64,000 nucleotides of DNA, from positions 1,223,927-1,287,926 of the forward strand of contig NZ_JACVQC010000001.1 in the NCBI RefSeq assembly GCF_018881505.1, written 5' to 3'. The notes beneath the pieces are model-generated. The model ran no database searches. It saw only the letters and a program-made list of their open reading frames with translations, and was not told where the DNA came from. Within the stretch, counting starts at the first letter, position 1. Each line of letters starts with the position of its first letter. Of this stretch, positions 1 through 64,000 are shown piece after piece. The position numbers and the translations under genes are program-made. The stretch is from Polynucleobacter sp. UK-Mo-2m-Kol15 (GTDB lineage: Bacteria; Pseudomonadota; Gammaproteobacteria; Burkholderiales; Burkholderiaceae).

Positions 1-1152
1 AGGGCAAAGCAGCTCATGCAGTGGATACATCAACGTGGTGTTTCCGACATCAATGACATGAGTGATCTAGCAAAAAGCTTTAGAGCAACACTGCTAGATA
101 AAGCGCAGGTTCTTTCCCTGCCAGTTACTAAAGATGAGCATGCAGCAGACGGTACCCGCAAGTGGTTGCTTGATGTTGGTGCTGGTAATGCTGTGGAGTC
201 GGTATTTATTCCTGAGGATGATCGCGGCACCTTGTGCATATCATCCCAAGCTGGTTGTGCGGTCAATTGCCGTTTTTGTTCAACCGGTCATCAAGGCTTC
301 TCACGCAACCTCACCGCCGGTGAAATTATTGGTCAACTCTGGTTTGCTGAACATTTACTTCGCACTGATCCGAATGCAGTTCGCCGTATTGAGAAATACC
401 CAACTCCAGGCTGGGAACATACAGGGCGAGTGATCTCCAATGTGGTCATGATGGGCATGGGTGAGCCCTTGCTCAACTATGACAATGTGGTGACTGCTTT
501 GCGTTTAATGCTTGATGACAGGGCTTATGGTTTATCGCGTCGTCGCGTGACCGTCTCCACCTCTGGCGTAGTGCCGATGATTGATCGCTTGGCCCAAGAT
601 TGTCCGGTGGCATTAGCAGTGTCATTGCATGCGCCAAATGACAAGCTGCGCGATCAACTCGTTCCACTTAACCAAAAATATCCTTTAAGAGAATTGCTTG
701 CTGCGTGTGAACGATATTTACCGTTTGCCCCAAGGGATTTTTTAACCTTTGAATACTGCATGCTCGATGGCTTGAATGACTCTGACATTCAGGCAAAAGA
801 GTTAGTGCGCTTGTTGGCAAACATCAAGTGCAAGATTAACCTCATTCCATTTAACCCATTCCCAGAGTCTGGGCTGAAGCGCTCATCAGCCCAGCGCGTT
901 CATGCCTTTGCCAGCATCTTATTAGACGCTGGTATGGTAGCCACTGTTCGCAAAACCCGTGGCGATGATATTGCCGCAGCTTGTGGTCAATTGGCGGGTG
1001 ATGTGGTTGATCGCACTAGAGTGCGTGAGCGTGCCGTGCATGACAATCAGATCAATTTAGGTCAAGATGATGATGTTGATAGTCTTGATGAAGAAGAGCA
1101 ACAGTACCAAGCTGAGCACCCAGTGCAGTGGCTTAAAAGATTAGACGACTAA
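1..1152 (+). CDS. rlmN: 23S rRNA (adenine2503-C2)-methyltransferase / tRNA m2A37 methyltransferase RlmN, 5' end outside window
   Basis: Radical SAM enzyme that methylates C2 of A2503 in 23S rRNA and of A37 in some tRNAs, in the cytoplasm. The frame is open from base 1: the five codons before the first ATG at 16 read RAKQL, which joins it as the family motif RAKQLMQW, so the true start lies upstream and this is a partial gene. The iron-sulfur cluster motif CAVNCRFC is at about 252-275, and the late conserved cysteine (methyl carrier) sits in the AACGQLAGD motif near 975-1005. It is followed after only 19 bases by ispG, so the two are probably cotranscribed. Family identity is clear. Confidence 0.96.
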
Positions 1153-1171
1153 TTTCATAAAAAAGAGTCCT

Positions 1172-2440
1172 ATGAGTGATACTTCCAGCAATCCTCCCAA
1201 GCTGCCATTAGGCCCATCGCCAAAACGCGAAACACGTCAAGCAACGGTTGCTTGGAAAACGAACATCATTACGATCGGCGGTAATGCACCAGTACGCGTG
1301 CAATCGATGACCAATACCGATACAGCCGATGCACTTGCAACTGCTATTCAGGTAAAAGAATTGGCTCGCGCTGGTTCTGAGATGGTTCGTATTACTGTGG
1401 ATACGCCAGCTGCGGCTGCAGCCGTTCCTTATATTCGTGAGCAACTAGACAAGATGGATGTCTTAGTGCCATTGATTGGTGACTTTCATTACAACGGTCA
1501 TACCTTATTACATGACTACCCTGACTGTGCCAAGGCCTTATCGAAGTACCGTATTAATCCAGGCAATGTAGGGAAGGGTGCTAAACGTGACCCACAATTT
1601 GCGCAAATGATCGAGGCTGCTTGTAAGTACGAGAAGCCGATTCGGATTGGTGTGAACTGGGGCAGCTTAGATCAGGATTTGCTTGCCAGCATCATGGACG
1701 CTAATGCAGCACTGCCCGTTCCCAAGACTGCGCAAGAGGTCATGATTGAGGCCTTGATTCAGTCTGCACTACAGTCTGCTGAAAAAGCGGTGGAGTTTGG
1801 TATGAACCCCAATCAAATTATTTTGTCTTGCAAGGTCAGCAACGTACAAGATTTAGTAGCGGTTTATCGCGATCTCTCCTATCGCTCAGATTACCCATTG
1901 CACTTAGGATTAACTGAGGCAGGTATGGGAAGTAAAGGGATTGTTTCCTCAACTGCTGCAATGGGTATCTTGTTGCAGGAGGGTATTGGCGATACGATTC
2001 GAGTCTCACTCACTCCTGATCCAGGAGCGCCGCGGGAAAATGAAATTATTGTTGCGCAAGAAATCCTTCAAACCATGGGATTACGCAACTTCACTCCGAT
2101 GGTGATTGCATGCCCAGGTTGCGGTAGAACGACGAGCACAACATTTCAGGAGTTGGCTGCGAATATTCAGTCATACTTGCGCCAGCAAATGCCGGTATGG
2201 AAAAAAACCCATCCCGGTGTTGAGGCCATGAATGTTGCTGTCATGGGCTGCATCGTGAATGGTCCTGGCGAAAGCAAGCATGCCAATATCGGCATCTCCT
2301 TGCCAGGGACTGGCGAGACGCCTGCTGCACCTGTGTTTGTGGATGGGGTTAAGGTAAAAACATTGCGTGGCGAGAATATTGCTCAAGACTTTCAAGTCAT
2401 TGTTGATGATTATGTGAACCAGCATTACGCACCGAAGTAA
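1172..2440 (+). CDS. ispG: 4-hydroxy-3-methylbut-2-enyl diphosphate synthase IspG (GcpE)
   Basis: Penultimate step of the non-mevalonate (MEP) isoprenoid pathway: reductive opening of the cyclic diphosphate MEcPP to HMBPP with a [4Fe-4S] cluster. The 422-residue protein has the cluster-ligand motifs CPGCGR and GCIVNGPGE in its C-terminal part, and the N-terminal TIM-barrel signature [11 protein letters not shown]. It has the length and continuous layout of the bacterial (not plant) form. It lies between rlmN (19-base gap) and hisS (37-base gap), a common order in beta-proteobacteria except that the pilF/rodZ-like genes often found between rlmN and ispG are absent here. Confidence 0.97.
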
Positions 2441-2477
2441 ATCATAAAAATAATTAAGAATTGCAACAACGTACACC

Positions 2478-3797
2478 ATGACCGATCAAGTAAAGACACA
2501 GAAGATTCAGAAAATTAATGGCGTTCGTGGCATGAATGATCTCTTGCCCGTAGATGCTGCGCAATGGACACATCTAGAGCATGTGTTGCGTGATCTAACT
2601 CGTGCCTATGGCTATGAGTTTTTGCGCACTCCGATTGTGGAGGCGACTGCCGTATTTCAGCGTGGAATTGGTGAGGTAACTGATATCGTTGAAAAGGAAA
2701 TGTATTCGTTTGAGGATCGTCTTAACGGTGAGCAACTGACATTACGTCCAGAGGGTACTGCCGCTGTGGTTCGATCCGTGGTTGAGAATAATCTTCTCTA
2801 CGAAGGGCCAAAGCGTCTTTGGTATACCGGCCCCATGTTTCGCCATGAGCGCCCACAGCGTGGTCGTTACCGCCAGTTCCACCAATTTGGTATTGAAGCG
2901 ATGGGCTTTGCTGGTCCAGACATTGATGCAGAAATTATTTTGATGGGTCAACGTCTATGGGATGAGCTAGGTCTCAAAGGTGTGCGTCTCGAGATTAATT
3001 CTCTTGGACAGGCTCCTGAGCGTGCAGAGCATCGCACTGCTTTAGTAAGCTACTTTGAGAACAATAAAGAGCAGTTAGATGAAGATTCACAGCGTCGCTT
3101 GCTCACAAATCCATTGCGTATCTTGGATTCTAAGAATCCGGCAATGCAAGAGCTTATCGAAGGCGCGCCGAAGTTACTGGATTTCTTGGGCGAAGAATCA
3201 CTGCAGCATTTTGAGGCGGTTCAGGCCTTGCTTAAGGCCAATAACATCCCATGCAAGATTAATCCCCGCTTGGTCCGTGGTTTGGACTATTACAACTTGA
3301 CTGTTTTCGAGTGGATTACTGAAGAGTTGGGTGCCCAGGGAACAATCGCTGGTGGTGGTCGTTATGACCCATTAATCGAGCGTATGGGTGGTAAACCAGC
3401 CCCAGCCTGTGGTTGGGCGATGGGTATGGAGCGCGTTCTGGAGCTAATGAAGGTTTCTGATTCCCTGCCTGAGGCGCAAGCGCAATGCGATGCTTTTGTC
3501 ATTCACCAGGGTGGAGAGACTTTAACTGCCGCCATGATTATTGCCGAGCGTCTGCGTAATGCTGGGATTGATGTCATCCTTTTTTGCCCCCCAGATGGTC
3601 AGGCTGCGAGTTTTAAGTCTCAGATGAAGAAGGCGGATTCAAGTGGGGCGGCTTACGCTGTCATTATTGGCCCCGATGAATTGGTTAGGAGTGAGGCTCA
3701 GCTGAAGGATTTGCGCGGCACTGGCCAGCAGAAGTCTGTAGCGCTGGATAGCGTTGTAGAAGCGGTAATTGATGCCATAGTTGGCGCTACCGAATAG
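2478..3797 (+). CDS. hisS: Histidine--tRNA ligase
   Basis: Class II aminoacyl-tRNA synthetase charging tRNA-His. The 439-residue protein opens with the typical [13 protein letters not shown] segment, then motif 2 ([16 protein letters not shown]), the histidine-binding RGLDYY motif, GGGRYD and a C-terminal anticodon-binding domain. It starts at the ATG at 2478, 37 bases after ispG. A HisS-like regulatory paralogue, hisZ, is encoded at 11050; hisS is distinguished from it by its full motif 2 and its anticodon-binding domain. Confidence 0.97.
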
Positions 3798-3844
3798 AAT
3801 TAAGACATTACTTATTAATACTGTATTTATTAGCTTGGATTGAT

Positions 3845-4504
3845 ATGCCTTTAGACCTAGAAGAACAAGAACAATTAGATCAACTTAAAGCATTTTGGCA
3901 AAAGTATCGCAACCTCATTACGGGTCTTGTGACTGCCGCTTTATTTGCTTATGCAGCTTATAGTGCTTACCAATGGTGGCAAACCAGTCAAGCTGCAGCA
4001 GCATCCCAGTTGTATGAGACGATGGTTGCCGCCATTAATAAGGGCGATAAAGATCAAACCTTGCGTGCCGCTGATGATTTGCAAAAGCAATTCTCAGGTA
4101 CGCCTTACGCTGCAATGTCGAGTCTAGTCGCCGCAAAGATTGCCTCTGACGCCGGCGACTCTGCGAAAGCAATAGATTATTTACGATGGGCTGCTAAAAA
4201 TTCATCTGATTCAGGATATTTAGCCATAGGAAAGTTACGTTTGGCTGCTCAATTAATTGAGCAGGGTGCTGAGAAAGATTTATCAGAAGCTGATGTCATT
4301 TTGAAAGAAAAGCCCATCTCAGGGTTTGAAGCTTTGTGGTTAGAGCGTCGAGGAGATTGGTATTTGGCTCAAAAAAATACAGCCGATGCACGTAAGAGTT
4401 ATGAAGCAGCATGGAAGCAATTAAATGATGTCAAAGAATTCCCTGAAGAGGCGCGACGCCTCCTGAAAGTGAAATTAGATGCTGTCGGTGGGGTATCTCA
4501 GTGA
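3845..4504 (+). CDS. yfgM: YfgM-like tetratricopeptide-repeat inner-membrane protein
   Basis: Predicted inner-membrane protein with a short cytoplasmic N-terminus, one membrane helix at about residues 20-45 (NLITGLVTAALFAYAAYSAY) and a periplasmic TPR-like domain. In E. coli YfgM associates with the Sec translocon chaperone PpiD and is encoded next to bamB, as here. The protein is 219 residues, usual for the family. Its stop overlaps the bamB start (GTGATG), which indicates translational coupling. The exact role is inferred from family and position; the sequence itself shows only the helix and the alanine-rich repeat helices. Confidence 0.88.
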   Translation: MPLDLEEQEQLDQLKAFWQKYRNLITGLVTAALFAYAAYSAYQWWQTSQAAAASQLYETMVAAINKGDKDQTLRAADDLQKQFSGTPYAAMSSLVAAKIASDAGDSAKAIDYLRWAAKNSSDSGYLAIGKLRLAAQLIEQGAEKDLSEADVILKEKPISGFEALWLERRGDWYLAQKNTADARKSYEAAWKQLNDVKEFPEEARRLLKVKLDAVGGVSQ

Positions 4505-5658
4505 TGATGGAATACAGGCGCGTAGTAAGGCTATCAATAAATGGTCTAGTACTGTGCTTAGTTATCACAGTCTTGGCGGCTTGCTCTGGTAGTTCACGTG
4601 TACGTAAACCAGCAGAGTTAGTAACGGTAAGCAATCAGTTTGATTTGGCTCCAGTCTGGTCGACCAATATCGGCTCATCTATACCATTCAATTTTCATCT
4701 TGCAGTAGCAGGTGATGCTATCTACGCCGCTTCTCACCGCGGCAATCTCACTAAGATTGATATGCTTACAGGCGGAAAGCTATGGGAAGTAACGGTTCCC
4801 GATCGTCTTTCAATAGGACCTGGATCTGATGGTCGTACTACGGCTGTAGTTACCACTAAAGGTACTGTCTACGCATATGACGATACCGGTAAGCCTATTT
4901 GGAATATGAGTGTTGGCAGTGAAGTATTGTCTGAGCCAGTGGTTGCAGGTGGCGTAGTCATCATTCGCACATTAGATAACCGCTTCATCGGTCTTGACGC
5001 GCAAACAGGTGCCCGTAAGTGGACATATCAGCGTCAACAATCGGCATTGTCTTTGCGTGTTGGTTACGGCATGTTGCCAATTGCGAATGAGGTGATTGTG
5101 ACTGGATTTTCCGGTGGTCGTTTTGGCATGATTGCGATTGCTAACGGAGGTTTGATTTGGGAAACCCCAGTCTCATTTCCAAAAGGCTTCTCAGAAATTG
5201 AACGTCTCAATGATGTTACCGCTAAACCTAGTATGGAAGGTGAAATTATTTGCGCTGTTTCTTATCAAGGACGTGTGGGTTGCGGTCAAGCACGCACAGG
5301 CAACTTATTGTGGTTCAAAGATTATTCCAGCTATACCGGTACAGCGCAAAGTGCCGACCTAGTATTCTCATCCAATGAAAAGTCTTACGTTACTGCTTTT
5401 GCTGTGAAAGATGGTTCGCAGGTTTGGGAAAATACACAACTGACATTTAGAGATTTAGGTGAGCCCTTAGCAGTTGGTAGGGTCTTGCTCGTTGGTGATG
5501 CGCAGGGTTATGTGCATGCACTTTCACAAGCGAATGGTGAGATGCTGGCCCGCATTCGTCATGACAGTAGTCCAATCTCAGCCGCACCGATTGCGGTGAA
5601 TGGCCTCATCTTGGTTCAGTCTCAAGGTGGCAAACTAGCGGCGTACAGTCCAAAATGA
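4501..5658 (+). CDS. bamB: Outer-membrane assembly lipoprotein BamB
   Basis: Lipoprotein of the BAM complex that inserts beta-barrel proteins into the outer membrane. An N-terminal hydrophobic stretch ends in the lipobox LAAC, with the lipidated cysteine at residue 28 counted from the GTG at 4501. The body is a PQQ-type beta-propeller with repeated Trp-containing blades ([40 protein letters not shown]). The start could be GTG 4501, ATG 4504 or ATG 4507; all leave the lipobox intact. It overlaps yfgM by 4 bases and der by 4 bases, so yfgM-bamB-der is one transcription unit. Confidence 0.95.
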
Positions 5659-7019
5659 ATCCAGTAATCACCATTGTCGGCCGTCCTAACGTTGGTAAAT
5701 CGACACTCTTTAATCGCCTAACGCGTTCACGTGATGCCTTGGTGGCTGACTTTTCAGGCTTAACCCGAGATCGCCATTATGGAAAAGGTCGGATTGGAGA
5801 GCGTGCATTTATTTGCGTAGATACGGGTGGCTTTGAGCCCGTAGCCAAGACCGGCATTGTTGCTGAGATGGCTAAGCAAACAAAACAAGCTGTTGCTGAG
5901 TCTGACATCATTATCTTCTTAGTTGATGGGCGCTTAGGTATGGCACCACAGGATCGGGTGATTGCTGATTTCTTACGCAAGACTGGTAGGCCGATCATTC
6001 TTGCTGTGAATAAAACCGAAGGCATGCAATCTGGTGTAGTCACTGCAGACTTTCATGAGCTGGGTTTAGGTGAGCCCTTCCCGATTTCATCGGCACATGG
6101 TGATGGCGTTCGTGGTTTGATTGATGACGCCTTGGATTCCTTAGGTGTTCCTGAGCCCGAGCCCGAAGAGCAGGAAAGTGATCCCAATCGCCCAATGAAA
6201 ATTGCGGTGGTGGGTCGTCCAAACGTTGGAAAATCTACCTTGATCAATAAATTGATCGGTGAGGAGCGTGTCATCGCATTTGATATGCCGGGAACAACCC
6301 GTGATGCGATCGAGGTTCCGTTTGAGCGTAACGGCAAGCCTTATATCTTGGTAGATACGGCAGGCTTACGTCGCCGTGGAAAAGTATTTGAGGCGATTGA
6401 GAAGTTTTCAGTCGTTAAAACATTGCAAGCCATTGCGGATTGCAATGTGGTGATCTTGATGCTTGATGCCCAGCAAGATATTTCTGAGCAAGATGCCCAT
6501 ATTGCCGGATTTATTGTGGAGGCAGGCCGCGCATTAGTCGTTGCCGTGAATAAATGGGATGGTTTAGATTCGTATGTGAAAGAGCGTGCACGTCTAGAGA
6601 TTGCTCAAAAATTACGCTTCCTTGATTTTGCTAACGTTCATCCAATCTCCGCTAAAAAAGGTACTGGACTCAAGGAGCTATTTAAAGACGTCGATCTAGC
6701 TTATGCCGCAGCTATGGCTAAATTGCCAACACCCAAACTTACTCGCATTTTGCAAGAGGCGATTGAGCATCAGCAACCTAAGCGCGTTGGTATGGGGCGC
6801 CCCAAATTACGCTATGCCCACCAAGGTGGTATGAATCCTCCAATTGTGGTGATTCACGGAACCTCTTTGAGTGGTGTAACCGATAGCTACAAGCGCTACC
6901 TAGAGGGTCGCTTCAGAGAAGTTTTCAAGTTACGTGGCACCCCTTTGCGTATTCAGATGAATACTGCCAAAAACCCCTATGTTGATGCGGAAAAAGGCAA
7001 AAAGGGTAAAAAGAAGTAA
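5655..7019 (+). CDS. der: Ribosome-assembly GTPase Der (EngA)
   Basis: Double-domain GTPase needed for maturation of the 50S subunit. Two G domains are visible, each starting with a [10 protein letters not shown]-loop (about residues 8-16 and 187-195), each followed by a switch segment with TRD, a DT(G/A)G motif and an NKxx(G) motif, and then a C-terminal KH-like domain. The C-terminus is very lysine-rich (GKKGKKK). The ATG at 5655 overlaps the bamB stop as ATGA. Length (454 residues) is normal. Confidence 0.97.
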
Positions 7020-7060
7020 AAAGGTATAAATAATCTACAGTTTTAGATATGCTTTAAACC

Positions 7061-7091
7061 AGGGGGCTTGATTTTTGAATATCAAACCCCT
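7061..7091 (+). other. Imperfect hairpin between der and hfq
   Basis: AGGGG pairs with CCCCT and TTGAT with ATCAA, giving two 5-bp helices separated by a small internal loop and closed by an 8-base loop. No T run follows, so it is a poor match to an intrinsic terminator. It could be an attenuating or stabilising structure in the hfq leader. The 171-base der-hfq gap is otherwise AT-rich and has room for an hfq promoter. Confidence 0.3.
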
Positions 7092-7190
7092 ATCTTAGAT
7101 GAAGACAGCGGCGCTTAGCAGTAAATTAATAAACAAAAAAGCAAGACTCCCAAAAAAAGCGGTAGCGTATAAAAATCAATAAGGAGCAGT

Positions 7191-7433
7191 ATGAATAACA
7201 GCAAAATCCAATTACTACAGGATCCTTTTCTCAATGCCTTGCGCAAAGAGCATGTCCCTGTCTCTATCTATCTCGTTAATGGCATTAAGCTCCAGGGCAA
7301 CATTGAGTCATTCGATCAATACGTAGTCCTCTTGCGCAATACGGTTACCCAGATGGTTTACAAGCACGCTATTTCCACGATTGTTCCAGCTCGTGCAGTG
7401 GAGTTCCGCACGGAAGAAGACAGCTCTGTATAA
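7191..7433 (+). CDS. hfq: RNA chaperone Hfq
   Basis: Hexameric Sm-like RNA chaperone that pairs small RNAs with mRNAs. The 80-residue protein carries Sm1 ([27 protein letters not shown]) and the Sm2 signature [11 protein letters not shown] strong ribosome binding site, AAGGAG, lies 5-6 bases before the ATG at 7191. The C-terminal tail is short ([14 protein letters not shown]), as in other beta-proteobacteria. The hflX frame probably begins inside its last codons, as in the classic hfq-hflX-hflK-hflC cluster. Confidence 0.98.
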
Positions 7434-8667
7434 AACGGGTGTAGATGCGGCGCGTGCCGTACTGGTGGGAGTCGATACAGGTCGCGAGGATTTCGCCGAC
7501 AGCATGGCTGAGCTCAGCCTTTTAGCTGACAGTGCCGGTTCTATTCCTGTGGCTAGTGTGATTGCTCGTAAAGGTAAAACTGATCCAGCTTTATTCATTG
7601 GATCTGGTAAGGCAAATGAAGTCAAAAAGGTAATGGAAGAGCAGGGCGCTGAATTGGTCATCTTCAATCACCCGCTATCACCAACACAACAACGTAATTT
7701 AGAGCGGCATATCGGCTTTCATGTCATGGATCGTACTGGCTTGATTTTGGATATCTTTAGCCAAAGAGCACAAAGTCATATTGGTAAAACCCAGGTTGAG
7801 CTTGCGCAAGTGCGTTATCGCATGTCGAGATTGGTGCGTGCTTGGAGCCATCTGGAGCGTCAACGAGGCGGTATTGGTGTTCGTGGAGGCCCTGGCGAAA
7901 CCCAGATGGAGCTTGATCGACGCATGCTGGCAACTAAGGCGAAGCGTCTTGAGACTGAGTTGGAGAAACTCCAGCGCCAGCAAAGAACCCAAAGAAGAGC
8001 CCGTAATCGCAAAGATGTCTTTTCTGTATCCCTGGTTGGTTACACCAATGCTGGTAAGTCCACATTGTTTAATTCCCTTACAAAAGCAGGGACATATGCA
8101 GCAGATCAGCTATTTGCGACCCTTGATACCACCTCCCGCAAGGTCCATTTAGATGGTGCAGGGTCGATTGTGGTCTCTGATACCGTCGGCTTTATCCGAG
8201 AATTGCCCCATCAACTGGTCGAGGCTTTTAGGGCTACATTAGATGAAACTATCCATGCAGACCTGATTTTGCATGTAATTGATGCCTGTAGCCCAGTGGC
8301 AAGGGAGCAAAAGGCCGAAGTAGAGGCTGTTTTGCGAGAAATAGGGGCCGATGACATCCCTCGCATCGAGGTGATGAACAAAATTGACCAGATGCCACAG
8401 ACCTTTACAGAAGGGGCGGTTCTAGTGCGTGATTCCAACGGAACGCCGAGCCAGGTTTTCCTCTCTGCCAAGACTGGCTTAGGTCTGGATTTATTGCGCT
8501 CAGCCCTCGCCGAATGCTCTCAAATGACTGATAGAATAAGGGTCGAGCTGAATCGTGCCAAGGTCCAAATGGATCTGGACGAGTTTTTAGCCCCTTTACC
8601 CGAACGACCAGAGACTTCTGAATTTAACCCGATTTCCAACCGAAAATATTCACCAAACGATGCGTAA
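7381..8667 (+). CDS. hflX: Ribosome-associated GTPase HflX
   Basis: GTPase that splits stalled or stress-arrested 70S ribosomes. It has an N-terminal HflX domain ([32 protein letters not shown]), a [13 protein letters not shown] linker, a coiled-coil segment and a G domain with P-loop [15 protein letters not shown] and NKID. The conserved first strand (AVLVGVD, about 7450) lies far upstream of the first in-frame ATG (7504), so the start must be a non-ATG codon inside hfq: TTG 7381, GTG 7393 or CTG 7426. CTG 7426 has a GGAAGAAG stretch just ahead of it. The coordinate given is the longest option. It overlaps hflK by 8 bases. Confidence 0.93.
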
Positions 8668-10159
8668 ATTTCTTGAGCTGTTCTCGGTCAATGATCCAGG
8701 CTGGGGTAATAGTCACCCAGGCAGTGGACCTAAAGATTCTAAAGAGGGTCAAAGCTCTGACCAAGCACCTAAAGTCGATCCATCCCTTCCGGAGGCAGAT
8801 AAGCCGGTTGAATCTCAGCCGCAGAATCAACCAGCGCGACCAAATGGTCCTCCAGACTTAGATGAGTTGTGGCGTGACTTTAATGATCGCCTGACTGGTA
8901 TTTTCGGCGGTAAGAAAAGACCGGGCTCCTCTTCAAGTAGACCAGCGAATAAGCCGAATACTACTGATATCCCTCCACCATCGCAGCGCGGTAATGACGG
9001 TGGCAATGGTGGTGGTATGAGTCCACCCAATTTTAATTTCACCAATCCTTTTGGCTCTAGAGTGTCAGTACTGATCGCTGCTGGTAGCGTATTTATGCTT
9101 TGGATCTTCAGTGGTTTTTACATCATCCAGGAAGGCCAGTCCGGCGTAGTCACTACTTTTGGTAAGTATGCGTATACAGGAGGCCCTGGTATTAACTGGC
9201 GTATGCCTTGGCCTATTCAAGCTGAGCAAATTGTGAATGTTTCAGGGGTTCGCTCTGTAGAAGTGGGTCGCTCAATTTTGATTAAGGCAACCAATCAAAA
9301 AGATACTTCCATGCTGACGGAGGACGAAAATATCATTGATGTGCGTTTTGCAGTTCAGTACCGCTTAAAAGACCCCACTGATTATTTATTTAACAATCGT
9401 GATCCCGATACCACTGTAGTGCAGGCTGCTGAAACTGCAGTCCGTGAGATTGTGGCGCGAAGCAAGATGGATACTGTTTTGTACGAAGGTCGTGAAAAGA
9501 TTGCGATTGATTTAGCCGCTTCGATACAGAAAATTCTAGACAGCTATAAAACTGGTATCTATGTAACTAGCGTGACTGTTCAAAACGTTCAGCCACCTGA
9601 GCAAGTTCAGGCATCATTCGATGATGCTGTAAAAGCCGGGCAAGATCAGGAGCGCCTCAAGAGTGAAGGTCAGGCCTACGCCAATGACATCATTCCAAGA
9701 GCAAAGGGCACAGCCGATCGACTCATTCAAGAGGCTGAAGGCTATAAAGCTAGGGTGGTTGCAACCGCAGAAGGTGATGCAAACCGCTTTAAGCAGGTCT
9801 TGACTGAGTACGCAAAAGCGCCAGGCGTTACTCGTGATCGTATGTACATTGATACCATGCGCGAAATGTACAACAATGTGTCCAAAGTTTTGGTTGGCAC
9901 TACCAAAAGCAACAGCATGCTTTATCTGCCTCTGGATAAGATCATTGCTCAAGTTAGCGCAGAAAGCGCACAAGTAGCCAGTGGTCAGTCGCTCACACCA
10001 ACGCCCACTGGATCAGTGACTGTAGGGGGTGCGACTGGTAATCCAGCCGCCCCATTTAGTAACAATGTAGCGAGCCCAATTCCCAACAGTACTTCAGGTG
10101 TTGGTGCTTCCGAAAAACGAGACGGCCTGAGAAGTCGTGACAGAGGGGATGCAAGATAA
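8660..10159 (+). CDS. hflK: FtsH protease modulator HflK
   Basis: Membrane SPFH/prohibitin-family subunit of the HflKC cage that surrounds and modulates the FtsH AAA+ protease. One membrane helix lies at about residues 134-155, followed by the SPFH domain (IIQEGQSGVVTTFGKY onward) and a coiled coil with repeated QAEGYKARVVA-type heptads. The N-terminal cytoplasmic part is about 130 residues, rich in Pro, Gly, Gln and Ser. The ATGCGTAA overlap with hflX and the TAATG overlap with hflC show translational coupling. Confidence 0.95.
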   Translation: MRKFLELFSVNDPGWGNSHPGSGPKDSKEGQSSDQAPKVDPSLPEADKPVESQPQNQPARPNGPPDLDELWRDFNDRLTGIFGGKKRPGSSSSRPANKPNTTDIPPPSQRGNDGGNGGGMSPPNFNFTNPFGSRVSVLIAAGSVFMLWIFSGFYIIQEGQSGVVTTFGKYAYTGGPGINWRMPWPIQAEQIVNVSGVRSVEVGRSILIKATNQKDTSMLTEDENIIDVRFAVQYRLKDPTDYLFNNRDPDTTVVQAAETAVREIVARSKMDTVLYEGREKIAIDLAASIQKILDSYKTGIYVTSVTVQNVQPPEQVQASFDDAVKAGQDQERLKSEGQAYANDIIPRAKGTADRLIQEAEGYKARVVATAEGDANRFKQVLTEYAKAPGVTRDRMYIDTMREMYNNVSKVLVGTTKSNSMLYLPLDKIIAQVSAESAQVASGQSLTPTPTGSVTVGGATGNPAAPFSNNVASPIPNSTSGVGASEKRDGLRSRDRGDAR

Positions 10160-11031
10160 TGAACGCAAATCGTCTCTTAGCTGCAATTGCTGGCCTGATT
10201 GCTTTGGTCTATGTACTTGCTTCAAGTATTTTTATTGTTGATCAGCGTAACTTTGCCGTAGTCTTTTCATTCGGGCAAATTGTGCGCGTGATTGAGCAGC
10301 CGGGTTTACAAGCCAAACTGCCTGCCCCTTTTGAAAATGTACGCTTTTTTGATCGTCGTATTTTGACAATTGATACTCCGGAAGCGGAGCGTTTTATTAC
10401 TTCCGAGAAGAAAAACCTCCTAGTCGATTCTTATGTGAAGTGGCGTATCGTCGATCCGCGTAAGTTTTTTGTAAGCTTTAAAGGCGATGAACGCTTAGCG
10501 CAAGATCGCTTGAGTCAGTTAGTTCGCTCAGCCCTAAATGAAGAATTCACAAAACGTACTGTGAGAGAAATTATTTCAGACCAACGCGAGCAGGTCATGC
10601 AGGGTATTCGTAAAAAGGTTGCTGATGATGCCTCTGATATTGGTGTTGAAATAGTCGATGTTCGCCTTAAGCGAGTTGATCTGCTGGCTGAAATTAGTGA
10701 CTCCGTGTATAGGCGGATGGAAGCAGAACGTAAACGAGTAGCTAATGAGCTACGCTCTACTGGTGCTGCAGAGTCGGACAAGATTCGAGCCAATGCTGAG
10801 CGTCAACGTGACACTATTTTGGCTGAAGCCTATCGTGAAGCACAGAAAATCAAGGGCTCTGGTGATGCGAGGGCTACAGCTTTGTATGCAGATGCATTTG
10901 GACGTGATCCTCAGTTTGCTCAGTTCTATCAAAGTCTGCAAGCCTACCGAAGCTCCTTTAAGGATAAGAGGGATGTCATGGTGGTGGAGCCTAATGGCGA
11001 GTTCTTTAAATTCATGAACAAAAAAAATTAA
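10159..11031 (+). CDS. hflC: FtsH protease modulator HflC
   Basis: Partner of HflK in the HflKC complex. The 290-residue protein has an N-terminal membrane anchor (about residues 5-25), then an SPFH domain (VDQRNFAVVFSFGQIVRV) and a helical tail with the family motif RANAERQRDTILAEA. It begins at the ATG that shares its A with the hflK stop codon (TAATG). hisZ follows after 18 bases and may be cotranscribed. Confidence 0.95.
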   Translation: MNANRLLAAIAGLIALVYVLASSIFIVDQRNFAVVFSFGQIVRVIEQPGLQAKLPAPFENVRFFDRRILTIDTPEAERFITSEKKNLLVDSYVKWRIVDPRKFFVSFKGDERLAQDRLSQLVRSALNEEFTKRTVREIISDQREQVMQGIRKKVADDASDIGVEIVDVRLKRVDLLAEISDSVYRRMEAERKRVANELRSTGAAESDKIRANAERQRDTILAEAYREAQKIKGSGDARATALYADAFGRDPQFAQFYQSLQAYRSSFKDKRDVMVVEPNGEFFKFMNKKN

Positions 11032-11049
11032 GAGTGCATATTTCATACC

Positions 11050-12213
11050 ATGAATCGCTGGTTACTTCCTGAAGATATTGCCGATGTTTTGCCAGCGGAG
11101 GCTCGCAAGGTGGAGACTTTACGTCGCTCTATTCTGGACTTGTACCAGTCATATGGATATGAATTAGTTGCTCCTCCCATTCTAGAATTTCTAGACTCCT
11201 TGCTAACCGGTACTGGCTCGGATCTCAATTTGCAAACATTTAAATTGGTCGATCAATTATCTGGTCGTACATTAGGTCTTCGCGCCGATATGACCCCGCA
11301 AGTTGCTCGCATTGACGCTCACTTACTAAATCGCAAAGGTGTGACTCGTCTTTGCTATGCCGGCTCTGTTGCTCATGCGCGGACTCCTGTGGGTAGCTCT
11401 GCTCGTGAAGAATTGCAACTGGGGGCAGAGATTTATGGATGCGCTACTTGGGAAGCGGATTTTGAAGCCGTCTCTTTGCTATTACAGACTTTGCGTATGG
11501 CGAGTTTGAATAAAGTGTATCTCGATCTTTCGCATGCGGGTGTACTCGAAGGAATACTCGATGGACATGGGCTTGAGCGGAGTGATGTTGAGATGCTTTA
11601 CAGTTTGCTTCAAAGTAAAGATCGGCCACGTTTAGCTATTTGGGCTAAATGCCTACCGACAAAATCTGCATATGCTTTGATGGCGCTGACAGAGTTAAAT
11701 GGCCCTTGTGCGCAAGTATTGGCAAGCGCCAAAAAATCTTTGCCTCAACATAAATTAATTGATGAGGCCTTGGCCCAATTAGAAAAGTTAGCCGCAGCAA
11801 CAGCTGCATTGCCAGGTGATGTTGAGTTGAGTGTTGATCTATCTGATTTGCGTGGCTACCAATATCACAGCGGTGTGATGTTTGCAGCTTATGTTGATAA
11901 ATTGCCGCAGCCAATTGCTCGCGGTGGTAGATATGACCATGTTGGCGAGGCATTTGGTCGTTCTCGTCCAGCTACTGGTTTTTCAATGGATTTGCTAACC
12001 CTAGCTAATCTCGCGCCTTTGGCAAAAAGAAGATCTGCCATCCTTGCTCCTTGGATTATCGATTTAGACCTTGCAAGCAAGATTGCACAGTTACGCAATG
12101 CTGGTGAAGTAGTGATTCAGGCCATGAATGCTGATGTCATTGAAACTGCTGAATACTGTTTAGACCGTGAGCTAGTAAAGCAAGGCAACTCATGGGAAGT
12201 GAAGAATACGTAA
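11050..12213 (+). CDS. hisZ: ATP phosphoribosyltransferase regulatory subunit HisZ
   Basis: HisS-like protein that binds the short-form HisG and gives it histidine feedback inhibition. The 387-residue protein has class II synthetase-like segments (LRADMTPQVARI, LDLSHAGVLEGIL, RGYQYHSGVMFAAYV, RGGRYD) but lacks the HisS anticodon-binding domain. hisG is not in this window; it is usually elsewhere in beta-proteobacteria. It sits between hflC and purA, an order typical of the Burkholderiales. Confidence 0.93.
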   Translation: MNRWLLPEDIADVLPAEARKVETLRRSILDLYQSYGYELVAPPILEFLDSLLTGTGSDLNLQTFKLVDQLSGRTLGLRADMTPQVARIDAHLLNRKGVTRLCYAGSVAHARTPVGSSAREELQLGAEIYGCATWEADFEAVSLLLQTLRMASLNKVYLDLSHAGVLEGILDGHGLERSDVEMLYSLLQSKDRPRLAIWAKCLPTKSAYALMALTELNGPCAQVLASAKKSLPQHKLIDEALAQLEKLAAATAALPGDVELSVDLSDLRGYQYHSGVMFAAYVDKLPQPIARGGRYDHVGEAFGRSRPATGFSMDLLTLANLAPLAKRRSAILAPWIIDLDLASKIAQLRNAGEVVIQAMNADVIETAEYCLDRELVKQGNSWEVKNT

Positions 12214-12259
12214 GTAAGAAACTAACACCGCATTTAATAAGAAACTCATTCTGTAATAA

Positions 12260-13615
<1,356 letters not shown>

Positions 13616-13676
13616 CAAACTATTTGTTAATTCACTTTCACATATTTAATTTACATATTTGCTTTAGGATTTATAG

Positions 13677-15890
13677 ATGACTGCCCGTACACAATGCAAT
13701 AGCCTGCAAGTGGCTACACCCCTATATCGTTTTATTGAAGATCAAGTTTTACCTGGAACTGGTATTAAGAGCACAGACTTTTGGAAGGGTTTTGATGAAA
13801 TCGTCAAAGATCTCACTCCAAAAAATGAGGCCCTGCTTGCTAAGCGTGATCGTTTGCAGATGGATTTAGATAAGTGGCATCAGGCCAATCCTGGTCCGAT
13901 TAAGGATATGCCTGCGTATCGTAAGTACCTGAAAGAAATTGCTTACCTCGATGAGGTGCCTGGAAAAGTTCTAGGCACCACCAAGAACGTTGATGATGAA
14001 TTGGCACTGCAAGCCGGCCCTCAATTGGTGGTACCAGTTCTTAATGCGCGTTATGCCTTAAATGCTGCCAATGCACGTTGGGGCTCTTTATATGATGCTC
14101 TTTACGGTACTGATGTTATTTCGGAAGAAGATGGCGCTACTAAGGCTGGTGGCTATAACCCGATTCGGGGTGCCAAGGTCGTTGCATTTGCCAGAAAGTT
14201 TTTAGATCAATCTGTACCACTGGCTAAAGGTTCGCATGCAGAAGCGACTGCATACACGGTTGATGGGAATAAATTAGTTGTCAGCCTTAAAGATGGTAGC
14301 AAAACAGGTCTTGCCCAAGAGAAGCAATTTATTGGCTATCAAGGTGCTGCTGTTGCGCCTTCCTCAGTACTTCTCCGTAATAACGGTGTACATATCGATA
14401 TTGAAATCGACAAGACTAAAACGATTGGTGCAGGCGATGCGGCTGGTGTAAATGACGTTGTATTAGAGGCTGCACTTTCCACTATTTTAGATTTAGAGGA
14501 TTCTATTGCCGCAGTTGATGGCGATGACAAAGTCCTTGCTTATGAAAACTGGCTAGGCATTCTCAAAGGAACTTTAGTTGAGGAAGTGAGTAAGGGCGGT
14601 AAAACATTTACGCGTAAATTAAATCCAGACCGTAAATATACTGCTGGCATTGGTGCAGTTGATGCTAAAGATGGCGTGATAACTTTGCACGGCCGTTCTT
14701 TGTTGTTTCTTCGTAATGTAGGTCACTTGATGACTAACCCAGCGATCATCACTGGCGACGGAAAAGAAATTTACGAAGGTATTTTGGATGCCGTAGTTAC
14801 TGTATTGATCGCCTTATACGATATTAATCGTCCTGCAACCCAGGCTATTGGTAATACACGTAAAGGTTCTGTCTATATCGTCAAGCCAAAAATGCACAGT
14901 CCTGAAGAGGTTGCTTTTGCAGGTGAACTCTTTGGTCGTGTTGAAAAATTATTGGGTCTTCCTGCAGACACTGTAAAGCTGGGAATCATGGACGAAGAAC
15001 GTCGCATGAGTGCTAACATCAAAGCGGCAATCGCTGCAGCTGGTGCTCGCGTAGCCTTTATTAATACCGGCTTCCTGGATCGCACGGGTGACGAGATGCA
15101 TACAGCGATGCATGCAGGTCCAATGATGCGTAAAGGCGATATGAAAACCAGCAAATGGTTGTCCGCTTATGAGCGTCGCAATGTTTTGGCTGGCTTAGAT
15201 TGTGGTTTGCGTGGTCGTGCTCAAATTGGCAAAGGAATGTGGGCAATGCCCGATTTGATGAAGGCGATGGTTGAGCAAAAGATTGTTCATCCCAAGGCTG
15301 GAGCAAATACAGCCTGGGTACCTTCACCAACGGCAGCGACATTGCATGCTTTGCACTACCATCAAGTTGACGTAGCGCAATTGCAAAAAGAGATGGAGCA
15401 GTTAGATACTGCCGCTGAAGCTGAAGCCTTGATTGACGATTTGTTGGCTATTCCAGTGGTAGAAAAAGCTAACTGGTCTAAGGAAGAGATTCAGCAAGAA
15501 TTAGACAATAACTGTCAAGGAATCTTGGGTTATGTGGTTCGCTGGATCGATCAGGGTGTTGGTTGCTCCAAGGTTCCCGATATTCATAACGTTGGCTTGA
15601 TGGAAGATCGCGCTACTTTACGTATATCTAGTCAGCATATTGCTAACTGGTTGCTTCACGGAATTGTGACTGAGGCTCAGGTGAATGAGACTTTGCGGCG
15701 CATGGCTAAAGTAGTTGATGGTCAAAATGCAGGTGATGCCTTGTATCAACCTATGATGCCGAACTTCAAGGACTCGTTCGCTTATAAGGCAGCAAGTGAT
15801 CTCATTTTTAAAGGTCTAGAGCAGCCTAATGGCTATACCGAGCCCTTGCTTCATGCATGGCGCTTAGAGGTGAAGAAGTCTCACGCTTAA
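13677..15890 (+). CDS. glcB: Malate synthase G
   Basis: Condenses glyoxylate and acetyl-CoA to malate, in the glyoxylate or glycolate pathways. At 737 residues it matches the long monomeric G isoform rather than the shorter A isoform. Visible family segments are [52 protein letters not shown] and [17 protein letters not shown]. No isocitrate lyase or glycolate oxidase gene is in the window, so glyoxylate could come from either route. It stands alone, 60 bases after purA, and is followed by a terminator. Confidence 0.95.
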
Positions 15891-15919
15891 GCCTGCCCTT
15901 GTTTAGTCTGAAGATAGAG

Positions 15920-15948
15920 TGGATTTGTCGAAAGGCAAGTCCATTTTT
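15920..15948 (+). terminator. Intrinsic terminator after malate synthase G
   Basis: TGGATTTG (15920-15927) pairs with CAAGTCCA (15936-15943), 8 bp with one G-U, followed by TTTTT. It lies 30 bases after the malate synthase stop codon. Confidence 0.7.
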
Positions 15949-15983
15949 CTTTATTCACCATTCCTTTGATCACCAGCCAAGAC

Positions 15984-16505
15984 ATGTTTAGTTTTTTCAA
16001 TCCCTTTGCCAGACTTGCTAGCAATCGCAGGCTGGCGCTCGGCTTTCAGTTCAATGACGGGGGCAGGGAAGCTGCTGGGTTTAAGGGTGGGGCTGGTGAC
16101 TGCGTAGTCCGCGCAATTGCAATTGCTACGCAGCTGCCCTATATGCAAATCTATGAAGATCTGCGTGTTGCCAATACGGCATACGCTAATCAGCGCAACG
16201 ATAGGCTAGCCCGAAGGCTCAATGCTCAGGGTACTTCGCCCCGAAATGGAAACCACCGCAATGTCTTTCATGACTATATCTTGAGCCAAGGTTTTGAATG
16301 GGTTCCAACCATGAAAATTGGGGTTGGCTGCGAAGTGCATTTGCTAGCCAATGAATTGCCCCCGGGCAAGTTAATTGTGAGAGTTTCCAAGCACTTAACA
16401 GCGGTAATTAATGGAGTTATTCAAGATACGCATAATCCATCTCGGGGTGGATCACGTTGTGTCTATGGTTATTACATTAAACGCTCTGCATCGGGGCTGG
16501 AATAG
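15984..16505 (+). CDS. Hypothetical protein, possible papain-like (cysteine-peptidase) fold
   Basis: I do not recognise a named family with certainty. The 173-residue protein has no signal peptide or membrane helix. Its features are an early GDCVVRAIAIAT segment with Cys at the start of a predicted helix, and late KHLTAVINGVIQDTH and GSRCVYGYY segments. A Cys before a helix, then a His before a strand and an Asp or Asn after it, is the layout of papain-like hydrolases, and similar GDCVVRA proteins occur in bacteria and phages. The frame extends to a TTG at 15966, but ATG 15984 is the natural start. It is a single gene between two terminators. Confidence 0.7.
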   Translation: MFSFFNPFARLASNRRLALGFQFNDGGREAAGFKGGAGDCVVRAIAIATQLPYMQIYEDLRVANTAYANQRNDRLARRLNAQGTSPRNGNHRNVFHDYILSQGFEWVPTMKIGVGCEVHLLANELPPGKLIVRVSKHLTAVINGVIQDTHNPSRGGSRCVYGYYIKRSASGLE

Positions 16506-16537
16506 AAAAAGCCTCCAAAGACTGAAGGCTTTTTTAT
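16505..16537. terminator. Intrinsic terminator, likely bidirectional
   Basis: AAAAGCCT pairs with AGGCTTTT around the loop CCAAAGACTGA, with A and T runs on the two sides, so it can stop both the rightward gene ending at 16505 and the leftward gene ending at 16586. Confidence 0.75.
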
Positions 16538-16585
16538 TCAAAAATGACCATCATTGGCCTAAAACTATACTAAAAAATCAAAAAA

Positions 16586-16741
16586 CTACCAATTTCCACT
16601 AGTTTTACGTGATTTCTGCTCCATAACCTTAGCTTCGCTAAAGGCGGTTGCCAATAAAACAAAGAAATCTTTAATTGCAATTAAAGGTTTTAAGCTAAAA
16701 GCTTGGTTTTGCTGAAACTGTACTGAGTTTGAATGTGCCAT
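16586..16741 (-). CDS. Small 51-residue protein of unknown function
   Basis: The leftward frame is open further upstream, but the ATG at 16741 has a strong ribosome binding site, AAGGAG, 6-7 bases ahead, which fixes the start and gives a 51-residue protein (MAHSNSVQF...). It has a polar N-terminus, a central amphipathic or hydrophobic stretch (LKPLIAIKDFFVLLATAF) and a basic tail (QKSRKTSGNW). It may be a small membrane-associated protein. It follows the channel gene by 73 bases on the same strand, and a terminator lies 49 bases downstream. No family recognised. Confidence 0.65.
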   Translation of the reverse strand: MAHSNSVQFQQNQAFSLKPLIAIKDFFVLLATAFSEAKVMEQKSRKTSGNW

Positions 16742-16814
16742 GGTAAGCTCCTTAAGGGTTAACCCTAATGATACACCTGATTCATCTGCGTTGCAGAAAT
16801 ATGTGTGATCTAGA

Positions 16815-17309
16815 TTAATAAATGCTCGTGTGGCGGTATTTTTGGTCCCAAGCACTTTTATATACCGTGGTCATGCCAATCATGATTGATCCGGTCCAGG
16901 CTAATGAAAATAGCCCACAAAATGAGATGAAAAAAGCAAAGGATTTCCAGCCATCTATTAGGTTGTCTGATTCAAAGCCTACTGTTGTGTAGCAACTACC
17001 AGCAAAAAGAATAGCCTCAATAGGATCCTTCAACAAGCCTAAGGCAATGATGAAAACCGACCAAAATAATATTCCTAATAGGTGGAACATTGCCAGCAAT
17101 ACAAATGTGGCATAGAAATGGTAGAAGACGCGATTATATTGCCTTAACTTCAGATTTTGATGAGTTAAGCGCTCAAAGCGCATGAAGGCATGATTGATGG
17201 CACTGCCATGAAAGATCAAGGTGCAGATGAGGAGAAAAATTCCCCAGACTATATCTCTCAATAGTGGTAAAAATTGAAATCCAGAGAAAGCATTGATGAT
17301 ATTGTCCAT
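16815..17309 (-). CDS. Small ion-channel-like membrane protein (Ion_trans_2 type)
   Basis: 164-residue membrane protein with hydrophobic segments at about residues 18-36, 64-91 and 122-148. Before the last helix lies a short pore-helix-like stretch and the filter-like motif CYTTVGFESD (residues 106-115). This resembles the potassium channel pore signature TVGYGD, but the second filter glycine is replaced by Glu. The fold call (tetrameric two-helix-pore channel) is from this pore-loop pattern; ion selectivity cannot be assumed. No regulatory RCK domain is attached. It is divergent from the hydrolase at 17424. Confidence 0.75.
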   Translation of the reverse strand: MDNIINAFSGFQFLPLLRDIVWGIFLLICTLIFHGSAINHAFMRFERLTHQNLKLRQYNRVFYHFYATFVLLAMFHLLGILFWSVFIIALGLLKDPIEAILFAGSCYTTVGFESDNLIDGWKSFAFFISFCGLFSLAWTGSIMIGMTTVYKSAWDQKYRHTSIY

Positions 17310-17423
17310 GTTTGCTTTAGAAGAGTAGATTGCTCATTGATTGCCTGGTGGGTTGATAATGTCACATCTGTAATTGATAAGCAAACGCAGTAAATCCCAA
17401 ACTACTTTAAAAAAAGGATTGTG

Positions 17424-18122
17424 ATGATCACATTTCAAAGGCCAGATGGTAAGTCTATTAGCGCACATTTAGTCGAACCAGTGGATGCAAAAAATGCTCC
17501 TGGCGTGGTGGTAATCCAGGAGTGGTGGGGGCTTGATGAAGAGATTAAAAATGTTGCTAATCGCTTAGCGCAAGCAGGGTATCGCGTTTTAGTACCAGAT
17601 CTCTATAGAGGTAAGCTCGCATTGGAGGCAAATGAAGCTGAGCACCTAATGAATGATCTAGATTTTGGTGATGCTGCAAGCCAAGATATTCGGGGTGCTA
17701 CTCAATACCTAAAGGCAACAGGGAGCGACAGGGTTGCTATCACTGGTTTTTGCATGGGCGGAGCACTGACTGTGTTGTCGGCTGGTCTTGTTCCAGAGTG
17801 CGATGGAACCGTAGTTTGGTATGGTTACCCTCCATTGGAGTATGTTGATGCGTCTGCTATTCAAAAGCCGATACTGGCGCACTGGGCTCTTCATGATGAT
17901 TTTTTCTCTATCGCTGGGGTTGATCAGCTTGAGAAAAAACTAGAAGCAGCTGGAGTTTCATATGATTTCCAGCGCTACGATGCAAAGCATGCCTTCGCGA
18001 ATCCAATCTCAGACTCTAGAGGTTTGCCACCATTGCAATATAACGCTATTGCCGCTGATTTAGCCTGGGATCGCACCATGACTTTCCTAAAAAATACTTT
18101 AGCTCCCAAAAAAGATAGCTAA
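17424..18122 (+). CDS. Dienelactone hydrolase family protein
   Basis: Alpha/beta hydrolase of the dienelactone hydrolase (carboxymethylenebutenolidase) family. The nucleophile is the Cys in GFCMGG (about residue 112), the Asp lies near HDDFFS and the His in the KHAF motif (about residue 191). These match the Cys-Asp-His triad of the family. The substrate is not evident from the sequence, and no aromatic-degradation genes are nearby. Either GTG 17421 or ATG 17424 is possible; AAAGGA lies 5 bases before the ATG, which is preferred. Confidence 0.88.
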   Translation: MITFQRPDGKSISAHLVEPVDAKNAPGVVVIQEWWGLDEEIKNVANRLAQAGYRVLVPDLYRGKLALEANEAEHLMNDLDFGDAASQDIRGATQYLKATGSDRVAITGFCMGGALTVLSAGLVPECDGTVVWYGYPPLEYVDASAIQKPILAHWALHDDFFSIAGVDQLEKKLEAAGVSYDFQRYDAKHAFANPISDSRGLPPLQYNAIAADLAWDRTMTFLKNTLAPKKDS

Positions 18123-18247
18123 ATGTTTAGATGCTTTTCAATTGGATTGATAAGTACAGCAATGCCCAGATATTAATTATTATTTGCATGCTGTCCTTGC
18201 CTAGAATTAAAACTCGCGCCTAATAATCCTTTACCCTTACGTCCCAT

Positions 18248-18748
18248 ATGCATCTTTTTGCTGAAAATCTCGCAGTTGAAATTTCCTCCTATTACCGTAA
18301 TCTTGCATTAGGACATGGAGTGATTCCCAAAGTCTTCACCTTAGTCAACGGAGAGGGTTCTCAATATCTATTTTTCATTGATGATTTACCCATGGATAAG
18401 GTCGAGGAGGATCAATTCTTGGCCTTCATCGTGCAAGAGCATGAGGCAGTTTGTTATGCGCGCGGAACTTTAGTGATTCTTGATAGGACTCAGCAACTCA
18501 TCGAGTTTGCTGTAATTGATCAGGATGACACGGAGGGGATTGTTTGCTCTGCTAAATTAACTCGTGACATTGACGATAAGCCAGTTGCGCTGAATGAGTT
18601 TGAAAAAACATTAGTCCCCAAAAAGACCATCATCTTTAGTAGTCTCTTCGAGCCCATTAAGCTGTCAGGCGATAAGGTTGAAGAGTTTGAGGCTCTCTGG
18701 GAGGAAATGAAGCCTAAGATCTTGCGTCGAACTATGGGAATTGATTAG
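18248..18748 (+). CDS. Conserved-looking hypothetical acidic protein
   Basis: 166-residue soluble protein with no recognised motif, signal peptide or membrane helix. It is acidic and alternates hydrophobic strands (KVFTLVNG, QYLFFIDDL, AVCYARGTLVIL, QLIEFAVID), suggesting an alpha+beta fold. Codon use resembles that of its neighbours. It is a single gene, 237 bases ahead of the cyclic-nucleotide cluster on the same strand, so a link to that cluster is possible but unsupported. Function unknown. Confidence 0.7.
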   Translation: MHLFAENLAVEISSYYRNLALGHGVIPKVFTLVNGEGSQYLFFIDDLPMDKVEEDQFLAFIVQEHEAVCYARGTLVILDRTQQLIEFAVIDQDDTEGIVCSAKLTRDIDDKPVALNEFEKTLVPKKTIIFSSLFEPIKLSGDKVEEFEALWEEMKPKILRRTMGID

Positions 18749-18985
18749 GTCCTATTCAGTCTCCATCAGGGCTTTGTAGGCTTACTTAGCATCTTGGAGG
18801 ATTAGTGTATCTCTTTAAAGGGGATAGCAAATGCCCAATAAAAAAATCTCGGCCTGATATTAGGCTAGGGGCTTGAGGATTACTCTATTCAGATACCCAT
18901 TAGTTACCTTAAAGCTGCCGTGTGATGTGGATTGACCTAGCTTTGTATAAACTACGGGTATGTTGCACATTGAAATCACTAACCA

Positions 18986-19864
18986 ATGAAGAGTAAGCAG
19001 ATTGATCTGCACTCTCTCTTAAACTCATTTTTAGCTGTAGATGGTATAGCCTCATATTCTCAAAGCCTAGAAGAGGTATTTTCAGTGGTAGAACAAGAGG
19101 CCCACAGCATGCGGGACTTTCTTCAAGTACTAGTAAATACTAGCTTGTGGCAAGGTTGGGGTATAGCACCTAATCCCTATGAGGCAATGATTTTGACTGT
19201 AGGATCAGAAATTGATCGCTTAGCAACGCTGCTTCATGAGCCCGCCTTCCATTCTAAAAAACACATGATGGACGTGTGCTTGATGCTTTCTTATTTGTTA
19301 AGGCAAGAAGAGATTGGGGGTCATGAAGCAATTGGACCTCCTTGGCTAACTTCATCGACTGAAAAATGGCAACTCCTGCTTGCTGCAGCTGGGCATGATT
19401 TGGGTCATCCGGGTTTAATGAATGCCACTCCATACGAGTTAGAGCTTCAAAGCTTAGATTTGCTGAGAGCGCTTTTACTAAGACTTGATCAGGATGACGG
19501 TTTTATACCATCTGCCCTGGAATCTATTGCTCCATGGATTTTGGCAACCGATCATGGTCAATACCAAGCTCTATTGCACCGTCTAACCATTAATTCTCCA
19601 GATCATGTTGATTGTTTGGCAATGTTGTTGGTAGAGGCGGATCTAGCCTGTAGCGTACTTCCTATTAGGGGCCCATTGCTGACAAGTCGTCTCTGCGATG
19701 AATGGGCGGGGCCTTATCCTGAAAAATCGATTGCTCTTCGAAAGCAGGTAGGTTATCTTAGCTTCCTTGCTAGCCTGCAGTTTGTAAGCCCTCAGTCTGT
19801 CCATGCTGGTATCACTACAATCTTGCATAATTCTCTTTCACAACTTCGCACACGACTGTCATGA
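18986..19864 (+). CDS. Class-I-like 3',5'-cyclic nucleotide phosphodiesterase (HD fold)
   Basis: 292-residue protein with the signature of the animal-type class I phosphodiesterases. FHSKKHMMDV (residues 88-97) supplies the catalytic His89 and metal ligand His93; HDLGHPGLMN (137-146) supplies His137, Asp138 and His141; ATDHGQ is at 187-192; and EADLA carries a likely last metal ligand, Asp219. Such enzymes hydrolyse cAMP or cGMP to the 5'-monophosphate. No sensory domain is obvious; the first 60 residues are helical. The stop overlaps the next gene by 4 bases (ATGA), coupling it to a cyclic nucleotide-binding channel. The substrate is inferred to be cAMP from the adenylate cyclase encoded at 23554. 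Confidence 0.82.
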   Translation: MKSKQIDLHSLLNSFLAVDGIASYSQSLEEVFSVVEQEAHSMRDFLQVLVNTSLWQGWGIAPNPYEAMILTVGSEIDRLATLLHEPAFHSKKHMMDVCLMLSYLLRQEEIGGHEAIGPPWLTSSTEKWQLLLAAAGHDLGHPGLMNATPYELELQSLDLLRALLLRLDQDDGFIPSALESIAPWILATDHGQYQALLHRLTINSPDHVDCLAMLLVEADLACSVLPIRGPLLTSRLCDEWAGPYPEKSIALRKQVGYLSFLASLQFVSPQSVHAGITTILHNSLSQLRTRLS

Positions 19865-21312
19865 AGATCAACCACAATATTTTTTCCTTGCCCAAGACGG
19901 TGTATTGGCTATTAGTCTTAGTTAATATCGTTTATGCCTTTTGGCTTCAAAGTAACTTTGGATCATTCTTAGCATGGGACATTTCTGATTTAGCGGATTC
20001 CAAAACTGCAAGATTTGAAGATGTTGTGGCGATTGCCCAATTTTTAATATTTGCTGTGACGGTAGATATGTCTATTCGCCACTTTGTAGTCCGTTTTAAT
20101 CAGATAACTGAAGGCAATCAAGTTCCAGCCATTTTGGTACAGGCAGTAACCTTGCTTTGCTATGGCGTGATTGGATTGTTTGGTTTTATCGTGATGTACG
20201 ACCATTCTGCTGGACAGTTATTAGCAGCTTCGGGAGCAATTGGTTTTGGTATTGTCTATATCTTGCGTGAGGTCATTGCGGACGTTGTCGCTTGTATTCA
20301 AATCCAAACTGATGGCTTGATCAGCATTGGCGATCATATTGAAGTGAAGGGTGGCGACTACTACCAGATTGTGCAGATGGATCGTCGCATGGTGACTTTA
20401 AAAACGGTCCTGCAGTACATCGTTCGCGTTCCGAACCGCCGATTTATTAATCTCAATTACATCAACCTAACTAAGCAAAACCCTAAGATGGGCTCACGTC
20501 GGCGCTTGGAGATTGAGTTAGATTCAGGGAATGATGCTGATAGGATTATTGAGCTCATTAATCAGGCTGCCGACTATGTGGTGAAGACTGATTACAACTA
20601 TACCCCGTGGTATCGAGTTCGTTTAGCCAAGATTAACAATGGCTCTTATCTTTTTGCGCTGATTTATGAATGTGATCCCTCCTTGCCGCCCAACGGATCA
20701 AACAGCATTATGAATTTAGCTATTGCCCGCTTCTTTAAGTTGGGCGGTATCAATATGAACTCTACTGTTGAGGTTTTTAAGTCATCTGAAATTGTTGATA
20801 CCGTTAAGAGTCGCCTGAAGGATGTATATCGCCTGGGAGTTTTAAAGGCCTTGAGCGTGGATCAAGTCAGTCGCCTTGCAGATTCAGCACAGATCGTGAA
20901 CTGTCGTGCTCAGCACTTACTGATTGAAAAGGGCCATACTGCAGATAGTATGTTCATGTTGATTGAGGGCGGATTAGAAGTAACAATTCCAAATGATCAG
21001 GGCGAACAAGTTGTAGTTGCAACGATTTGGCCTGGCGATTGCGTGGGTGAGATGTCCCTGTTGACGGGTGAGCCCCGCTCTGCAAATGTTCGCGCAAAGA
21101 TCAATTCAACCCTGCTAGAAATTACCAAGGAAAATATCACCCCGATTTTCGAGTCTAATCCTGACTTAATTGATGAAATTTCCATCCTGCTTGAAAGGCG
21201 TAAGGGAATGAATCAAGAGCTTTTGAATAAGAATGTAGATCAAGAAGAGGCCCAAAAGAATATTAAGCTGTTGACTAAAAAGATTCTCAAATTCTTCTTT
21301 AACAAGGGCTAA
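19861..21312 (+). CDS. MscS-family channel with C-terminal cyclic nucleotide-binding domain
   Basis: 483-residue inner-membrane protein. Hydrophobic helices lie at about residues 11-30, 54-72 and 89-112, and the pore-lining MscS helix at 118-150 (AASGAIGFGIVYILREVIADV). The MscS beta domain follows (SIGDHIEVKGG, VRVPNRRFINL). A linker leads to a cyclic nucleotide-binding domain at about 325-440 with the phosphate-binding cassette GEMSLLTGEPRSA (396-408), whose Glu397 and Arg406 are the usual ribose and phosphate contacts. This is the layout of bacterial cyclic nucleotide-gated MscS (bCNG) channels. It is translationally coupled to the phosphodiesterase. Confidence 0.9.
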   Translation: MKINHNIFSLPKTVYWLLVLVNIVYAFWLQSNFGSFLAWDISDLADSKTARFEDVVAIAQFLIFAVTVDMSIRHFVVRFNQITEGNQVPAILVQAVTLLCYGVIGLFGFIVMYDHSAGQLLAASGAIGFGIVYILREVIADVVACIQIQTDGLISIGDHIEVKGGDYYQIVQMDRRMVTLKTVLQYIVRVPNRRFINLNYINLTKQNPKMGSRRRLEIELDSGNDADRIIELINQAADYVVKTDYNYTPWYRVRLAKINNGSYLFALIYECDPSLPPNGSNSIMNLAIARFFKLGGINMNSTVEVFKSSEIVDTVKSRLKDVYRLGVLKALSVDQVSRLADSAQIVNCRAQHLLIEKGHTADSMFMLIEGGLEVTIPNDQGEQVVVATIWPGDCVGEMSLLTGEPRSANVRAKINSTLLEITKENITPIFESNPDLIDEISILLERRKGMNQELLNKNVDQEEAQKNIKLLTKKILKFFFNKG

Positions 21313-21553
21313 CCCCAGTCAGGACCTTACTGGTCCGAGCCTCACTGTAATATAGGGCATGCCCCGGTTTTTCTATTGCCTGATTACAAAATCTATGAAA
21401 AGAGTGCAAATACCCTTTTTGGGGCTTAGAGCAGGTATTCCCATGAAAATTTGTTACTATCAAAGCATGAAAGAAGTCACTATTGCCTCTTTAAAGTCGG
21501 CCTAATAATAAATCCAATCCAAAACTAGTTTCTTAACCTTTTTTTAGGAAGTT
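21313..21553. other. Gap between channel and cheB
   Basis: 240 bases without a gene. It holds a small hairpin, GGACC-N5-GGTCC (21322-21336), and a palindrome, GGGCATGCCC (21355-21364), followed by CGGTTTTT, which could act as a weak terminator for the phosphodiesterase-channel pair. The AT-rich remainder can hold a promoter for cheB. No coding frame was supported. Confidence 0.35.
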
Positions 21554-22720
21554 GTGGAAAAAGTACGCGTTCTTATTGTTGATGATTCTGCGGTAATGCG
21601 AAAAATCATCGCTAGCGCTTTGCAGAAAGAGCCTTCTATTGAGATTGCCGGTTTTGCTGCTAATGGCTTGCAGGCAATCGAGGCAATACAAACTTGTAAT
21701 CCCGATGTGGTTACCCTCGATATTGAAATGCCAGAGATGGATGGTCTGACGGCTTTACGAGAGATACGCAAAAGCAATAAGTATTTACCCATCATTATGT
21801 TTAGCTCTTTAACGCACAATGGGGCTCAAGCAGCAGTCATGGCGCTCACAGCTGGCGCAAGTGACTATGTCGGCAAGCCTGCAAATGCTAACGGCGGTAT
21901 TGACGATGCTTTTAAGGTTTTAGAGCATGAACTCATTCCTAAGATTATTGGTTTAGCTAAGCGTGTGAAATCGCGAAGAGATAGAGAGGGGAGGGCTGCC
22001 AGTTCGCAAAGACCACTTACTGCTACAGCTACATTGAGCCCCTCGGTCTCCACTAAGTCTTTGGCACCAACTACAACCATTCCCCCACTAGCTTCAAAAG
22101 TTGTTAAGGTCACATCAGGTTTATTGGCAAAACCAGCACAAGCAGTTTGTATTGGTGTTTCTACTGGCGGCCCCGAGGCTCTGATGCAACTTTTTGGTGG
22201 GTTCAACGCCTCTCTTAGCGTGCCGATTTTTATCGTGCAGCATATGCCCGCAGAATTCACGAAATTACTTGCTGCTCGCTTAAGTGCCACAGGTGTGATG
22301 ACGTTCAAAGAAGCAGAAGAAGGGGAGATTGCAGCCCCTGGAATGGTTTACATTGCACCAGGCGGCTTTCATATGACCCTATCGCGGCTCGGAACTAAAA
22401 CAATTATTCATCTCAATACCGAGCCTCCGGAAAATTCATGTAGACCAGCTGTGGATGTCCTTTTTAGAACGGCGGCAGATGTCTATAGTGGCGGCCTTCT
22501 AGCAGTTATGCTCACTGGCATGGGGTATGATGGACTAAAGGGCTCGCAAATGATTAAGGAAAAAGGTGGGCAGGTTATCGCTCAGGATGAAGCAACTAGC
22601 GTCATTTGGGGTATGCCTGGGGCTGTAGTGCAGGCAGGATTGGCGGATGGGGTTCTACCGATCGATAAGATGGCTGATGAAATCATTTTTAGAACTCGTA
22701 AAGTTCCAGTCAGTCGATAG
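21554..22720 (+). CDS. cheB: Chemotaxis-type protein-glutamate methylesterase CheB
   Basis: Response regulator that demethylates or deamidates receptor glutamates. It has an N-terminal receiver domain with Asp10/Asp11 and phospho-acceptor Asp56 (TLDIEMP), a Ser/Thr/Pro-rich linker at about 140-195, and the methylesterase domain with Ser203 (GVSTGGP), His230 (QHMPAEF) and Asp326 (GYDG), a complete catalytic triad. The start is GTG 21554 with AGGA a few bases upstream. cheR follows after one base. No CheA, CheW, CheY or receptor gene is in the window, so this is an isolated adaptation pair beside an adenylate cyclase. Confidence 0.94.
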   Translation: MEKVRVLIVDDSAVMRKIIASALQKEPSIEIAGFAANGLQAIEAIQTCNPDVVTLDIEMPEMDGLTALREIRKSNKYLPIIMFSSLTHNGAQAAVMALTAGASDYVGKPANANGGIDDAFKVLEHELIPKIIGLAKRVKSRRDREGRAASSQRPLTATATLSPSVSTKSLAPTTTIPPLASKVVKVTSGLLAKPAQAVCIGVSTGGPEALMQLFGGFNASLSVPIFIVQHMPAEFTKLLAARLSATGVMTFKEAEEGEIAAPGMVYIAPGGFHMTLSRLGTKTIIHLNTEPPENSCRPAVDVLFRTAADVYSGGLLAVMLTGMGYDGLKGSQMIKEKGGQVIAQDEATSVIWGMPGAVVQAGLADGVLPIDKMADEIIFRTRKVPVSR

Positions 22721-22721
22721 C

Positions 22722-23552
22722 ATGTCAAAACAATATCTACCGCAGTTTTATACAATGTTAGAGCAGCAGGTAGGAATTGCTTTAGATGACACCAAGCAGT
22801 ATTTGCTGGAGTCCCGTTTAATGCCGATTGCGCAACAAAAAGGTCTTCCAGATGTCTATGCCCTGATTAAGCTCTTAACGCAGAGTCCTTTAGGCTCATT
22901 ACATTGGCAAGTATTTGAAGCATTGACAACAAATGAGACTTCATTCTTTCGGGATAAACACGTATTTGAAGCTTTGCGAACATCGATTCTTCCGGAGCTC
23001 ATTGAGCATCGTAAAAAAGATAGAACTTTACGCATCTGGAGTTCAGCGTGTTCTGCTGGTCAGGAGGTCTACAGCCTAGCAATGATGTTGAGAGAAGATT
23101 TCCCGATGCTACATGATTGGACCATCTATCTTCAGGCGACAGATATTTCTGAGTTAGTCCTAGCGAAGGCTAAGTCTGGAATCTATAGCTCGATGGAGGC
23201 TCATCGTGGCCTTAATGATCATTTCCTGCATAAATATTTTGAAAGCATTGAGAAAGGCGCCTTTCAGATCAAACCATCTATACGTCAAATGGTCAATTTT
23301 TCTCATCATAATTTAGTAGGGGATTGGCCGTTTTATCCTAAATTTGATCTGATATTACTCAGAAATGTACTGATTTATTTCAAACAGGATGCAAAAGATA
23401 AGGTGTTATCTAAGATGCAGCAACACTTAAACGGTGGCGATAGTGTGTTGATTTTGGGTGCCGCTGAATCGATCTACCTCAATGATTTATACAAATTAGT
23501 CGCGCTTGATAAGATTTCTTATTATAAATCTAATACTCTTATTAAGGTCTGA
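22722..23552 (+). CDS. cheR: Chemotaxis-type protein-glutamate O-methyltransferase CheR
   Basis: SAM-dependent methyltransferase for receptor glutamates, the counterpart of CheB. The 276-residue protein begins at ATG 22722, one base after the cheB stop; the frame is open further upstream but only within cheB. Motifs are TTNETSFFRD, the SAM-binding SACSAGQEVYSLAM, ATDIS, and RNVLIYF. There is no C-terminal TPR extension. Its stop is one base before the adenylate cyclase start, so cheB-cheR-cyclase form a tight operon. Confidence 0.94.
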   Translation: MSKQYLPQFYTMLEQQVGIALDDTKQYLLESRLMPIAQQKGLPDVYALIKLLTQSPLGSLHWQVFEALTTNETSFFRDKHVFEALRTSILPELIEHRKKDRTLRIWSSACSAGQEVYSLAMMLREDFPMLHDWTIYLQATDISELVLAKAKSGIYSSMEAHRGLNDHFLHKYFESIEKGAFQIKPSIRQMVNFSHHNLVGDWPFYPKFDLILLRNVLIYFKQDAKDKVLSKMQQHLNGGDSVLILGAAESIYLNDLYKLVALDKISYYKSNTLIKV

Positions 23553-23553
23553 T

Positions 23554-24693
23554 ATGGAAAACCAAAGCATTCCTCCTGCGTCACCAGTAATTGAGATTGA
23601 CCCAGTATTTGCTGCATTTTCTGTTCTGGTAGTAGATGACAGTAGAACTTTGCGTAAGATCCTCATCCGAGAGTTGAACTCTTTGGGATTCCATAATATT
23701 TTAGAAGCAGCTGATGGTCTTGAGGCTATTGAGGTTGTTAAGACTAAGTCTGTTGATTTGATGCTCTTGGATATGGAAATGCCTGAACTCGATGGCTTAG
23801 GAGTCTTAGGCCAGCTCAAGGCAAATGACGCTTATAAGGCATTGCCTATTATTGTGATATCTGGCGCAGATCAATTTGAAAAAACAATTAAATGTATTGA
23901 AATTGGTGCTGAGGATTATTTGCCCAAGCCATTTGACCCCATTCTTTTGCGCGCCCGTATTTTTTCTTCTCTTGAGAAAAAGCGTCTACGTGATTTAGAT
24001 CGCAAACACTTAGAAATGCTGAACCAAGAAAAGCAATTGCTTGAGATAGAGCAAATGAAAACAGAAAAGCTGATGCTCAATATTCTTCCTAGACCTATTG
24101 CGGAGAGATTAAAGCGCGGAGAGAAGAATATTTCAGGGAGCTACCCAGATGTCACAATTCTATTTAGTGACTTAGTGGGCTTTACAAAAATGTCCTCCAA
24201 AACTACAGCAACTGATTTGGTGAGACTATTGAATGATTTATTCACCCGTTTTGATATACGTGCAGAAGCTTTGGGTTTGGAAAAAATTAAGACCATTGGA
24301 GATGCTTATATGGTAGTAGGGGGTCTTCCCATTCCGCGCCCCGATCATGCCGCCCTTTGTGCAGAGATGGCTTTAGGAATGTTTGAAGATCTCCAGAATT
24401 TCAATCAAGAAAATAATGCTGAACTCAATATGCGTATTGGTATGAATTCAGGCCCAGTAGTTGCTGGAGTCATTGGGTTTACTAAGTTTTCCTATGACCT
24501 TTGGGGTAATACTGTGAATACAGCCAGTCGGATGGAATCTACCTCTCAGCATGGACGGGTTCAGGTATCCCCTAGTACATATGAGGCTCTCAAGGATCTC
24601 TATGATTTTGAGGATGCTGGTCTAATGGAGTGCAAGGGGCTAGGAGAAATCCGCACCTACTTGCTTGTCGGCAAAAGATCCCATTTAGCCTGA
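23554..24693 (+). CDS. Response-regulator adenylate cyclase (receiver + class III cyclase)
   Basis: 379-residue soluble protein. A receiver domain at about 21-140 carries Asp28/Asp29 and phospho-acceptor Asp73 (LLDMEMP), with KPF at 125-127. A helical linker at about 140-175 leads into a class III cyclase domain. Metal ligands are Asp206 (FSDLVGF) and Asp250 (GDAYM), and the transition-state pair Asn322 and Arg326 is in WGNTVNTASRMES. The base-specifying residues are Lys246 (EKIKTIG) and Asp315 (SYDLWG), which select ATP; guanylate cyclases have Glu and Cys there. It therefore most likely makes cAMP under phosphorylation control. The start ATG 23554 is one base after cheR. Confidence 0.92.
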   Translation: MENQSIPPASPVIEIDPVFAAFSVLVVDDSRTLRKILIRELNSLGFHNILEAADGLEAIEVVKTKSVDLMLLDMEMPELDGLGVLGQLKANDAYKALPIIVISGADQFEKTIKCIEIGAEDYLPKPFDPILLRARIFSSLEKKRLRDLDRKHLEMLNQEKQLLEIEQMKTEKLMLNILPRPIAERLKRGEKNISGSYPDVTILFSDLVGFTKMSSKTTATDLVRLLNDLFTRFDIRAEALGLEKIKTIGDAYMVVGGLPIPRPDHAALCAEMALGMFEDLQNFNQENNAELNMRIGMNSGPVVAGVIGFTKFSYDLWGNTVNTASRMESTSQHGRVQVSPSTYEALKDLYDFEDAGLMECKGLGEIRTYLLVGKRSHLA

Positions 24694-24749
24694 CAAATAA
24701 TAAAAGCTGTTTTATGATGATTAAAGTACCAATACTAGGATAAAAAGTC

Positions 24750-25301
24750 ATGTCTGAGAATGTAAATCATTCGGAACTTACGCCAGATCAATCTGGGCGT
24801 ATTGAGGTTTTTGTAGAGAAGTTGATTTTTAGAAGTCGTTGGATTTTGGCTTTTTTCTATCTCATCTTAGTGGCTACCTTGGGATTGGTGGCAATAAAAT
24901 TTGCCAAAGAATTTATGCACTTTGCATCTATCTTTTGGAATGCTTCTGAGGCTGAATTTGTGACGGGTGTTCTTGCTATTGTCGATAAGACTTTGTTAGG
25001 TAACTTATTGATTTTGATTATTTTCTCTGGATATGAAAACTTTGTTTCTATCATTGGTGCTGCTAAATCTAGCGCTGATCGACCAAAGTGGATGGGGGGA
25101 GTGGATTTTGCTAGCCTAAAGTTAAAGTTAATTGGCTCTATTGTTGCTTTATCGGGCATCAATCTTTTGGCAGCATTCTTGGAAATTGAAACTACCAATA
25201 AAGAGAATCTTGGTTGGATGGTGGGTATTCATATTACCTTTGTCGTAACTGGCTTGATATTTGCTCTCTCAGAGAGATATATGGTTCACGAAAAAGAATG
25301 A
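24750..25301 (+). CDS. YqhA family (UPF0114) membrane protein
   Basis: 183-residue inner-membrane protein with hydrophobic helices at about 31-51, 85-103, 128-146 and 157-176. The segments ERIEKLIFRSRW-like (here VEKLIFRSRWIL), DKTLLGNLLILIIFSGYENFVS and WMGGVDFASLKLKLIGSIVALSGINLL match the UPF0114/YqhA family, whose function is not established. It is 56 bases after the cyclase, on the same strand, and may belong to that operon. Confidence 0.88.
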   Translation: MSENVNHSELTPDQSGRIEVFVEKLIFRSRWILAFFYLILVATLGLVAIKFAKEFMHFASIFWNASEAEFVTGVLAIVDKTLLGNLLILIIFSGYENFVSIIGAAKSSADRPKWMGGVDFASLKLKLIGSIVALSGINLLAAFLEIETTNKENLGWMVGIHITFVVTGLIFALSERYMVHEKE

Positions 25302-25465
25302 ATGTCATCTTTTTGATTGCAGCAGACTTATAACCATTCAATTTGGAGTCTTTGGAGCTAAGGAGTGGGCTACCTAAAAGCTAGGGTTGTATTTTGGCAA
25401 AACGCCCCCATATCTGTCTTATGTAGATTTATGAAGAGGGGCGCAGAGCGCATTTAAACCTTGTT

Positions 25466-25552
25466 TGGTGCCCAGGAAGGGACTCGAACCCCCACAACCT
25501 TACGATCGCCAGCACCTGAAGCTGGTGCGTCTACCAATTTCGCCACCTGGGC
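25466..25552 (-). tRNA. tRNA-Leu (anticodon CAG)
   Basis: Read leftward from 25552: acceptor stem GCCCAGG pairs with CCTGGGC, anticodon arm CCAGC-TTCAGGT-GCTGG with anticodon CAG, a long variable arm typical of tRNA-Leu, a T-arm with GGTTCGAGTCC, discriminator A and an encoded CCA end (25468-25466). It is the only tRNA gene in the window. Confidence 0.96.
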
Positions 25553-25560
25553 ATGCCATT

Positions 25561-25566
25561 ATTATA
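25561..25566 (-). promoter_or_regulatory. Candidate -10 box of the tRNA-Leu promoter
   Basis: Leftward TATAAT lies 8 bases before the tRNA 5' end. This suits a transcript with almost no leader. The -35 region is weak, so the call rests on the -10 match and its position. Confidence 0.4.
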
Positions 25567-25699
25567 AAGGTATACGCCTTCTGGCTCATTTCCCAACCCC
25601 CCGCTTTGGCTTTTCCCCTTTCAGACTTGGTGGTTTGATACAGTAGCCTTAACAAGAATAACGATTGATATATAAGGCATGTATTGCCGAAGGAATTAA

Positions 25700-28102
25700 A
25701 TGCGTAAAGCAAAAAACTTGGTGCCACGAGAGGCTGACCGTTTAGGTACAGTCCAAGGTCACCGAGATGGATTTGGATTTGTTATCCCTGATGACGGTGG
25801 CGAAGATATTTTTCTTTCTGAAAGAGAGATGTCTCGCGTTATGCACGGTGATAGAGTCAATGTCAGAGTATTGGGAACAGATCGGCGCGGTCGTCCAGAG
25901 GGTCAGATCGTTGATGTGATTTTGCATGCCAATAAAGTGGTCATTGGACGTCTCTTGAATGAGAATGGTGTTTTGATTGTTGCTCCGGAGGATAAGCGTA
26001 TTGGCCACGATATTTTGATTCCGCCAAAGGGTCAGGGTAATGCGAAATTAGGCCAAGTAGTAAGTGTTGAAATCATTGATTATCCAGACAGCTATCGTCA
26101 AGCAGTTGGTCGAGTGGTTGAAGTTTTAGGTGAGATTGATGATCCTGGTATGGAGATCGAAATCGCTGTGCGCAAGTATGGTGTTCCCCATGAATTTTCA
26201 GCGGCTGCAAAAAAAGAAGCGGAGGCATTGCCTGATTCCGTACAGCAATCTGATCTTGAGGGTCGGGTTGATTTGCGGGATGTTCCCCTAGTTACCATTG
26301 ATGGTGCCGATGCCCGTGACTTTGATGATGCCGTGTATTGCGAGCCAGTGATGTATGGCAAGAGTAAAGCCTGGCGCTTGATTGTTGCTATTGCGGATGT
26401 ATCCCACTATGTCAAGCCTGGCCATCCTTTGGATGATGAAGGTCTCTTGCGTGCTACTTCGGTGTATTTTCCAAGGCGAGTGATACCCATGCTGCCGGAG
26501 AAAATCTCTAATGGCTTATGTTCACTAAACCCAGGCGTTGATCGTCTATGCATGGTTTGTGACTCGGTTGTCGATAACAACGGCGTGGTATTGGCATATC
26601 AGTTCTATCCAGCAGTAATGCATTCTGCGCAGCGTTTTACATACGATATCGTATGGGAAATTCTTTCTAATAGTAAGGGTCCTGAAGCAACGCGCTTTAC
26701 AGAATTTAGACCCTTGCTGACTAATCTATATTCGCTGTATAAAATTTTATTGGATGCACGTCAAAAACGTGGTGCTATCGAATTCGAAACTACTGAAACT
26801 CAGATCATCAGCAATGAGTTGGGTAAGATCCTGCGTATTGAGCCTCGCCTCCGTAATGATGCCCATCGCTTAATTGAAGAGTGTATGTTGACAGCCAACG
26901 TGTGTGCTGCAGACTTTATTGATCAGAATAAGCATCTCAGTTTGTATCGTGTTCACGGAGAACCTTCTGAAGAAAAATTAGTGACCTTGCGCCAAGTCTT
27001 GCGAACATCTGGTTTGTCCTTGGGTGGTGGTGAAAAGCCCAAACCAAAAGATTACGCTAAGCTAATGCGCGAAATTAAAGAGCGTCCTGATGCCAATATG
27101 CTTCAGTCGGTTGTTTTACGCTCTATGCAACAGGCGATGTATCAACCGGATAACGAAGGCCACTTCGGTCTTGCTTATCCCGCATACTCGCATTTCACGA
27201 GCCCGATTCGCCGTTACCCTGATTTATTGACACATCGTGTGATCAAGGCGATTCTTATCAAGAAGCCTTACATTCCAGTATTGCCCCCCACAGTTCCGCT
27301 GAACTTGACTTTGCCTCGCAAGGGCAAGGGTCGCGAGAATGCGGTCAATGCCAAGAAGTCTCATAGCGACGCGAAAGAGGCTGCAGCTAAAGGTGTGCGC
27401 TTACCTAAGTTACCCAAAGGTGCCAATGCTGCTTTACCTATTTGGGGGCAGCTAGGAGTTCATTGCTCATCTAATGAGCGCCGTGCAGATGAAGCATCTC
27501 GTGATGTAGAGGCGTGGCTCAAGTGTTATTACATGCGCGACCACTTGGGTCAAGAGTATGCTGGTACGGTTACCGGTGTAGCCTCATTTGGTTTATTTGT
27601 GCAGTTAGAAAATCTCTTTGTCGAGGGGATGATTCATGTAACCGAATTAGGTGGGGACTATTTCCAGTACGATGAGGCTCGTCAAGAACTCCGTGGTGAG
27701 AGAACGGGGATTCGTTATCGCTTAGGTGATCGCGTCCATGTCTTGGTGAGTCGAGTTGATCTTGATGCACGTAAGATCGAGTTCAGTCTGGTGAAGTCTG
27801 TTGGCTTAGAGCCAGGAGGCACTACCAACCGCCGCCAAATTATTTTGGCTAGTGATACTGGTAGGCCGAATAAAAAAGCCTCTCCGAAAAAAGGTCGGCC
27901 TGGAAGTAAAGAGCCGCAGAAACATTCCGGTGTTAATGTGAATGCTGATAAATCTGCGGGAAATCTTGGTGCCAACCAATCGAAAAATCATGCCGGACGA
28001 ACCGCAAGTAAGGTTGCCAAATCTGGTAAGCCATTAAGGCCCACAGGAAAATCTGCTGGCACTAAGCCGCCTGTTCGTAACACTAAAGCGCGTCGTAAAT
28101 AA
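25700..28102 (+). CDS. rnr: Ribonuclease R
   Basis: 3'-5' processive exoribonuclease that degrades structured RNA. An N-terminal cold-shock-like domain (GTVQGHRDGFGFVIP) is followed by a second OB domain, the RNB catalytic domain with the aspartate-rich motif DGADARDFDDAV (about residues 201-212), and an S1 domain from about residue 618 (GTVTGVASFGLFVQL). The last 100 residues are a Lys/Arg/Gly/Pro-rich tail. An extra segment of about 60 residues (roughly 523-583, basic and Pro/Ala-rich) interrupts the end of the RNB domain. rlmB follows after 29 bases, as in E. coli. Confidence 0.95.
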   Translation: MRKAKNLVPREADRLGTVQGHRDGFGFVIPDDGGEDIFLSEREMSRVMHGDRVNVRVLGTDRRGRPEGQIVDVILHANKVVIGRLLNENGVLIVAPEDKRIGHDILIPPKGQGNAKLGQVVSVEIIDYPDSYRQAVGRVVEVLGEIDDPGMEIEIAVRKYGVPHEFSAAAKKEAEALPDSVQQSDLEGRVDLRDVPLVTIDGADARDFDDAVYCEPVMYGKSKAWRLIVAIADVSHYVKPGHPLDDEGLLRATSVYFPRRVIPMLPEKISNGLCSLNPGVDRLCMVCDSVVDNNGVVLAYQFYPAVMHSAQRFTYDIVWEILSNSKGPEATRFTEFRPLLTNLYSLYKILLDARQKRGAIEFETTETQIISNELGKILRIEPRLRNDAHRLIEECMLTANVCAADFIDQNKHLSLYRVHGEPSEEKLVTLRQVLRTSGLSLGGGEKPKPKDYAKLMREIKERPDANMLQSVVLRSMQQAMYQPDNEGHFGLAYPAYSHFTSPIRRYPDLLTHRVIKAILIKKPYIPVLPPTVPLNLTLPRKGKGRENAVNAKKSHSDAKEAAAKGVRLPKLPKGANAALPIWGQLGVHCSSNERRADEASRDVEAWLKCYYMRDHLGQEYAGTVTGVASFGLFVQLENLFVEGMIHVTELGGDYFQYDEARQELRGERTGIRYRLGDRVHVLVSRVDLDARKIEFSLVKSVGLEPGGTTNRRQIILASDTGRPNKKASPKKGRPGSKEPQKHSGVNVNADKSAGNLGANQSKNHAGRTASKVAKSGKPLRPTGKSAGTKPPVRNTKARRK

Positions 28103-28131
28103 GTATTTATTCAAGATTGAGATAAGTAAAA

Positions 28132-28887
28132 ATGAAGCAAATATTAGTTGGTTTTCATGCGGTACAAGCGCGCTTACGGGTGGATGCAGCAAGTCTGAAG
28201 TCAGTTTATTTTGACCCGAGTAGACGTGATCGTCGTATGGGTGATTTTCTCAAGCAGGCTGAAGAGATTCTGGGAGAAAGATTACATGCAGCCGACTCTG
28301 AACGCCTTCATAAGCTAGCAGGACATGATCGCCATCAAGGTGTAGTAGCTTTGGCGGAGAAAATGACGATTGCTCGGACCATTATGGAAGTGGTTGAGGA
28401 TACAGAAAGCAATCAAAGTAAGGTGATGTTCTTGGTGCTTGATGGCGTAACTGATCCCCATAACTTTGGTGCATGTTTACGTGTTGCTGATGGTGCCGGT
28501 GTCGATGCTGTAGTTATCCCCAAGGACCGTTCAGCCTCAATCAATGCAACCGTAAGTAAAGTATCGAGCGGTGCCTCTGAGGTGATACCAGTAATCACCG
28601 TTACCAACTTAGTCCGCAGCATGAAAGAGATGCAGGAGGCAGGCGTTTGGTTGATTGGTACTGACGATGAGGCCGAAAAGTCGATTTACGATTTAGATCT
28701 GACTGGACCGATTGGAATTGTAATGGGCGCAGAAGGTGAGGGTATGCGCCGTTTAACTCGCGAAACCTGCGATGAGTTAGTGCGTATTCCGATGAAGGGT
28801 GTGGTTGAGAGTCTCAATGTCTCTGTCGCGAGTGGTGTTTGCTTGTATGAAGCGCTAAGGCAGAGATTAGCTAAAGAGCCTAGCTAA
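28132..28887 (+). CDS. rlmB: 23S rRNA (guanosine2251-2'-O)-methyltransferase RlmB
   Basis: SpoU-family (trefoil-knot) methyltransferase of 23S rRNA Gm2251. An N-terminal substrate-binding domain is followed by the three SpoU motifs: LDGVTDPHNFGACLRVADG, IGIVMGAEGEGMRRL and IPMKGVVESLNVSVASGVCLYEA. The length, 251 residues, is typical. It lies behind rnr, an order shared with E. coli. Its last 8 bases overlap the convergent trxC gene. Confidence 0.95.
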   Translation: MKQILVGFHAVQARLRVDAASLKSVYFDPSRRDRRMGDFLKQAEEILGERLHAADSERLHKLAGHDRHQGVVALAEKMTIARTIMEVVEDTESNQSKVMFLVLDGVTDPHNFGACLRVADGAGVDAVVIPKDRSASINATVSKVSSGASEVIPVITVTNLVRSMKEMQEAGVWLIGTDDEAEKSIYDLDLTGPIGIVMGAEGEGMRRLTRETCDELVRIPMKGVVESLNVSVASGVCLYEALRQRLAKEPS

Positions 28888-29305
28888 CTAGTAATTGCTG
28901 CACAAATTGCTCTAGCTGTGCAGGTGGCAGTGCACCGCTAATGCGGTGAACCTCTTTACCACCCTTAAATCCCGCTAGGGTTGGTATTGAACGGATATTC
29001 CATTGCGATCCGAGTAGTTGTTCTGCCTCGGTATTGACTTTCACAAACAGCACTTGATTTGCATGGCTAATAGCGCTCGACTGAAAAGTCGGGCCAAACA
29101 TCTTGCATGGCCCACACCATGGAGCCCAGAAATCGACAATTACCGGCATTGTCAATTGAGTCACGAGCTCGCTAAAGTTTGCCGCTGTTGCATTGACTGG
29201 TAAGGACAGGAGCTCTTGTTTGCAGGCACCACAGATGGGCGTCTGAGTGAGTTTTTCAGCAGGAACTCGATTACCTCTACTGCAATGTGGACAATGAATA
29301 ATCAT
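28880..29305 (-). CDS. trxC: Thioredoxin 2 (zinc-binding TrxC)
   Basis: 141-residue thioredoxin with an N-terminal zinc ribbon (CPHCSRGNR and CGACK) ahead of a thioredoxin fold with the active site WCGPCK. It reduces protein disulfides, and TrxC is usually linked to oxidative stress. The start is ATG 29305. Its 3' end overlaps rlmB by 8 bases on the opposite strand, and it is 17 bases downstream of the transaldolase gene on the same strand, so it is probably cotranscribed with tal. Confidence 0.94.
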   Translation of the reverse strand: MIIHCPHCSRGNRVPAEKLTQTPICGACKQELLSLPVNATAANFSELVTQLTMPVIVDFWAPWCGPCKMFGPTFQSSAISHANQVLFVKVNTEAEQLLGSQWNIRSIPTLAGFKGGKEVHRISGALPPAQLEQFVQQLLVS

Positions 29306-29322
29306 CTTGGCCCCTTGGTTGC

Positions 29323-30291
29323 TTAGCTAGTTAATAAGGCCTCTAATTTTTCAGTATCGATGCAGAAATTCCGTATTCCTTCAGCTAACTTTTCAGTGGC
29401 CATCGCATCATTATTTAATTGGAGCCTAAAATTTGACTCATCTAGCCTTAGGGCTGATATATTTTCACTAGTTAGCGCGCTCGCTGCATTGCTGGCATTT
29501 AGTCTTTTCTCAACCCTTGCCGAACTATTTTGAAGTTCTCCCAAAAGCTCGGGACTGATGGTGAGTAAGTCGCACCCGGCTAGCTCCAGAATTTGGCTAG
29601 TATTACGAAAGCTAGCACCCATGATCTCGGTAGCGATGCCAAAGTGCTTGTAATAATGGAAGATACGCTTAACCGACGTTACGCCAGGATCACTTGCCCC
29701 GCCATAATTAACATCATTCCAGTTACTGCCGAGTTTGGCTTTATACCAATCAGTGATCCGCCCCACAAATGGTGAAATCAGTTTGGCATTGACTGCACCA
29801 CAGGCTGCAGCTTGTACCAAAGAGAAAAGCAATGTCATATTGCAATGAATACCTTGAGCCTCTAAAGCCTTGGCCGCCTGAATGCCTTCCCATGTGCCCG
29901 CCAACTTAATCAATACACGTTTACGATCAATCCCTTGAGATTCATATAGAGCTATTAGATGTTTTGCTTTAGTAATGGTTGCTTGGGTATCAAAAGATAG
30001 GCGAGCATCAACTTCAGTTGAAACCCTTCCAGGGATGATCTTTAAGATCTCAAGACCAAAAGCCACTAGGATATGGTCAACTAAATCCACTGCTTGCATT
30101 CTGGGGTGCGCTGATTTGACTTGATTGACTAATAACTGATAGTTGGCTTGCTGTGCGGCCTTCAGAATCAGAGATGGGTTGGTGGTGGCGTCTTGTGGGT
30201 GGTATTGCTGCATGCGTTCAAAGTCACCGGTATCGGCCACGACGGTGGTGAGTTGTTTAAGTTGGCTCAGTGAGGAAGTGGGTGATGTCAT
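29323..30291 (-). CDS. tal: Transaldolase
   Basis: Transfers dihydroxyacetone units between sugar phosphates in the non-oxidative pentose phosphate pathway. A beta/alpha-barrel enzyme with the early DATTNPSL motif and the Schiff-base lysine in [15 protein letters not shown] 30291 gives 322 residues, the length of the classical TalB-like subfamily; a TTG at 30303 would add four. It is divergent from rpiA, which acts in the same pathway; the shared gap of about 99 bases must hold both promoters. Confidence 0.95.
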
Positions 30292-30390
30292 CGGTATTGG
30301 CAATGCTTTCGATTAATAAATCAGGGAATATCATATGATAGATGCATAAATAAGACTGTTCCAGTTCAGATAAGGATATCGGGCAAGATC

Positions 30391-31101
30391 ATGAATCAAG
30401 ATCAACTAAAGCAATTGGTGGGTGAGGCGGCTCGGGATGAGGTTCTAAAGCTGCCTACTGGCCAGATCTTGGGTATCGGAACAGGATCTACTGCGAACTA
30501 CTTTATCGATGCTTTGGCCCCTCACAAGGATCATTTTTTGGGAACGGTCTCCAGTTCCAATGCTACTACTGAGCGCCTCTTAAAGCATGGTTTTAAGGTC
30601 TTAGATCCTAATGATATGAATGAGCTGCCTGCCTATGTAGATGGTGCAGATGAAATTGATCCCTCAGGCCACATGATTAAGGGTGGCGGTGGCGCCTTAA
30701 CTCGTGAAAAGATTATTGCCTCAATGGCAAGGCAATTTATCTGCATTTGTGACTCATCAAAGCAGGTTTCAGTCTTAGGTAACTTTGCATTGCCCGTGGA
30801 GATCATTCCCTTGTCCAAAGGGATTGTTACTCAAGAATTAGCTAAATTGGGGGGTGTAGTCACTCTCAGAATGGCGAAAGAGATACGTGCAGATTTGGGT
30901 CAAACGCCGAGTGAGCCATTTGTGACCGATAACGGCGGCTGGATTTTGGATATTGCTGGTCTTAAGATTGCTAATCCGCTTGAACTTGAGGCTCAGATTA
31001 ATCAAATCGCTGGTGTGATCACCGTTGGCCTATTTGCAAAAGAAAAGGCTGATATTTTGCTGGTGAGTAATGCCTCCGGCCTTAGCCGAATCACTTTCTA
31101 A
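30391..31101 (+). CDS. rpiA: Ribose-5-phosphate isomerase A
   Basis: Interconverts ribose-5-phosphate and ribulose-5-phosphate. The 236-residue protein shows the phosphate-binding GIGTGSTA loop, the catalytic region DGADEIDPSGHMIKGGGGALTREK (catalytic Asp and Lys within it) and CDSSKQV. It is divergent from tal and convergent with yggX, with a hairpin terminator after its stop. Confidence 0.96.
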   Translation: MNQDQLKQLVGEAARDEVLKLPTGQILGIGTGSTANYFIDALAPHKDHFLGTVSSSNATTERLLKHGFKVLDPNDMNELPAYVDGADEIDPSGHMIKGGGGALTREKIIASMARQFICICDSSKQVSVLGNFALPVEIIPLSKGIVTQELAKLGGVVTLRMAKEIRADLGQTPSEPFVTDNGGWILDIAGLKIANPLELEAQINQIAGVITVGLFAKEKADILLVSNASGLSRITF

Positions 31102-31107
31102 ATAACA

Positions 31108-31146
31108 AACCCGACGGGGCAGTAAGTCGATCCATCGGGTTCTTTT
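31108..31146. terminator. Intrinsic terminator between rpiA and yggX
   Basis: AACCCGA (31108-31114) pairs with TCGGGTT (31135-31141), followed by CTTTT, 6 bases after the rpiA stop. The convergent arrangement suggests it serves both genes, though the T run is better for rpiA. Confidence 0.65.
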
Positions 31147-31153
31147 GCCATGA

Positions 31154-31426
31154 TTATTCAGCTGGCGGTACGTAGCCCTGAGCCATGTCTGCGCCACCCT
31201 CAAAGAAGTATTTTTCAACTTGCTTCAGTAGATATTGGCGAGCACGAGGATCTGCCATATTCAGACGATTTTCGTTAATCAACATGGTTTGCTGTTTCAG
31301 CCAGGCTGCCCAGGCTTCTTTAGAGACTTGATTCCAAATCTTCTTACCAAGATCGCCTGGTAGTGGAGCGAAGTCCATGCCTTCGGCTTCTTTATTCAGT
31401 TTGATACATTGAACCATGCGTGCCAT
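31154..31426 (-). CDS. yggX: Probable Fe(2+)-trafficking protein YggX
   Basis: Small cytoplasmic protein linked to protection of iron-sulfur clusters from oxidation. The 90-residue sequence begins [10 protein letters not shown] with the conserved Cys7, followed by [24 protein letters not shown] and [12 protein letters not shown], all hallmarks of the family. A GAAAGG ribosome binding site lies ahead of ATG 31426. It is downstream of argA on the same strand with a 65-base gap. Confidence 0.95.
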
Positions 31427-31491
31427 TTGTAATGCCTTTCAAATACGGTGTACTAATAAAAAATAAGAAAAATGTAGATTCGCTATAAAAC

Positions 31492-32856
31492 TTATAGATC
31501 CTTGGTTAAAACCATTGATTTGCGATCCCAGTTATAAATCTGTTTTCTTTCTTCTGGAAGATCGTCGACAGAAGCTCGTTTAAAGCCGCGCTTCAAAAAC
31601 CAATGCTCTGTTCTAGTAGTTAAAACGAAAAGTTTTTTAATGCCTTCCCGCTTTGCTCTCATCTCAACGCGCTTGAGCAAACGCTCTCCATCACCAGAGC
31701 CTTGCACATCTGGATCAACTGCGAGGCAGGCAAGTTCACCGACTCCGTTGGGGAATGGAAAGAGGGCAGCACAGCCAAAGAGAACGCGGTCATGCTCAAT
31801 CACAGAGAAACGCTGAATATCTCGCTCAATGACGTCTTGACCACGGGCTGCCAAAATACCCTCTTCTTCAAGTGGGCTGGTTAACTGAAGGATCCCGCCA
31901 ACATCGTCTTGATTGGCTTCGCGCAAGTTTTCAATATCAGATGAGGCCAACATCATGCCGATGCCATCATGGGTAAATAGTTCCTCTAGGAGTGCACCAT
32001 CCTGATTGCAAGGCAAGAAGTGCACGCGACTGACGCCGGCACGAATGGCTCTACCAGAAATATTCAGCAAGCTTTTCATGCCTTGATCAAGCTCTTCATG
32101 TTGTGAGACATATTCTTGAAGTTGTGGCATCGAAAGTTCAGTGATGAGATCGCCGTCATCGTCTTTTAAGCCAACATATGGACTCAAGAAAATCAGCTTA
32201 TCCGCTTTGAGGGCTGCAGCAGTAGATGCGGCAACATCCTCAAAGGCCAAGTTAAATGCCTGACCTGTTGGAGAAAATCCTAACGGTGAGAGCAGCACTA
32301 TCTTGTTGCTATCAAGCGAAAGCTTTATTGAGGTGGAGTCTACCTTCCGCACTAATCCAGTGTGAATATAGTCTATCCCCTCAACTACACCAACTGGCAT
32401 TGCTGTAATAAAGTTCCCCGAGATAACTGAGATGCGTGATCCCGCCATTGGAGTATTGGGAAGACCACGGCTAAATGCTGCCTCAATATCTAGGCGTAAT
32501 TCGCCAGCAGCCTCTTTCACGCATTCCAACGCTGCAGCATCGGTAATACGATAACTGTGCATGGCACTGTTGCCAAATTTACTCTTGATATTGCGGAGCA
32601 TTAGTTGCTCTTCAATTTGTGGGCGAATGCCGTGTACTAAAACAATGCGCATGCCCATGGCATGCAACATGGCAATATCTTCAATCAGATTCTCAAGGCC
32701 AATTTCCTGGACTAGTTCGCCAGCAAAGGCGATCACAAAGGTCTTCTCGCGAAAACTATGGATGTAGGGCGCAACATCACGCAACCATCCCACAAAAGGA
32801 AAGTTGGAGCTTGATTCTTCAGCATTTAAGCCGTTGTTCGGTGCATTTGTTGGCAT
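31492..32856 (-). CDS. argA: N-acetylglutamate synthase ArgA
   Basis: First step of arginine synthesis: acetyl-CoA plus glutamate gives N-acetylglutamate. An N-terminal amino acid kinase-like domain (about residues 20-290, FVIAFAGELV, VLVHGIRPQIEEQL) is followed by a C-terminal GNAT acetyltransferase domain (ACLAVDPDVQGSGDGERLL). The frame is open upstream to 32943, but ATG 32856 (MPTNAPNN) is the sensible start, giving 454 residues. The start is only 17 bases from that of hrpA on the other strand, so promoters of the pair must overlap each other's coding ends. Confidence 0.93.
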   Translation of the reverse strand: MPTNAPNNGLNAEESSSNFPFVGWLRDVAPYIHSFREKTFVIAFAGELVQEIGLENLIEDIAMLHAMGMRIVLVHGIRPQIEEQLMLRNIKSKFGNSAMHSYRITDAAALECVKEAAGELRLDIEAAFSRGLPNTPMAGSRISVISGNFITAMPVGVVEGIDYIHTGLVRKVDSTSIKLSLDSNKIVLLSPLGFSPTGQAFNLAFEDVAASTAAALKADKLIFLSPYVGLKDDDGDLITELSMPQLQEYVSQHEELDQGMKSLLNISGRAIRAGVSRVHFLPCNQDGALLEELFTHDGIGMMLASSDIENLREANQDDVGGILQLTSPLEEEGILAARGQDVIERDIQRFSVIEHDRVLFGCAALFPFPNGVGELACLAVDPDVQGSGDGERLLKRVEMRAKREGIKKLFVLTTRTEHWFLKRGFKRASVDDLPEERKQIYNWDRKSMVLTKDL

Positions 32857-32873
32857 AGTGAGAAAATTATAGG

Positions 32874-35800
32874 GTGCAAGAGCCCATAAACCAACAAAAA
32901 CCCAAAGCAAGCCCTGTGATTGTGTCTGCTTCCAACACCTCACGAAGGCTAGAAATTTGCTTTCCAGAGGAGTTGCCCGTTTCTGGGCAACGCCAAATCA
33001 TCAAGGATGCCTTGAGTTCTCATCAGGTAGTCATTGTCTGTGGGGAGACTGGTTCTGGGAAAACAACCCAATTACCTAAAATCTGTTTGGATCTCGGTAG
33101 AGGTACTATCAACGGTGGCCGGCTTATTGGGCATACACAGCCTCGCCGGATTGCCGCAACAGCTACAGCAAAGCGTATAGCTCAGGAGTTGGGCACTCCC
33201 GTTGGTCAGGATGTAGGGTATCAAGTGCGCTTTGCCGATAAGACTAGTCAGGGCGCATCTATCAAGCTGATGACGGATGGTATTTTGTTGGCTGAAACCC
33301 AGCGCGATCCTCAGCTTCGCGCTTATGACACACTCATCATTGACGAGGCGCATGAGCGTAGTCTCAATATTGATTTTCTTCTTGGCTATCTCCGCCAGTT
33401 ACTACCGAAGCGACCAGACCTTAAGCTGATCATCACCTCTGCCACGATTGATGCTAAGCGTTTTTCAGAGCATTTCACGCTAAACGGGAAATCTGCCCCA
33501 GTAATTGAAGTCAGTGGACGACTGTTCCCAGTGGAGCAGCGCTACGAACCCCTGGAACCTGATGTCAAGCCAGATGGGAAAAAAGAGTCCAAAGAGGCTA
33601 AGGATATTCCAGATGCAGTCGTAGAAGCGATTGTTAATGTGTGGCGAGAGGGCGCCTCAGGCGCTGGGGATGTATTAGTCTTTTTGCCTGGAGAGCGAGA
33701 AATTAGGGATTGTGCTGAAGCACTCAGAAAAGATCATGTTCTCCAGCAACGATTCCATCCGGAAGTATTGAGTCTATTTGCTCGGCAATCGGTAGCCGAA
33801 CAAGAGCGTGTGTTCAATCCTGGCAATGGTCGACGCATTATTTTGACCACCAACGTTGCTGAGACTTCATTGACGGTTCCCAATATTCGTTATGTGGTCG
33901 ATAGTGGTTTGGCAAGAGTGAAGCGTTATTCCTATCGTAACAAAGTAGAGCAACTACAAATAGAGCCGATATCCCAAGCGGCAGCCAACCAAAGGGCTGG
34001 TCGTTGTGGTCGTGTATCTGACGGTATTTGTATTCGTTTGTTTAGTGAACAAGATTACTTAAATCGTCCTCGATTTACCGATCCAGAAATTCTACGTAGT
34101 TCACTAGCGGCGGTTTTACTGCGTATGAGTTCTTTACGCTTGCCTCGAATTCAAGAATTTCCTTTTATCGACAAACCTTTGGGCCGCGCAATTGCAGACG
34201 GCGTACAGTTATTGGATGAGTTAGGCGCTATCGTCTATGACGAAACAACTCTTGGCGATGATAAAGATATCAACAATAGTTTTAAATTGACCCCAACGGG
34301 AAAACAGCTTGCTGACCTTCCGTTGGATCCCCGTATTGGGCGCATGCTTTTAGCGGCCAAAGAGCAAAACGCCTTACGTGAAGTGACTATCATCGCCTCA
34401 GCTTTGGCCACACAAGATCCCCGCGATCGACCGATGGATCAGGCTGCCGCTGCTGACCAAGCTCATTTACAGTTTGCAGATGAACGATCTGAGTTTCTGA
34501 GCTTTGTAAAACTTTGGGATTGGTATCAAGATGCACTGAAGCATAAGCATACCAATCGTCAATTAGAGAATCTCTGTCGAAGTAAGTTTTTATCGCCAAG
34601 ACGTTTGCGTGAATGGCGTGATGTTCATGGTCAGCTACATACAATGCTAGGTGAGAAGGGCTGGAAAGAAAACCCATCAGCAGCTACTTATGAACAAGTT
34701 CACCTTTCTCTGCTAACGGGACTCTTGGGTTATATCGCTAAAAAAGAGGAGGATGAAAAATCTCAAGAGCGAGGCAGCAAAATAGGTGGCTATATCGGCG
34801 CTCGTGGTATTCGGCCGTTTATTTGGCCTGGTTCGAGCATAGGTAAAAAGGCTGGCGCTTGGATTTTGGCTGGTGAACTTCAGGAAACTAATCGGATGTA
34901 TGCCCGCACGATTGCGAAGATTGAGCCTCAGTGGGTAGAGAAAGTTGCATCCCATCGACTAATTAAATCCTTGAGTGAACCATTTTGGGATAGCCGTCAA
35001 GGTGAGGTCATGGCTTTTGAGCGTGGCACTCTATATGGCCTGCCTATTTATCATGGTCGTCGAGTTCGTTACGAGCCACATAACCCCGAAGATGCTCGCT
35101 CGATATTCATTACTCAGGCCTTGGTTCAAGAAGAGCTGTTTGGTCGTATGGATACTCCAGCATTATCGCGAGAGACCGAGGCCGATGCTAGAAAAAAATA
35201 TCCCGGTAGTTTTGAATTTTTCTGGCATAACCGACGACTTATTAAAGAGATTGAAGCCCTCGAGCACCGATCTAGACGTCCTGATGTTCTGGTTGATGAC
35301 GACCTCTTATTCGCTTTTTATGATTCTCGCATCCCTAAAGATGTTCTCAGTAGAGAGGGTATGAATGCCTGGCTGAAGAAGGTATCAAGAAACCGAGCTG
35401 TAAACCAAGAGTCACCAGATGCCCTGCTGCGTTTAGCCAAGGCAGATTTAATGCGCCATGAGGCTGCTGGCATTACGGTAGATCGCTATCCCAAGAAGAT
35501 GATCGTTGGTGGTACTGAGTTGAGTTTGACTTATCACTTTGAGCCTGGTAGCCCGAAAGACGGAGTGACCCTAATTGTCCCCTTGACTTTATTAAATCAG
35601 GTTGACGGTCGACGTTGTGAATGGCTTGTACCAGGGATGTGTGAAGAAAAAATACACTTACTACTCAAGTCAATGCCACAGAAATTACGTCGTCACTGTA
35701 TTCCGCTACCCGAATATGCTAAATCATTCCTAGAGCGCAAGCTTGCACAAAAACAGTTTGGAGTGGGTGATTTTTTAGACAGTCTGATCACGGATATTCG

Positions 35801-36956
35801 TCAAGAGCGTGGCTTGGAAATTAAGCGCACAGATTTCAGGCCAGAATCTCTGCCTTTGCATTCGTCAATGAATTTCCGTCTAGTTGACGAGCATGGACGT
35901 CAGCTTGAGCTAGAGCGTAATTTATCTCGATTACGAGCTGAATATGGTGAAACGGCTCGAACAGCTTTTCAGGCAATTGCCCAGCAAGCAGTTCAAGAAG
36001 AGTTTGGTGCTGAAACCTCGGTAAGCACTCAAAATACGATTGCTAAAACAAGTCAAGCAGCAAGCACCTCAGCAGCGAAAAATGTAGAGCAGGGTGGTTA
36101 TCGAAGCTGGGACTTTGGTGAGCTAGCTGAAACACTAGAAATTCAAAAAGGTAATCGCACTCTATTTGGTTACCCAGCCCTAGTGGATCGGACAGAGTCA
36201 TGCGACCTAGAGGTATTTGATGATTTGCTAGAGGCTCGGAAATATCACTGGCTTGGATTGCGAAGATTATTTGCCCTATCGAATAAAGACACACTCAAGG
36301 CGCTGCAAAAACAGCTCCCTGGAATTCGCGAGCTTGGTTTGCTGTTCATTAATGTGGGCTCGGTTGATGGCTTAATTGATCAAATTCTGAATCTTGCCCT
36401 TGAGCGGGCATTTATGAGTGAGGTATTACCGGTCAATGCCGAGCAATTTGCAGATCGTTTGCAGGCGGGCAAGCCTCGATTGGCATTAATCGCCCAAGAG
36501 ATTTCAAAGCATGCCCTAGCAGCTTTACAGGCTCATTCTGATCTTCAAAAGAAGCTGCCTCAAGCCAAGGCCGCCTCATCTGTCGCATATGCGGATATTC
36601 AAATGCAGCTTCAAAGCTTAATTTTTGCGAAATTTGTTTCTGATACACCATTTAGCCAGCTGGTTCATTTTCCTCGCTATCTCAAGGCAATTGCGATGCG
36701 AATTGATAAGCTCCGTGCGAACCCCAGCAGGGATGCGCAGTGCCAAAAAGACTGGGAGTCTGTTGCTCAGCCTTGGCAAAAACTGCTGCAGGGTAGTCGT
36801 GGATCTGCTACCTACGCTCTGGCAGATGACCAGGTTTTGAAGGATTTCCGCTGGCAACTTGAGGAGTTGAGGGTGGCCTTATATGCCCAGGAGCTAAAGA
36901 CCCCAACCCCTATGTCGCTAAAGCGGCTAGAAAAGGTCTTAGCTAGCTTGCGATAG
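32874..36956 (+). CDS. hrpA: ATP-dependent RNA helicase HrpA
   Basis: DEAH-box helicase of 1360 residues. Walker A GETGSGKTT (about residue 57), DEAH in IIDEAHERS, SAT in ITSATIDA, and motif VI QRAGRCGRV are all present, followed by the helicase-associated HA2, OB and the long C-terminal region of bacterial HrpA. In E. coli HrpA acts on mRNA and collided ribosomes. The likely start is GTG 32874. It is divergent from argA. Confidence 0.95.
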   Translation: MQEPINQQKPKASPVIVSASNTSRRLEICFPEELPVSGQRQIIKDALSSHQVVIVCGETGSGKTTQLPKICLDLGRGTINGGRLIGHTQPRRIAATATAKRIAQELGTPVGQDVGYQVRFADKTSQGASIKLMTDGILLAETQRDPQLRAYDTLIIDEAHERSLNIDFLLGYLRQLLPKRPDLKLIITSATIDAKRFSEHFTLNGKSAPVIEVSGRLFPVEQRYEPLEPDVKPDGKKESKEAKDIPDAVVEAIVNVWREGASGAGDVLVFLPGEREIRDCAEALRKDHVLQQRFHPEVLSLFARQSVAEQERVFNPGNGRRIILTTNVAETSLTVPNIRYVVDSGLARVKRYSYRNKVEQLQIEPISQAAANQRAGRCGRVSDGICIRLFSEQDYLNRPRFTDPEILRSSLAAVLLRMSSLRLPRIQEFPFIDKPLGRAIADGVQLLDELGAIVYDETTLGDDKDINNSFKLTPTGKQLADLPLDPRIGRMLLAAKEQNALREVTIIASALATQDPRDRPMDQAAAADQAHLQFADERSEFLSFVKLWDWYQDALKHKHTNRQLENLCRSKFLSPRRLREWRDVHGQLHTMLGEKGWKENPSAATYEQVHLSLLTGLLGYIAKKEEDEKSQERGSKIGGYIGARGIRPFIWPGSSIGKKAGAWILAGELQETNRMYARTIAKIEPQWVEKVASHRLIKSLSEPFWDSRQGEVMAFERGTLYGLPIYHGRRVRYEPHNPEDARSIFITQALVQEELFGRMDTPALSRETEADARKKYPGSFEFFWHNRRLIKEIEALEHRSRRPDVLVDDDLLFAFYDSRIPKDVLSREGMNAWLKKVSRNRAVNQESPDALLRLAKADLMRHEAAGITVDRYPKKMIVGGTELSLTYHFEPGSPKDGVTLIVPLTLLNQVDGRRCEWLVPGMCEEKIHLLLKSMPQKLRRHCIPLPEYAKSFLERKLAQKQFGVGDFLDSLITDIRQERGLEIKRTDFRPESLPLHSSMNFRLVDEHGRQLELERNLSRLRAEYGETARTAFQAIAQQAVQEEFGAETSVSTQNTIAKTSQAASTSAAKNVEQGGYRSWDFGELAETLEIQKGNRTLFGYPALVDRTESCDLEVFDDLLEARKYHWLGLRRLFALSNKDTLKALQKQLPGIRELGLLFINVGSVDGLIDQILNLALERAFMSEVLPVNAEQFADRLQAGKPRLALIAQEISKHALAALQAHSDLQKKLPQAKAASSVAYADIQMQLQSLIFAKFVSDTPFSQLVHFPRYLKAIAMRIDKLRANPSRDAQCQKDWESVAQPWQKLLQGSRGSATYALADDQVLKDFRWQLEELRVALYAQELKTPTPMSLKRLEKVLASLR

Positions 36957-37005
36957 GTCAAACTTCGCTATCCTCTACAGCGCACTAGAGCATCAATTGC
37001 TTACA

Positions 37006-38043
37006 ATGATGAATATGCATACTTTTATCAGTAAAGCCAAATTTGGCAGTATTTCAGCTCTAACTTTTTTTGTCCTTTTGGGGTATTTCAATATTGTTCG
37101 CGGCCAAACCTCCGGATTTGCTGATTCTAAGGCCGAGCCTAAATTAGCGGTCGTCTTAAATTCTGGCGAGGCATCAGTAAGTTTGATTGATATGCCTAAG
37201 CGCAAAGTGATTAAGACTGTCCCAGTAGGTAAGGAGCCTCATCACCTCATGATGACTCCTGATCAAAAGACGCTTCTCATCGCAAATGCGGCTGGCAATG
37301 ATGTTGTGCTGATGAACCCCACCACCGGAGAGTTGACGGGTAGGATTCCGGATATCATTGATCCATATCAAATCGGTTATTCACCTAATAACAAATGGTT
37401 TGTTGCAAACGGCAATCGCTTAGATAGGGTTGACTTGTACCACGCACAGGGCGCAGATCTAAAGTTGGCTAAATCCGTTAAGCTAGGTAAGACACCGAGT
37501 CACGTGGCGTTTACGGCAGATAGCAAGCTTGCCTTTATTACTCTGCAGGATTCTAATGAGCTCGCTGCAATTGACTTGGACACGCAAACTGTTGTTTGGA
37601 AGATGACTACAGGCAAAGTGCCCGCTGGAGTTTGGATGACTCCTGGCGACCAATATTTATTAGTTGGTATTACTGGCGAAGATAATGTTCAGGTAATTGA
37701 CTGGAAAAATCGCAAAGAAGTGAAGCGAATCTTTACTGGGAAAGGTGCCCATAATTTCCGCCCATTGGGCGATAAAAAACATGTGTTTGTGAGTAATCGT
37801 ATTTCATCTAGTATCAGCATGATTAACATGCAAACCTTGGAGAAGGTTGGTGATATTAACGGCTTACCTGCGGGTCCAGACGACATGGAAATTACTCCCG
37901 ATGGTAAAACTTTATGGGTCACCCTCCGCTTTTCTAAAAAAGTAGGTGTAATTGATATACCTTCAATGAAGTTGGTTTCGGTGATTCCCGTTGGTAGATC
38001 TCCTCATGGGGTTTTCTTCACTCCGCGTGCTAGCTGGGAATAA
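37006..38043 (+). CDS. Periplasmic YVTN/YncE-type beta-propeller protein
   Basis: Predicted secreted beta-propeller. An N-terminal hydrophobic signal (ISALTFFVLLGYFNIVRG) is followed by repeated blades of the type MTPDQKTLLIANAAGNDVVLMNP, FTADSKLAFITLQDSNELAAID and ITPDGKTLWVTLRFSKKVGVID, the YVTN-repeat pattern. Function unknown; such proteins often bind partners or metals. The frame reaches TTG 36997, but ATG 37006 (or 37009/37015) is preferred; ATG 37006 gives 345 residues. It is followed within 9 bases by a deacetylase gene, likely the same operon. Confidence 0.88.
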   Translation: MMNMHTFISKAKFGSISALTFFVLLGYFNIVRGQTSGFADSKAEPKLAVVLNSGEASVSLIDMPKRKVIKTVPVGKEPHHLMMTPDQKTLLIANAAGNDVVLMNPTTGELTGRIPDIIDPYQIGYSPNNKWFVANGNRLDRVDLYHAQGADLKLAKSVKLGKTPSHVAFTADSKLAFITLQDSNELAAIDLDTQTVVWKMTTGKVPAGVWMTPGDQYLLVGITGEDNVQVIDWKNRKEVKRIFTGKGAHNFRPLGDKKHVFVSNRISSSISMINMQTLEKVGDINGLPAGPDDMEITPDGKTLWVTLRFSKKVGVIDIPSMKLVSVIPVGRSPHGVFFTPRASWE

Positions 38044-38052
38044 GTTAATTAG

Positions 38053-38823
38053 ATGTGTGTGAATAGCGCTCTAGCTCGATTAACGGCGCTAGTACTTTTA
38101 GCGACATTTTCTTCGCTTGCCATTTCTCAAGAAGCGCACTGCAAAAAAACGGTTTACTTGACGTTTGATACGGGCAATATGTCTGTTGCACAGACGGTAG
38201 CTGACATACTTAATCGCCAGAATATTAAAGCTACTTTTTTCCTAGCAAATGAAAAAACTAGCCGTGGCGATTTTTCTCTGGATGATTCATGGAAATCGTA
38301 TTGGCAAGATCGCCTTCGTGAAGGTCACCATTTTGGTAGTCATACCTATGACCACTTGTACTTCATCAAAGACGGCCCGAGTGGGGAGATCCTTGCAAAA
38401 CCACAATTTGGCCCAAAAGCTGGACTTGCCACTTTCTATAAAGAGGCAAGCTATTGTCGAGAAATTAGAAGGGTGGATGAGCGCTTTCAGGAGTTAACTG
38501 GTAGTGGACTCCAGAAAATCTGGCGTGCCCCCGGAGGAAAAACATCGCCCCGTTCTATTCGTATGGGTAGCCAGTGCGGTTATCAGCATATTGGGTGGAA
38601 TCCCGCTGGATTTTTGGGGGATGAACTGAGCTCTCAAACTCATCCGAGCAAGATGCTTTTGGATAGGGCGAGCAGCCAGCTTCAAGATGGCGATATCACG
38701 ATGGCTCATTTAGGCATTTGGTCCCGTAAAGATCCCTGGGCTCCCGCGGTTCTGGAGCAGCTGATTATCAATTTAAAGGGTCGCGGCTTTTGCTTTGCAA
38801 CCCTGCCAAAACAATCTAAATAA
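38053..38823 (+). CDS. Polysaccharide deacetylase (NodB homology) family protein
   Basis: 256-residue secreted protein. A signal peptide ends near residue 26 (LALISQEA-like region, ISQEA). The NodB domain shows the metal and catalytic Asp in TFDTGN, the second motif HTYDH (HxxxH metal ligands) and the substrate-groove motif RAPGGKTSPR. Family members remove N-acetyl groups from chitin, peptidoglycan or other surface glycans; the substrate here is unknown. It sits between the beta-propeller gene and a sterol desaturase-family gene, suggesting an envelope role. Confidence 0.88.
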   Translation: MCVNSALARLTALVLLATFSSLAISQEAHCKKTVYLTFDTGNMSVAQTVADILNRQNIKATFFLANEKTSRGDFSLDDSWKSYWQDRLREGHHFGSHTYDHLYFIKDGPSGEILAKPQFGPKAGLATFYKEASYCREIRRVDERFQELTGSGLQKIWRAPGGKTSPRSIRMGSQCGYQHIGWNPAGFLGDELSSQTHPSKMLLDRASSQLQDGDITMAHLGIWSRKDPWAPAVLEQLIINLKGRGFCFATLPKQSK

Positions 38824-38829
38824 GTCACA

Positions 38830-39816
38830 ATGAGGGATATGGCTTCCAATCCTTTAATAGCCTCTATTGCTTCAGCTTATGCAAGCACTCAAGAATTCTT
38901 GTTTGCTAATGTGGCTGGCCCCATTTTGTATCATTTCAATCTGATGTCGATGGCCGAGGATGTATTTGATGGCATTGATTGGTTTTTGTTCGGCTGCATT
39001 CAGATTTTGCTAATTGTGCTTATTTTGCGCACTTGGGAAAGATTTTTTCCAGCTGAAGTGCAGGTGCGTTTCTCGAAGAACTCCAAGGCTGATGTTTTTT
39101 ACACTTTATTTCACCGGCTGGGTATTTTTCAGGGATTGATCTTTCTCGCATTGTCAGGCTTTTTCTTTCAGATTGATTCCGTCCTCCATGATTTTCGTTT
39201 TAGCAGATTAAATGTTGAGTCATGGTGGCCGCCAGTGACTTCGATTCCTTTGGTAAGTTTCTGTATCTACTTTATATTGCTAGATTTTGTGGAGTACTGG
39301 TATCACCGCGCTTCTCATAGCTTTAGCTGGTGGTGGCAATTACATGCCTTGCATCACAGTCAAACTGTCATGACTGCTTGGTCTGATGATCGAAACCATG
39401 TTTTGGATAGTATCCTACATGCTGTGGTGTCTGCTTTCTTTGCTTTATTATTTGGCGTATCCCCAAGCCAATTTATTTTGCTAGTAGTCTTAAGTCAGTT
39501 TATTCAGAGTTGGCAGCATGCTAATCTCAGAATTCATCTTGGTGTTTTTAAGTATCTCTTGGTCTCTCCTATGTATCATCGTATGCATCATGCGGTGGGT
39601 TATGGTCATGAGGCGCAAGGTAAGCCTGGCGTTTTGGGAGGTTGTAATTTTGGTGTCTTATTTCCATGGTGGGACATGATATTTAAGACTGTAATTTTTC
39701 CAAAGGAAGTTCATCCTACTGGGGTCAAGGATTTAGCTATTTCGCCCAATATAATTGAGCAACAGTGGCAGAGCTTTATTCACTCTATTCGAGAAATTTT
39801 TCCCAAGGCAAAATAA
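38830..39816 (+). CDS. Sterol desaturase / fatty acid hydroxylase family protein
   Basis: Integral membrane di-iron enzyme family. Three or more hydrophobic segments surround the histidine clusters HRASH, HALHH, NHVLDSILH and HRMHH, which together form the expected eight-histidine metal site. Bacterial members hydroxylate or desaturate lipids; the lipid is not known here. The ATG at 38830 is 6 bases after the deacetylase stop, so they are probably cotranscribed. Confidence 0.9.
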   Translation: MRDMASNPLIASIASAYASTQEFLFANVAGPILYHFNLMSMAEDVFDGIDWFLFGCIQILLIVLILRTWERFFPAEVQVRFSKNSKADVFYTLFHRLGIFQGLIFLALSGFFFQIDSVLHDFRFSRLNVESWWPPVTSIPLVSFCIYFILLDFVEYWYHRASHSFSWWWQLHALHHSQTVMTAWSDDRNHVLDSILHAVVSAFFALLFGVSPSQFILLVVLSQFIQSWQHANLRIHLGVFKYLLVSPMYHRMHHAVGYGHEAQGKPGVLGGCNFGVLFPWWDMIFKTVIFPKEVHPTGVKDLAISPNIIEQQWQSFIHSIREIFPKAK

Positions 39817-39849
39817 AGCCAGCATTTAATTTGGCGGTAATTGAAATCT

Positions 39850-40719
39850 ATGGATAGTATGCAGCAAGTATTCAAGTCTTTTGGCTTAGCTTTAGTTGGA
39901 ACAATGCACCCCAGAATGCTGTGGCTAAGCTTGCGCCCATTTTTGATCGTGTCGATTTTATGGGGCAGTTTAATTTGGCTAACGTGGACACCAGCATTAG
40001 AGATGCTCAGCATCTTTCTGACAACATCCATTTTTACCAGTTGGATTCAAGATGGCTTGATTTGGGCTGGTTTCGAAAATGCACGCGCTTGGATTGCGCC
40101 ATTGTTTTTTGTAATGCTGCTGATCCCATTAATTTCTATTAGTCTATTGGTGTTTATTGCTTTTACAACCGTGCCCACAATCGTCAAAGTGGTAACGCGT
40201 CAATACGCCTATCAAGATCTTGAGCAAAAAAAGGGTGGAGGATTTTTTGGCAGTTTGATCTACACAATCTGGTCTGCTTTAATTTGCTTGGCATTGGTGA
40301 TGTTAACGCTGCCAGTATGGTGGGTACCACCCTTAGTGGCAGTTTTACCCCCATTGCTTTGGGGTTGGTTGACTATGCGCTTAATGTCATATGACGTTTT
40401 GGCTCAGCATGCTACTTCGCAGGAGCGTGACATCCTTTTGCAACAACATCGTTGGCCACTATTGGCTATGGGAATTTTTTCTGGCATGCTTGGAGCAGTT
40501 CCAACATTCTTCTGGGCTACCTCAGCATTAGCTTTAGTTCTATTCCCCATTGTGAGTTTTGTTGCACTCTGGATTTATTCCTTGATCTTTGTATTTGCTG
40601 CACTGTGGTTTACGCATTATTTATTGGAATCATTAAAAGAATTACGTAGAGAAGCATTAGATCAGTCCCTTAATATTGAAGCGCGTGTAATTGATATGGA
40701 GCTCCCGTACCATGGTTGA
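39850..40719 (+). CDS. EI24 domain-containing membrane protein
   Basis: Integral membrane protein of 289 residues with hydrophobic helices at about 30-45, 80-105, 135-175 and 195-245. The N-terminal motif of the EI24 (CysZ-related) family is visible (FGLALVGTMHPRMLWLSLRPF). Function in beta-proteobacteria is not known. Starts at TTG 39841, ATG 39850 or ATG 39859 are possible. It overlaps the next gene by 8 bases. Confidence 0.85.
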   Translation: MDSMQQVFKSFGLALVGTMHPRMLWLSLRPFLIVSILWGSLIWLTWTPALEMLSIFLTTSIFTSWIQDGLIWAGFENARAWIAPLFFVMLLIPLISISLLVFIAFTTVPTIVKVVTRQYAYQDLEQKKGGGFFGSLIYTIWSALICLALVMLTLPVWWVPPLVAVLPPLLWGWLTMRLMSYDVLAQHATSQERDILLQQHRWPLLAMGIFSGMLGAVPTFFWATSALALVLFPIVSFVALWIYSLIFVFAALWFTHYLLESLKELRREALDQSLNIEARVIDMELPYHG

Positions 40720-41575
40720 TGTATCGAAGCAGGTTAGCATTGATGTGCCTGAGGTGAGGGCGCGTCGATTTGGCTTAATTGTGATTGGTGATGAAATTTT
40801 GTCGGGACGCCGTCAAGATAAGCATTTGAGTACATTGATTGAGCTCTTGAATGAGCGAGGCTTGAGTCTTTCTTGGGCTAAATATGTTGCCGATGATCCC
40901 GAGCAAATTACCGCTACTTTCAAAGATAGCTTCGCTAGTGGCGATGTCGTTTTTAGTACTGGCGGTATCGGGGCTACTCCTGATGACCATACTAGGCAGT
41001 GTGCTGCTTTGGCGCTAGGCAGCAAAATAGAGTTACATCCGACCGCTAAAGAATTAATTACAGGACGGATTCGGGCGACTGCCGAGGGTGATCCAGTGAA
41101 GGCGGATTTGAGTACAGCTGAAAACCAGCATCGCTTCAAGATGGGAGAGTTCCCAATGGGTAGCGATATTATCCCCAACCCCTATAACCAGATACCTGGT
41201 TTCTCTATTAAAGAGCATTACTTTGTCCCGGGCTTTCCAGTGATGGCTGCCCCGATGATGGCGTGGTCTTTGGATCACTATTATCAAAATCTATTTCATC
41301 GTGAAAATTGGGCTGAGCAGAGTTTTATCGTTCCCAAGGGAATCGAATCCGTTTTAACGCCCTTAATGGAGCGTATTGAGGCTAGCTTTCCTGGGGTAAA
41401 GGTGTTTAGCCTCCCTTCAGTTGGAGACCCTGCTAAAGGCGGTGTTTACGCCGATCGTCATATTGAACTAGGCATCAAAGGTAATGCAAGCTTGCTTGAA
41501 AGCGCTTGGATTGCTTTGCGAGCTGGCACAGAGGCCCTGGGTTACGAGATTCACGATATTTCAAAATCTGATTAA
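40712..41575 (+). CDS. Molybdopterin-binding domain protein (CinA-N/MoaB-like)
   Basis: 287-residue protein with a MoCF-biosynthesis domain: FGLIVIGDEILSGRRQDKH, VVFSTGGIGATPDDHTRQC. It resembles the N-terminal domain of CinA (competence/damage-inducible protein A) without the C-terminal nicotinamide-nucleotide amidase domain. Function unclear: nucleotide-metabolite pyrophosphatase or molybdopterin-related. The start ATG 40712 overlaps the EI24 gene by 8 bases. A first NtrC-type site for glnA begins at its stop codon. Confidence 0.85.
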   Translation: MVDVSKQVSIDVPEVRARRFGLIVIGDEILSGRRQDKHLSTLIELLNERGLSLSWAKYVADDPEQITATFKDSFASGDVVFSTGGIGATPDDHTRQCAALALGSKIELHPTAKELITGRIRATAEGDPVKADLSTAENQHRFKMGEFPMGSDIIPNPYNQIPGFSIKEHYFVPGFPVMAAPMMAWSLDHYYQNLFHRENWAEQSFIVPKGIESVLTPLMERIEASFPGVKVFSLPSVGDPAKGGVYADRHIELGIKGNASLLESAWIALRAGTEALGYEIHDISKSD

Positions 41576-41590
41576 GCACTATATTGGTGC
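41576..41590. promoter_or_regulatory. NtrC enhancer site 1 upstream of glnA
   Basis: GCAC-N5-TGGTGC matches the NtrC consensus in both half-sites. Centre about 190 bases before the glnA start and about 110 before the candidate sigma-54 promoter. Confidence 0.8.
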
Positions 41591-41627
41591 AAATCTAGTA
41601 TTTTTTAGGGTTTTAGGCCTTATTTCA

Positions 41628-41642
41628 GCACTTAATTAGTGC
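41628..41642. promoter_or_regulatory. NtrC enhancer site 2 upstream of glnA
   Basis: GCAC-N5-TAGTGC is a near-consensus NtrC site, 52 bases (about five helical turns) after site 1, so two dimers would sit on the same DNA face. Confidence 0.75.
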
Positions 41643-41692
41643 AATAATGGCATTTCCCGTTTGTTTGCTTCAGTAAATTAGATACATCCCAT

Positions 41693-41707
41693 GGGCATAT
41701 TTGATGC
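41693..41707 (+). promoter_or_regulatory. Candidate sigma-54 promoter of glnA
   Basis: GGGCATATTTGATGC has the required GG-N10-GC spacing (GG at 41694-41695, GC at 41706-41707). It matches GGCA of the -24 element and TGC of the -12 element. It lies about 60 bases after the second NtrC site and leaves a leader of roughly 55 bases before glnA. Confidence 0.6.
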
Positions 41708-41772
41708 CTGGAATGAACAAGGGTGTACACCTTAAGTTTGTATTCCGAATTTAGTTAATAGAGGAGATTTGC

Positions 41773-43188
41773 ATGACGAAGACCGTCGCTGATGTGATGA
41801 AGTTGGTAAAAGAGAAAGATTGTACTTTCGTTGATTTCCGCTTTGTAGATACAAAGGGTAAAGAGCAGCACACAACAGTACCTATCTCTGCTTTTGACGA
41901 AGATAAATTTGAGAGTGGTCATGCATTTGACGGCTCCTCTATCGCTGGATGGAAGGGTATTGAAGCATCTGACATGTTGTTGATGCCAGATCCAACATCT
42001 TGCTACATCGACCCGTTCTATGAAGAGCCAACATTAGTGATCACCTGTGATGTGATCGAGCCTTCAGACGGTAAAGGTTACGACCGGGACCCACGTTCCA
42101 TTGCTAAGCGTGCTGAATCTTATTTGAAAAGCACTGGCTTAGGCGATACCGCTTATTTTGGACCAGAGCCAGAGTTCTTTATTTTTGATGGCGTCCGTTG
42201 GGGCGCTGATATGCAGGGTTGTTTCGTTAAGGTAGATTCTGAAGAGGCTCCTTGGTCTTCCGCTGCTGAAATTGAAGGTGGTAACACTGGTCACCGTCCA
42301 GGTAAAAAAGGCGGCTACTTCCCAGTTGCTCCAGTAGATACATTCCAGGACATGCGCTCTGAAATGTGTTTGATTCTCGAATCCTTGGGCATTCCTGTCG
42401 AGGTACATCACCATGAAGTTGCTGGTCAAGGCCAAAATGAACTTGGCACCAAGTTCAGCACACTAGTACAGCGCGCTGACTGGACTATCTGGCAAAAGTA
42501 TGTCGTTCAAAACGTAGCACATGCTTATGGCAAGACAGCAACCTTTATGCCTAAGCCGATCGTTGGTGATAACGGTTCTGGTATGCACGTTCACCAATCT
42601 ATTTGGAAAAACGGTGAAAACTTGTTTGCTGGTAACGGCTACGCTGGTTTATCAGAGTTCGCCTTGTTTTATATCGGCGGCATCATTAAGCACGCTAAAG
42701 CATTGAATGCGATCACTAATCCAGGCACTAACTCTTACAAGCGTCTGGTTCCAGGCTTTGAGGCTCCAGTAAAGTTGGCATACTCAGCTCGTAACCGTTC
42801 TGCTTCGATTCGTATTCCACACGTTTCTAGCCCTAAGGGCCGTCGTATTGAAACTCGCTTCCCTGATCCATTGGCTAACCCATACCTCTGCTTCTCAGCA
42901 CTGATGATGGCTGGTTTAGATGGTGTTCAGAACAAGATTCATCCAGGTGAAGCTGCTGATAAGAACTTGTATGACTTGCCACCAGAAGAAGATGCAAAGA
43001 TCCCAACCGTTTGTGCAAGCTTAGAAGAAGCGCTCGATGCTTTGAACAAAGACCGTGAGTTCTTGACTCGTGGCGGCGTCTTTACAGACTCTATGATTGA
43101 TGCATATATCGCTTTGAAGATGGAAGATGTCACACGTTTCCGTATGACTACTCATCCAATTGAATTCGATATGTACTACTCCCTGTAA
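41773..43188 (+). CDS. glnA: Glutamine synthetase, type I
   Basis: Main ammonium-assimilating enzyme: glutamate plus NH3 plus ATP to glutamine. The 471-residue subunit has the metal and active-site segments [34 protein letters not shown] and NRSASIRIP. The adenylylation tyrosine is about residue 400 in NLYDLPPEE, so control by GlnE is expected. A strong AGGAG ribosome binding site precedes ATG 41773. It is followed by ntrB after 11 bases, and preceded by two NtrC sites. Confidence 0.98.
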
Positions 43189-43199
43189 GCGAAGGAGAA

Positions 43200-44336
43200 A
43201 TGTTGAGCGCAGGTCTGTTGCGCAATTCGTTCAAAGGGGCAGCTTCGGCTGCTCCTTTTTTTCCGACATTGCTTGATCAGATGCCCAATGCCATTGTGGT
43301 ATTCGAGGCTGAGAACCAACAATTGGTTTATGTGAACCCTGCCGCAGAGTCTGCGCTGGATCTTTCACGAAAATCACTTGAAGGTCAGTCTGTGCGCGAC
43401 TTATTTGGATCTAGTGAATCTCTGAATCACATGATTGAAGAAGTAAAAGCAGGGCATTTCTCTGCACAACGCCAAGAGATGGTCTTGCATTCCTTGCCTG
43501 GCAGCATTCATCAAGAATCAATTCCTGCTCACGTTGTAGTGGCTAGCCTTGAGGATCCGGCTCTCATTATGATGGAGTGGTTCCCGATTGATCAGCAGTT
43601 ACGTAGTGAGCGCGATGAACGCGTGACGCAACAAGTTGAAGCAAATAAGCAGTTGATGCGGAACTTAGCACATGAAATTAAAAATCCTTTAGGTGGTATT
43701 CGAGGTGCTGCGCAATTGCTAGAGTTCGAACTCCCAGAGAAAGGCTTGCGTGAATACACCCAAGTCATTATCAAGGAATCTGATCGCTTGCAGAACTTGG
43801 TAGATAGATTATTGGCGCCACACCGTAAAGCGCATGCCATGGAATTATTTAATGTCCATGAGGCATTAGAGCGTGTTCGTAGCTTAGTATTGGCTGAGTT
43901 TCCAAAAGGCTTACGAATTATTCGCAACTATGACACTAGCCTTCCCGAGGTTCTGGGTGATCGTGAGCAACTGATTCAGGCTGTCTTGAACATTGCTCAC
44001 AATGCTGCTCAAGCGCTTTCAGAAGAAATACAGCAAGGTATTGCTCAAATTGAATTGAAGACGAGGGTAGCTCGTTCTGTCACCATTTCTAAGCAACGCT
44101 ATAAGATGGCCATGGATTTGCATGTCATTGATAACGGACCCGGTATTCCTGAGGATATTCATGAACGCATATTCTTTCCATTGGTTTCAGGTAGAGACGG
44201 TGGTAGCGGTCTTGGTCTAACCTTGGCTCAAACTTTTGTGCAGCAGCATCAAGGCTTCATTGCCTGTGACAGCCGTCCCGGACGGACTGACTTCCATATT
44301 CAAATACCTTACCGTAGGCAGGAGAAAGCATTATGA
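43200..44336 (+). CDS. ntrB: Nitrogen regulation sensor kinase NtrB (GlnL)
   Basis: Cytoplasmic histidine kinase/phosphatase of NtrC, controlled by PII. An N-terminal PAS domain (NAIVVFEAENQQLVYVNPAAESAL) precedes the H-box NLAHEIKNPLGGI (His near residue 158) and an HATPase domain with NIAHNAAQA (N box), DNGPGIP and GLGLTLAQTF. It begins at ATG 43200 with a GAAGGAGAA site just ahead and overlaps ntrC by 4 bases. Confidence 0.95.
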   Translation: MLSAGLLRNSFKGAASAAPFFPTLLDQMPNAIVVFEAENQQLVYVNPAAESALDLSRKSLEGQSVRDLFGSSESLNHMIEEVKAGHFSAQRQEMVLHSLPGSIHQESIPAHVVVASLEDPALIMMEWFPIDQQLRSERDERVTQQVEANKQLMRNLAHEIKNPLGGIRGAAQLLEFELPEKGLREYTQVIIKESDRLQNLVDRLLAPHRKAHAMELFNVHEALERVRSLVLAEFPKGLRIIRNYDTSLPEVLGDREQLIQAVLNIAHNAAQALSEEIQQGIAQIELKTRVARSVTISKQRYKMAMDLHVIDNGPGIPEDIHERIFFPLVSGRDGGSGLGLTLAQTFVQQHQGFIACDSRPGRTDFHIQIPYRRQEKAL

Positions 44337-45784
44337 AACCCGTTTGGATCGTTGATGATGATCAATCTATTCGTTGGGTCTTAGAAAAGGCGCTTACACG
44401 TGAGAATATTCCTCATAAGAGTTTTTCTAATCCCAATGACGTGCTAAATGCCTTGGAGAAGGATGCTCCACAGGTCCTCATTTCTGATATCCGTATGCCA
44501 CGTGGCAATGGATTGGATCTCTTGCAAAATGTAAAAGATACTCACCCGATGCTTCCGGTAATTATCATGACCGCTTACTCTGATTTAGATTCAGCGGTTT
44601 CATCTTTTCAGGGTGGTGCGTTTGAGTACCTCACTAAGCCCTTCGATATCGATAAAGCTGTTGAGCTTATTCGACGTGCAATGGAGCAGAGTGAGCGCAA
44701 TCAATCTGGTAATAAAGAGATTAACGGTTGGAGGCAAGATTCAACGGAAATTATTGGTCAAGCGCCAGCAATGCAAGAGGTATTTAGGGCAATTGGTCGA
44801 CTCGCTCAGTCTCATTCAACAGTTTTAATTACCGGTGAATCCGGTACTGGTAAAGAGTTAGTTGCTCAAGCTTTGCACAAACATAGTCCTCGTGCCAAAG
44901 GGCCTTTTGTGTCCTTTAGTACTGCCGCTGTCCCTAAGGATCTCTTGGAGTCGGAATTATTTGGCCATGAGCGTGGAGCTTTTCCTGGCGCACTCACTTT
45001 ACGTCGTGGTCGCTTTGAGCAGGCAGATGGCGGCACTTTATTCTTAGATGAAATTGGTGATATCCCTTTTGATTTACAAACTCGTCTATTACGGGCTTTA
45101 ACGGATGGTCATTTTTACCGCGTTGGTGGACAGGATCCCATCAAAGCCAATGTTCGGATTATCGCTTCGACCCATCAAAACTTAGAGGCTCGTGTTACTG
45201 CTGGTGCTTTCCGTGAAGATTTATTACACCGCTTAAATGTGATTCGCCTGCGCATGCCGGCATTGCGTGAGCGTGTAGAAGATATTCCGGTATTGGCTCG
45301 ACACTTTATGTTGTCGTGTGCAAAATCCTTAAATGTTGAGGCTAAAAAACTTTCTGATGATGTTTTAAAGGAAATTGGTGTTATGCCGTTTCCTGGTAAT
45401 GTTCGCCAACTGGAAAATCTTTGTCATTGGCTTACTGTGATGACGCCATCTAACGTAATTGGGGTAAGTGATTTACCTGCTGAATTTTTGTCAGATGTTG
45501 GTGAGCAAGCAGTCCTAGTGCAAGGAGAATCAACATCTTCCGCTCAGCTTACTGTCAGGAGTGCCGCAATAGACTGGGAGAGTGGTTTGGGTCGTCTCAC
45601 AGTAAAAATGCTTCAGGATGGTGATGCGGGCGTGTATGACGCACTATGTTCTAAATTTGAAAAAGCAGTTCTCCAAGCAGCTCTAGAAGTTACTCGTGGA
45701 AGACGTGTGGAGGCTGCACAGCGTCTTGGAATTGGTCGCAACACGATCACTCGAAAATTACAGGAGCTTGGTATTGATGCTTGA
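44333..45784 (+). CDS. ntrC: Nitrogen regulation response regulator NtrC with altered GAFTGA loop
   Basis: Sigma-54-dependent activator of nitrogen-limitation genes. The receiver domain has Asp52 as phospho-acceptor (ISDIRMP); the AAA+ domain has Walker A GESGTGKE (168-175) and Walker B FLDEIGD; the C-terminal Fis-type DNA-binding helix is RVEAAQRLGIGRNTITRKL. Its L1 loop motif reads GAFPGA (215-220) in place of GAFTGA, because codon 218 at 44984-44986 is CCT. The Thr is the main sigma-54 contact in this family. Length, 483 residues, is normal. It overlaps ntrB by 4 bases and xthA by 8. Confidence 0.95.
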   Translation: MKPVWIVDDDQSIRWVLEKALTRENIPHKSFSNPNDVLNALEKDAPQVLISDIRMPRGNGLDLLQNVKDTHPMLPVIIMTAYSDLDSAVSSFQGGAFEYLTKPFDIDKAVELIRRAMEQSERNQSGNKEINGWRQDSTEIIGQAPAMQEVFRAIGRLAQSHSTVLITGESGTGKELVAQALHKHSPRAKGPFVSFSTAAVPKDLLESELFGHERGAFPGALTLRRGRFEQADGGTLFLDEIGDIPFDLQTRLLRALTDGHFYRVGGQDPIKANVRIIASTHQNLEARVTAGAFREDLLHRLNVIRLRMPALRERVEDIPVLARHFMLSCAKSLNVEAKKLSDDVLKEIGVMPFPGNVRQLENLCHWLTVMTPSNVIGVSDLPAEFLSDVGEQAVLVQGESTSSAQLTVRSAAIDWESGLGRLTVKMLQDGDAGVYDALCSKFEKAVLQAALEVTRGRRVEAAQRLGIGRNTITRKLQELGIDA

Positions 45785-46622
45785 ATCAGTCAGGATAGCC
45801 GCTTGGAATGTGAATTCACTTAAGGTGCGTCTACCCCAAGTACTAAAGTGGTTACAGGATCAAGAGAGAGCAAAAAAACCCATTGATGCTTTGTGTCTTC
45901 AGGAGCTCAAGCTGACTGATGATAAGTATCCTCATCAAGAGCTTGAGGAGGCTGGATATATTAGTATTGCTGCTGGCCAAAAGACCTATAACGGAGTGGC
46001 GATTATTGCTCGTAAAGCAGCATTAGCTTCCATAGCCACAGATCATGAAACCACTTTTTTAAAGTCCGTTAGAAATATTCCAGGTAATGCTGATGAGCAG
46101 CAGCGTATCCTAGCAGCGACAATATCTTTTAAAGGAATGCAGCCGGTTCGCCTCGTATCTGCCTACTTCCCAAATGGACAGTCACTCGATAGCGATAAAT
46201 TCCAATATAAGTTGGGCTGGTTGCAGGCGTTAGAAAGCTGGCTAACTGCAGAGCTTCAACAGAATTCAAGGCTAGCACTTCTGGGTGATTTCAATATTGC
46301 ACCCACTGATGAGGATGTTCATGATCCCTCTAAGTGGATTGGCCAGAATCTGGTCTCACCTCAAGAAAGAGAAGCATTTCAGCGCTTATTAAATCTAGGT
46401 TTAACGGATTCATTCCGCATGTTTGAGCAAGCGCCTAAATCATTTAGTTGGTGGGATTACCGCATGATGGGTTTCAGAAGAAACGCCGGCATGAGAATCG
46501 ATCACATTTTGCTAAGTGATGCGCTTAAAGAAAAATGCACTTTGAGCTTGATAGATAAAGAGCCTCGCACATGGGAGCAGCCTTCAGATCATGCTCCAGT
46601 CATCGCAGAAATTAAAGCCTAG
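45777..46622 (+). CDS. xthA: Exodeoxyribonuclease III
   Basis: Mg-dependent AP endonuclease and 3'-5' exonuclease of base excision repair. The 281-residue protein has the family blocks RIAAWNVNSLKVRLPQV, CLQELKLTDDKYP, GVAIIARK, GDFNIAPTDEDVHD, SWWDYR and the C-terminal SDHAPV. It starts at ATG 45777 inside the last codons of ntrC (8-base overlap); the open frame continues upstream, but only inside ntrC. It is convergent with prlC, 4 bases apart. Confidence 0.94.
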   Translation: MLESVRIAAWNVNSLKVRLPQVLKWLQDQERAKKPIDALCLQELKLTDDKYPHQELEEAGYISIAAGQKTYNGVAIIARKAALASIATDHETTFLKSVRNIPGNADEQQRILAATISFKGMQPVRLVSAYFPNGQSLDSDKFQYKLGWLQALESWLTAELQQNSRLALLGDFNIAPTDEDVHDPSKWIGQNLVSPQEREAFQRLLNLGLTDSFRMFEQAPKSFSWWDYRMMGFRRNAGMRIDHILLSDALKEKCTLSLIDKEPRTWEQPSDHAPVIAEIKA

Positions 46623-46626
46623 ATCC

Positions 46627-48759
46627 TCACTGGGTCACTAAGCCACCATGACGAAGTAGGGCATCAATATTGGGCTCACGCCCCCTAAATGCCTTAAATG
46701 ACTCGGCAGCTGGACGACTTCCTCCCACCTCTAAAATCTCTTGACGATAGCGGATGCCTGTTTTTGCATCGAGGATACTTCCGGTAAGTTTGGCTGCCTC
46801 TTCAAAAGCGGAGTAGACATCTGCAGAAAGCACCTCAGCCCATTTGTAGCTGTAATAACCAGCCGCATAACCACCAGCAAAGATATGGCTAAAGGTGTTA
46901 ATCCAGCGGGAGATAGGCGCCTGTGGAATGATATTGAACTGATCAGCTATCCTTCTGGATACATCAAGGATCGCCTGTCCTTTCGCGCTATTAGGATCAA
47001 AGCTCGCATGCAGACGCCAATCAGTTAGCGACATCACAACCTGACGTAGTGTCATGTAGCCATTTTGGAAGTTCTTGGCAGCCAGGATTTTTTCATATAA
47101 CTCACGGGGAATAGGTTTTCCGGTCTCAGCATGTGCCGTCATTTTTGCTAAGACCTCCCACTCCCAGCAGAAATTTTCCATGAATTGACTTGGCAACTCA
47201 ACTGCATCCCACTCAACACCATTAATTCCGGAAACACCTAAGGCGCTGACTTGCGTTAATAGGTGGTGTAAACCGTGGCCGCTCTCATGGAACAGGGTGA
47301 TGACATCATCATGAGTAATGGTTGGTTGGCGCAATATGCCATTTGCCTTTACGGGTGCAGCAAAGTTACAGACTAAATAGGCTACTGGGATCTGAATTTC
47401 GCCATTAGGCATCTCGCGTCGGCCGCGCGCGTCATCCATCCAAGCACCACCACGCTTACCAGGGCGAGCATAGGGATCTAGGTAAAAGTAAGCTACCGTA
47501 TTGCCTATAGAATTTTTTACCTCGAAGGACTGTACATCTGCATGCCAGATTGGAAGATTGGCTTTTTCAATCTTCACCCCAAATAAGGTTTGAATAACTC
47601 CAAACAAGCCTTCTAAAACTTTAGGTAAGGGGAAGTATTGTTTCAGCTCATTTTCAGAAAATGCGTAGCGTTCTTGTTTTAATTTCTCAGAAGCATAGGC
47701 AATATCCCATGGCTCTAACCCGTCAACAATTGAGAGTTTAGATTTAGCGAACTCAGAAAGCTCCTGCCAGTCTTTAACTGCAAATGGTTTTGCCTTATGC
47801 GCAAAGGTTGTCAGGAAGGTGTCGACCTCCTCAACGCTACTGGCCATCTTTGGCGCCAAACTGAGTGCCGCAAAGTTTTTAAAGCCCAGCATACGTGCTT
47901 CTTCATCGCGCAGCTTGAGTTGATCAAGCATGATTTGTGTATTGTCCCAATCCAGCTTCCCCTTGGAGTACTGAGGGGCAAGTTCGGAGGCTCTTGTCAC
48001 ATAGGCTTCATACATTAGTCTACGTAGGGACCGATTTTCGGAGTACTGCATTACTGGATAGTAGGATGGAAAGTGCAATGAAAAAGCCCAGCCTTCTAAT
48101 TGTTTCTGTTGGGCAAGATCAGCTGCCGCCGCGATTACATCTTCGGGCAGGCCCGCTAACTCGCTTTTATCCCTAATCAGATGAACAAAGCTATCTGTTG
48201 CGTCTAATACATGATCAGAGAATGCCTTGCCAAGTAAGGCTTGCTCATCTTGAATTTCGGCAAATCGTGGTTTTTGCGAATCTGGCAGCTCGGCGCCACC
48301 AAGGCGGAAATCTCTTAATGAATTTTCAATCACCCTTTTTTGTGAACTACTCAACTTCGCAAAGCCAGCACTTTGGCTAAGTTCTTTGAATCTTTGGTAA
48401 AGCGCTAAGTTTTGGCCTAGGCTAGCAAAGAATGCGGTTACCTTAGGCATCATTTCACCATAAGCAGCTCTTAGTTCAGCAGTATCTGCAACGCTATTGA
48501 GATGTGAAATCACCCCCCAAGATCTGCTTAATGATTCGGTAGCATCCTCAAGGGGTTCAAGTAGATCATTCCAGCTCGCTGGAGTCTTTGGATCGACTGC
48601 ATGTGCTACCGCTTGTTCGGCATGTTTGAGAAGAAAGTCAATTGCAGGTTCAATGTCTGAGGGCTTAACTTTAGAATAGTCGCAGATACCCCTGCCAAAT
48701 GCAATTAAGGGATTTTGTTGTAGTTCAGAAGAAGGCTGAAGGAAGATAGATGTAGTCAT
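46627..48759 (-). CDS. prlC: Oligopeptidase A (M3 family zinc peptidase)
   Basis: Cytoplasmic metallopeptidase that degrades short peptides, including cleaved signal peptides. The 710-residue protein contains the zinc-binding HExxH as LFHESGHGLHHLL (around residue 492), with the third ligand Glu in NGVEWDAVELPSQFMENF downstream. It starts at ATG 48759, downstream of folD on the same strand with a 53-base gap. Confidence 0.95.
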   Translation of the reverse strand: MTTSIFLQPSSELQQNPLIAFGRGICDYSKVKPSDIEPAIDFLLKHAEQAVAHAVDPKTPASWNDLLEPLEDATESLSRSWGVISHLNSVADTAELRAAYGEMMPKVTAFFASLGQNLALYQRFKELSQSAGFAKLSSSQKRVIENSLRDFRLGGAELPDSQKPRFAEIQDEQALLGKAFSDHVLDATDSFVHLIRDKSELAGLPEDVIAAAADLAQQKQLEGWAFSLHFPSYYPVMQYSENRSLRRLMYEAYVTRASELAPQYSKGKLDWDNTQIMLDQLKLRDEEARMLGFKNFAALSLAPKMASSVEEVDTFLTTFAHKAKPFAVKDWQELSEFAKSKLSIVDGLEPWDIAYASEKLKQERYAFSENELKQYFPLPKVLEGLFGVIQTLFGVKIEKANLPIWHADVQSFEVKNSIGNTVAYFYLDPYARPGKRGGAWMDDARGRREMPNGEIQIPVAYLVCNFAAPVKANGILRQPTITHDDVITLFHESGHGLHHLLTQVSALGVSGINGVEWDAVELPSQFMENFCWEWEVLAKMTAHAETGKPIPRELYEKILAAKNFQNGYMTLRQVVMSLTDWRLHASFDPNSAKGQAILDVSRRIADQFNIIPQAPISRWINTFSHIFAGGYAAGYYSYKWAEVLSADVYSAFEEAAKLTGSILDAKTGIRYRQEILEVGGSRPAAESFKAFRGREPNIDALLRHGGLVTQ

Positions 48760-48812
48760 CCCTCTAGCTTAATGGACTGGGGGCGTTTTTGCCAAAAGTC
48801 CCAGTCATTTCC

Positions 48813-49667
48813 CTAGTGCTTTGCCGCCTTTTCTGCTGCTTCTAGGGTATTCATTAGTAACATAGTGATGGTCATGGGCCCTACACCGCCTGGTACGGGG
48901 GTAATCCACCCTGCAACATATTGAGCCGCATCAAAATCCACGTCACCACAGAGCTTGCCATCGGGCATACGATTAATGCCAACGTCGATTACAACTGCTC
49001 CGTTCTTCACCATATCGCCAGTAATCATTTTAGGTTTGCCAGTGGCGACAACCAAAATATCCGCATCCTTAGTGTGATGCGCCAAGTCACGGGTCTTGCT
49101 ATTGCAAATAGTGACTGTTGCGCCTGCTTGTAGCAAGAGCATGGCCATTGGCTTGCCCACAATATTAGAGGCACCCACAATTACAGCACGTGCACCCCGA
49201 ATCGGGTAATCAATATTCTCTAGCATCTTCATGCAGCCATAGGGAGTGCAGGGTTTAAATTCAGGCTGGCCTACCATTAAGGCGCCAGCATTGGCAACAT
49301 GGAAACCATCCACATCTTTTTCTGGCGCAATCGCTTCTAGAACGCGCTCAGCAGCAATATGCTCAGGAAGAGGAAGTTGAACCAAAATTCCATGAATAGC
49401 AGGGTCTGCATTTAGTGTGGCGATACGTGCAAGTAATTCTTCTTCAGCCAATTCTGCAGAGTAACGCTCAAGTACGGAGTGAAAGCCAACATCCTCGCAG
49501 GCTTTCACTTTGTTTCGAACATAAACCTGGCTAGCAGGATTTTCTCCGACCACAATGACAGCTAGGCCTGGTCTTATTCCTTTAGCGGTAACGATTGCAC
49601 CACGAGCGGTAATTTCCGTACGTAATTTTTTAGAAAGGGCGACGCCGTCGAGTAATTGTGCGGGCAT
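48813..49667 (-). CDS. folD: Bifunctional methylenetetrahydrofolate dehydrogenase / methenyltetrahydrofolate cyclohydrolase FolD
   Basis: Interconverts methylene-, methenyl- and 10-formyl-tetrahydrofolate, supplying one-carbon units. Motifs: [13 protein letters not shown] (with catalytic Lys), [22 protein letters not shown], and the NADP site [13 protein letters not shown]. The 284-residue length is standard. It begins only 6 bases after the response-regulator gene, so it is probably in that operon. Confidence 0.96.
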
Positions 49668-49673
49668 AAGAAA

Positions 49674-50321
49674 TTAGTTTGGTTGTGGGTCTGAGAGTGC
49701 TAAGCGAAGAAGATCTGCCACAGTATTGACGTTAAGCTTTTCCATAATGTTAGCGCGGTGCGCCTCAACAGTTTTAATGGAAATGCTAAGATCATCTGCA
49801 ATTTGCTTGTTTAAGCGCCCCGCAACAATACGTTCAAGGACTTGGCGTTCACGACCGGTTAGTTTGCTAAGAAGACCCTGAGTGATCTTGCGCTGACTTG
49901 CTTGTGAGTAATCAATTCGCGCTTTAGCAAGCATGCGATCCACTAGACCGCAAAGATCATTTTCTTTAAAAGGCTTTTCAATAAAATCAACTGCACCACG
50001 CTTCATGGTTGAAACTGCCATTGAAACATCGCCGTGCCCAGTGATAAAGGCTACAGGCATTGGCAGATTTTCACTAATTAGACGTTCTTGTAATTCAAGG
50101 CCAGACATACCGGACATGCGAACATCAAGAATGGCACAAGAAATCGTTGATTTATCGGTGCTTTGGAGTGATTGCAAAAAACGTTCAGCGCTTGCGTGAC
50201 AGCGAACAACATAACCATTGCTTTCTAGCAACCAGGTGAGGGAATCACGAACTGCCTCATCGTCGTCTACTACATAAACTACCTCGGCTTGATTGGGTTT
50301 AGAAGAAGCACTGATATTCAT
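49674..50321 (-). CDS. FixJ/LuxR-type response regulator
   Basis: 215-residue transcription factor. The receiver domain shows VVDDDEAVRDSL, phospho-Asp in AILDVRMSG, TGHGDVSMAV and EKPF. The C-terminal LuxR helix-turn-helix is GRLNKQIADDLSISIKTVEAHRANIMEKLNV. The partner is the histidine kinase directly upstream (37-base gap). Targets are unknown; the divergent pyruvate dehydrogenase operon is the obvious candidate. Confidence 0.9.
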   Translation of the reverse strand: MNISASSKPNQAEVVYVVDDDEAVRDSLTWLLESNGYVVRCHASAERFLQSLQSTDKSTISCAILDVRMSGMSGLELQERLISENLPMPVAFITGHGDVSMAVSTMKRGAVDFIEKPFKENDLCGLVDRMLAKARIDYSQASQRKITQGLLSKLTGRERQVLERIVAGRLNKQIADDLSISIKTVEAHRANIMEKLNVNTVADLLRLALSDPQPN

Positions 50322-50358
50322 ATTCGCTCTCGCAGATAAATCTAAAAAAATACATAAG

Positions 50359-52869
50359 TTAGGTATTGTCCTCAGAGCCAGGAGACTCTAAGGGTAATAA
50401 TATTGTAAAGGTGCAGCCCGATAGCTTGGTATGTTCTGCATCCATCTGATTTTTTGCCCAAAGCCTGCCCTGATGTGACTCAATAACGGATCTGCAAATA
50501 TTCAAACCCATGCCCATACCATCGTTTTTTGTGCTGAAAAAGGGCTCAAACATCCTCTCAATGACGGATTCAGCAATTCCGGCGCCTGCATCAGTTACCT
50601 GGATTCGGAGCATGGCTGGGAAAGTGCTGGTCTCTAGATCAGCTGAAATCTGGACTGGAGGAGCAGACCAGCGTGAGGATAATGGGTAAACCTCTCTTAA
50701 GCTGTCTAGAGAATTCTTGAGAAGGTTGACTAGGACCTGCAAAATTAACACTGGATCAAGGTCGATAGAAGGGAGGTTCTCAGCAATTTTAGTGTCAATA
50801 CTGAGCCGGTGTCGGTGAGCCTCGATCTCTACAAGCCCAACCGCGTCGTTAATTATCTCGCCGATATTGCATGATTTACGTTGTGGTTCGCTGCGTTTAA
50901 CAAAACCCTTAATGCGTTGAATAATAGTGCCGGCTCTATGTGCTTGGTCAGATGCTTTTTCTAATGCAGGAATAATATCTTTCTGCATCCCAGGATCAAG
51001 TTGACCTTGTAAGCGCTTTGCTACCCCATTGCAATAATTAGAAATAGCTGCAAGCGGTTGGTTTAGTTCATGTGCTAATGAGGAGGCCATTTCACCCATG
51101 GTAGTTAAGCGACTGGTAAATTGCATCCGCTCTTCTTGTTGTCGAGCCAAATCATCTGCCTCAATTCGAATTGTTATATCCGTAGCAATTAAAAGTTGTG
51201 CTAAATGACCATCGACCCAAGGTACAAAACGTCTGCGAACTTCATACCATTTTGTTGCGCCTGTCGACTCGTCGAGCAATTGGATTTCTTCCGATTCAGT
51301 TTCTTGGTACATGGATGAGGATTGGGTAACTTCTGGTGAAGTAAGTAGCTTGTTTTGTTTCAAGACGCTGCCAACTAAGTCAAAATGACCTTTACCTGTA
51401 TTTCCAAAACGTTCTCGATAAAAGCGATTTGCAAATAACAGCTCACCATTTTCATTCGAGACCACTGAAACTGCTGCATCAAGACCTTCAAGTACAGTAA
51501 TAAATCGCTCTTGTGAAGCTGCCAATTCTTCGCGAATTTTTTTGGGCTCAGAAATATCAATTAATGATGTGACCCAGCCTGTTTGAACACCTTTTTCATT
51601 GATTAAAGGTGCGATAAATGTGCGGGTTTGGATAATGGATCCATTGCGGTGCAGAATCGACCCCTCAATTCCAATGCTTTTATCTTGGCTCATGGCAAGT
51701 TTGATGGCGGAATTCATTTTTTCAGTGAGCTCGCTCCTTTGATCATCTGGCCAAAATGCAAAAGGCGGGCTCAGGCCGATGAGTTCTTTTGCTGACCAGC
51801 CGGTCATCTCGCAAAAAGCAGGATTTACATAGGTAATCGTCTTATTCATGTCATGCGCACGAATACCTACGGGGGTAGAGTTTTCCATTGCGCTGCGAAA
51901 ATTGGTTTCAGCACGAAGATTTGCTTCAGCCTCTTGACGAACCTGCATTTGCTTGAGTACAGACCATAGACTCCAAATAACGAACGCGCTTAATCCCAAA
52001 ACTACGCCAATTAACATTCTAAAAGTGAGATTTGTCGCCGGCGGGTAGGTATCAATTCGTAAAACGAGGTTTGGACTAAGTACGCCAATATCGAGGCTAG
52101 TCTGATTACTATAAGCACGTTTCGGGGTATTTTTGTCGGATGAAATAGCTAACACTTTCTCATCGTCGGTAATTAGTGTAAATCTATATACACTCTTCAG
52201 TTCGCCGGGAATCATCTCCAGCAATCCTTGAGTTGTATAGAGCACCGCTACCATCCCTTTTAGTTCGCCAGCATAAATCTGTGGAACTGTTTGCCAAAAT
52301 ACATTTCGAATTTCTTTTGAGACGACTTCATCGCTGGGTATTTCTATGTTGATGAATTGGCTAAATGCCGGCCTATTCGTAGCAGCGCTCAGCTCAAGTG
52401 TTTTTTTGAGTGCCTGGTTAATGGCGTCCGCATTATTTACTTTTTTAAACCAATCGGTTTTTAGATTATCGGGTGGAATTTTCCATTGCTGTTGATATTT
52501 TTCATTAACCCAAAAAATTTGTGCAAGTTCATGATTATTTTGTAGGAGTGTTTCTGCTTGATTAATAACGTTATTCCTCACTTGTGCAGAGTCTTGGGAG
52601 CTGACGTAGTCGCGCCCAATAGATTGCAGTACATCAGTGTTATTGGAAAATCGCAGTTGGATTCTCTGTTTTGCAAATGACAGCTCTCTAAATAATGCCG
52701 CCTCTTGTTGGTTTTTTTCTTGAAGCTGGAGGGTGCCCATGATGACACCCATTACCACCGTAAATAGAACAATGGCAATTAATGGTGTGTAGACAAGTTT
52801 GAATCTCCGAATTTGACGGATCCACTTTACGGGCTTCAGCTGCCAGATTGAAAATGCAAATTTTTTCAT
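50359..52869 (-). CDS. Membrane PAS-domain sensor histidine kinase, FixL/TodS-like
   Basis: 836-residue kinase. Membrane helices at about 26-47 and 283-304 enclose a periplasmic sensor domain of some 230 residues. Then come a PAS domain (SAMENSTPVGIRA... GWSAKELIG), a second PAS-like domain, an H-box SSLAHELNQPLAAISNY typical of the FixL/DctB group, and an HATPase domain (NLLKNSLDSL, DAGAGI, GMGMGLNICRS). No haem-site evidence was found. It is divergent from aceE and upstream of the response regulator, folD and prlC. Confidence 0.9.
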   Translation of the reverse strand: MKKFAFSIWQLKPVKWIRQIRRFKLVYTPLIAIVLFTVVMGVIMGTLQLQEKNQQEAALFRELSFAKQRIQLRFSNNTDVLQSIGRDYVSSQDSAQVRNNVINQAETLLQNNHELAQIFWVNEKYQQQWKIPPDNLKTDWFKKVNNADAINQALKKTLELSAATNRPAFSQFINIEIPSDEVVSKEIRNVFWQTVPQIYAGELKGMVAVLYTTQGLLEMIPGELKSVYRFTLITDDEKVLAISSDKNTPKRAYSNQTSLDIGVLSPNLVLRIDTYPPATNLTFRMLIGVVLGLSAFVIWSLWSVLKQMQVRQEAEANLRAETNFRSAMENSTPVGIRAHDMNKTITYVNPAFCEMTGWSAKELIGLSPPFAFWPDDQRSELTEKMNSAIKLAMSQDKSIGIEGSILHRNGSIIQTRTFIAPLINEKGVQTGWVTSLIDISEPKKIREELAASQERFITVLEGLDAAVSVVSNENGELLFANRFYRERFGNTGKGHFDLVGSVLKQNKLLTSPEVTQSSSMYQETESEEIQLLDESTGATKWYEVRRRFVPWVDGHLAQLLIATDITIRIEADDLARQQEERMQFTSRLTTMGEMASSLAHELNQPLAAISNYCNGVAKRLQGQLDPGMQKDIIPALEKASDQAHRAGTIIQRIKGFVKRSEPQRKSCNIGEIINDAVGLVEIEAHRHRLSIDTKIAENLPSIDLDPVLILQVLVNLLKNSLDSLREVYPLSSRWSAPPVQISADLETSTFPAMLRIQVTDAGAGIAESVIERMFEPFFSTKNDGMGMGLNICRSVIESHQGRLWAKNQMDAEHTKLSGCTFTILLPLESPGSEDNT

Positions 52870-52951
52870 GTAATAGCCTTATTTTGCCCTATAGAGTGCT
52901 TACTTCCGTCATTTAATGGCTATCTGGCAATGTATATGCAATGCAACAAAA

Positions 52952-52976
52952 TATCATATAGTGATAAATATTATCA
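52952..52976. promoter_or_regulatory. Overlapping inverted repeats in the kinase-aceE divergent region
   Basis: TATCA-N5-TGATA (52952-52966) and TGATAA-N3-TTATCA (52962-52976) share the middle arm, giving three regularly placed ATCA/TGAT half-sites. This is a plausible operator about 100 bases from each start codon. The binding protein is unknown. Confidence 0.4.
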
Positions 52977-53072
52977 TTATGTGGAAAATTGCTTGTTTAC
53001 ACCCATATACCTTCCTAGAATATTGCCTATAGAGTTAAAAGATAAGAACGATGTTAATAATGGAGGCAGTTT

Positions 53073-55769
53073 ATGGCAGCAGTTCCAGATCAAATTTTGG
53101 GTAGTGCAGGAAAGCAAGATGCGGATCCAATTGAAACCCAAGAGTGGTTACAGGCCCTAGATGGGGTCATACGGAATGAAGGCGCAGAGCGTGCCGCTTT
53201 TCTAATTGACCAGCAAATTTCTCATGCTCGAGTCAATGGAGTTAATCAAGCATTCCATGCAGAAACTCCTTACATTAATACCATCCCTGTGGAGCAGCAG
53301 GCACGACTACCAGGCGATCAAAATATTGAACATCGCATTCGTTCATATACACGGTGGAATGCAATGGCAATGGTTTTGCGTGCCAATAAAGATACCAACG
53401 TTGGTGGGCATATTTCATCCTTCCAATCCGCAGCCACTTTGTACGATGTTGGCTTTAATCATTTTTGGCATGCCCCGTCTCCAGAGCATGGCGGAGACTT
53501 GATTTTTGTTCAGGGACACTCAGCCCCTGGTATCTACGCCCGCGCTTATATGCTTGGTAGATTATCGGATGATCAACTCAATAATTTCCGTCAAGAAGTT
53601 GGTGGCAAGGGAATCTCAAGCTATCCACATCCATGGTTGATGCCAGATTTCTGGCAGTTCCCAACAGTATCAATGGGCCTTGGCCCCATTATGGCTATTT
53701 ATCAAGCCCGTTTTATGCGCTACATGCAGGACCGCGGATTCATTAAGGATGAAGGTCGCAAAGTTTGGGCATTCTTAGGTGACGGTGAAACTGATGAGCC
53801 GGAGTCACTTGGTGCAATTGGAATGGCCGGCCGAGAAAAACTAGATAACCTGATTTTTGTGGTGAACTGCAACTTGCAGCGTCTTGATGGTCCTGTACGT
53901 GGCAACGGAAAGATTATTCAAGAGCTGGAAAGCGAGTTTCGTGGTGCTGGCTGGAATGTGATTAAGGTAGTGTGGGGTGGCCACTGGGATGCCTTATTCG
54001 CTCGCGATAAAAAAGGTATCTTAATGCAACGTCTCGGTGAAATCGTAGATGGGCAATACCAAACGATGAAATCCAAAAATGGCGCTTACGTCCGTGAAGC
54101 TGTATTCAACACACCAGATCTAAAAGCATTGGTAAGCGACTGGAGTGACGACGAGATTTGGAATTTGAATCGTGGTGGTCATGACCCTCACAAAGTATTT
54201 GCAGCATTTCATTCTGCTGTAAATCACAAGGACCAACCTACGGTCATATTAGCTCACACTGTAAAGGGTCATGGTATGGGTGGCTCAGGTGAGGCAATGA
54301 ATATTGCGCACCAAGCTAAAAAGATGAACGTAGATGATGTACGTGGTTTTCGAGACCGCTTTGAGATCCCACTTAAAGATGAGCAACTAGATGAATTGCC
54401 TTTGCTGAAGTTTGCCGACGGCAGTCCGGAGCTCGACTACATGAAAGCCCGCCGCCAAGAGTTGGGTGGTTACCTACCACAGCGTCGTATGAAGGCTGAG
54501 AGCTTGCCAGTTCCGGCGCTTGATGTATTTGCACCATTGTTAGAGGCAACATCAGAAGGTCGTGAGATTTCAACAACGATGGCTTTTGTGCGCATCCTCA
54601 ACACAATCGTTCGTGACAAGATTCTAGGTAAGAGGGTGGTTCCTATTGTTCCTGATGAATCCCGCACCTTTGGCATGGAAGGCATGTTCCGCCAACTTGG
54701 TATATGGCACCAATTGGGCCAGCTTTACACCCCGGAAGATCATGACCAATTGATGTTCTATAAAGAAGATAAGAACGGCCAGATTTTGCAAGAGGGCATC
54801 AATGAGGCGGGCGGTATGTGCGATTGGATCGCTGCTGCAACCTCATACTCAACCCATGGTGTACCGATGTTGCCTTTCTACATCTTCTACTCCATGTTTG
54901 GTTTCCAGCGTATTGGCGACCTCTGTTGGGCTGCAGGCGATATGCGTAGTCGTGGTTTCTTATTAGGTGGTACTGCCGGTAGAACAACTTTGAATGGCGA
55001 AGGCCTTCAACATGAAGATGGCCATAGTCAGGTTTGGAGTGCAGCCATTCCAAATTGTATTAGCTACGATCCTTCCTTTTCATTTGAAGTAGCGGTAGTG
55101 ATTCAGGATGGTATGCGCCGCATGCTGACTGAGCAGGAAGACGTGTACTACTACATTACATTAATGAATGAGAACTATGCTCATCCCGCAATGCCAAAAG
55201 GCGCAGAGCAAGACATCATCAAGGGCATGTATAAACTCAACTCCGTTGGGGATGCTAATGCAAAATTACGTGTGCAACTCTTAGGTTCAGGCACGATATT
55301 CCGTGAAGTAATTGAGGCTGCAGAAATCTTGCATCAGGATTGGGGCGTTGCTTCTGACTTGTGGGGATGCCCAAGCTTTACAGAATTAGGTCGTGATTGG
55401 AATGCAGTTCATCGTAGCAATCTTCTTAATCCAACTGGAGTACCTACTTTATCTCATGTGGAGAAGTGCCTCAAAGATACTTCGGGTCCAATTGTGGCCG
55501 CTACTGACTATGTGCGTTTATTTGCAGAGCAAATTCGCCCAGCAATTCAGCATATGGGTCGTCGTTTTGAGGTGTTGGGTACCGATGGTTTTGGTCGCTC
55601 GGATACACGCGAGAAATTACGTGATTTCTTTGAAGTAGATCGTCGCTGGGTTGTAATAACTGCTCTGCGTTCTCTGGTTGATGCAGGTCAACTTGACCGT
55701 CAAAAGCTAGCCGAAGCGATTAAGAAATATGAAATTGATATCACTAAACCAAACCCAATGATGGTTTGA
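53073..55769 (+). CDS. aceE: Pyruvate dehydrogenase E1 component (homodimeric)
   Basis: Thiamine-diphosphate-dependent decarboxylase of the pyruvate dehydrogenase complex. At 898 residues it is the single-chain type of gamma- and beta-proteobacteria. The TPP-binding motif is GDGETDEPESLG...NCNLQRLDGPV, and the family blocks SSFQSAATLYDVGFNHFW, GHSAPGIYARA and KGHGMGGSGE are present. The ATG 53073 has a GGAGG site 8 bases ahead. It is first in the aceE-aceF-lpd operon. Confidence 0.97.
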   Translation: MAAVPDQILGSAGKQDADPIETQEWLQALDGVIRNEGAERAAFLIDQQISHARVNGVNQAFHAETPYINTIPVEQQARLPGDQNIEHRIRSYTRWNAMAMVLRANKDTNVGGHISSFQSAATLYDVGFNHFWHAPSPEHGGDLIFVQGHSAPGIYARAYMLGRLSDDQLNNFRQEVGGKGISSYPHPWLMPDFWQFPTVSMGLGPIMAIYQARFMRYMQDRGFIKDEGRKVWAFLGDGETDEPESLGAIGMAGREKLDNLIFVVNCNLQRLDGPVRGNGKIIQELESEFRGAGWNVIKVVWGGHWDALFARDKKGILMQRLGEIVDGQYQTMKSKNGAYVREAVFNTPDLKALVSDWSDDEIWNLNRGGHDPHKVFAAFHSAVNHKDQPTVILAHTVKGHGMGGSGEAMNIAHQAKKMNVDDVRGFRDRFEIPLKDEQLDELPLLKFADGSPELDYMKARRQELGGYLPQRRMKAESLPVPALDVFAPLLEATSEGREISTTMAFVRILNTIVRDKILGKRVVPIVPDESRTFGMEGMFRQLGIWHQLGQLYTPEDHDQLMFYKEDKNGQILQEGINEAGGMCDWIAAATSYSTHGVPMLPFYIFYSMFGFQRIGDLCWAAGDMRSRGFLLGGTAGRTTLNGEGLQHEDGHSQVWSAAIPNCISYDPSFSFEVAVVIQDGMRRMLTEQEDVYYYITLMNENYAHPAMPKGAEQDIIKGMYKLNSVGDANAKLRVQLLGSGTIFREVIEAAEILHQDWGVASDLWGCPSFTELGRDWNAVHRSNLLNPTGVPTLSHVEKCLKDTSGPIVAATDYVRLFAEQIRPAIQHMGRRFEVLGTDGFGRSDTREKLRDFFEVDRRWVVITALRSLVDAGQLDRQKLAEAIKKYEIDITKPNPMMV

Positions 55770-55784
55770 TAAGAGACTGAGAAT

Positions 55785-57083
55785 ATGAGCCAATTAATTG
55801 ATATTAAAGTCCCAGACATTGGGGATTACAAAGATGTGCCTGTCATTGAGGTATTGGTAAAAGCCGGCGACCTTGTTGAAAAAGAGCAGTCGATTGTTGT
55901 TCTCGAGTCAGATAAGGCAACTATGGATGTCCCCTCATCTCACTCTGGCGTGGTGAAAGAGGTCAAAGTTAAAGTAGGTGATTCAATATCAGAGGGTGCT
56001 ATCGTTCTGATTCTAGAAGAGAGCGGATCCGCAGCAACTCCAGCCTCCGCTCCAGCAGTGGTAAAAGCTGAGCCTGCAGCAACTCCAGCCCCAAAAGCAG
56101 AGCCACCAATTGTGCGTGCGCCAGCACCACCTCCAGTTAGCAATACTCCTGTTGAAATTGATCCAACGGCCAGTCACGCCAGTCCTTCCGTGCGTAAATT
56201 TGCTCGCGAGCTTGGCGTTACTGTGCATCAAGTTATAGGCTCCGGTCCTAAAGGCAGAATTACTCAAGAAGATGTGCAGGCTTTTGTAAAAGCTGCAATG
56301 AGTGGAGGGGCTGGTAATGGATCAAATACATCAGGTGGAAGCCTGGGTGGTTTGAATTTGATTCCATGGCCAAAAGTGGATTTCTCAAAATTTGGTGCTA
56401 CAGAGCGCCAGCCATTAAATCGTATTAAGAAGCTGACTGCCGCAAACCTCGGCCGTAACTGGGTCATGATTCCTGCTGTGACTTACCACGAAGATGCAGA
56501 CATTACCGATCTCGAGGCATTTCGAGTTCTCACGAATAAAGAGAATGAAAAGCAAGGCCTCAAAATCACGATGTTGGCTTTCTTAATGAAGGCCGCTGTT
56601 GCTGCACTTAAAAAATACCCTGAGTTCAATAGCTCGATAGATGGCGATGACTTGGTGTTGAAAAAGTATTTCAATATTGCGTTTGCTGCTGATACGCCAA
56701 ATGGCTTAGTTGTTCCCGTGATTCGTGATGCTGATAAGAAAGGTATCTTCGAGCTTGCGCGTGAAACTTCAGAGTTGGCTGCACTAGCCCGTGACGGTAA
56801 ATTAAAGCCCGATCAGATGCAGGGTGCTAGCTTCACCATTTCTTCGTTGGGTGGTATTGGTGGGACCTATTTCTCGCCAATTGTTAATGCACCAGAGGTA
56901 GCCATTTTAGGTGTCAGCAAGGCTGCCATGAAACCAGTTTGGGATGGTAAGCAATTTGTACCGCGCTTGATTTGTCCCTTGTCATTAAGCGCTGATCATC
57001 GCGTCATTGATGGTGCTTTGGCAACTCGTTTTAACGTCTATATTGCTCAGCTGATGTCGGACTTCCGTCGCGCAGCGTTATAA
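55785..57083 (+). CDS. aceF: Pyruvate dehydrogenase E2, dihydrolipoyl acetyltransferase
   Basis: Core of the complex. A single N-terminal lipoyl domain (lipoyl-lysine in ESDKATMDV, about residue 45) is joined by an Ala/Pro linker to a peripheral subunit-binding domain (ASPSVRKFARELGV) and the catalytic domain with SADHRVIDGA near the C-terminus. 432 residues, so only one lipoyl domain, whereas E. coli E2 has three. It is 15 bases after aceE and 9 before lpd. Confidence 0.96.
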   Translation: MSQLIDIKVPDIGDYKDVPVIEVLVKAGDLVEKEQSIVVLESDKATMDVPSSHSGVVKEVKVKVGDSISEGAIVLILEESGSAATPASAPAVVKAEPAATPAPKAEPPIVRAPAPPPVSNTPVEIDPTASHASPSVRKFARELGVTVHQVIGSGPKGRITQEDVQAFVKAAMSGGAGNGSNTSGGSLGGLNLIPWPKVDFSKFGATERQPLNRIKKLTAANLGRNWVMIPAVTYHEDADITDLEAFRVLTNKENEKQGLKITMLAFLMKAAVAALKKYPEFNSSIDGDDLVLKKYFNIAFAADTPNGLVVPVIRDADKKGIFELARETSELAALARDGKLKPDQMQGASFTISSLGGIGGTYFSPIVNAPEVAILGVSKAAMKPVWDGKQFVPRLICPLSLSADHRVIDGALATRFNVYIAQLMSDFRRAAL

Positions 57084-57092
57084 GGAGAAGAT

Positions 57093-58877
57093 GTGGCTAA
57101 GCAAATAATTCTTGTTCCAGATATTGGTGACTACTCAGATATTCCGGTTATTGAAGTTTTAATCAAAGTCGGTGATGTCATTGAAAAAGAGCAGCCATTG
57201 CTCGTTCTGGAGTCTGACAAGGCTACTATGGAGGTTCCTGCTGATACTGCTGGAACTATTTTGAGCATTGCTGTTAAAGCTGGAGATAAAGTTAGTAAAG
57301 GTAGCATCGTTGCTGAAATCGAAGCGGGGGCGGCTGCTGAGGCTAAACCGTCTACCTCGATAGCGGCACCGGCTGCAGCTCCACTAGCTGCACCCGTTAT
57401 CAGCGCCCCAATCACTGGCCAATACAATGGCAAAGTGGATCATGAGTGTGAAGTGCTTGTTTTAGGTGCTGGGCCAGGCGGTTACAGTGCTGCATTCCGA
57501 AGTGCAGATCTCGGAATGGACACTATTTTAATAGAGCGTTACGCAACTTTAGGTGGCGTTTGCTTAAACGTAGGTTGCATTCCATCAAAAGCTTTGCTTC
57601 ACACAACTGCAGTAATGGATGAAGTTAAGACGATGTCTAAGCATGGCATTAGTTATGGCTCTCCTAAAATTGAAATTGATCAACTCCGTGGCTATAAAGA
57701 TTCAGTCATTGCTAAGTTAACAGGCGGATTGGCTGGCATGGCCAAGGCACGTAAAGTTGCTGTAGTGCGTGGATTGGGCCGTTTTTTAGATGCGAATCAC
57801 GTTGAAGTTGAACTCACAAAAGGGGATGGTCAGGAGTTAACAGGCGATAAGCAAGTAGTTCGCTTTCAAAAGGCGATTATTGCAGCTGGTAGTCAGCCGG
57901 TAAAGCTGCCATTCTTACCTGAAGATCCACGAATTGTAGATAGTACAGGCGCCTTATTGCTCAAGAGCATTCCAAAGCGCATGCTAGTCATTGGAGGCGG
58001 CATCATTGGATTGGAGATGGCTACCGTCTACAGTACCCTCGGCTCACGGATTGATATCGCTGAAATGATGGATGGACTAATGGCCGGCGCAGATCGAGAT
58101 TTAGAAAAGGTTTGGGAGAAATTTAATGCTGGGCGTTTTGAAAACATCATGCTCAAGACCCGTGCATCTAAAGCTGAAGTGAAGTCTGATGGTATTCAGA
58201 TCAGCTTCGAAGGTGAGGGTGCTCCCTCAGAACCTCAGACTTACGACTTAGTATTGGTTGCAGTTGGACGCACACCGAATGGCAAGAAAATTGATGCATC
58301 TGCTGCCGGAGTCATTGTTGATGAGCGAGGTTTTATTCCGGTCGACAATCAAATGCGCACTAATGTAAATCACATCTTTGCAATTGGCGATATTGTTGGC
58401 CAACCAATGCTAGCTCATAAAGCTGTTCATGAGGGCCATGTTGCAGCTGAAGTTGCTGCCGGTGAAAAATCATATTTTGATGCCAAGCAAATTCCTTCTG
58501 TTGCTTACACCGATCCAGAAGTGGCTTGGGCTGGTTTAACAGAAGAGCAATGCAAGGCCAAGGGAATAGCTTACGAAAAAGGATTATTCCCATGGGCTGC
58601 GAGCGGCAGAGCGATAGCTAATGGAAGGGATGAAGGATTTACCAAGCTGATTTTTGATGCTGCAAGTAAGCGCATTATTGGTGGTGGAATTGTTGGTACA
58701 CATGCCGGTGATTTAATCGGTGAAGTGTGCCTTGCTATTGAGATGGGTGCCGATGCTGTTGATATTGGTAAAACTATTCATCCACACCCCACCTTAGGTG
58801 AGTCTGTTGGTTTAGCTGCAGAGGCTGCTCATGGTCACTGCACTGACTTACCTCCGGTAAAGAAGAAAGCACATTAA
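57093..58877 (+). CDS. lpdA: Dihydrolipoyl dehydrogenase E3 with N-terminal lipoyl domain
   Basis: Reoxidises dihydrolipoamide in the pyruvate dehydrogenase complex. An extra N-terminal lipoyl domain (ESDKATMEV) and Ala/Pro linker of about 120 residues precede the flavoprotein body: FAD site VLGAGPGGYSAA, redox disulfide GGVCLNVGCIPSK, NAD site VIGGGIIGLEMA and the C-terminal HPHPTLGES with the catalytic His. The start is GTG 57093 after AAGGAGAAGAT. This fused form is common in beta-proteobacteria. Confidence 0.96.
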   Translation: MAKQIILVPDIGDYSDIPVIEVLIKVGDVIEKEQPLLVLESDKATMEVPADTAGTILSIAVKAGDKVSKGSIVAEIEAGAAAEAKPSTSIAAPAAAPLAAPVISAPITGQYNGKVDHECEVLVLGAGPGGYSAAFRSADLGMDTILIERYATLGGVCLNVGCIPSKALLHTTAVMDEVKTMSKHGISYGSPKIEIDQLRGYKDSVIAKLTGGLAGMAKARKVAVVRGLGRFLDANHVEVELTKGDGQELTGDKQVVRFQKAIIAAGSQPVKLPFLPEDPRIVDSTGALLLKSIPKRMLVIGGGIIGLEMATVYSTLGSRIDIAEMMDGLMAGADRDLEKVWEKFNAGRFENIMLKTRASKAEVKSDGIQISFEGEGAPSEPQTYDLVLVAVGRTPNGKKIDASAAGVIVDERGFIPVDNQMRTNVNHIFAIGDIVGQPMLAHKAVHEGHVAAEVAAGEKSYFDAKQIPSVAYTDPEVAWAGLTEEQCKAKGIAYEKGLFPWAASGRAIANGRDEGFTKLIFDAASKRIIGGGIVGTHAGDLIGEVCLAIEMGADAVDIGKTIHPHPTLGESVGLAAEAAHGHCTDLPPVKKKAH

Positions 58878-58902
58878 GTCCTTTACATTTTTTTTGGATA
58901 AG

Positions 58903-58931
58903 AAAAAGCCCCGATCAGTCGGGGCTTTTTT
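58903..58931 (+). terminator. Strong intrinsic terminator after lpdA
   Basis: AAAAAGCCCCGA pairs with TCGGGGCTTTTT around a TCAG loop and is followed by T. It ends the pyruvate dehydrogenase operon, and its A-rich side can also stop leftward transcription from the phasin gene. Confidence 0.92.
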
Positions 58932-58985
58932 AATTCTTGAAATTACATCATAAAAAATGCATTAGTTATTTTCGATTACTTTGTA

Positions 58986-59552
58986 TTACTTTTTCTTGGA
59001 GGCTTTGCTTGCAGGCTTGCTAGCAGATTTCATTGTTTTCTCAACTGTACTACTGGCATTACTGAGATTAGTTTCTGCAAGCTCTACCGCATGCTTTACT
59101 GCTTTTTGACTTGTCTCAAACACATTATTAGCTGAAGCAATGGCCTGCTTCATCGCGTTAACTGCAGCATCGGATCCTGCCGGCGCATTCTTTGTCCAAT
59201 CTTCTACTAATGCAGCAATCTTTTTTTGGCCAGCCTGAAATTCTTGTTCGGCAGACTTCGTAAAGCTGGCTTGGGTCTCATGAGCCAACTCATATAGGTG
59301 ACGACTGTAGGCCATAATTTTTTCAGCCATTGGTTGTACAGCCTCTGCTTGATGGGCAAGCAATTGTTGAACATCTTTTATTTCCAATGCTTTCTTTGCG
59401 CTACTCATACTTTCGCCCAAGCTTTGCTTAGCTATGTGCATATTGAGCTCTACTAATTTCTCAATGCTTTTAAAGGCTTGGTTTGTTAGTCCACTCAAAG
59501 TTTCTAAATTAGCCTTTTGAGCTGCTGCGATTTGTTCAGGTGTTAAGTTCAT
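58986..59552 (-). CDS. Phasin family protein
   Basis: 188-residue helical protein with the phasin layout: [36 protein letters not shown], followed by amphipathic coiled-coil segments and a Ser/Lys/Ala-rich C-terminal tail ([10 protein letters not shown]). Phasins coat polyhydroxyalkanoate granules. No PHA synthase is in the window. It lies next to the pyruvate dehydrogenase operon, which supplies acetyl-CoA, the precursor of PHA. Confidence 0.9.
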
Positions 59553-59624
59553 TTGATTCCTTTTATTCCTACTTTATCTATTCAGCCACTATGAGCCTTA
59601 TCTCCAAATAGGCAAGTATTTTAA

Positions 59625-59650
59625 GCACCATTTTACAGCATAAATGGTGC
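59625..59650. promoter_or_regulatory. Inverted repeat upstream of the phasin gene
   Basis: GCACCATTT (59625-59633) and AAATGGTGC (59642-59650) are perfect 9-base arms with an 8-base spacer, followed on the right by GTTGCAACA. It is 73 bases before the phasin start. A regulator such as PhaR is a candidate ligand, but the identity is inference. Confidence 0.45.
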
Positions 59651-59758
59651 GTTGCAACAATAATGACAAGTATCCAAGTACTAATCAAGAGTGACGTGTA
59701 CAAATAAGCCTAAAATCGTAGATTAAATAAAAAACTCCATATTTTCAATAAGTTAACC

Positions 59759-60646
59759 ATGAGCTTGAAGTTAGACAGCCTAATTGCACCCATATTTGTT
59801 TTGATATGGAGTACCGGCTTTGTCATTGCGCGATTGGCCATGCCATATGTAGAGCCGGCAACATTCTTATTTTGGCGATTTGTGGGTGTCTTAATGGCTA
59901 TGGCCTGCCTTAGTCTCGTTTGGAGAATAAGTTGGCCAAGCAGATCGCAAATGAAGCATATTGCCATCGCTGGGATATTGCTGCAATTTGGCTACCTCTT
60001 GGGTGTTTGGTTTGCCGTCAGACTGGGAATGACTGCTGGGTTAGTGGCAATCATTGTGGGTTTACAGCCCATCTTAACCGCTTGGTTTGCGGCCTGGGTC
60101 TCTGAGAAAGTGACTGGACGCCAGTGGATTGGCTTAGCCTTTGGGTTTACAGGCGTAGCCTTTGTGGTTGTAGAAAAAATTGGCTTTGCGCACATTCCTT
60201 TCCTTAGTTATGTTCTTGCATTTGCTGGTTTGCTGTCTATTACCTTTGGAACGCTCTATCAAAAGAAGTTCTGTCCAGTATTTGATCTTCGTGCTGGCTC
60301 ATCAATTCAATTTGGCGTATCAGCCATACTATGCTTTGCCTGTATGTATTACTTCGAATCTGGAGTGATGGTGTGGAATGCCTCTGTTATCGGAGCTTTG
60401 CTTTGGGCGATCTTTCCTCTATCGATCGGATCCATTAGCCTACTCTTTATGATGATTCGCAAGGGTGCGGCTACCAAGGTAACTAGCCTTCTCTATTTAA
60501 CACCTCCAACAACTGCTGCGATGGCTTGGTTTTTATTTGATGAGCCTTTTACTTTAATGATGGCGTCTGGTCTCTTGCTGACTATGGCCGGAGTTATGCT
60601 AGTAAATCGCGGGAGTACCAGAGTCGTTGCTACGATTGCCGAGTAG
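59759..60646 (+). CDS. EamA/DMT superfamily transporter
   Basis: 295-residue inner-membrane protein with about ten hydrophobic helices in two repeated EamA halves (FVLIWSTGFVIARLAMPY... and, in the second half, GALLWAIFPLSIGSISLL, LLYLTPPTTAAMAWFLFDEPF). Likely exporter of a small metabolite; substrate unknown. It starts at ATG 59759, 206 bases from the divergent phasin gene. Confidence 0.9.
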   Translation: MSLKLDSLIAPIFVLIWSTGFVIARLAMPYVEPATFLFWRFVGVLMAMACLSLVWRISWPSRSQMKHIAIAGILLQFGYLLGVWFAVRLGMTAGLVAIIVGLQPILTAWFAAWVSEKVTGRQWIGLAFGFTGVAFVVVEKIGFAHIPFLSYVLAFAGLLSITFGTLYQKKFCPVFDLRAGSSIQFGVSAILCFACMYYFESGVMVWNASVIGALLWAIFPLSIGSISLLFMMIRKGAATKVTSLLYLTPPTTAAMAWFLFDEPFTLMMASGLLLTMAGVMLVNRGSTRVVATIAE

Positions 60647-60754
60647 GTTTAAGTTATTGTCAAGCATTTTTATTCATGATTTTAATAATTACTACATAGA
60701 GTCAAAAGTTATTTATCATTCAGTATGTTAAAAATTTCGGAAGGTTTTTTGGGG

Positions 60755-61795
60755 ATGTATTTGAATCGATTTTGGCTCATCACTTTAGTTGGACTAATGT
60801 CATTTGGTGTGGCCAGTTCGTTTCAGGTAAGTGCAGCCAATAACGATTCCAAAACTTCGAAGACATCTAATTCATCACCCAAGAAAACTACCAAAGTAGA
60901 AGTAAAGAAGGTAGCAAAATCTACTAAGAAATCCAAAACAGTACGCACTACTGTGACCCGCTCAAGTGATCCAGTTGTAGCAGCAAGACCCTCATTTGCC
61001 ACCGCCTTAGGCTTAAGGGGTCAACATGATGATCTCAGCTTGAAATCGAGTGTTGCGATGGTTGTTAATCAAGATACTAAAGATGTATATTTTGAAAAAA
61101 ATTCCTCCGTCAGCTTGCCTATTGCTTCTATTACCAAGTTGATGACGGCAATGGTTGTGCTTGACTCTAAATTACCCCTCGATGAAACCTTGGTAATCAA
61201 TGCAGAGGATGTCAATATTTATCGAACTTCCCGCCTTGTTGGTGGAACTATCTTAACCAGAGAAGAAGCTTTGCTACTGTCTTTGATGTCTTCAGAGAAT
61301 CGTGCTGCTTATACCTTAGGTCGTAATTACCCAGGAGGTATTTCTGCCTTTGTTGATGCCATGAACCGCAAGGCCAAGGAAATTGGTATGAACCATTCCC
61401 ACTTTGCAGATCCCACCGGCCTCAAGAGCGAGAATGTAGCATCGGCTGAAGATCTTGCGCGTCTGCTCAGCGCCGCTTATCAATATAAAGTAATTCGTGA
61501 TTTTTCTACCTGGCCAGATCTGACAATGGTGATTGCTAAACGTCCGCAAAAGTTCTTAAACACCAATCGTTTGGTGCGAGCTGGCGATATGAATATCGGC
61601 TTACAAAAAACAGGTTTTATTAATGCTGCAGGCAAGTGCTTAGTCATGCAGGCTCGAGTCAATAACACGCCTTTGTTACTGATTTTCTTGGATTCTGTTG
61701 GATCACAATCGCGGTTTGCTGACGCTGTGAGAGTGCGTGATTGGTATGAGCGTATGCCCTCGGGAGAGCCTCATGCAATTCGTCGTTTAATGTAA
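60755..61795 (+). CDS. pbpG: D-alanyl-D-alanine endopeptidase (penicillin-binding protein 7 type)
   Basis: Periplasmic peptidoglycan DD-endopeptidase of the S11 family. A signal peptide (MYLNRFWLITLVGLMSFGVA) precedes a Lys/Ser/Thr-rich linker (residues 30-75) and the catalytic domain with SITK (SxxK), SSEN (SxN) and KTG. ATG 60755 has GGAAGG about 10 bases ahead; an earlier ATG at 60725 lacks a ribosome binding site. It is convergent with the IclR-type gene. Confidence 0.92.
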   Translation: MYLNRFWLITLVGLMSFGVASSFQVSAANNDSKTSKTSNSSPKKTTKVEVKKVAKSTKKSKTVRTTVTRSSDPVVAARPSFATALGLRGQHDDLSLKSSVAMVVNQDTKDVYFEKNSSVSLPIASITKLMTAMVVLDSKLPLDETLVINAEDVNIYRTSRLVGGTILTREEALLLSLMSSENRAAYTLGRNYPGGISAFVDAMNRKAKEIGMNHSHFADPTGLKSENVASAEDLARLLSAAYQYKVIRDFSTWPDLTMVIAKRPQKFLNTNRLVRAGDMNIGLQKTGFINAAGKCLVMQARVNNTPLLLIFLDSVGSQSRFADAVRVRDWYERMPSGEPHAIRRLM

Positions 61796-61802
61796 TTACA
61801 TT

Positions 61803-61817
61803 CCCAAATGATTTGGG
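61803..61817. terminator. Hairpin between convergent pbpG and IclR gene
   Basis: CCCAAAT-G-ATTTGGG, a near-perfect 15-base inverted repeat located between the two convergent stop codons. The one-base centre forces the innermost pairs to open, and there is no good T run, so terminator strength is uncertain. Confidence 0.4.
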
Positions 61818-61819
61818 CA

Positions 61820-62638
61820 TTAGGCTTTAGGATCACTAACTTTGGGTTTGTAGCCCATTCCTTTGGATATCTGCAGGGCAGTATCCTGTAATAGCTTTAA
61901 CCAGTCAGCCTGTATTCGATCCGTGGGTGAGCTCAATGAGAGGCCTGCTACCAACTTCCCACTGTCGTCAAAAATCTCAGCAGCTACACAACTTACACCT
62001 AATTCTAATTCTTCATTGTCACGCGCGTGGCCTAGTTTGCGAACTTGATTGAGTTCAGCATCCAACTTTCCGAGGTCTGTAATGCTGTTTCTCGTGTGCC
62101 CAGCCAGGCCGGTACGGGTGACATAAGCTCGGACTTGATTTGGGTCGTCACTAGCCAAAAATAATTTACCTACTGATGTGAGGTGGAGTGGTGCGCGTCC
62201 ACCAATGGCGCGTACAACCTGCATCCCAGAGCGTTCACTATAGGCTCGATCAATGTAAACAATTTCGTCACCTTGTCTGACCGAAAGATTAATAGTCTCG
62301 CCAGTTAACTTATGCAGGGCACGCATTGGGGCTTGTGCAGCTTCTCGGACAGATAAGCGGGCTTTAACTAGGTTACCAAGCTCAAGTAACTTTAGTCCTA
62401 GTCGGTAGGTACCACCATCTCCTCGCTCAACGAGGCGACAGGCTACAAGGTCATTGAGGATTCGGTGAGCTGTAGATGGGTGTAGATCAGTTTCTTCGGC
62501 AAGATTTTTAAGGCTGGTTGAGTCTTCGTGGACAGCTAATGCATCGAGTAGGTTCATCATGCGCTCAACTACCTGGATAGCTGTTTTGCCAGCTTCACCA
62601 GGAGCTTTAGGCATTTTTTCTGTTTTGCTTGATGTCAT
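61820..62638 (-). CDS. IclR-family transcriptional regulator
   Basis: 272-residue regulator with an N-terminal winged helix-turn-helix (NLAEETDLHPSTAHRILNDLVACRLVER, about residues 43-70) and a C-terminal effector-binding domain (NLSVRQGDEIVYIDR, GGRAPLHLTSVGKLFLA, GVSCVAAEIFDDSGKLVAGLSLS). The ligand and targets are not evident; no catabolic operon adjoins it. Confidence 0.92.
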   Translation of the reverse strand: MTSSKTEKMPKAPGEAGKTAIQVVERMMNLLDALAVHEDSTSLKNLAEETDLHPSTAHRILNDLVACRLVERGDGGTYRLGLKLLELGNLVKARLSVREAAQAPMRALHKLTGETINLSVRQGDEIVYIDRAYSERSGMQVVRAIGGRAPLHLTSVGKLFLASDDPNQVRAYVTRTGLAGHTRNSITDLGKLDAELNQVRKLGHARDNEELELGVSCVAAEIFDDSGKLVAGLSLSSPTDRIQADWLKLLQDTALQISKGMGYKPKVSDPKA

Positions 62639-62722
62639 GCTATCAATTGTAGCGATTTTTAGTGAAATTGCACAATATGAAATATGGTTTGAATGATTGC
62701 CTACTTCCTAGCCCTTAGAAAG

Positions 62723-63754
62723 CTACTTTTTCAATTTAGCAGCACACTCAGCAATTAGGTTTGGACCTCGATAGATTAGGCCGCTATAGATTTGTACTAG
62801 AGATGCTCCAGCAGATATCTTTTCTAATGCATCTGCACCAGAAAGGATGCCTCCAACGCCAATAATCGGAATAGCATTGCCAAGATGCTGTTTTAGGTTC
62901 ATAACCACCTCGGTAGAGGCATTACGAACTGGTGCACCAGATAAGCCTCCCAATTCTTCTCCAAACTGAAGGCCTTTAACAGCGTCTCGCGCAATGGTTG
63001 TATTTGTAGCAATAATTGCATCGATCTTAAATTCAAGCAATAGTTCTGCAATAAGTTTTATATCGCTTTGATTAAGATCGGGTGCTATTTTTAAAAACAG
63101 GGGCTTGCGAATACCGTACTTGTCAGAAAGCGCCTCTCGCGCTAAATGCAGAGAGCCAAGTAAAGAGCGCAGCATATCCTCTTCTTGGAGTGCTCGTAAA
63201 TTGTGGGTATTCGGAGATGAGATATTGACAGTAATGTAAGAGGCAACCTCATAGACTGCCTCCATTGCTGAGACGTAATCGCTCGCAGCATCCTCAATTG
63301 GTGTGCTGGCATTCTTGCCAATATTTAAGCCAACAATGCCACCATTTTGCCAATAAGCAGAATTGCGTACACGTTTTACACAAGCATCGACACCATCATT
63401 ATTAAATCCCATCCGATTAATGAGTGCTTGAGCTTGGGGTAGGCGAAACATACGCGGTTTTGGATTGCCGGGTTGCGGCTTTGGGGTGACTGTACCAATT
63501 TCTAAAAAACCAAAACCTAGGGATCCCAAGGCATCAATATGTTTACCGTCTTTATCGAGACCTGCAGCGAGACCAACTGGGTTTGGAAAGGTGATGCCGC
63601 ACAGATGACGGGGATCTGGAACAGGCTGCTTGATTAAGCAGCGCAGCAAACCCCAGCGCTCTGCGCGATCTAGGTTATTCAGAGTGATGTTATGAGCCCG
63701 CTCAGGGTCTAAAGAAAAGAGCCAGGGGCGTAAAAGGGAATAGCTATCGATCAT
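62723..63754 (-). CDS. pyrD: Dihydroorotate dehydrogenase (quinone), class 2
   Basis: Membrane-associated FMN enzyme of pyrimidine synthesis, passing electrons to quinone. The 343-residue protein has the class 2 N-terminal helix region ([16 protein letters not shown]), GAGLDKDGK-type site ([15 protein letters not shown]), [11 protein letters not shown] with the catalytic serine, and [27 protein letters not shown]. Its ATG 63754 is 9 bases after the bpt stop, suggesting cotranscription. Confidence 0.95.
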
Positions 63755-63763
63755 GGGTAGATA

Positions 63764-64000
63764 TTATGGCCCAATGATTGGCTGCCAGTGATCGTCAACT
63801 AAACCTTCAATAGGCTGAAATTTCGTTTTATAGGACATTTTTTCACTGTTCTCAATGTAGTAGCCAAGATAGAGATAGGGAAGATCCAATTCCATGGCCT
63901 GTTGAATTTGCCACAAGATGCTAAAGCTTCCATAGCTCGCAGAGGTATTCTTAGCGTCAAAGAAGGTATAAACCGAGGAAATACCTTGGTCCAAGATATC
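63764..64000 (-). CDS. bpt: Aspartate/glutamate leucyltransferase Bpt, C-terminal part (truncated by window edge)
   Basis: Transfers Leu from tRNA-Leu to proteins with N-terminal Asp or Glu (N-degron pathway). Only the last 78 residues are in the window, and the frame stays open to base 64000. The visible part, [37 protein letters not shown] and [11 protein letters not shown], matches the C-terminal half of the leucyl/arginyl transferase family. The start lies outside. Confidence 0.9.

Follow-up and report, generated by a model that had tools for sequence, protein, structure and literature searches.

The five genes described here probably constitute the output half of a chemosensory pathway devoid of CheY, in which an adenylate cyclase would act as the response regulator, a phosphodiesterase as the cAMP sink and a channel bearing a cyclic-nucleotide-binding (CNB) domain as the readout. 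They lie on the + strand at positions 18986-24693 of the window, i.e., the 64,000-nucleotide stretch of the Polynucleobacter sp. UK-Mo-2m-Kol15 genome that was analysed, and their key residues are intact. In order, they encode a 292-aa class I (PDE4/PDE7-fold) cyclic-nucleotide phosphodiesterase (PDE; 18986-19864), an MscS channel with a CNB domain (19861-21312), a 388-aa CheB with receiver and methylesterase domains (21554-22720), a 276-aa CheR methyltransferase of methyl-accepting chemotaxis proteins (MCPs) (22722-23552) and RR-AC, a 379-aa protein combining a receiver with a class III adenylate cyclase (23554-24693). The original prediction had assigned these same domains, and Pfam matches uphold every assignment: PF00233 (PDEase_I, 36.9 bits, above the 24.8 cut-off) for the PDE, PF00924 (MS_channel_2nd, 38.1 bits) and C-terminal PF00027 (cNMP_binding, 68.6 bits) for the channel, PF01339 (207.9 bits) and PF00072 (92.5 bits) for CheB, PF01739 (198.6 bits) and PF03705 (CheR_N, 32.7 bits) for CheR, and PF00072 (98.0 bits) and PF00211 (Guanylate_cyc, 211.5 bits) for RR-AC. 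CheB is also recognised by NCBIfam NF001965 (400.1 bits, cut-off 293). Phosphotransfer, the direction of regulation, the preferred nucleotide, channel gating and physiological purpose are what we infer from these sequences.

The tight spacing noted earlier holds for the PDE and MscS genes, which overlap by 4 bp, and for CheB/CheR and CheR/RR-AC, since CheR begins 1 bp past the end of CheB and the RR-AC ATG (23554) sits 1 bp past the end of CheR, but not for MscS and CheB, which are 241 bp apart. A longer RR-AC frame opens at TTG 23506, which is not a likely start. Downstream, a gene on the + strand encodes a UPF0114 membrane protein (24750-25301; PF03350, 104 bits), a common neighbour of the cassette that follows RR-AC in L039, L040, L042, L043 and L058-L061 and adjoins PDE-MscS in L081, a locus without che genes. 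Scans for promoters (9 matches versus 15.3) and terminators (5 versus 6.0) returned fewer matches than shuffled sequences did.

Two relatives carry an uninterrupted eight-gene run, PDE-MscS/CNB-MCP-CheA-CheW-CheB-CheR-RR-AC. The 241-bp gap separating MscS from cheB in the window (21313-21553) was compared by blastn with eight chosen loci. Bases 104-206 of the gap align with the L039 stretch that separates MscS from the start of the MCP gene (5.6e-11), and bases 196-241 align with the L039 junction where CheW ends and CheB starts (6e-4). Judging from these alignments, the gap is the deletion scar of a lost MCP-CheA-CheW block, the leader of the lost MCP (~21416-21518) being joined to the old CheW/CheB junction (~21508-21553). 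The five genes thus derive from a larger cassette and, consequently, the "compact circuit" initially proposed is not a natural unit; as a candidate unit, the five-gene array is ruled out by the scar, which marks a derivative state.

The window genome nonetheless encodes all core components, MCP, CheA, CheW, CheB and CheR, split over two sites. MCP, CheA and CheW map to C10:1013217-1017689, ~228 kb from the window genes. CheA and the separate CheW have one match each in this genome; CheA contains Hpt, H-kinase_dim, HATPase and two CheW domains and no receiver (Pfam), and the MCP carries a four-helix sensor. Compared with G286/G295, the output module is highly similar (95% identity for RR-AC, 86/85% for CheB and 86/81% for CheR) whereas the sensor module is not (46% for CheA, 41/40% for MCP and 33% for CheW), and the present CheA/MCP/CheW module instead resembles that of G282 (83/82/75%). 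By sequence identity, the sensor module was replaced and the output module retained. Mirror-tree correlations, which mostly reflect common ancestry, serve here only for the discord of CheA and MCP.

RR-AC combines receiver and Guanylate_cyc domains in one protein (Pfam) and is thus a multidomain response regulator whose output domain is an enzyme. Lys246 and Asp315, originally singled out as ATP-selecting residues, are correctly placed when numbered from ATG 23554. Along with D206, D250, N322 and R326 of the catalytic domain and D28, D29, D73, S103 and K125 of the receiver, they are invariant in all 32 full-length orthologues of the genus. We take D206/D250 to be the metal-binding aspartate pair, K246/D315 the base-recognising pair and N322/R326 the Asn/Arg pair. 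RR-AC, which is predicted to make cAMP from ATP, is the sole class III cyclase match in the window genome. Relatives of the cyclase whose receiver has diverged (G356, G335) or is missing (G206) do not adjoin CheA, CheB, CheR or CheW according to our neighbourhood filter.

The neighbourhood of RR-AC is highly conserved within the genus: CheR lies directly upstream on the same strand in 32/32 full-length orthologues, and CheA lies within 13 kb in 23 of the 26 that have at least 4.5 kb of upstream sequence. No CheA was found nearby in three loci, that of the window among them, despite their long flanks. A search of the order detected RR-AC in 10 of 399 genomes, two belonging to Polynucleobacter; che genes are missing from the stretch taken in at least three (G747, G434, G529) of the eight RR-AC-like genomes outside the genus. 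Among the 32 genomes with full-length orthologues, six were chosen to be searched for a stand-alone CheY, and none has one. All 13 receiver matches of the window genome belong to larger proteins, and all 52 in the five other carriers occupy frames no shorter than 211 aa, the 30 checked extending at least 88 aa past the receiver. Of 12 carriers chosen from the same 32 for a FliM search, 8 gave no match. Because of the CheR/CheA synteny, the lack of a stand-alone CheY and the missing FliM, RR-AC is very probably the output of the chemosensory system. The earlier proposal that chemosensory phosphorylation controls cAMP is thus well supported, by synteny, scar, sensor-module exchange and the failure to find a stand-alone CheY in any of the six carriers searched. 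In such a pathway, the distant MCP receptor and CheW would control the CheA kinase, which would phosphorylate the RR-AC receiver, thereby altering cAMP synthesis, as well as the CheB receiver; CheB together with CheR would reset the receptor. The class I PDE would clear cAMP, the CNB domain of the channel (or, in some relatives, a CNB-only protein of 185 aa) would sense it, and a chemical signal would ultimately alter ion or solute flux through the MscS-type channel.

The metal ligands of the putative sink, H93, H137, D138 and D219, presumed to form the metal site, are complete as originally described and, with H89 and H141, invariant in 12/12 aligned homologues. The AlphaFold model (pLDDT 91.8) has class I PDEs as closest folds, namely PDE7A (Z 23.3 over 265 residues) and PDE4D (Z 23.1); the protein is predicted to hydrolyse cyclic nucleotides. 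The position of Q254 presumably corresponds to the purine-selecting glutamine of class I PDEs. The substrate of the wider family is uncertain, since Q254 is kept in only 4 of the 12 aligned sequences, those of the window protein and three relatives. The single protein retrieved homologues in 2 of 200 genomes of the family, window genome included, and an alignment search detected the PDE in 43 of 186 genomes of the genus, three of them weakly (G258, G269, G341; E ~1e-11 to 1e-13). Scanning named genomes with the alignment gave 27 loci, among which L118 is labelled Cytophagaceae, and taken for a misbinned contig, and L127 Thioalkalivibrio (a weak match); the PDE is rare beyond the genus.

The CNB cassette of the channel is likewise intact: E397, R406 and S407 of the phosphate-binding cassette are invariant in 10/10 aligned channels. 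The AlphaFold model of the channel is too weak to draw on (pLDDT 74.7, pTM 0.39). Gating by cAMP, as first suggested, is plausible and less firm than chemosensory control of cAMP, the channel being present in at least 14 and the PDE in at least 13 of the 32 RR-AC loci, both lower bounds owing to short contigs. These two genes belong to the cassette more loosely than the others. A bolder reading, which we hold to be possible and short of probable, likens the whole to animal olfaction: a CheY-less array would drive an adenylate cyclase, cAMP would gate an MscS-type channel and a PDE4/7-fold enzyme would reset it. The window genome would then have one recognised class III source of cAMP and, in the channel, its only recognised CNB target, and the arrays of carriers lacking FliM would control membrane flux instead of swimming.

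The main competing explanation, which we consider unlikely, accepts that RR-AC sets cAMP and holds that the channel serves as a valve, osmotic or modulated by cNMP, that has only the neighbourhood in common, the main cAMP targets lying elsewhere (the CNB-only protein, pilus machinery). Besides being found in under half of the RR-AC loci, the channel and the PDE also occur without RR-AC: no RR-AC match was obtained in 23 of 51 channel-bearing and 17 of 43 PDE-bearing genomes of the genus, counts that may overstate true absence because some of these assemblies are fragmented (e.g., a G332 contig ends in an MCP gene). The place and strand of the channel gene vary (upstream in L039, downstream in L046, L047 and L065), and the CNB-only protein replaces it in four RR-AC loci. 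In Pseudomonas aeruginosa, moreover, the control that the Pil-Chp system exerts on CyaB takes effect through Vfr and pili, according to the part of PMC5812489 available to us. Against a mere valve, the channel alone among the three CNB matches of the window genome has a GE..R motif (by eye), the 4-bp PDE/MscS overlap recurs in L039-L041, and the PDE and CNB genes remain paired where the cyclase differs, as in G270, where the pair adjoins a dCache_3-bearing cyclase, and in G254, where it adjoins a cyclase-like frame.

That RR-AC also fills the place of CheY, with its receiver, once phosphorylated, acting on the flagellar switch and cAMP being secondary, appears quite improbable. The window genome, which has no stand-alone receiver, does possess a flagellum, with FlhA and a FliM whose N-terminus, LSDKEIDALL, we take to resemble the CheY-binding motif of FliM, so that another output besides RR-AC is possible there; the G074 cassette also adjoins flagellar genes (named by eye). 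However, in addition to the 8 of 12 carriers in which FliM is missing, the FliM proteins of G074, G275 and G245 are without such a motif, and CheY substitution is therefore not a general role. A flagellar chemotaxis operon was ruled out on the missing FliM of these 8/12 carriers, and a Pil-Chp type system on the absence of stand-alone receivers from the window genome. As for chance neighbours in a small genome with no joint function, the predicted five-gene order was indeed found, among 186 genomes, in only two others, G282 and G354 (whose contig starts inside the PDE), and the PDE is scarce outside the genus, yet this explanation is very hard to reconcile with the invariable CheR-AC adjacency, the repeated occurrence of PDE, channel or CNB genes alongside the cassette in several orders, the scar, and the co-occurrence of the cyclase with PDE (26/38) and MscS (28/38) across 186 genomes of the genus (Fisher p ~1e-11, kinship ignored).

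With its MscS beta-domain and C-terminal CNB domain, the channel is similar to the bCNG proteins of the MscS superfamily, reportedly described as channels by Caldwell in 2010 and Malcolm in 2012; here, the gene accompanies cyclase, PDE and chemosensory genes. We found no account in the open-licence literature of a natural input for bCNG-type channels, of a Polynucleobacter adenylate cyclase, or of a receiver-cyclase output coupled to a class I PDE and a cNMP-gated channel. If the pathway outlined above is true, chemoreceptor arrays, known for controlling flagella, pili and c-di-GMP, would also set ion-channel opening via cAMP, with every step of the cascade encoded in one transferable cassette. 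The bCNG-type channels would gain a physiological input, and the chemosensory system retained by Polynucleobacter carriers without detected FliM (8/12) would have a role. Bacteria would offer a compact model of a receptor-cyclase-phosphodiesterase-channel cascade, the cassette being a possible parallel to animal smell.

Known systems share parts of this arrangement. The CHASE2-adenylate cyclase clusters of Campylobacterota also encode a cyclase and a cAMP phosphodiesterase together, with a CHASE2 sensor and FecR-domain and TPR partners; the portions of PMC9239204 at hand mention neither chemosensory genes nor a channel. A chemosensory kinase controls cAMP in the Pil-Chp/CyaB system of P. aeruginosa as well, where, in contrast to the receiver-cyclase fusion described here, PilG and PilH are stand-alone regulators and the cyclase they act on is a distinct protein (PMC5812489, in part). 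A REC-nucleotidyl cyclase as the output of a chemosensory cluster is already in print: the sections of PMC3447774 available to us list REC-mononucleotidyl cyclase regulators, i.e., receivers fused to an adenylate/guanylate cyclase domain, as outputs of CheR-TPR clusters, and those sections mention no PDE or channel partner, while the present CheR has no TPR. The closest parallel is the Wsp system of Pseudomonas (ACF type; WspA, WspB/D, WspE, WspF, WspC, WspR), in which chemosensory proteins feed a response regulator that makes a cyclic nucleotide (PMC5812489 and PMC3447774, both in part). Wsp differs in that its output is a diguanylate cyclase instead of a class III adenylate cyclase; here, moreover, CheA has two CheW domains and no receiver, CheR is without TPR (Pfam), and a phosphodiesterase and a CNB channel accompany the cassette in part of the loci. 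Both systems nevertheless run from receptor, CheW, CheA, CheB and CheR to a regulator with a cyclic-nucleotide-making output, as far as the same portions of these two sources describe Wsp. RR-AC is encoded with the core genes in relatives, whereas the window retains CheB, CheR and the scar of the rest, and it is very probably a cAMP counterpart of Wsp.

The five genes of the original prediction were confirmed at 18986-24693, in the order, strand and spacing claimed: a class I cyclic-nucleotide phosphodiesterase (PDE, 18986..19864), an MscS channel with a cyclic-nucleotide-binding (CNB) domain (19861..21312), CheB (21554..22720), CheR (22722..23552) and a receiver-adenylate cyclase (RR-AC, 23554..24693), all on the forward strand. 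The tight packing ascribed to them holds for PDE and channel (4 bp overlap), CheB and CheR, and CheR and cyclase (1 bp spacing each), but not for channel and CheB, whose 241 bp gap is the sole break in the run. By family score, active-site residues (invariant in 12/12 aligned homologues) and predicted fold (structure model of pLDDT 91.8, matching PDE7A and PDE4D with Z 23 over >260 residues), the PDE is, as predicted, a class I enzyme with an intact active site. Its cyclic-nucleotide substrate is putative, because glutamine Q254, which we take to be the purine-selecting position, is present in the window and kept in only 4 of the 12 homologues. The catalytic residues of the cyclase and the phosphorylation residues of its receiver, to which we assign their presumed roles, are kept in 32/32 orthologues. 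The channel combines an MscS beta-domain with a CNB domain bearing E/R/S residues, presumably cAMP contacts as in CRP.

A search of 186 genomes of the genus with RR-AC yielded 39 matches in 38 genomes, and all 39 loci were inspected. CheR lies directly upstream of RR-AC in each of the 32 full-length orthologues (each at least 67% identical), CheB is present at 29 of these loci, the remaining three having <1 kb of upstream sequence, and CheA occurs within 13 kb at 23 of the 26 whose upstream sequence reaches 4.5 kb or more; no CheA was found within 13 kb in the window genome, G327 and G235. The PDE, the channel and a CNB-only protein accompany at least 13, 14 and 4 of the 32 loci, respectively, contig ends making these lower bounds; in G314 the PDE is on a separate contig that breaks off in the channel gene. 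Of the seven other matches, one (G317) is a fragment at the edge of a contig and six are diverged relatives (G356, G335, G206, G323, G284 and a second in G312), near which the locus filter found no CheA, CheB, CheR or CheW, some of these contigs being short; that of G206 lacks a receiver. Across the 186 genomes, the cyclase overlaps with the PDE in 26, with the channel in 28 and with both in 19 (Fisher p ~1e-11, uncorrected for relatedness). A PDE in 17 genomes and a channel in 23 that have no RR-AC match are evidence against a strict circuit. In two of these 17 (G270 and G254), the PDE adjoins a CNB-only gene and the pair runs divergently from a different cyclase-like gene, whose product in G270 is 666 aa long and carries a dCache_3 sensor (loci L087:7284-10859, with the dCache_3 cyclase, and L088); such loci are taken to carry the same cAMP module under a different sensor. 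A contig labelled Cytophagaceae (L118), with PDE and CNB 64% and 82% identical to those of Polynucleobacter G074, is probably misbinned.

The relatives G286 and G295 carry, on a single strand, the larger cassette PDE-MscS/CNB-MCP-CheA-CheW-CheB-CheR-RR-AC-UPF0114, of which MCP (chemoreceptor), CheA and CheW are missing from the matching place in the window. When the 241-bp gap was compared by blastn with 8 chosen loci, 21416-21518 matched L039, a relative's locus with the uninterrupted cassette, between MscS and the MCP start (5.6e-11), and 21508-21553 matched its CheW/CheB junction (6e-4). Because the gap joins an MCP-leader match to a CheW/CheB-junction match, the window array is read as a deletion derivative of the larger cassette. 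The five-gene order of the window recurs in G282, with an MCP(-)/CheA/CheW block directly downstream, and in G354, on a short contig beginning inside the PDE. The leader shared with L039 (21416-21518) may hold a promoter now driving cheB-cheR-RR-AC; a promoter scan gave no match within it. The membrane protein gene UPF0114 (24750-25301, +) trails the cassette, and also adjoins PDE-MscS in G285 (L081), at a locus without che genes.

Within its 2.18 Mb, the window genome has one class III cyclase match, one CheA, which carries two CheW domains and is adjoined by an MCP gene, and one further CheW; MCP, CheA and CheW lie ~228 kb from CheB. Against G286/G295, identity is 95% for RR-AC, 85-86% for CheB, 81-86% for CheR, 74-75% for the channel and 66% for the PDE, whereas it falls to 46% for CheA, 40-41% for the MCP and 33% for CheW; against G282, CheA, MCP and CheW are 83%, 82% and 75% identical. 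This contrast points to a receptor-kinase module of a different type, with CheB, CheR and the cyclase kept, and is read as evidence that the kinase module would have the cyclase as its lasting target. Elsewhere in the window, a 164-aa membrane protein (16815-17309, -) has no Pfam match, and its SCYTTVGFE stretch resembles, by eye, a two-TM potassium-channel filter.

FliM was found in only 4/12 carriers tested, all 12 being at least 90% complete. None of the 13 receiver domains of the window genome is stand-alone (they lie in CheB, RR-AC, proteins with at least 89 residues after the receiver, or hybrids), nor was a stand-alone receiver found in five other carriers, where every one of the 52 receiver matches falls in a frame of 211 aa or longer (30 were checked and have at least 88 residues after the receiver; 22 were assessed by frame length alone). 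Since stand-alone receivers are absent from the tested carriers and FliM occurs in only 4/12, a CheY-driven flagellar role cannot be general among them. FliM of the window genome (L136, C10:1714623-1715192) keeps an N-terminal LSDKEIDALL, which we take to be similar to the CheY-binding motif, though the genome has no stand-alone receiver; no such N-terminal motif is present in FliM of G074, G275 and G245. FlhA shares only 48% identity between the window genome and G074 (L008, L100), which suggests two flagellar types in the genus; in G074 the cassette adjoins flagellar genes. RR-AC is the best candidate output of CheA, a role paralleled by WspR as the output of WspE (PMC5812489).

As to the cAMP target, the window genome has three CNB matches, one being the channel. 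The other two are a 205-aa regulator and one named by eye as FNR-like; since both, by eye, lack a GE..R motif, the channel is the only recognised cAMP-type CNB target in that genome. Gating of the channel by cAMP is a proposal, as are the sign of the effect and the kind of ion or solute that would pass.

In the order, 10/399 genomes passed a 1e-60 threshold with RR-AC, eight of them outside the genus. G496 and G591, from other families, each have an RR-AC (50-52% identical) clustered with stand-alone receivers, MCP, CheR, CheB, CheA and a gene resembling the PDE (31-32%; the G591 copy scores 21.1 bits, under the Pfam cut-off of 24.8); the G591 cluster also encodes a protein bearing three CheW domains. 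Such larger clusters (L170 and L172, the latter with the triple-CheW protein) include a small PAS-like protein (by eye). The short contig of G602 encodes an MCP along with a small receiver protein, and other receiver-like frames adjoin the match in G683 and G500; in G747, G434 and G529 no che genes were found in the stretch taken and the match covers the cyclase part only. The receiver-cyclase/chemosensory association hence extends past Polynucleobacter in another architecture, with some relatives lacking it.

In the open-licence literature searched, we found no account in which a chemosensory receiver-cyclase is coupled to both a cNMP-gated MscS channel and a class I PDE. ACF-like chemosensory clusters are listed with REC-mononucleotidyl cyclase regulators among their outputs (PMC3447774), Pil-Chp is already established as a chemosensory system that controls cAMP (PMC5812489), and bCNG channels are already described; the effector arm would be novel if shown.
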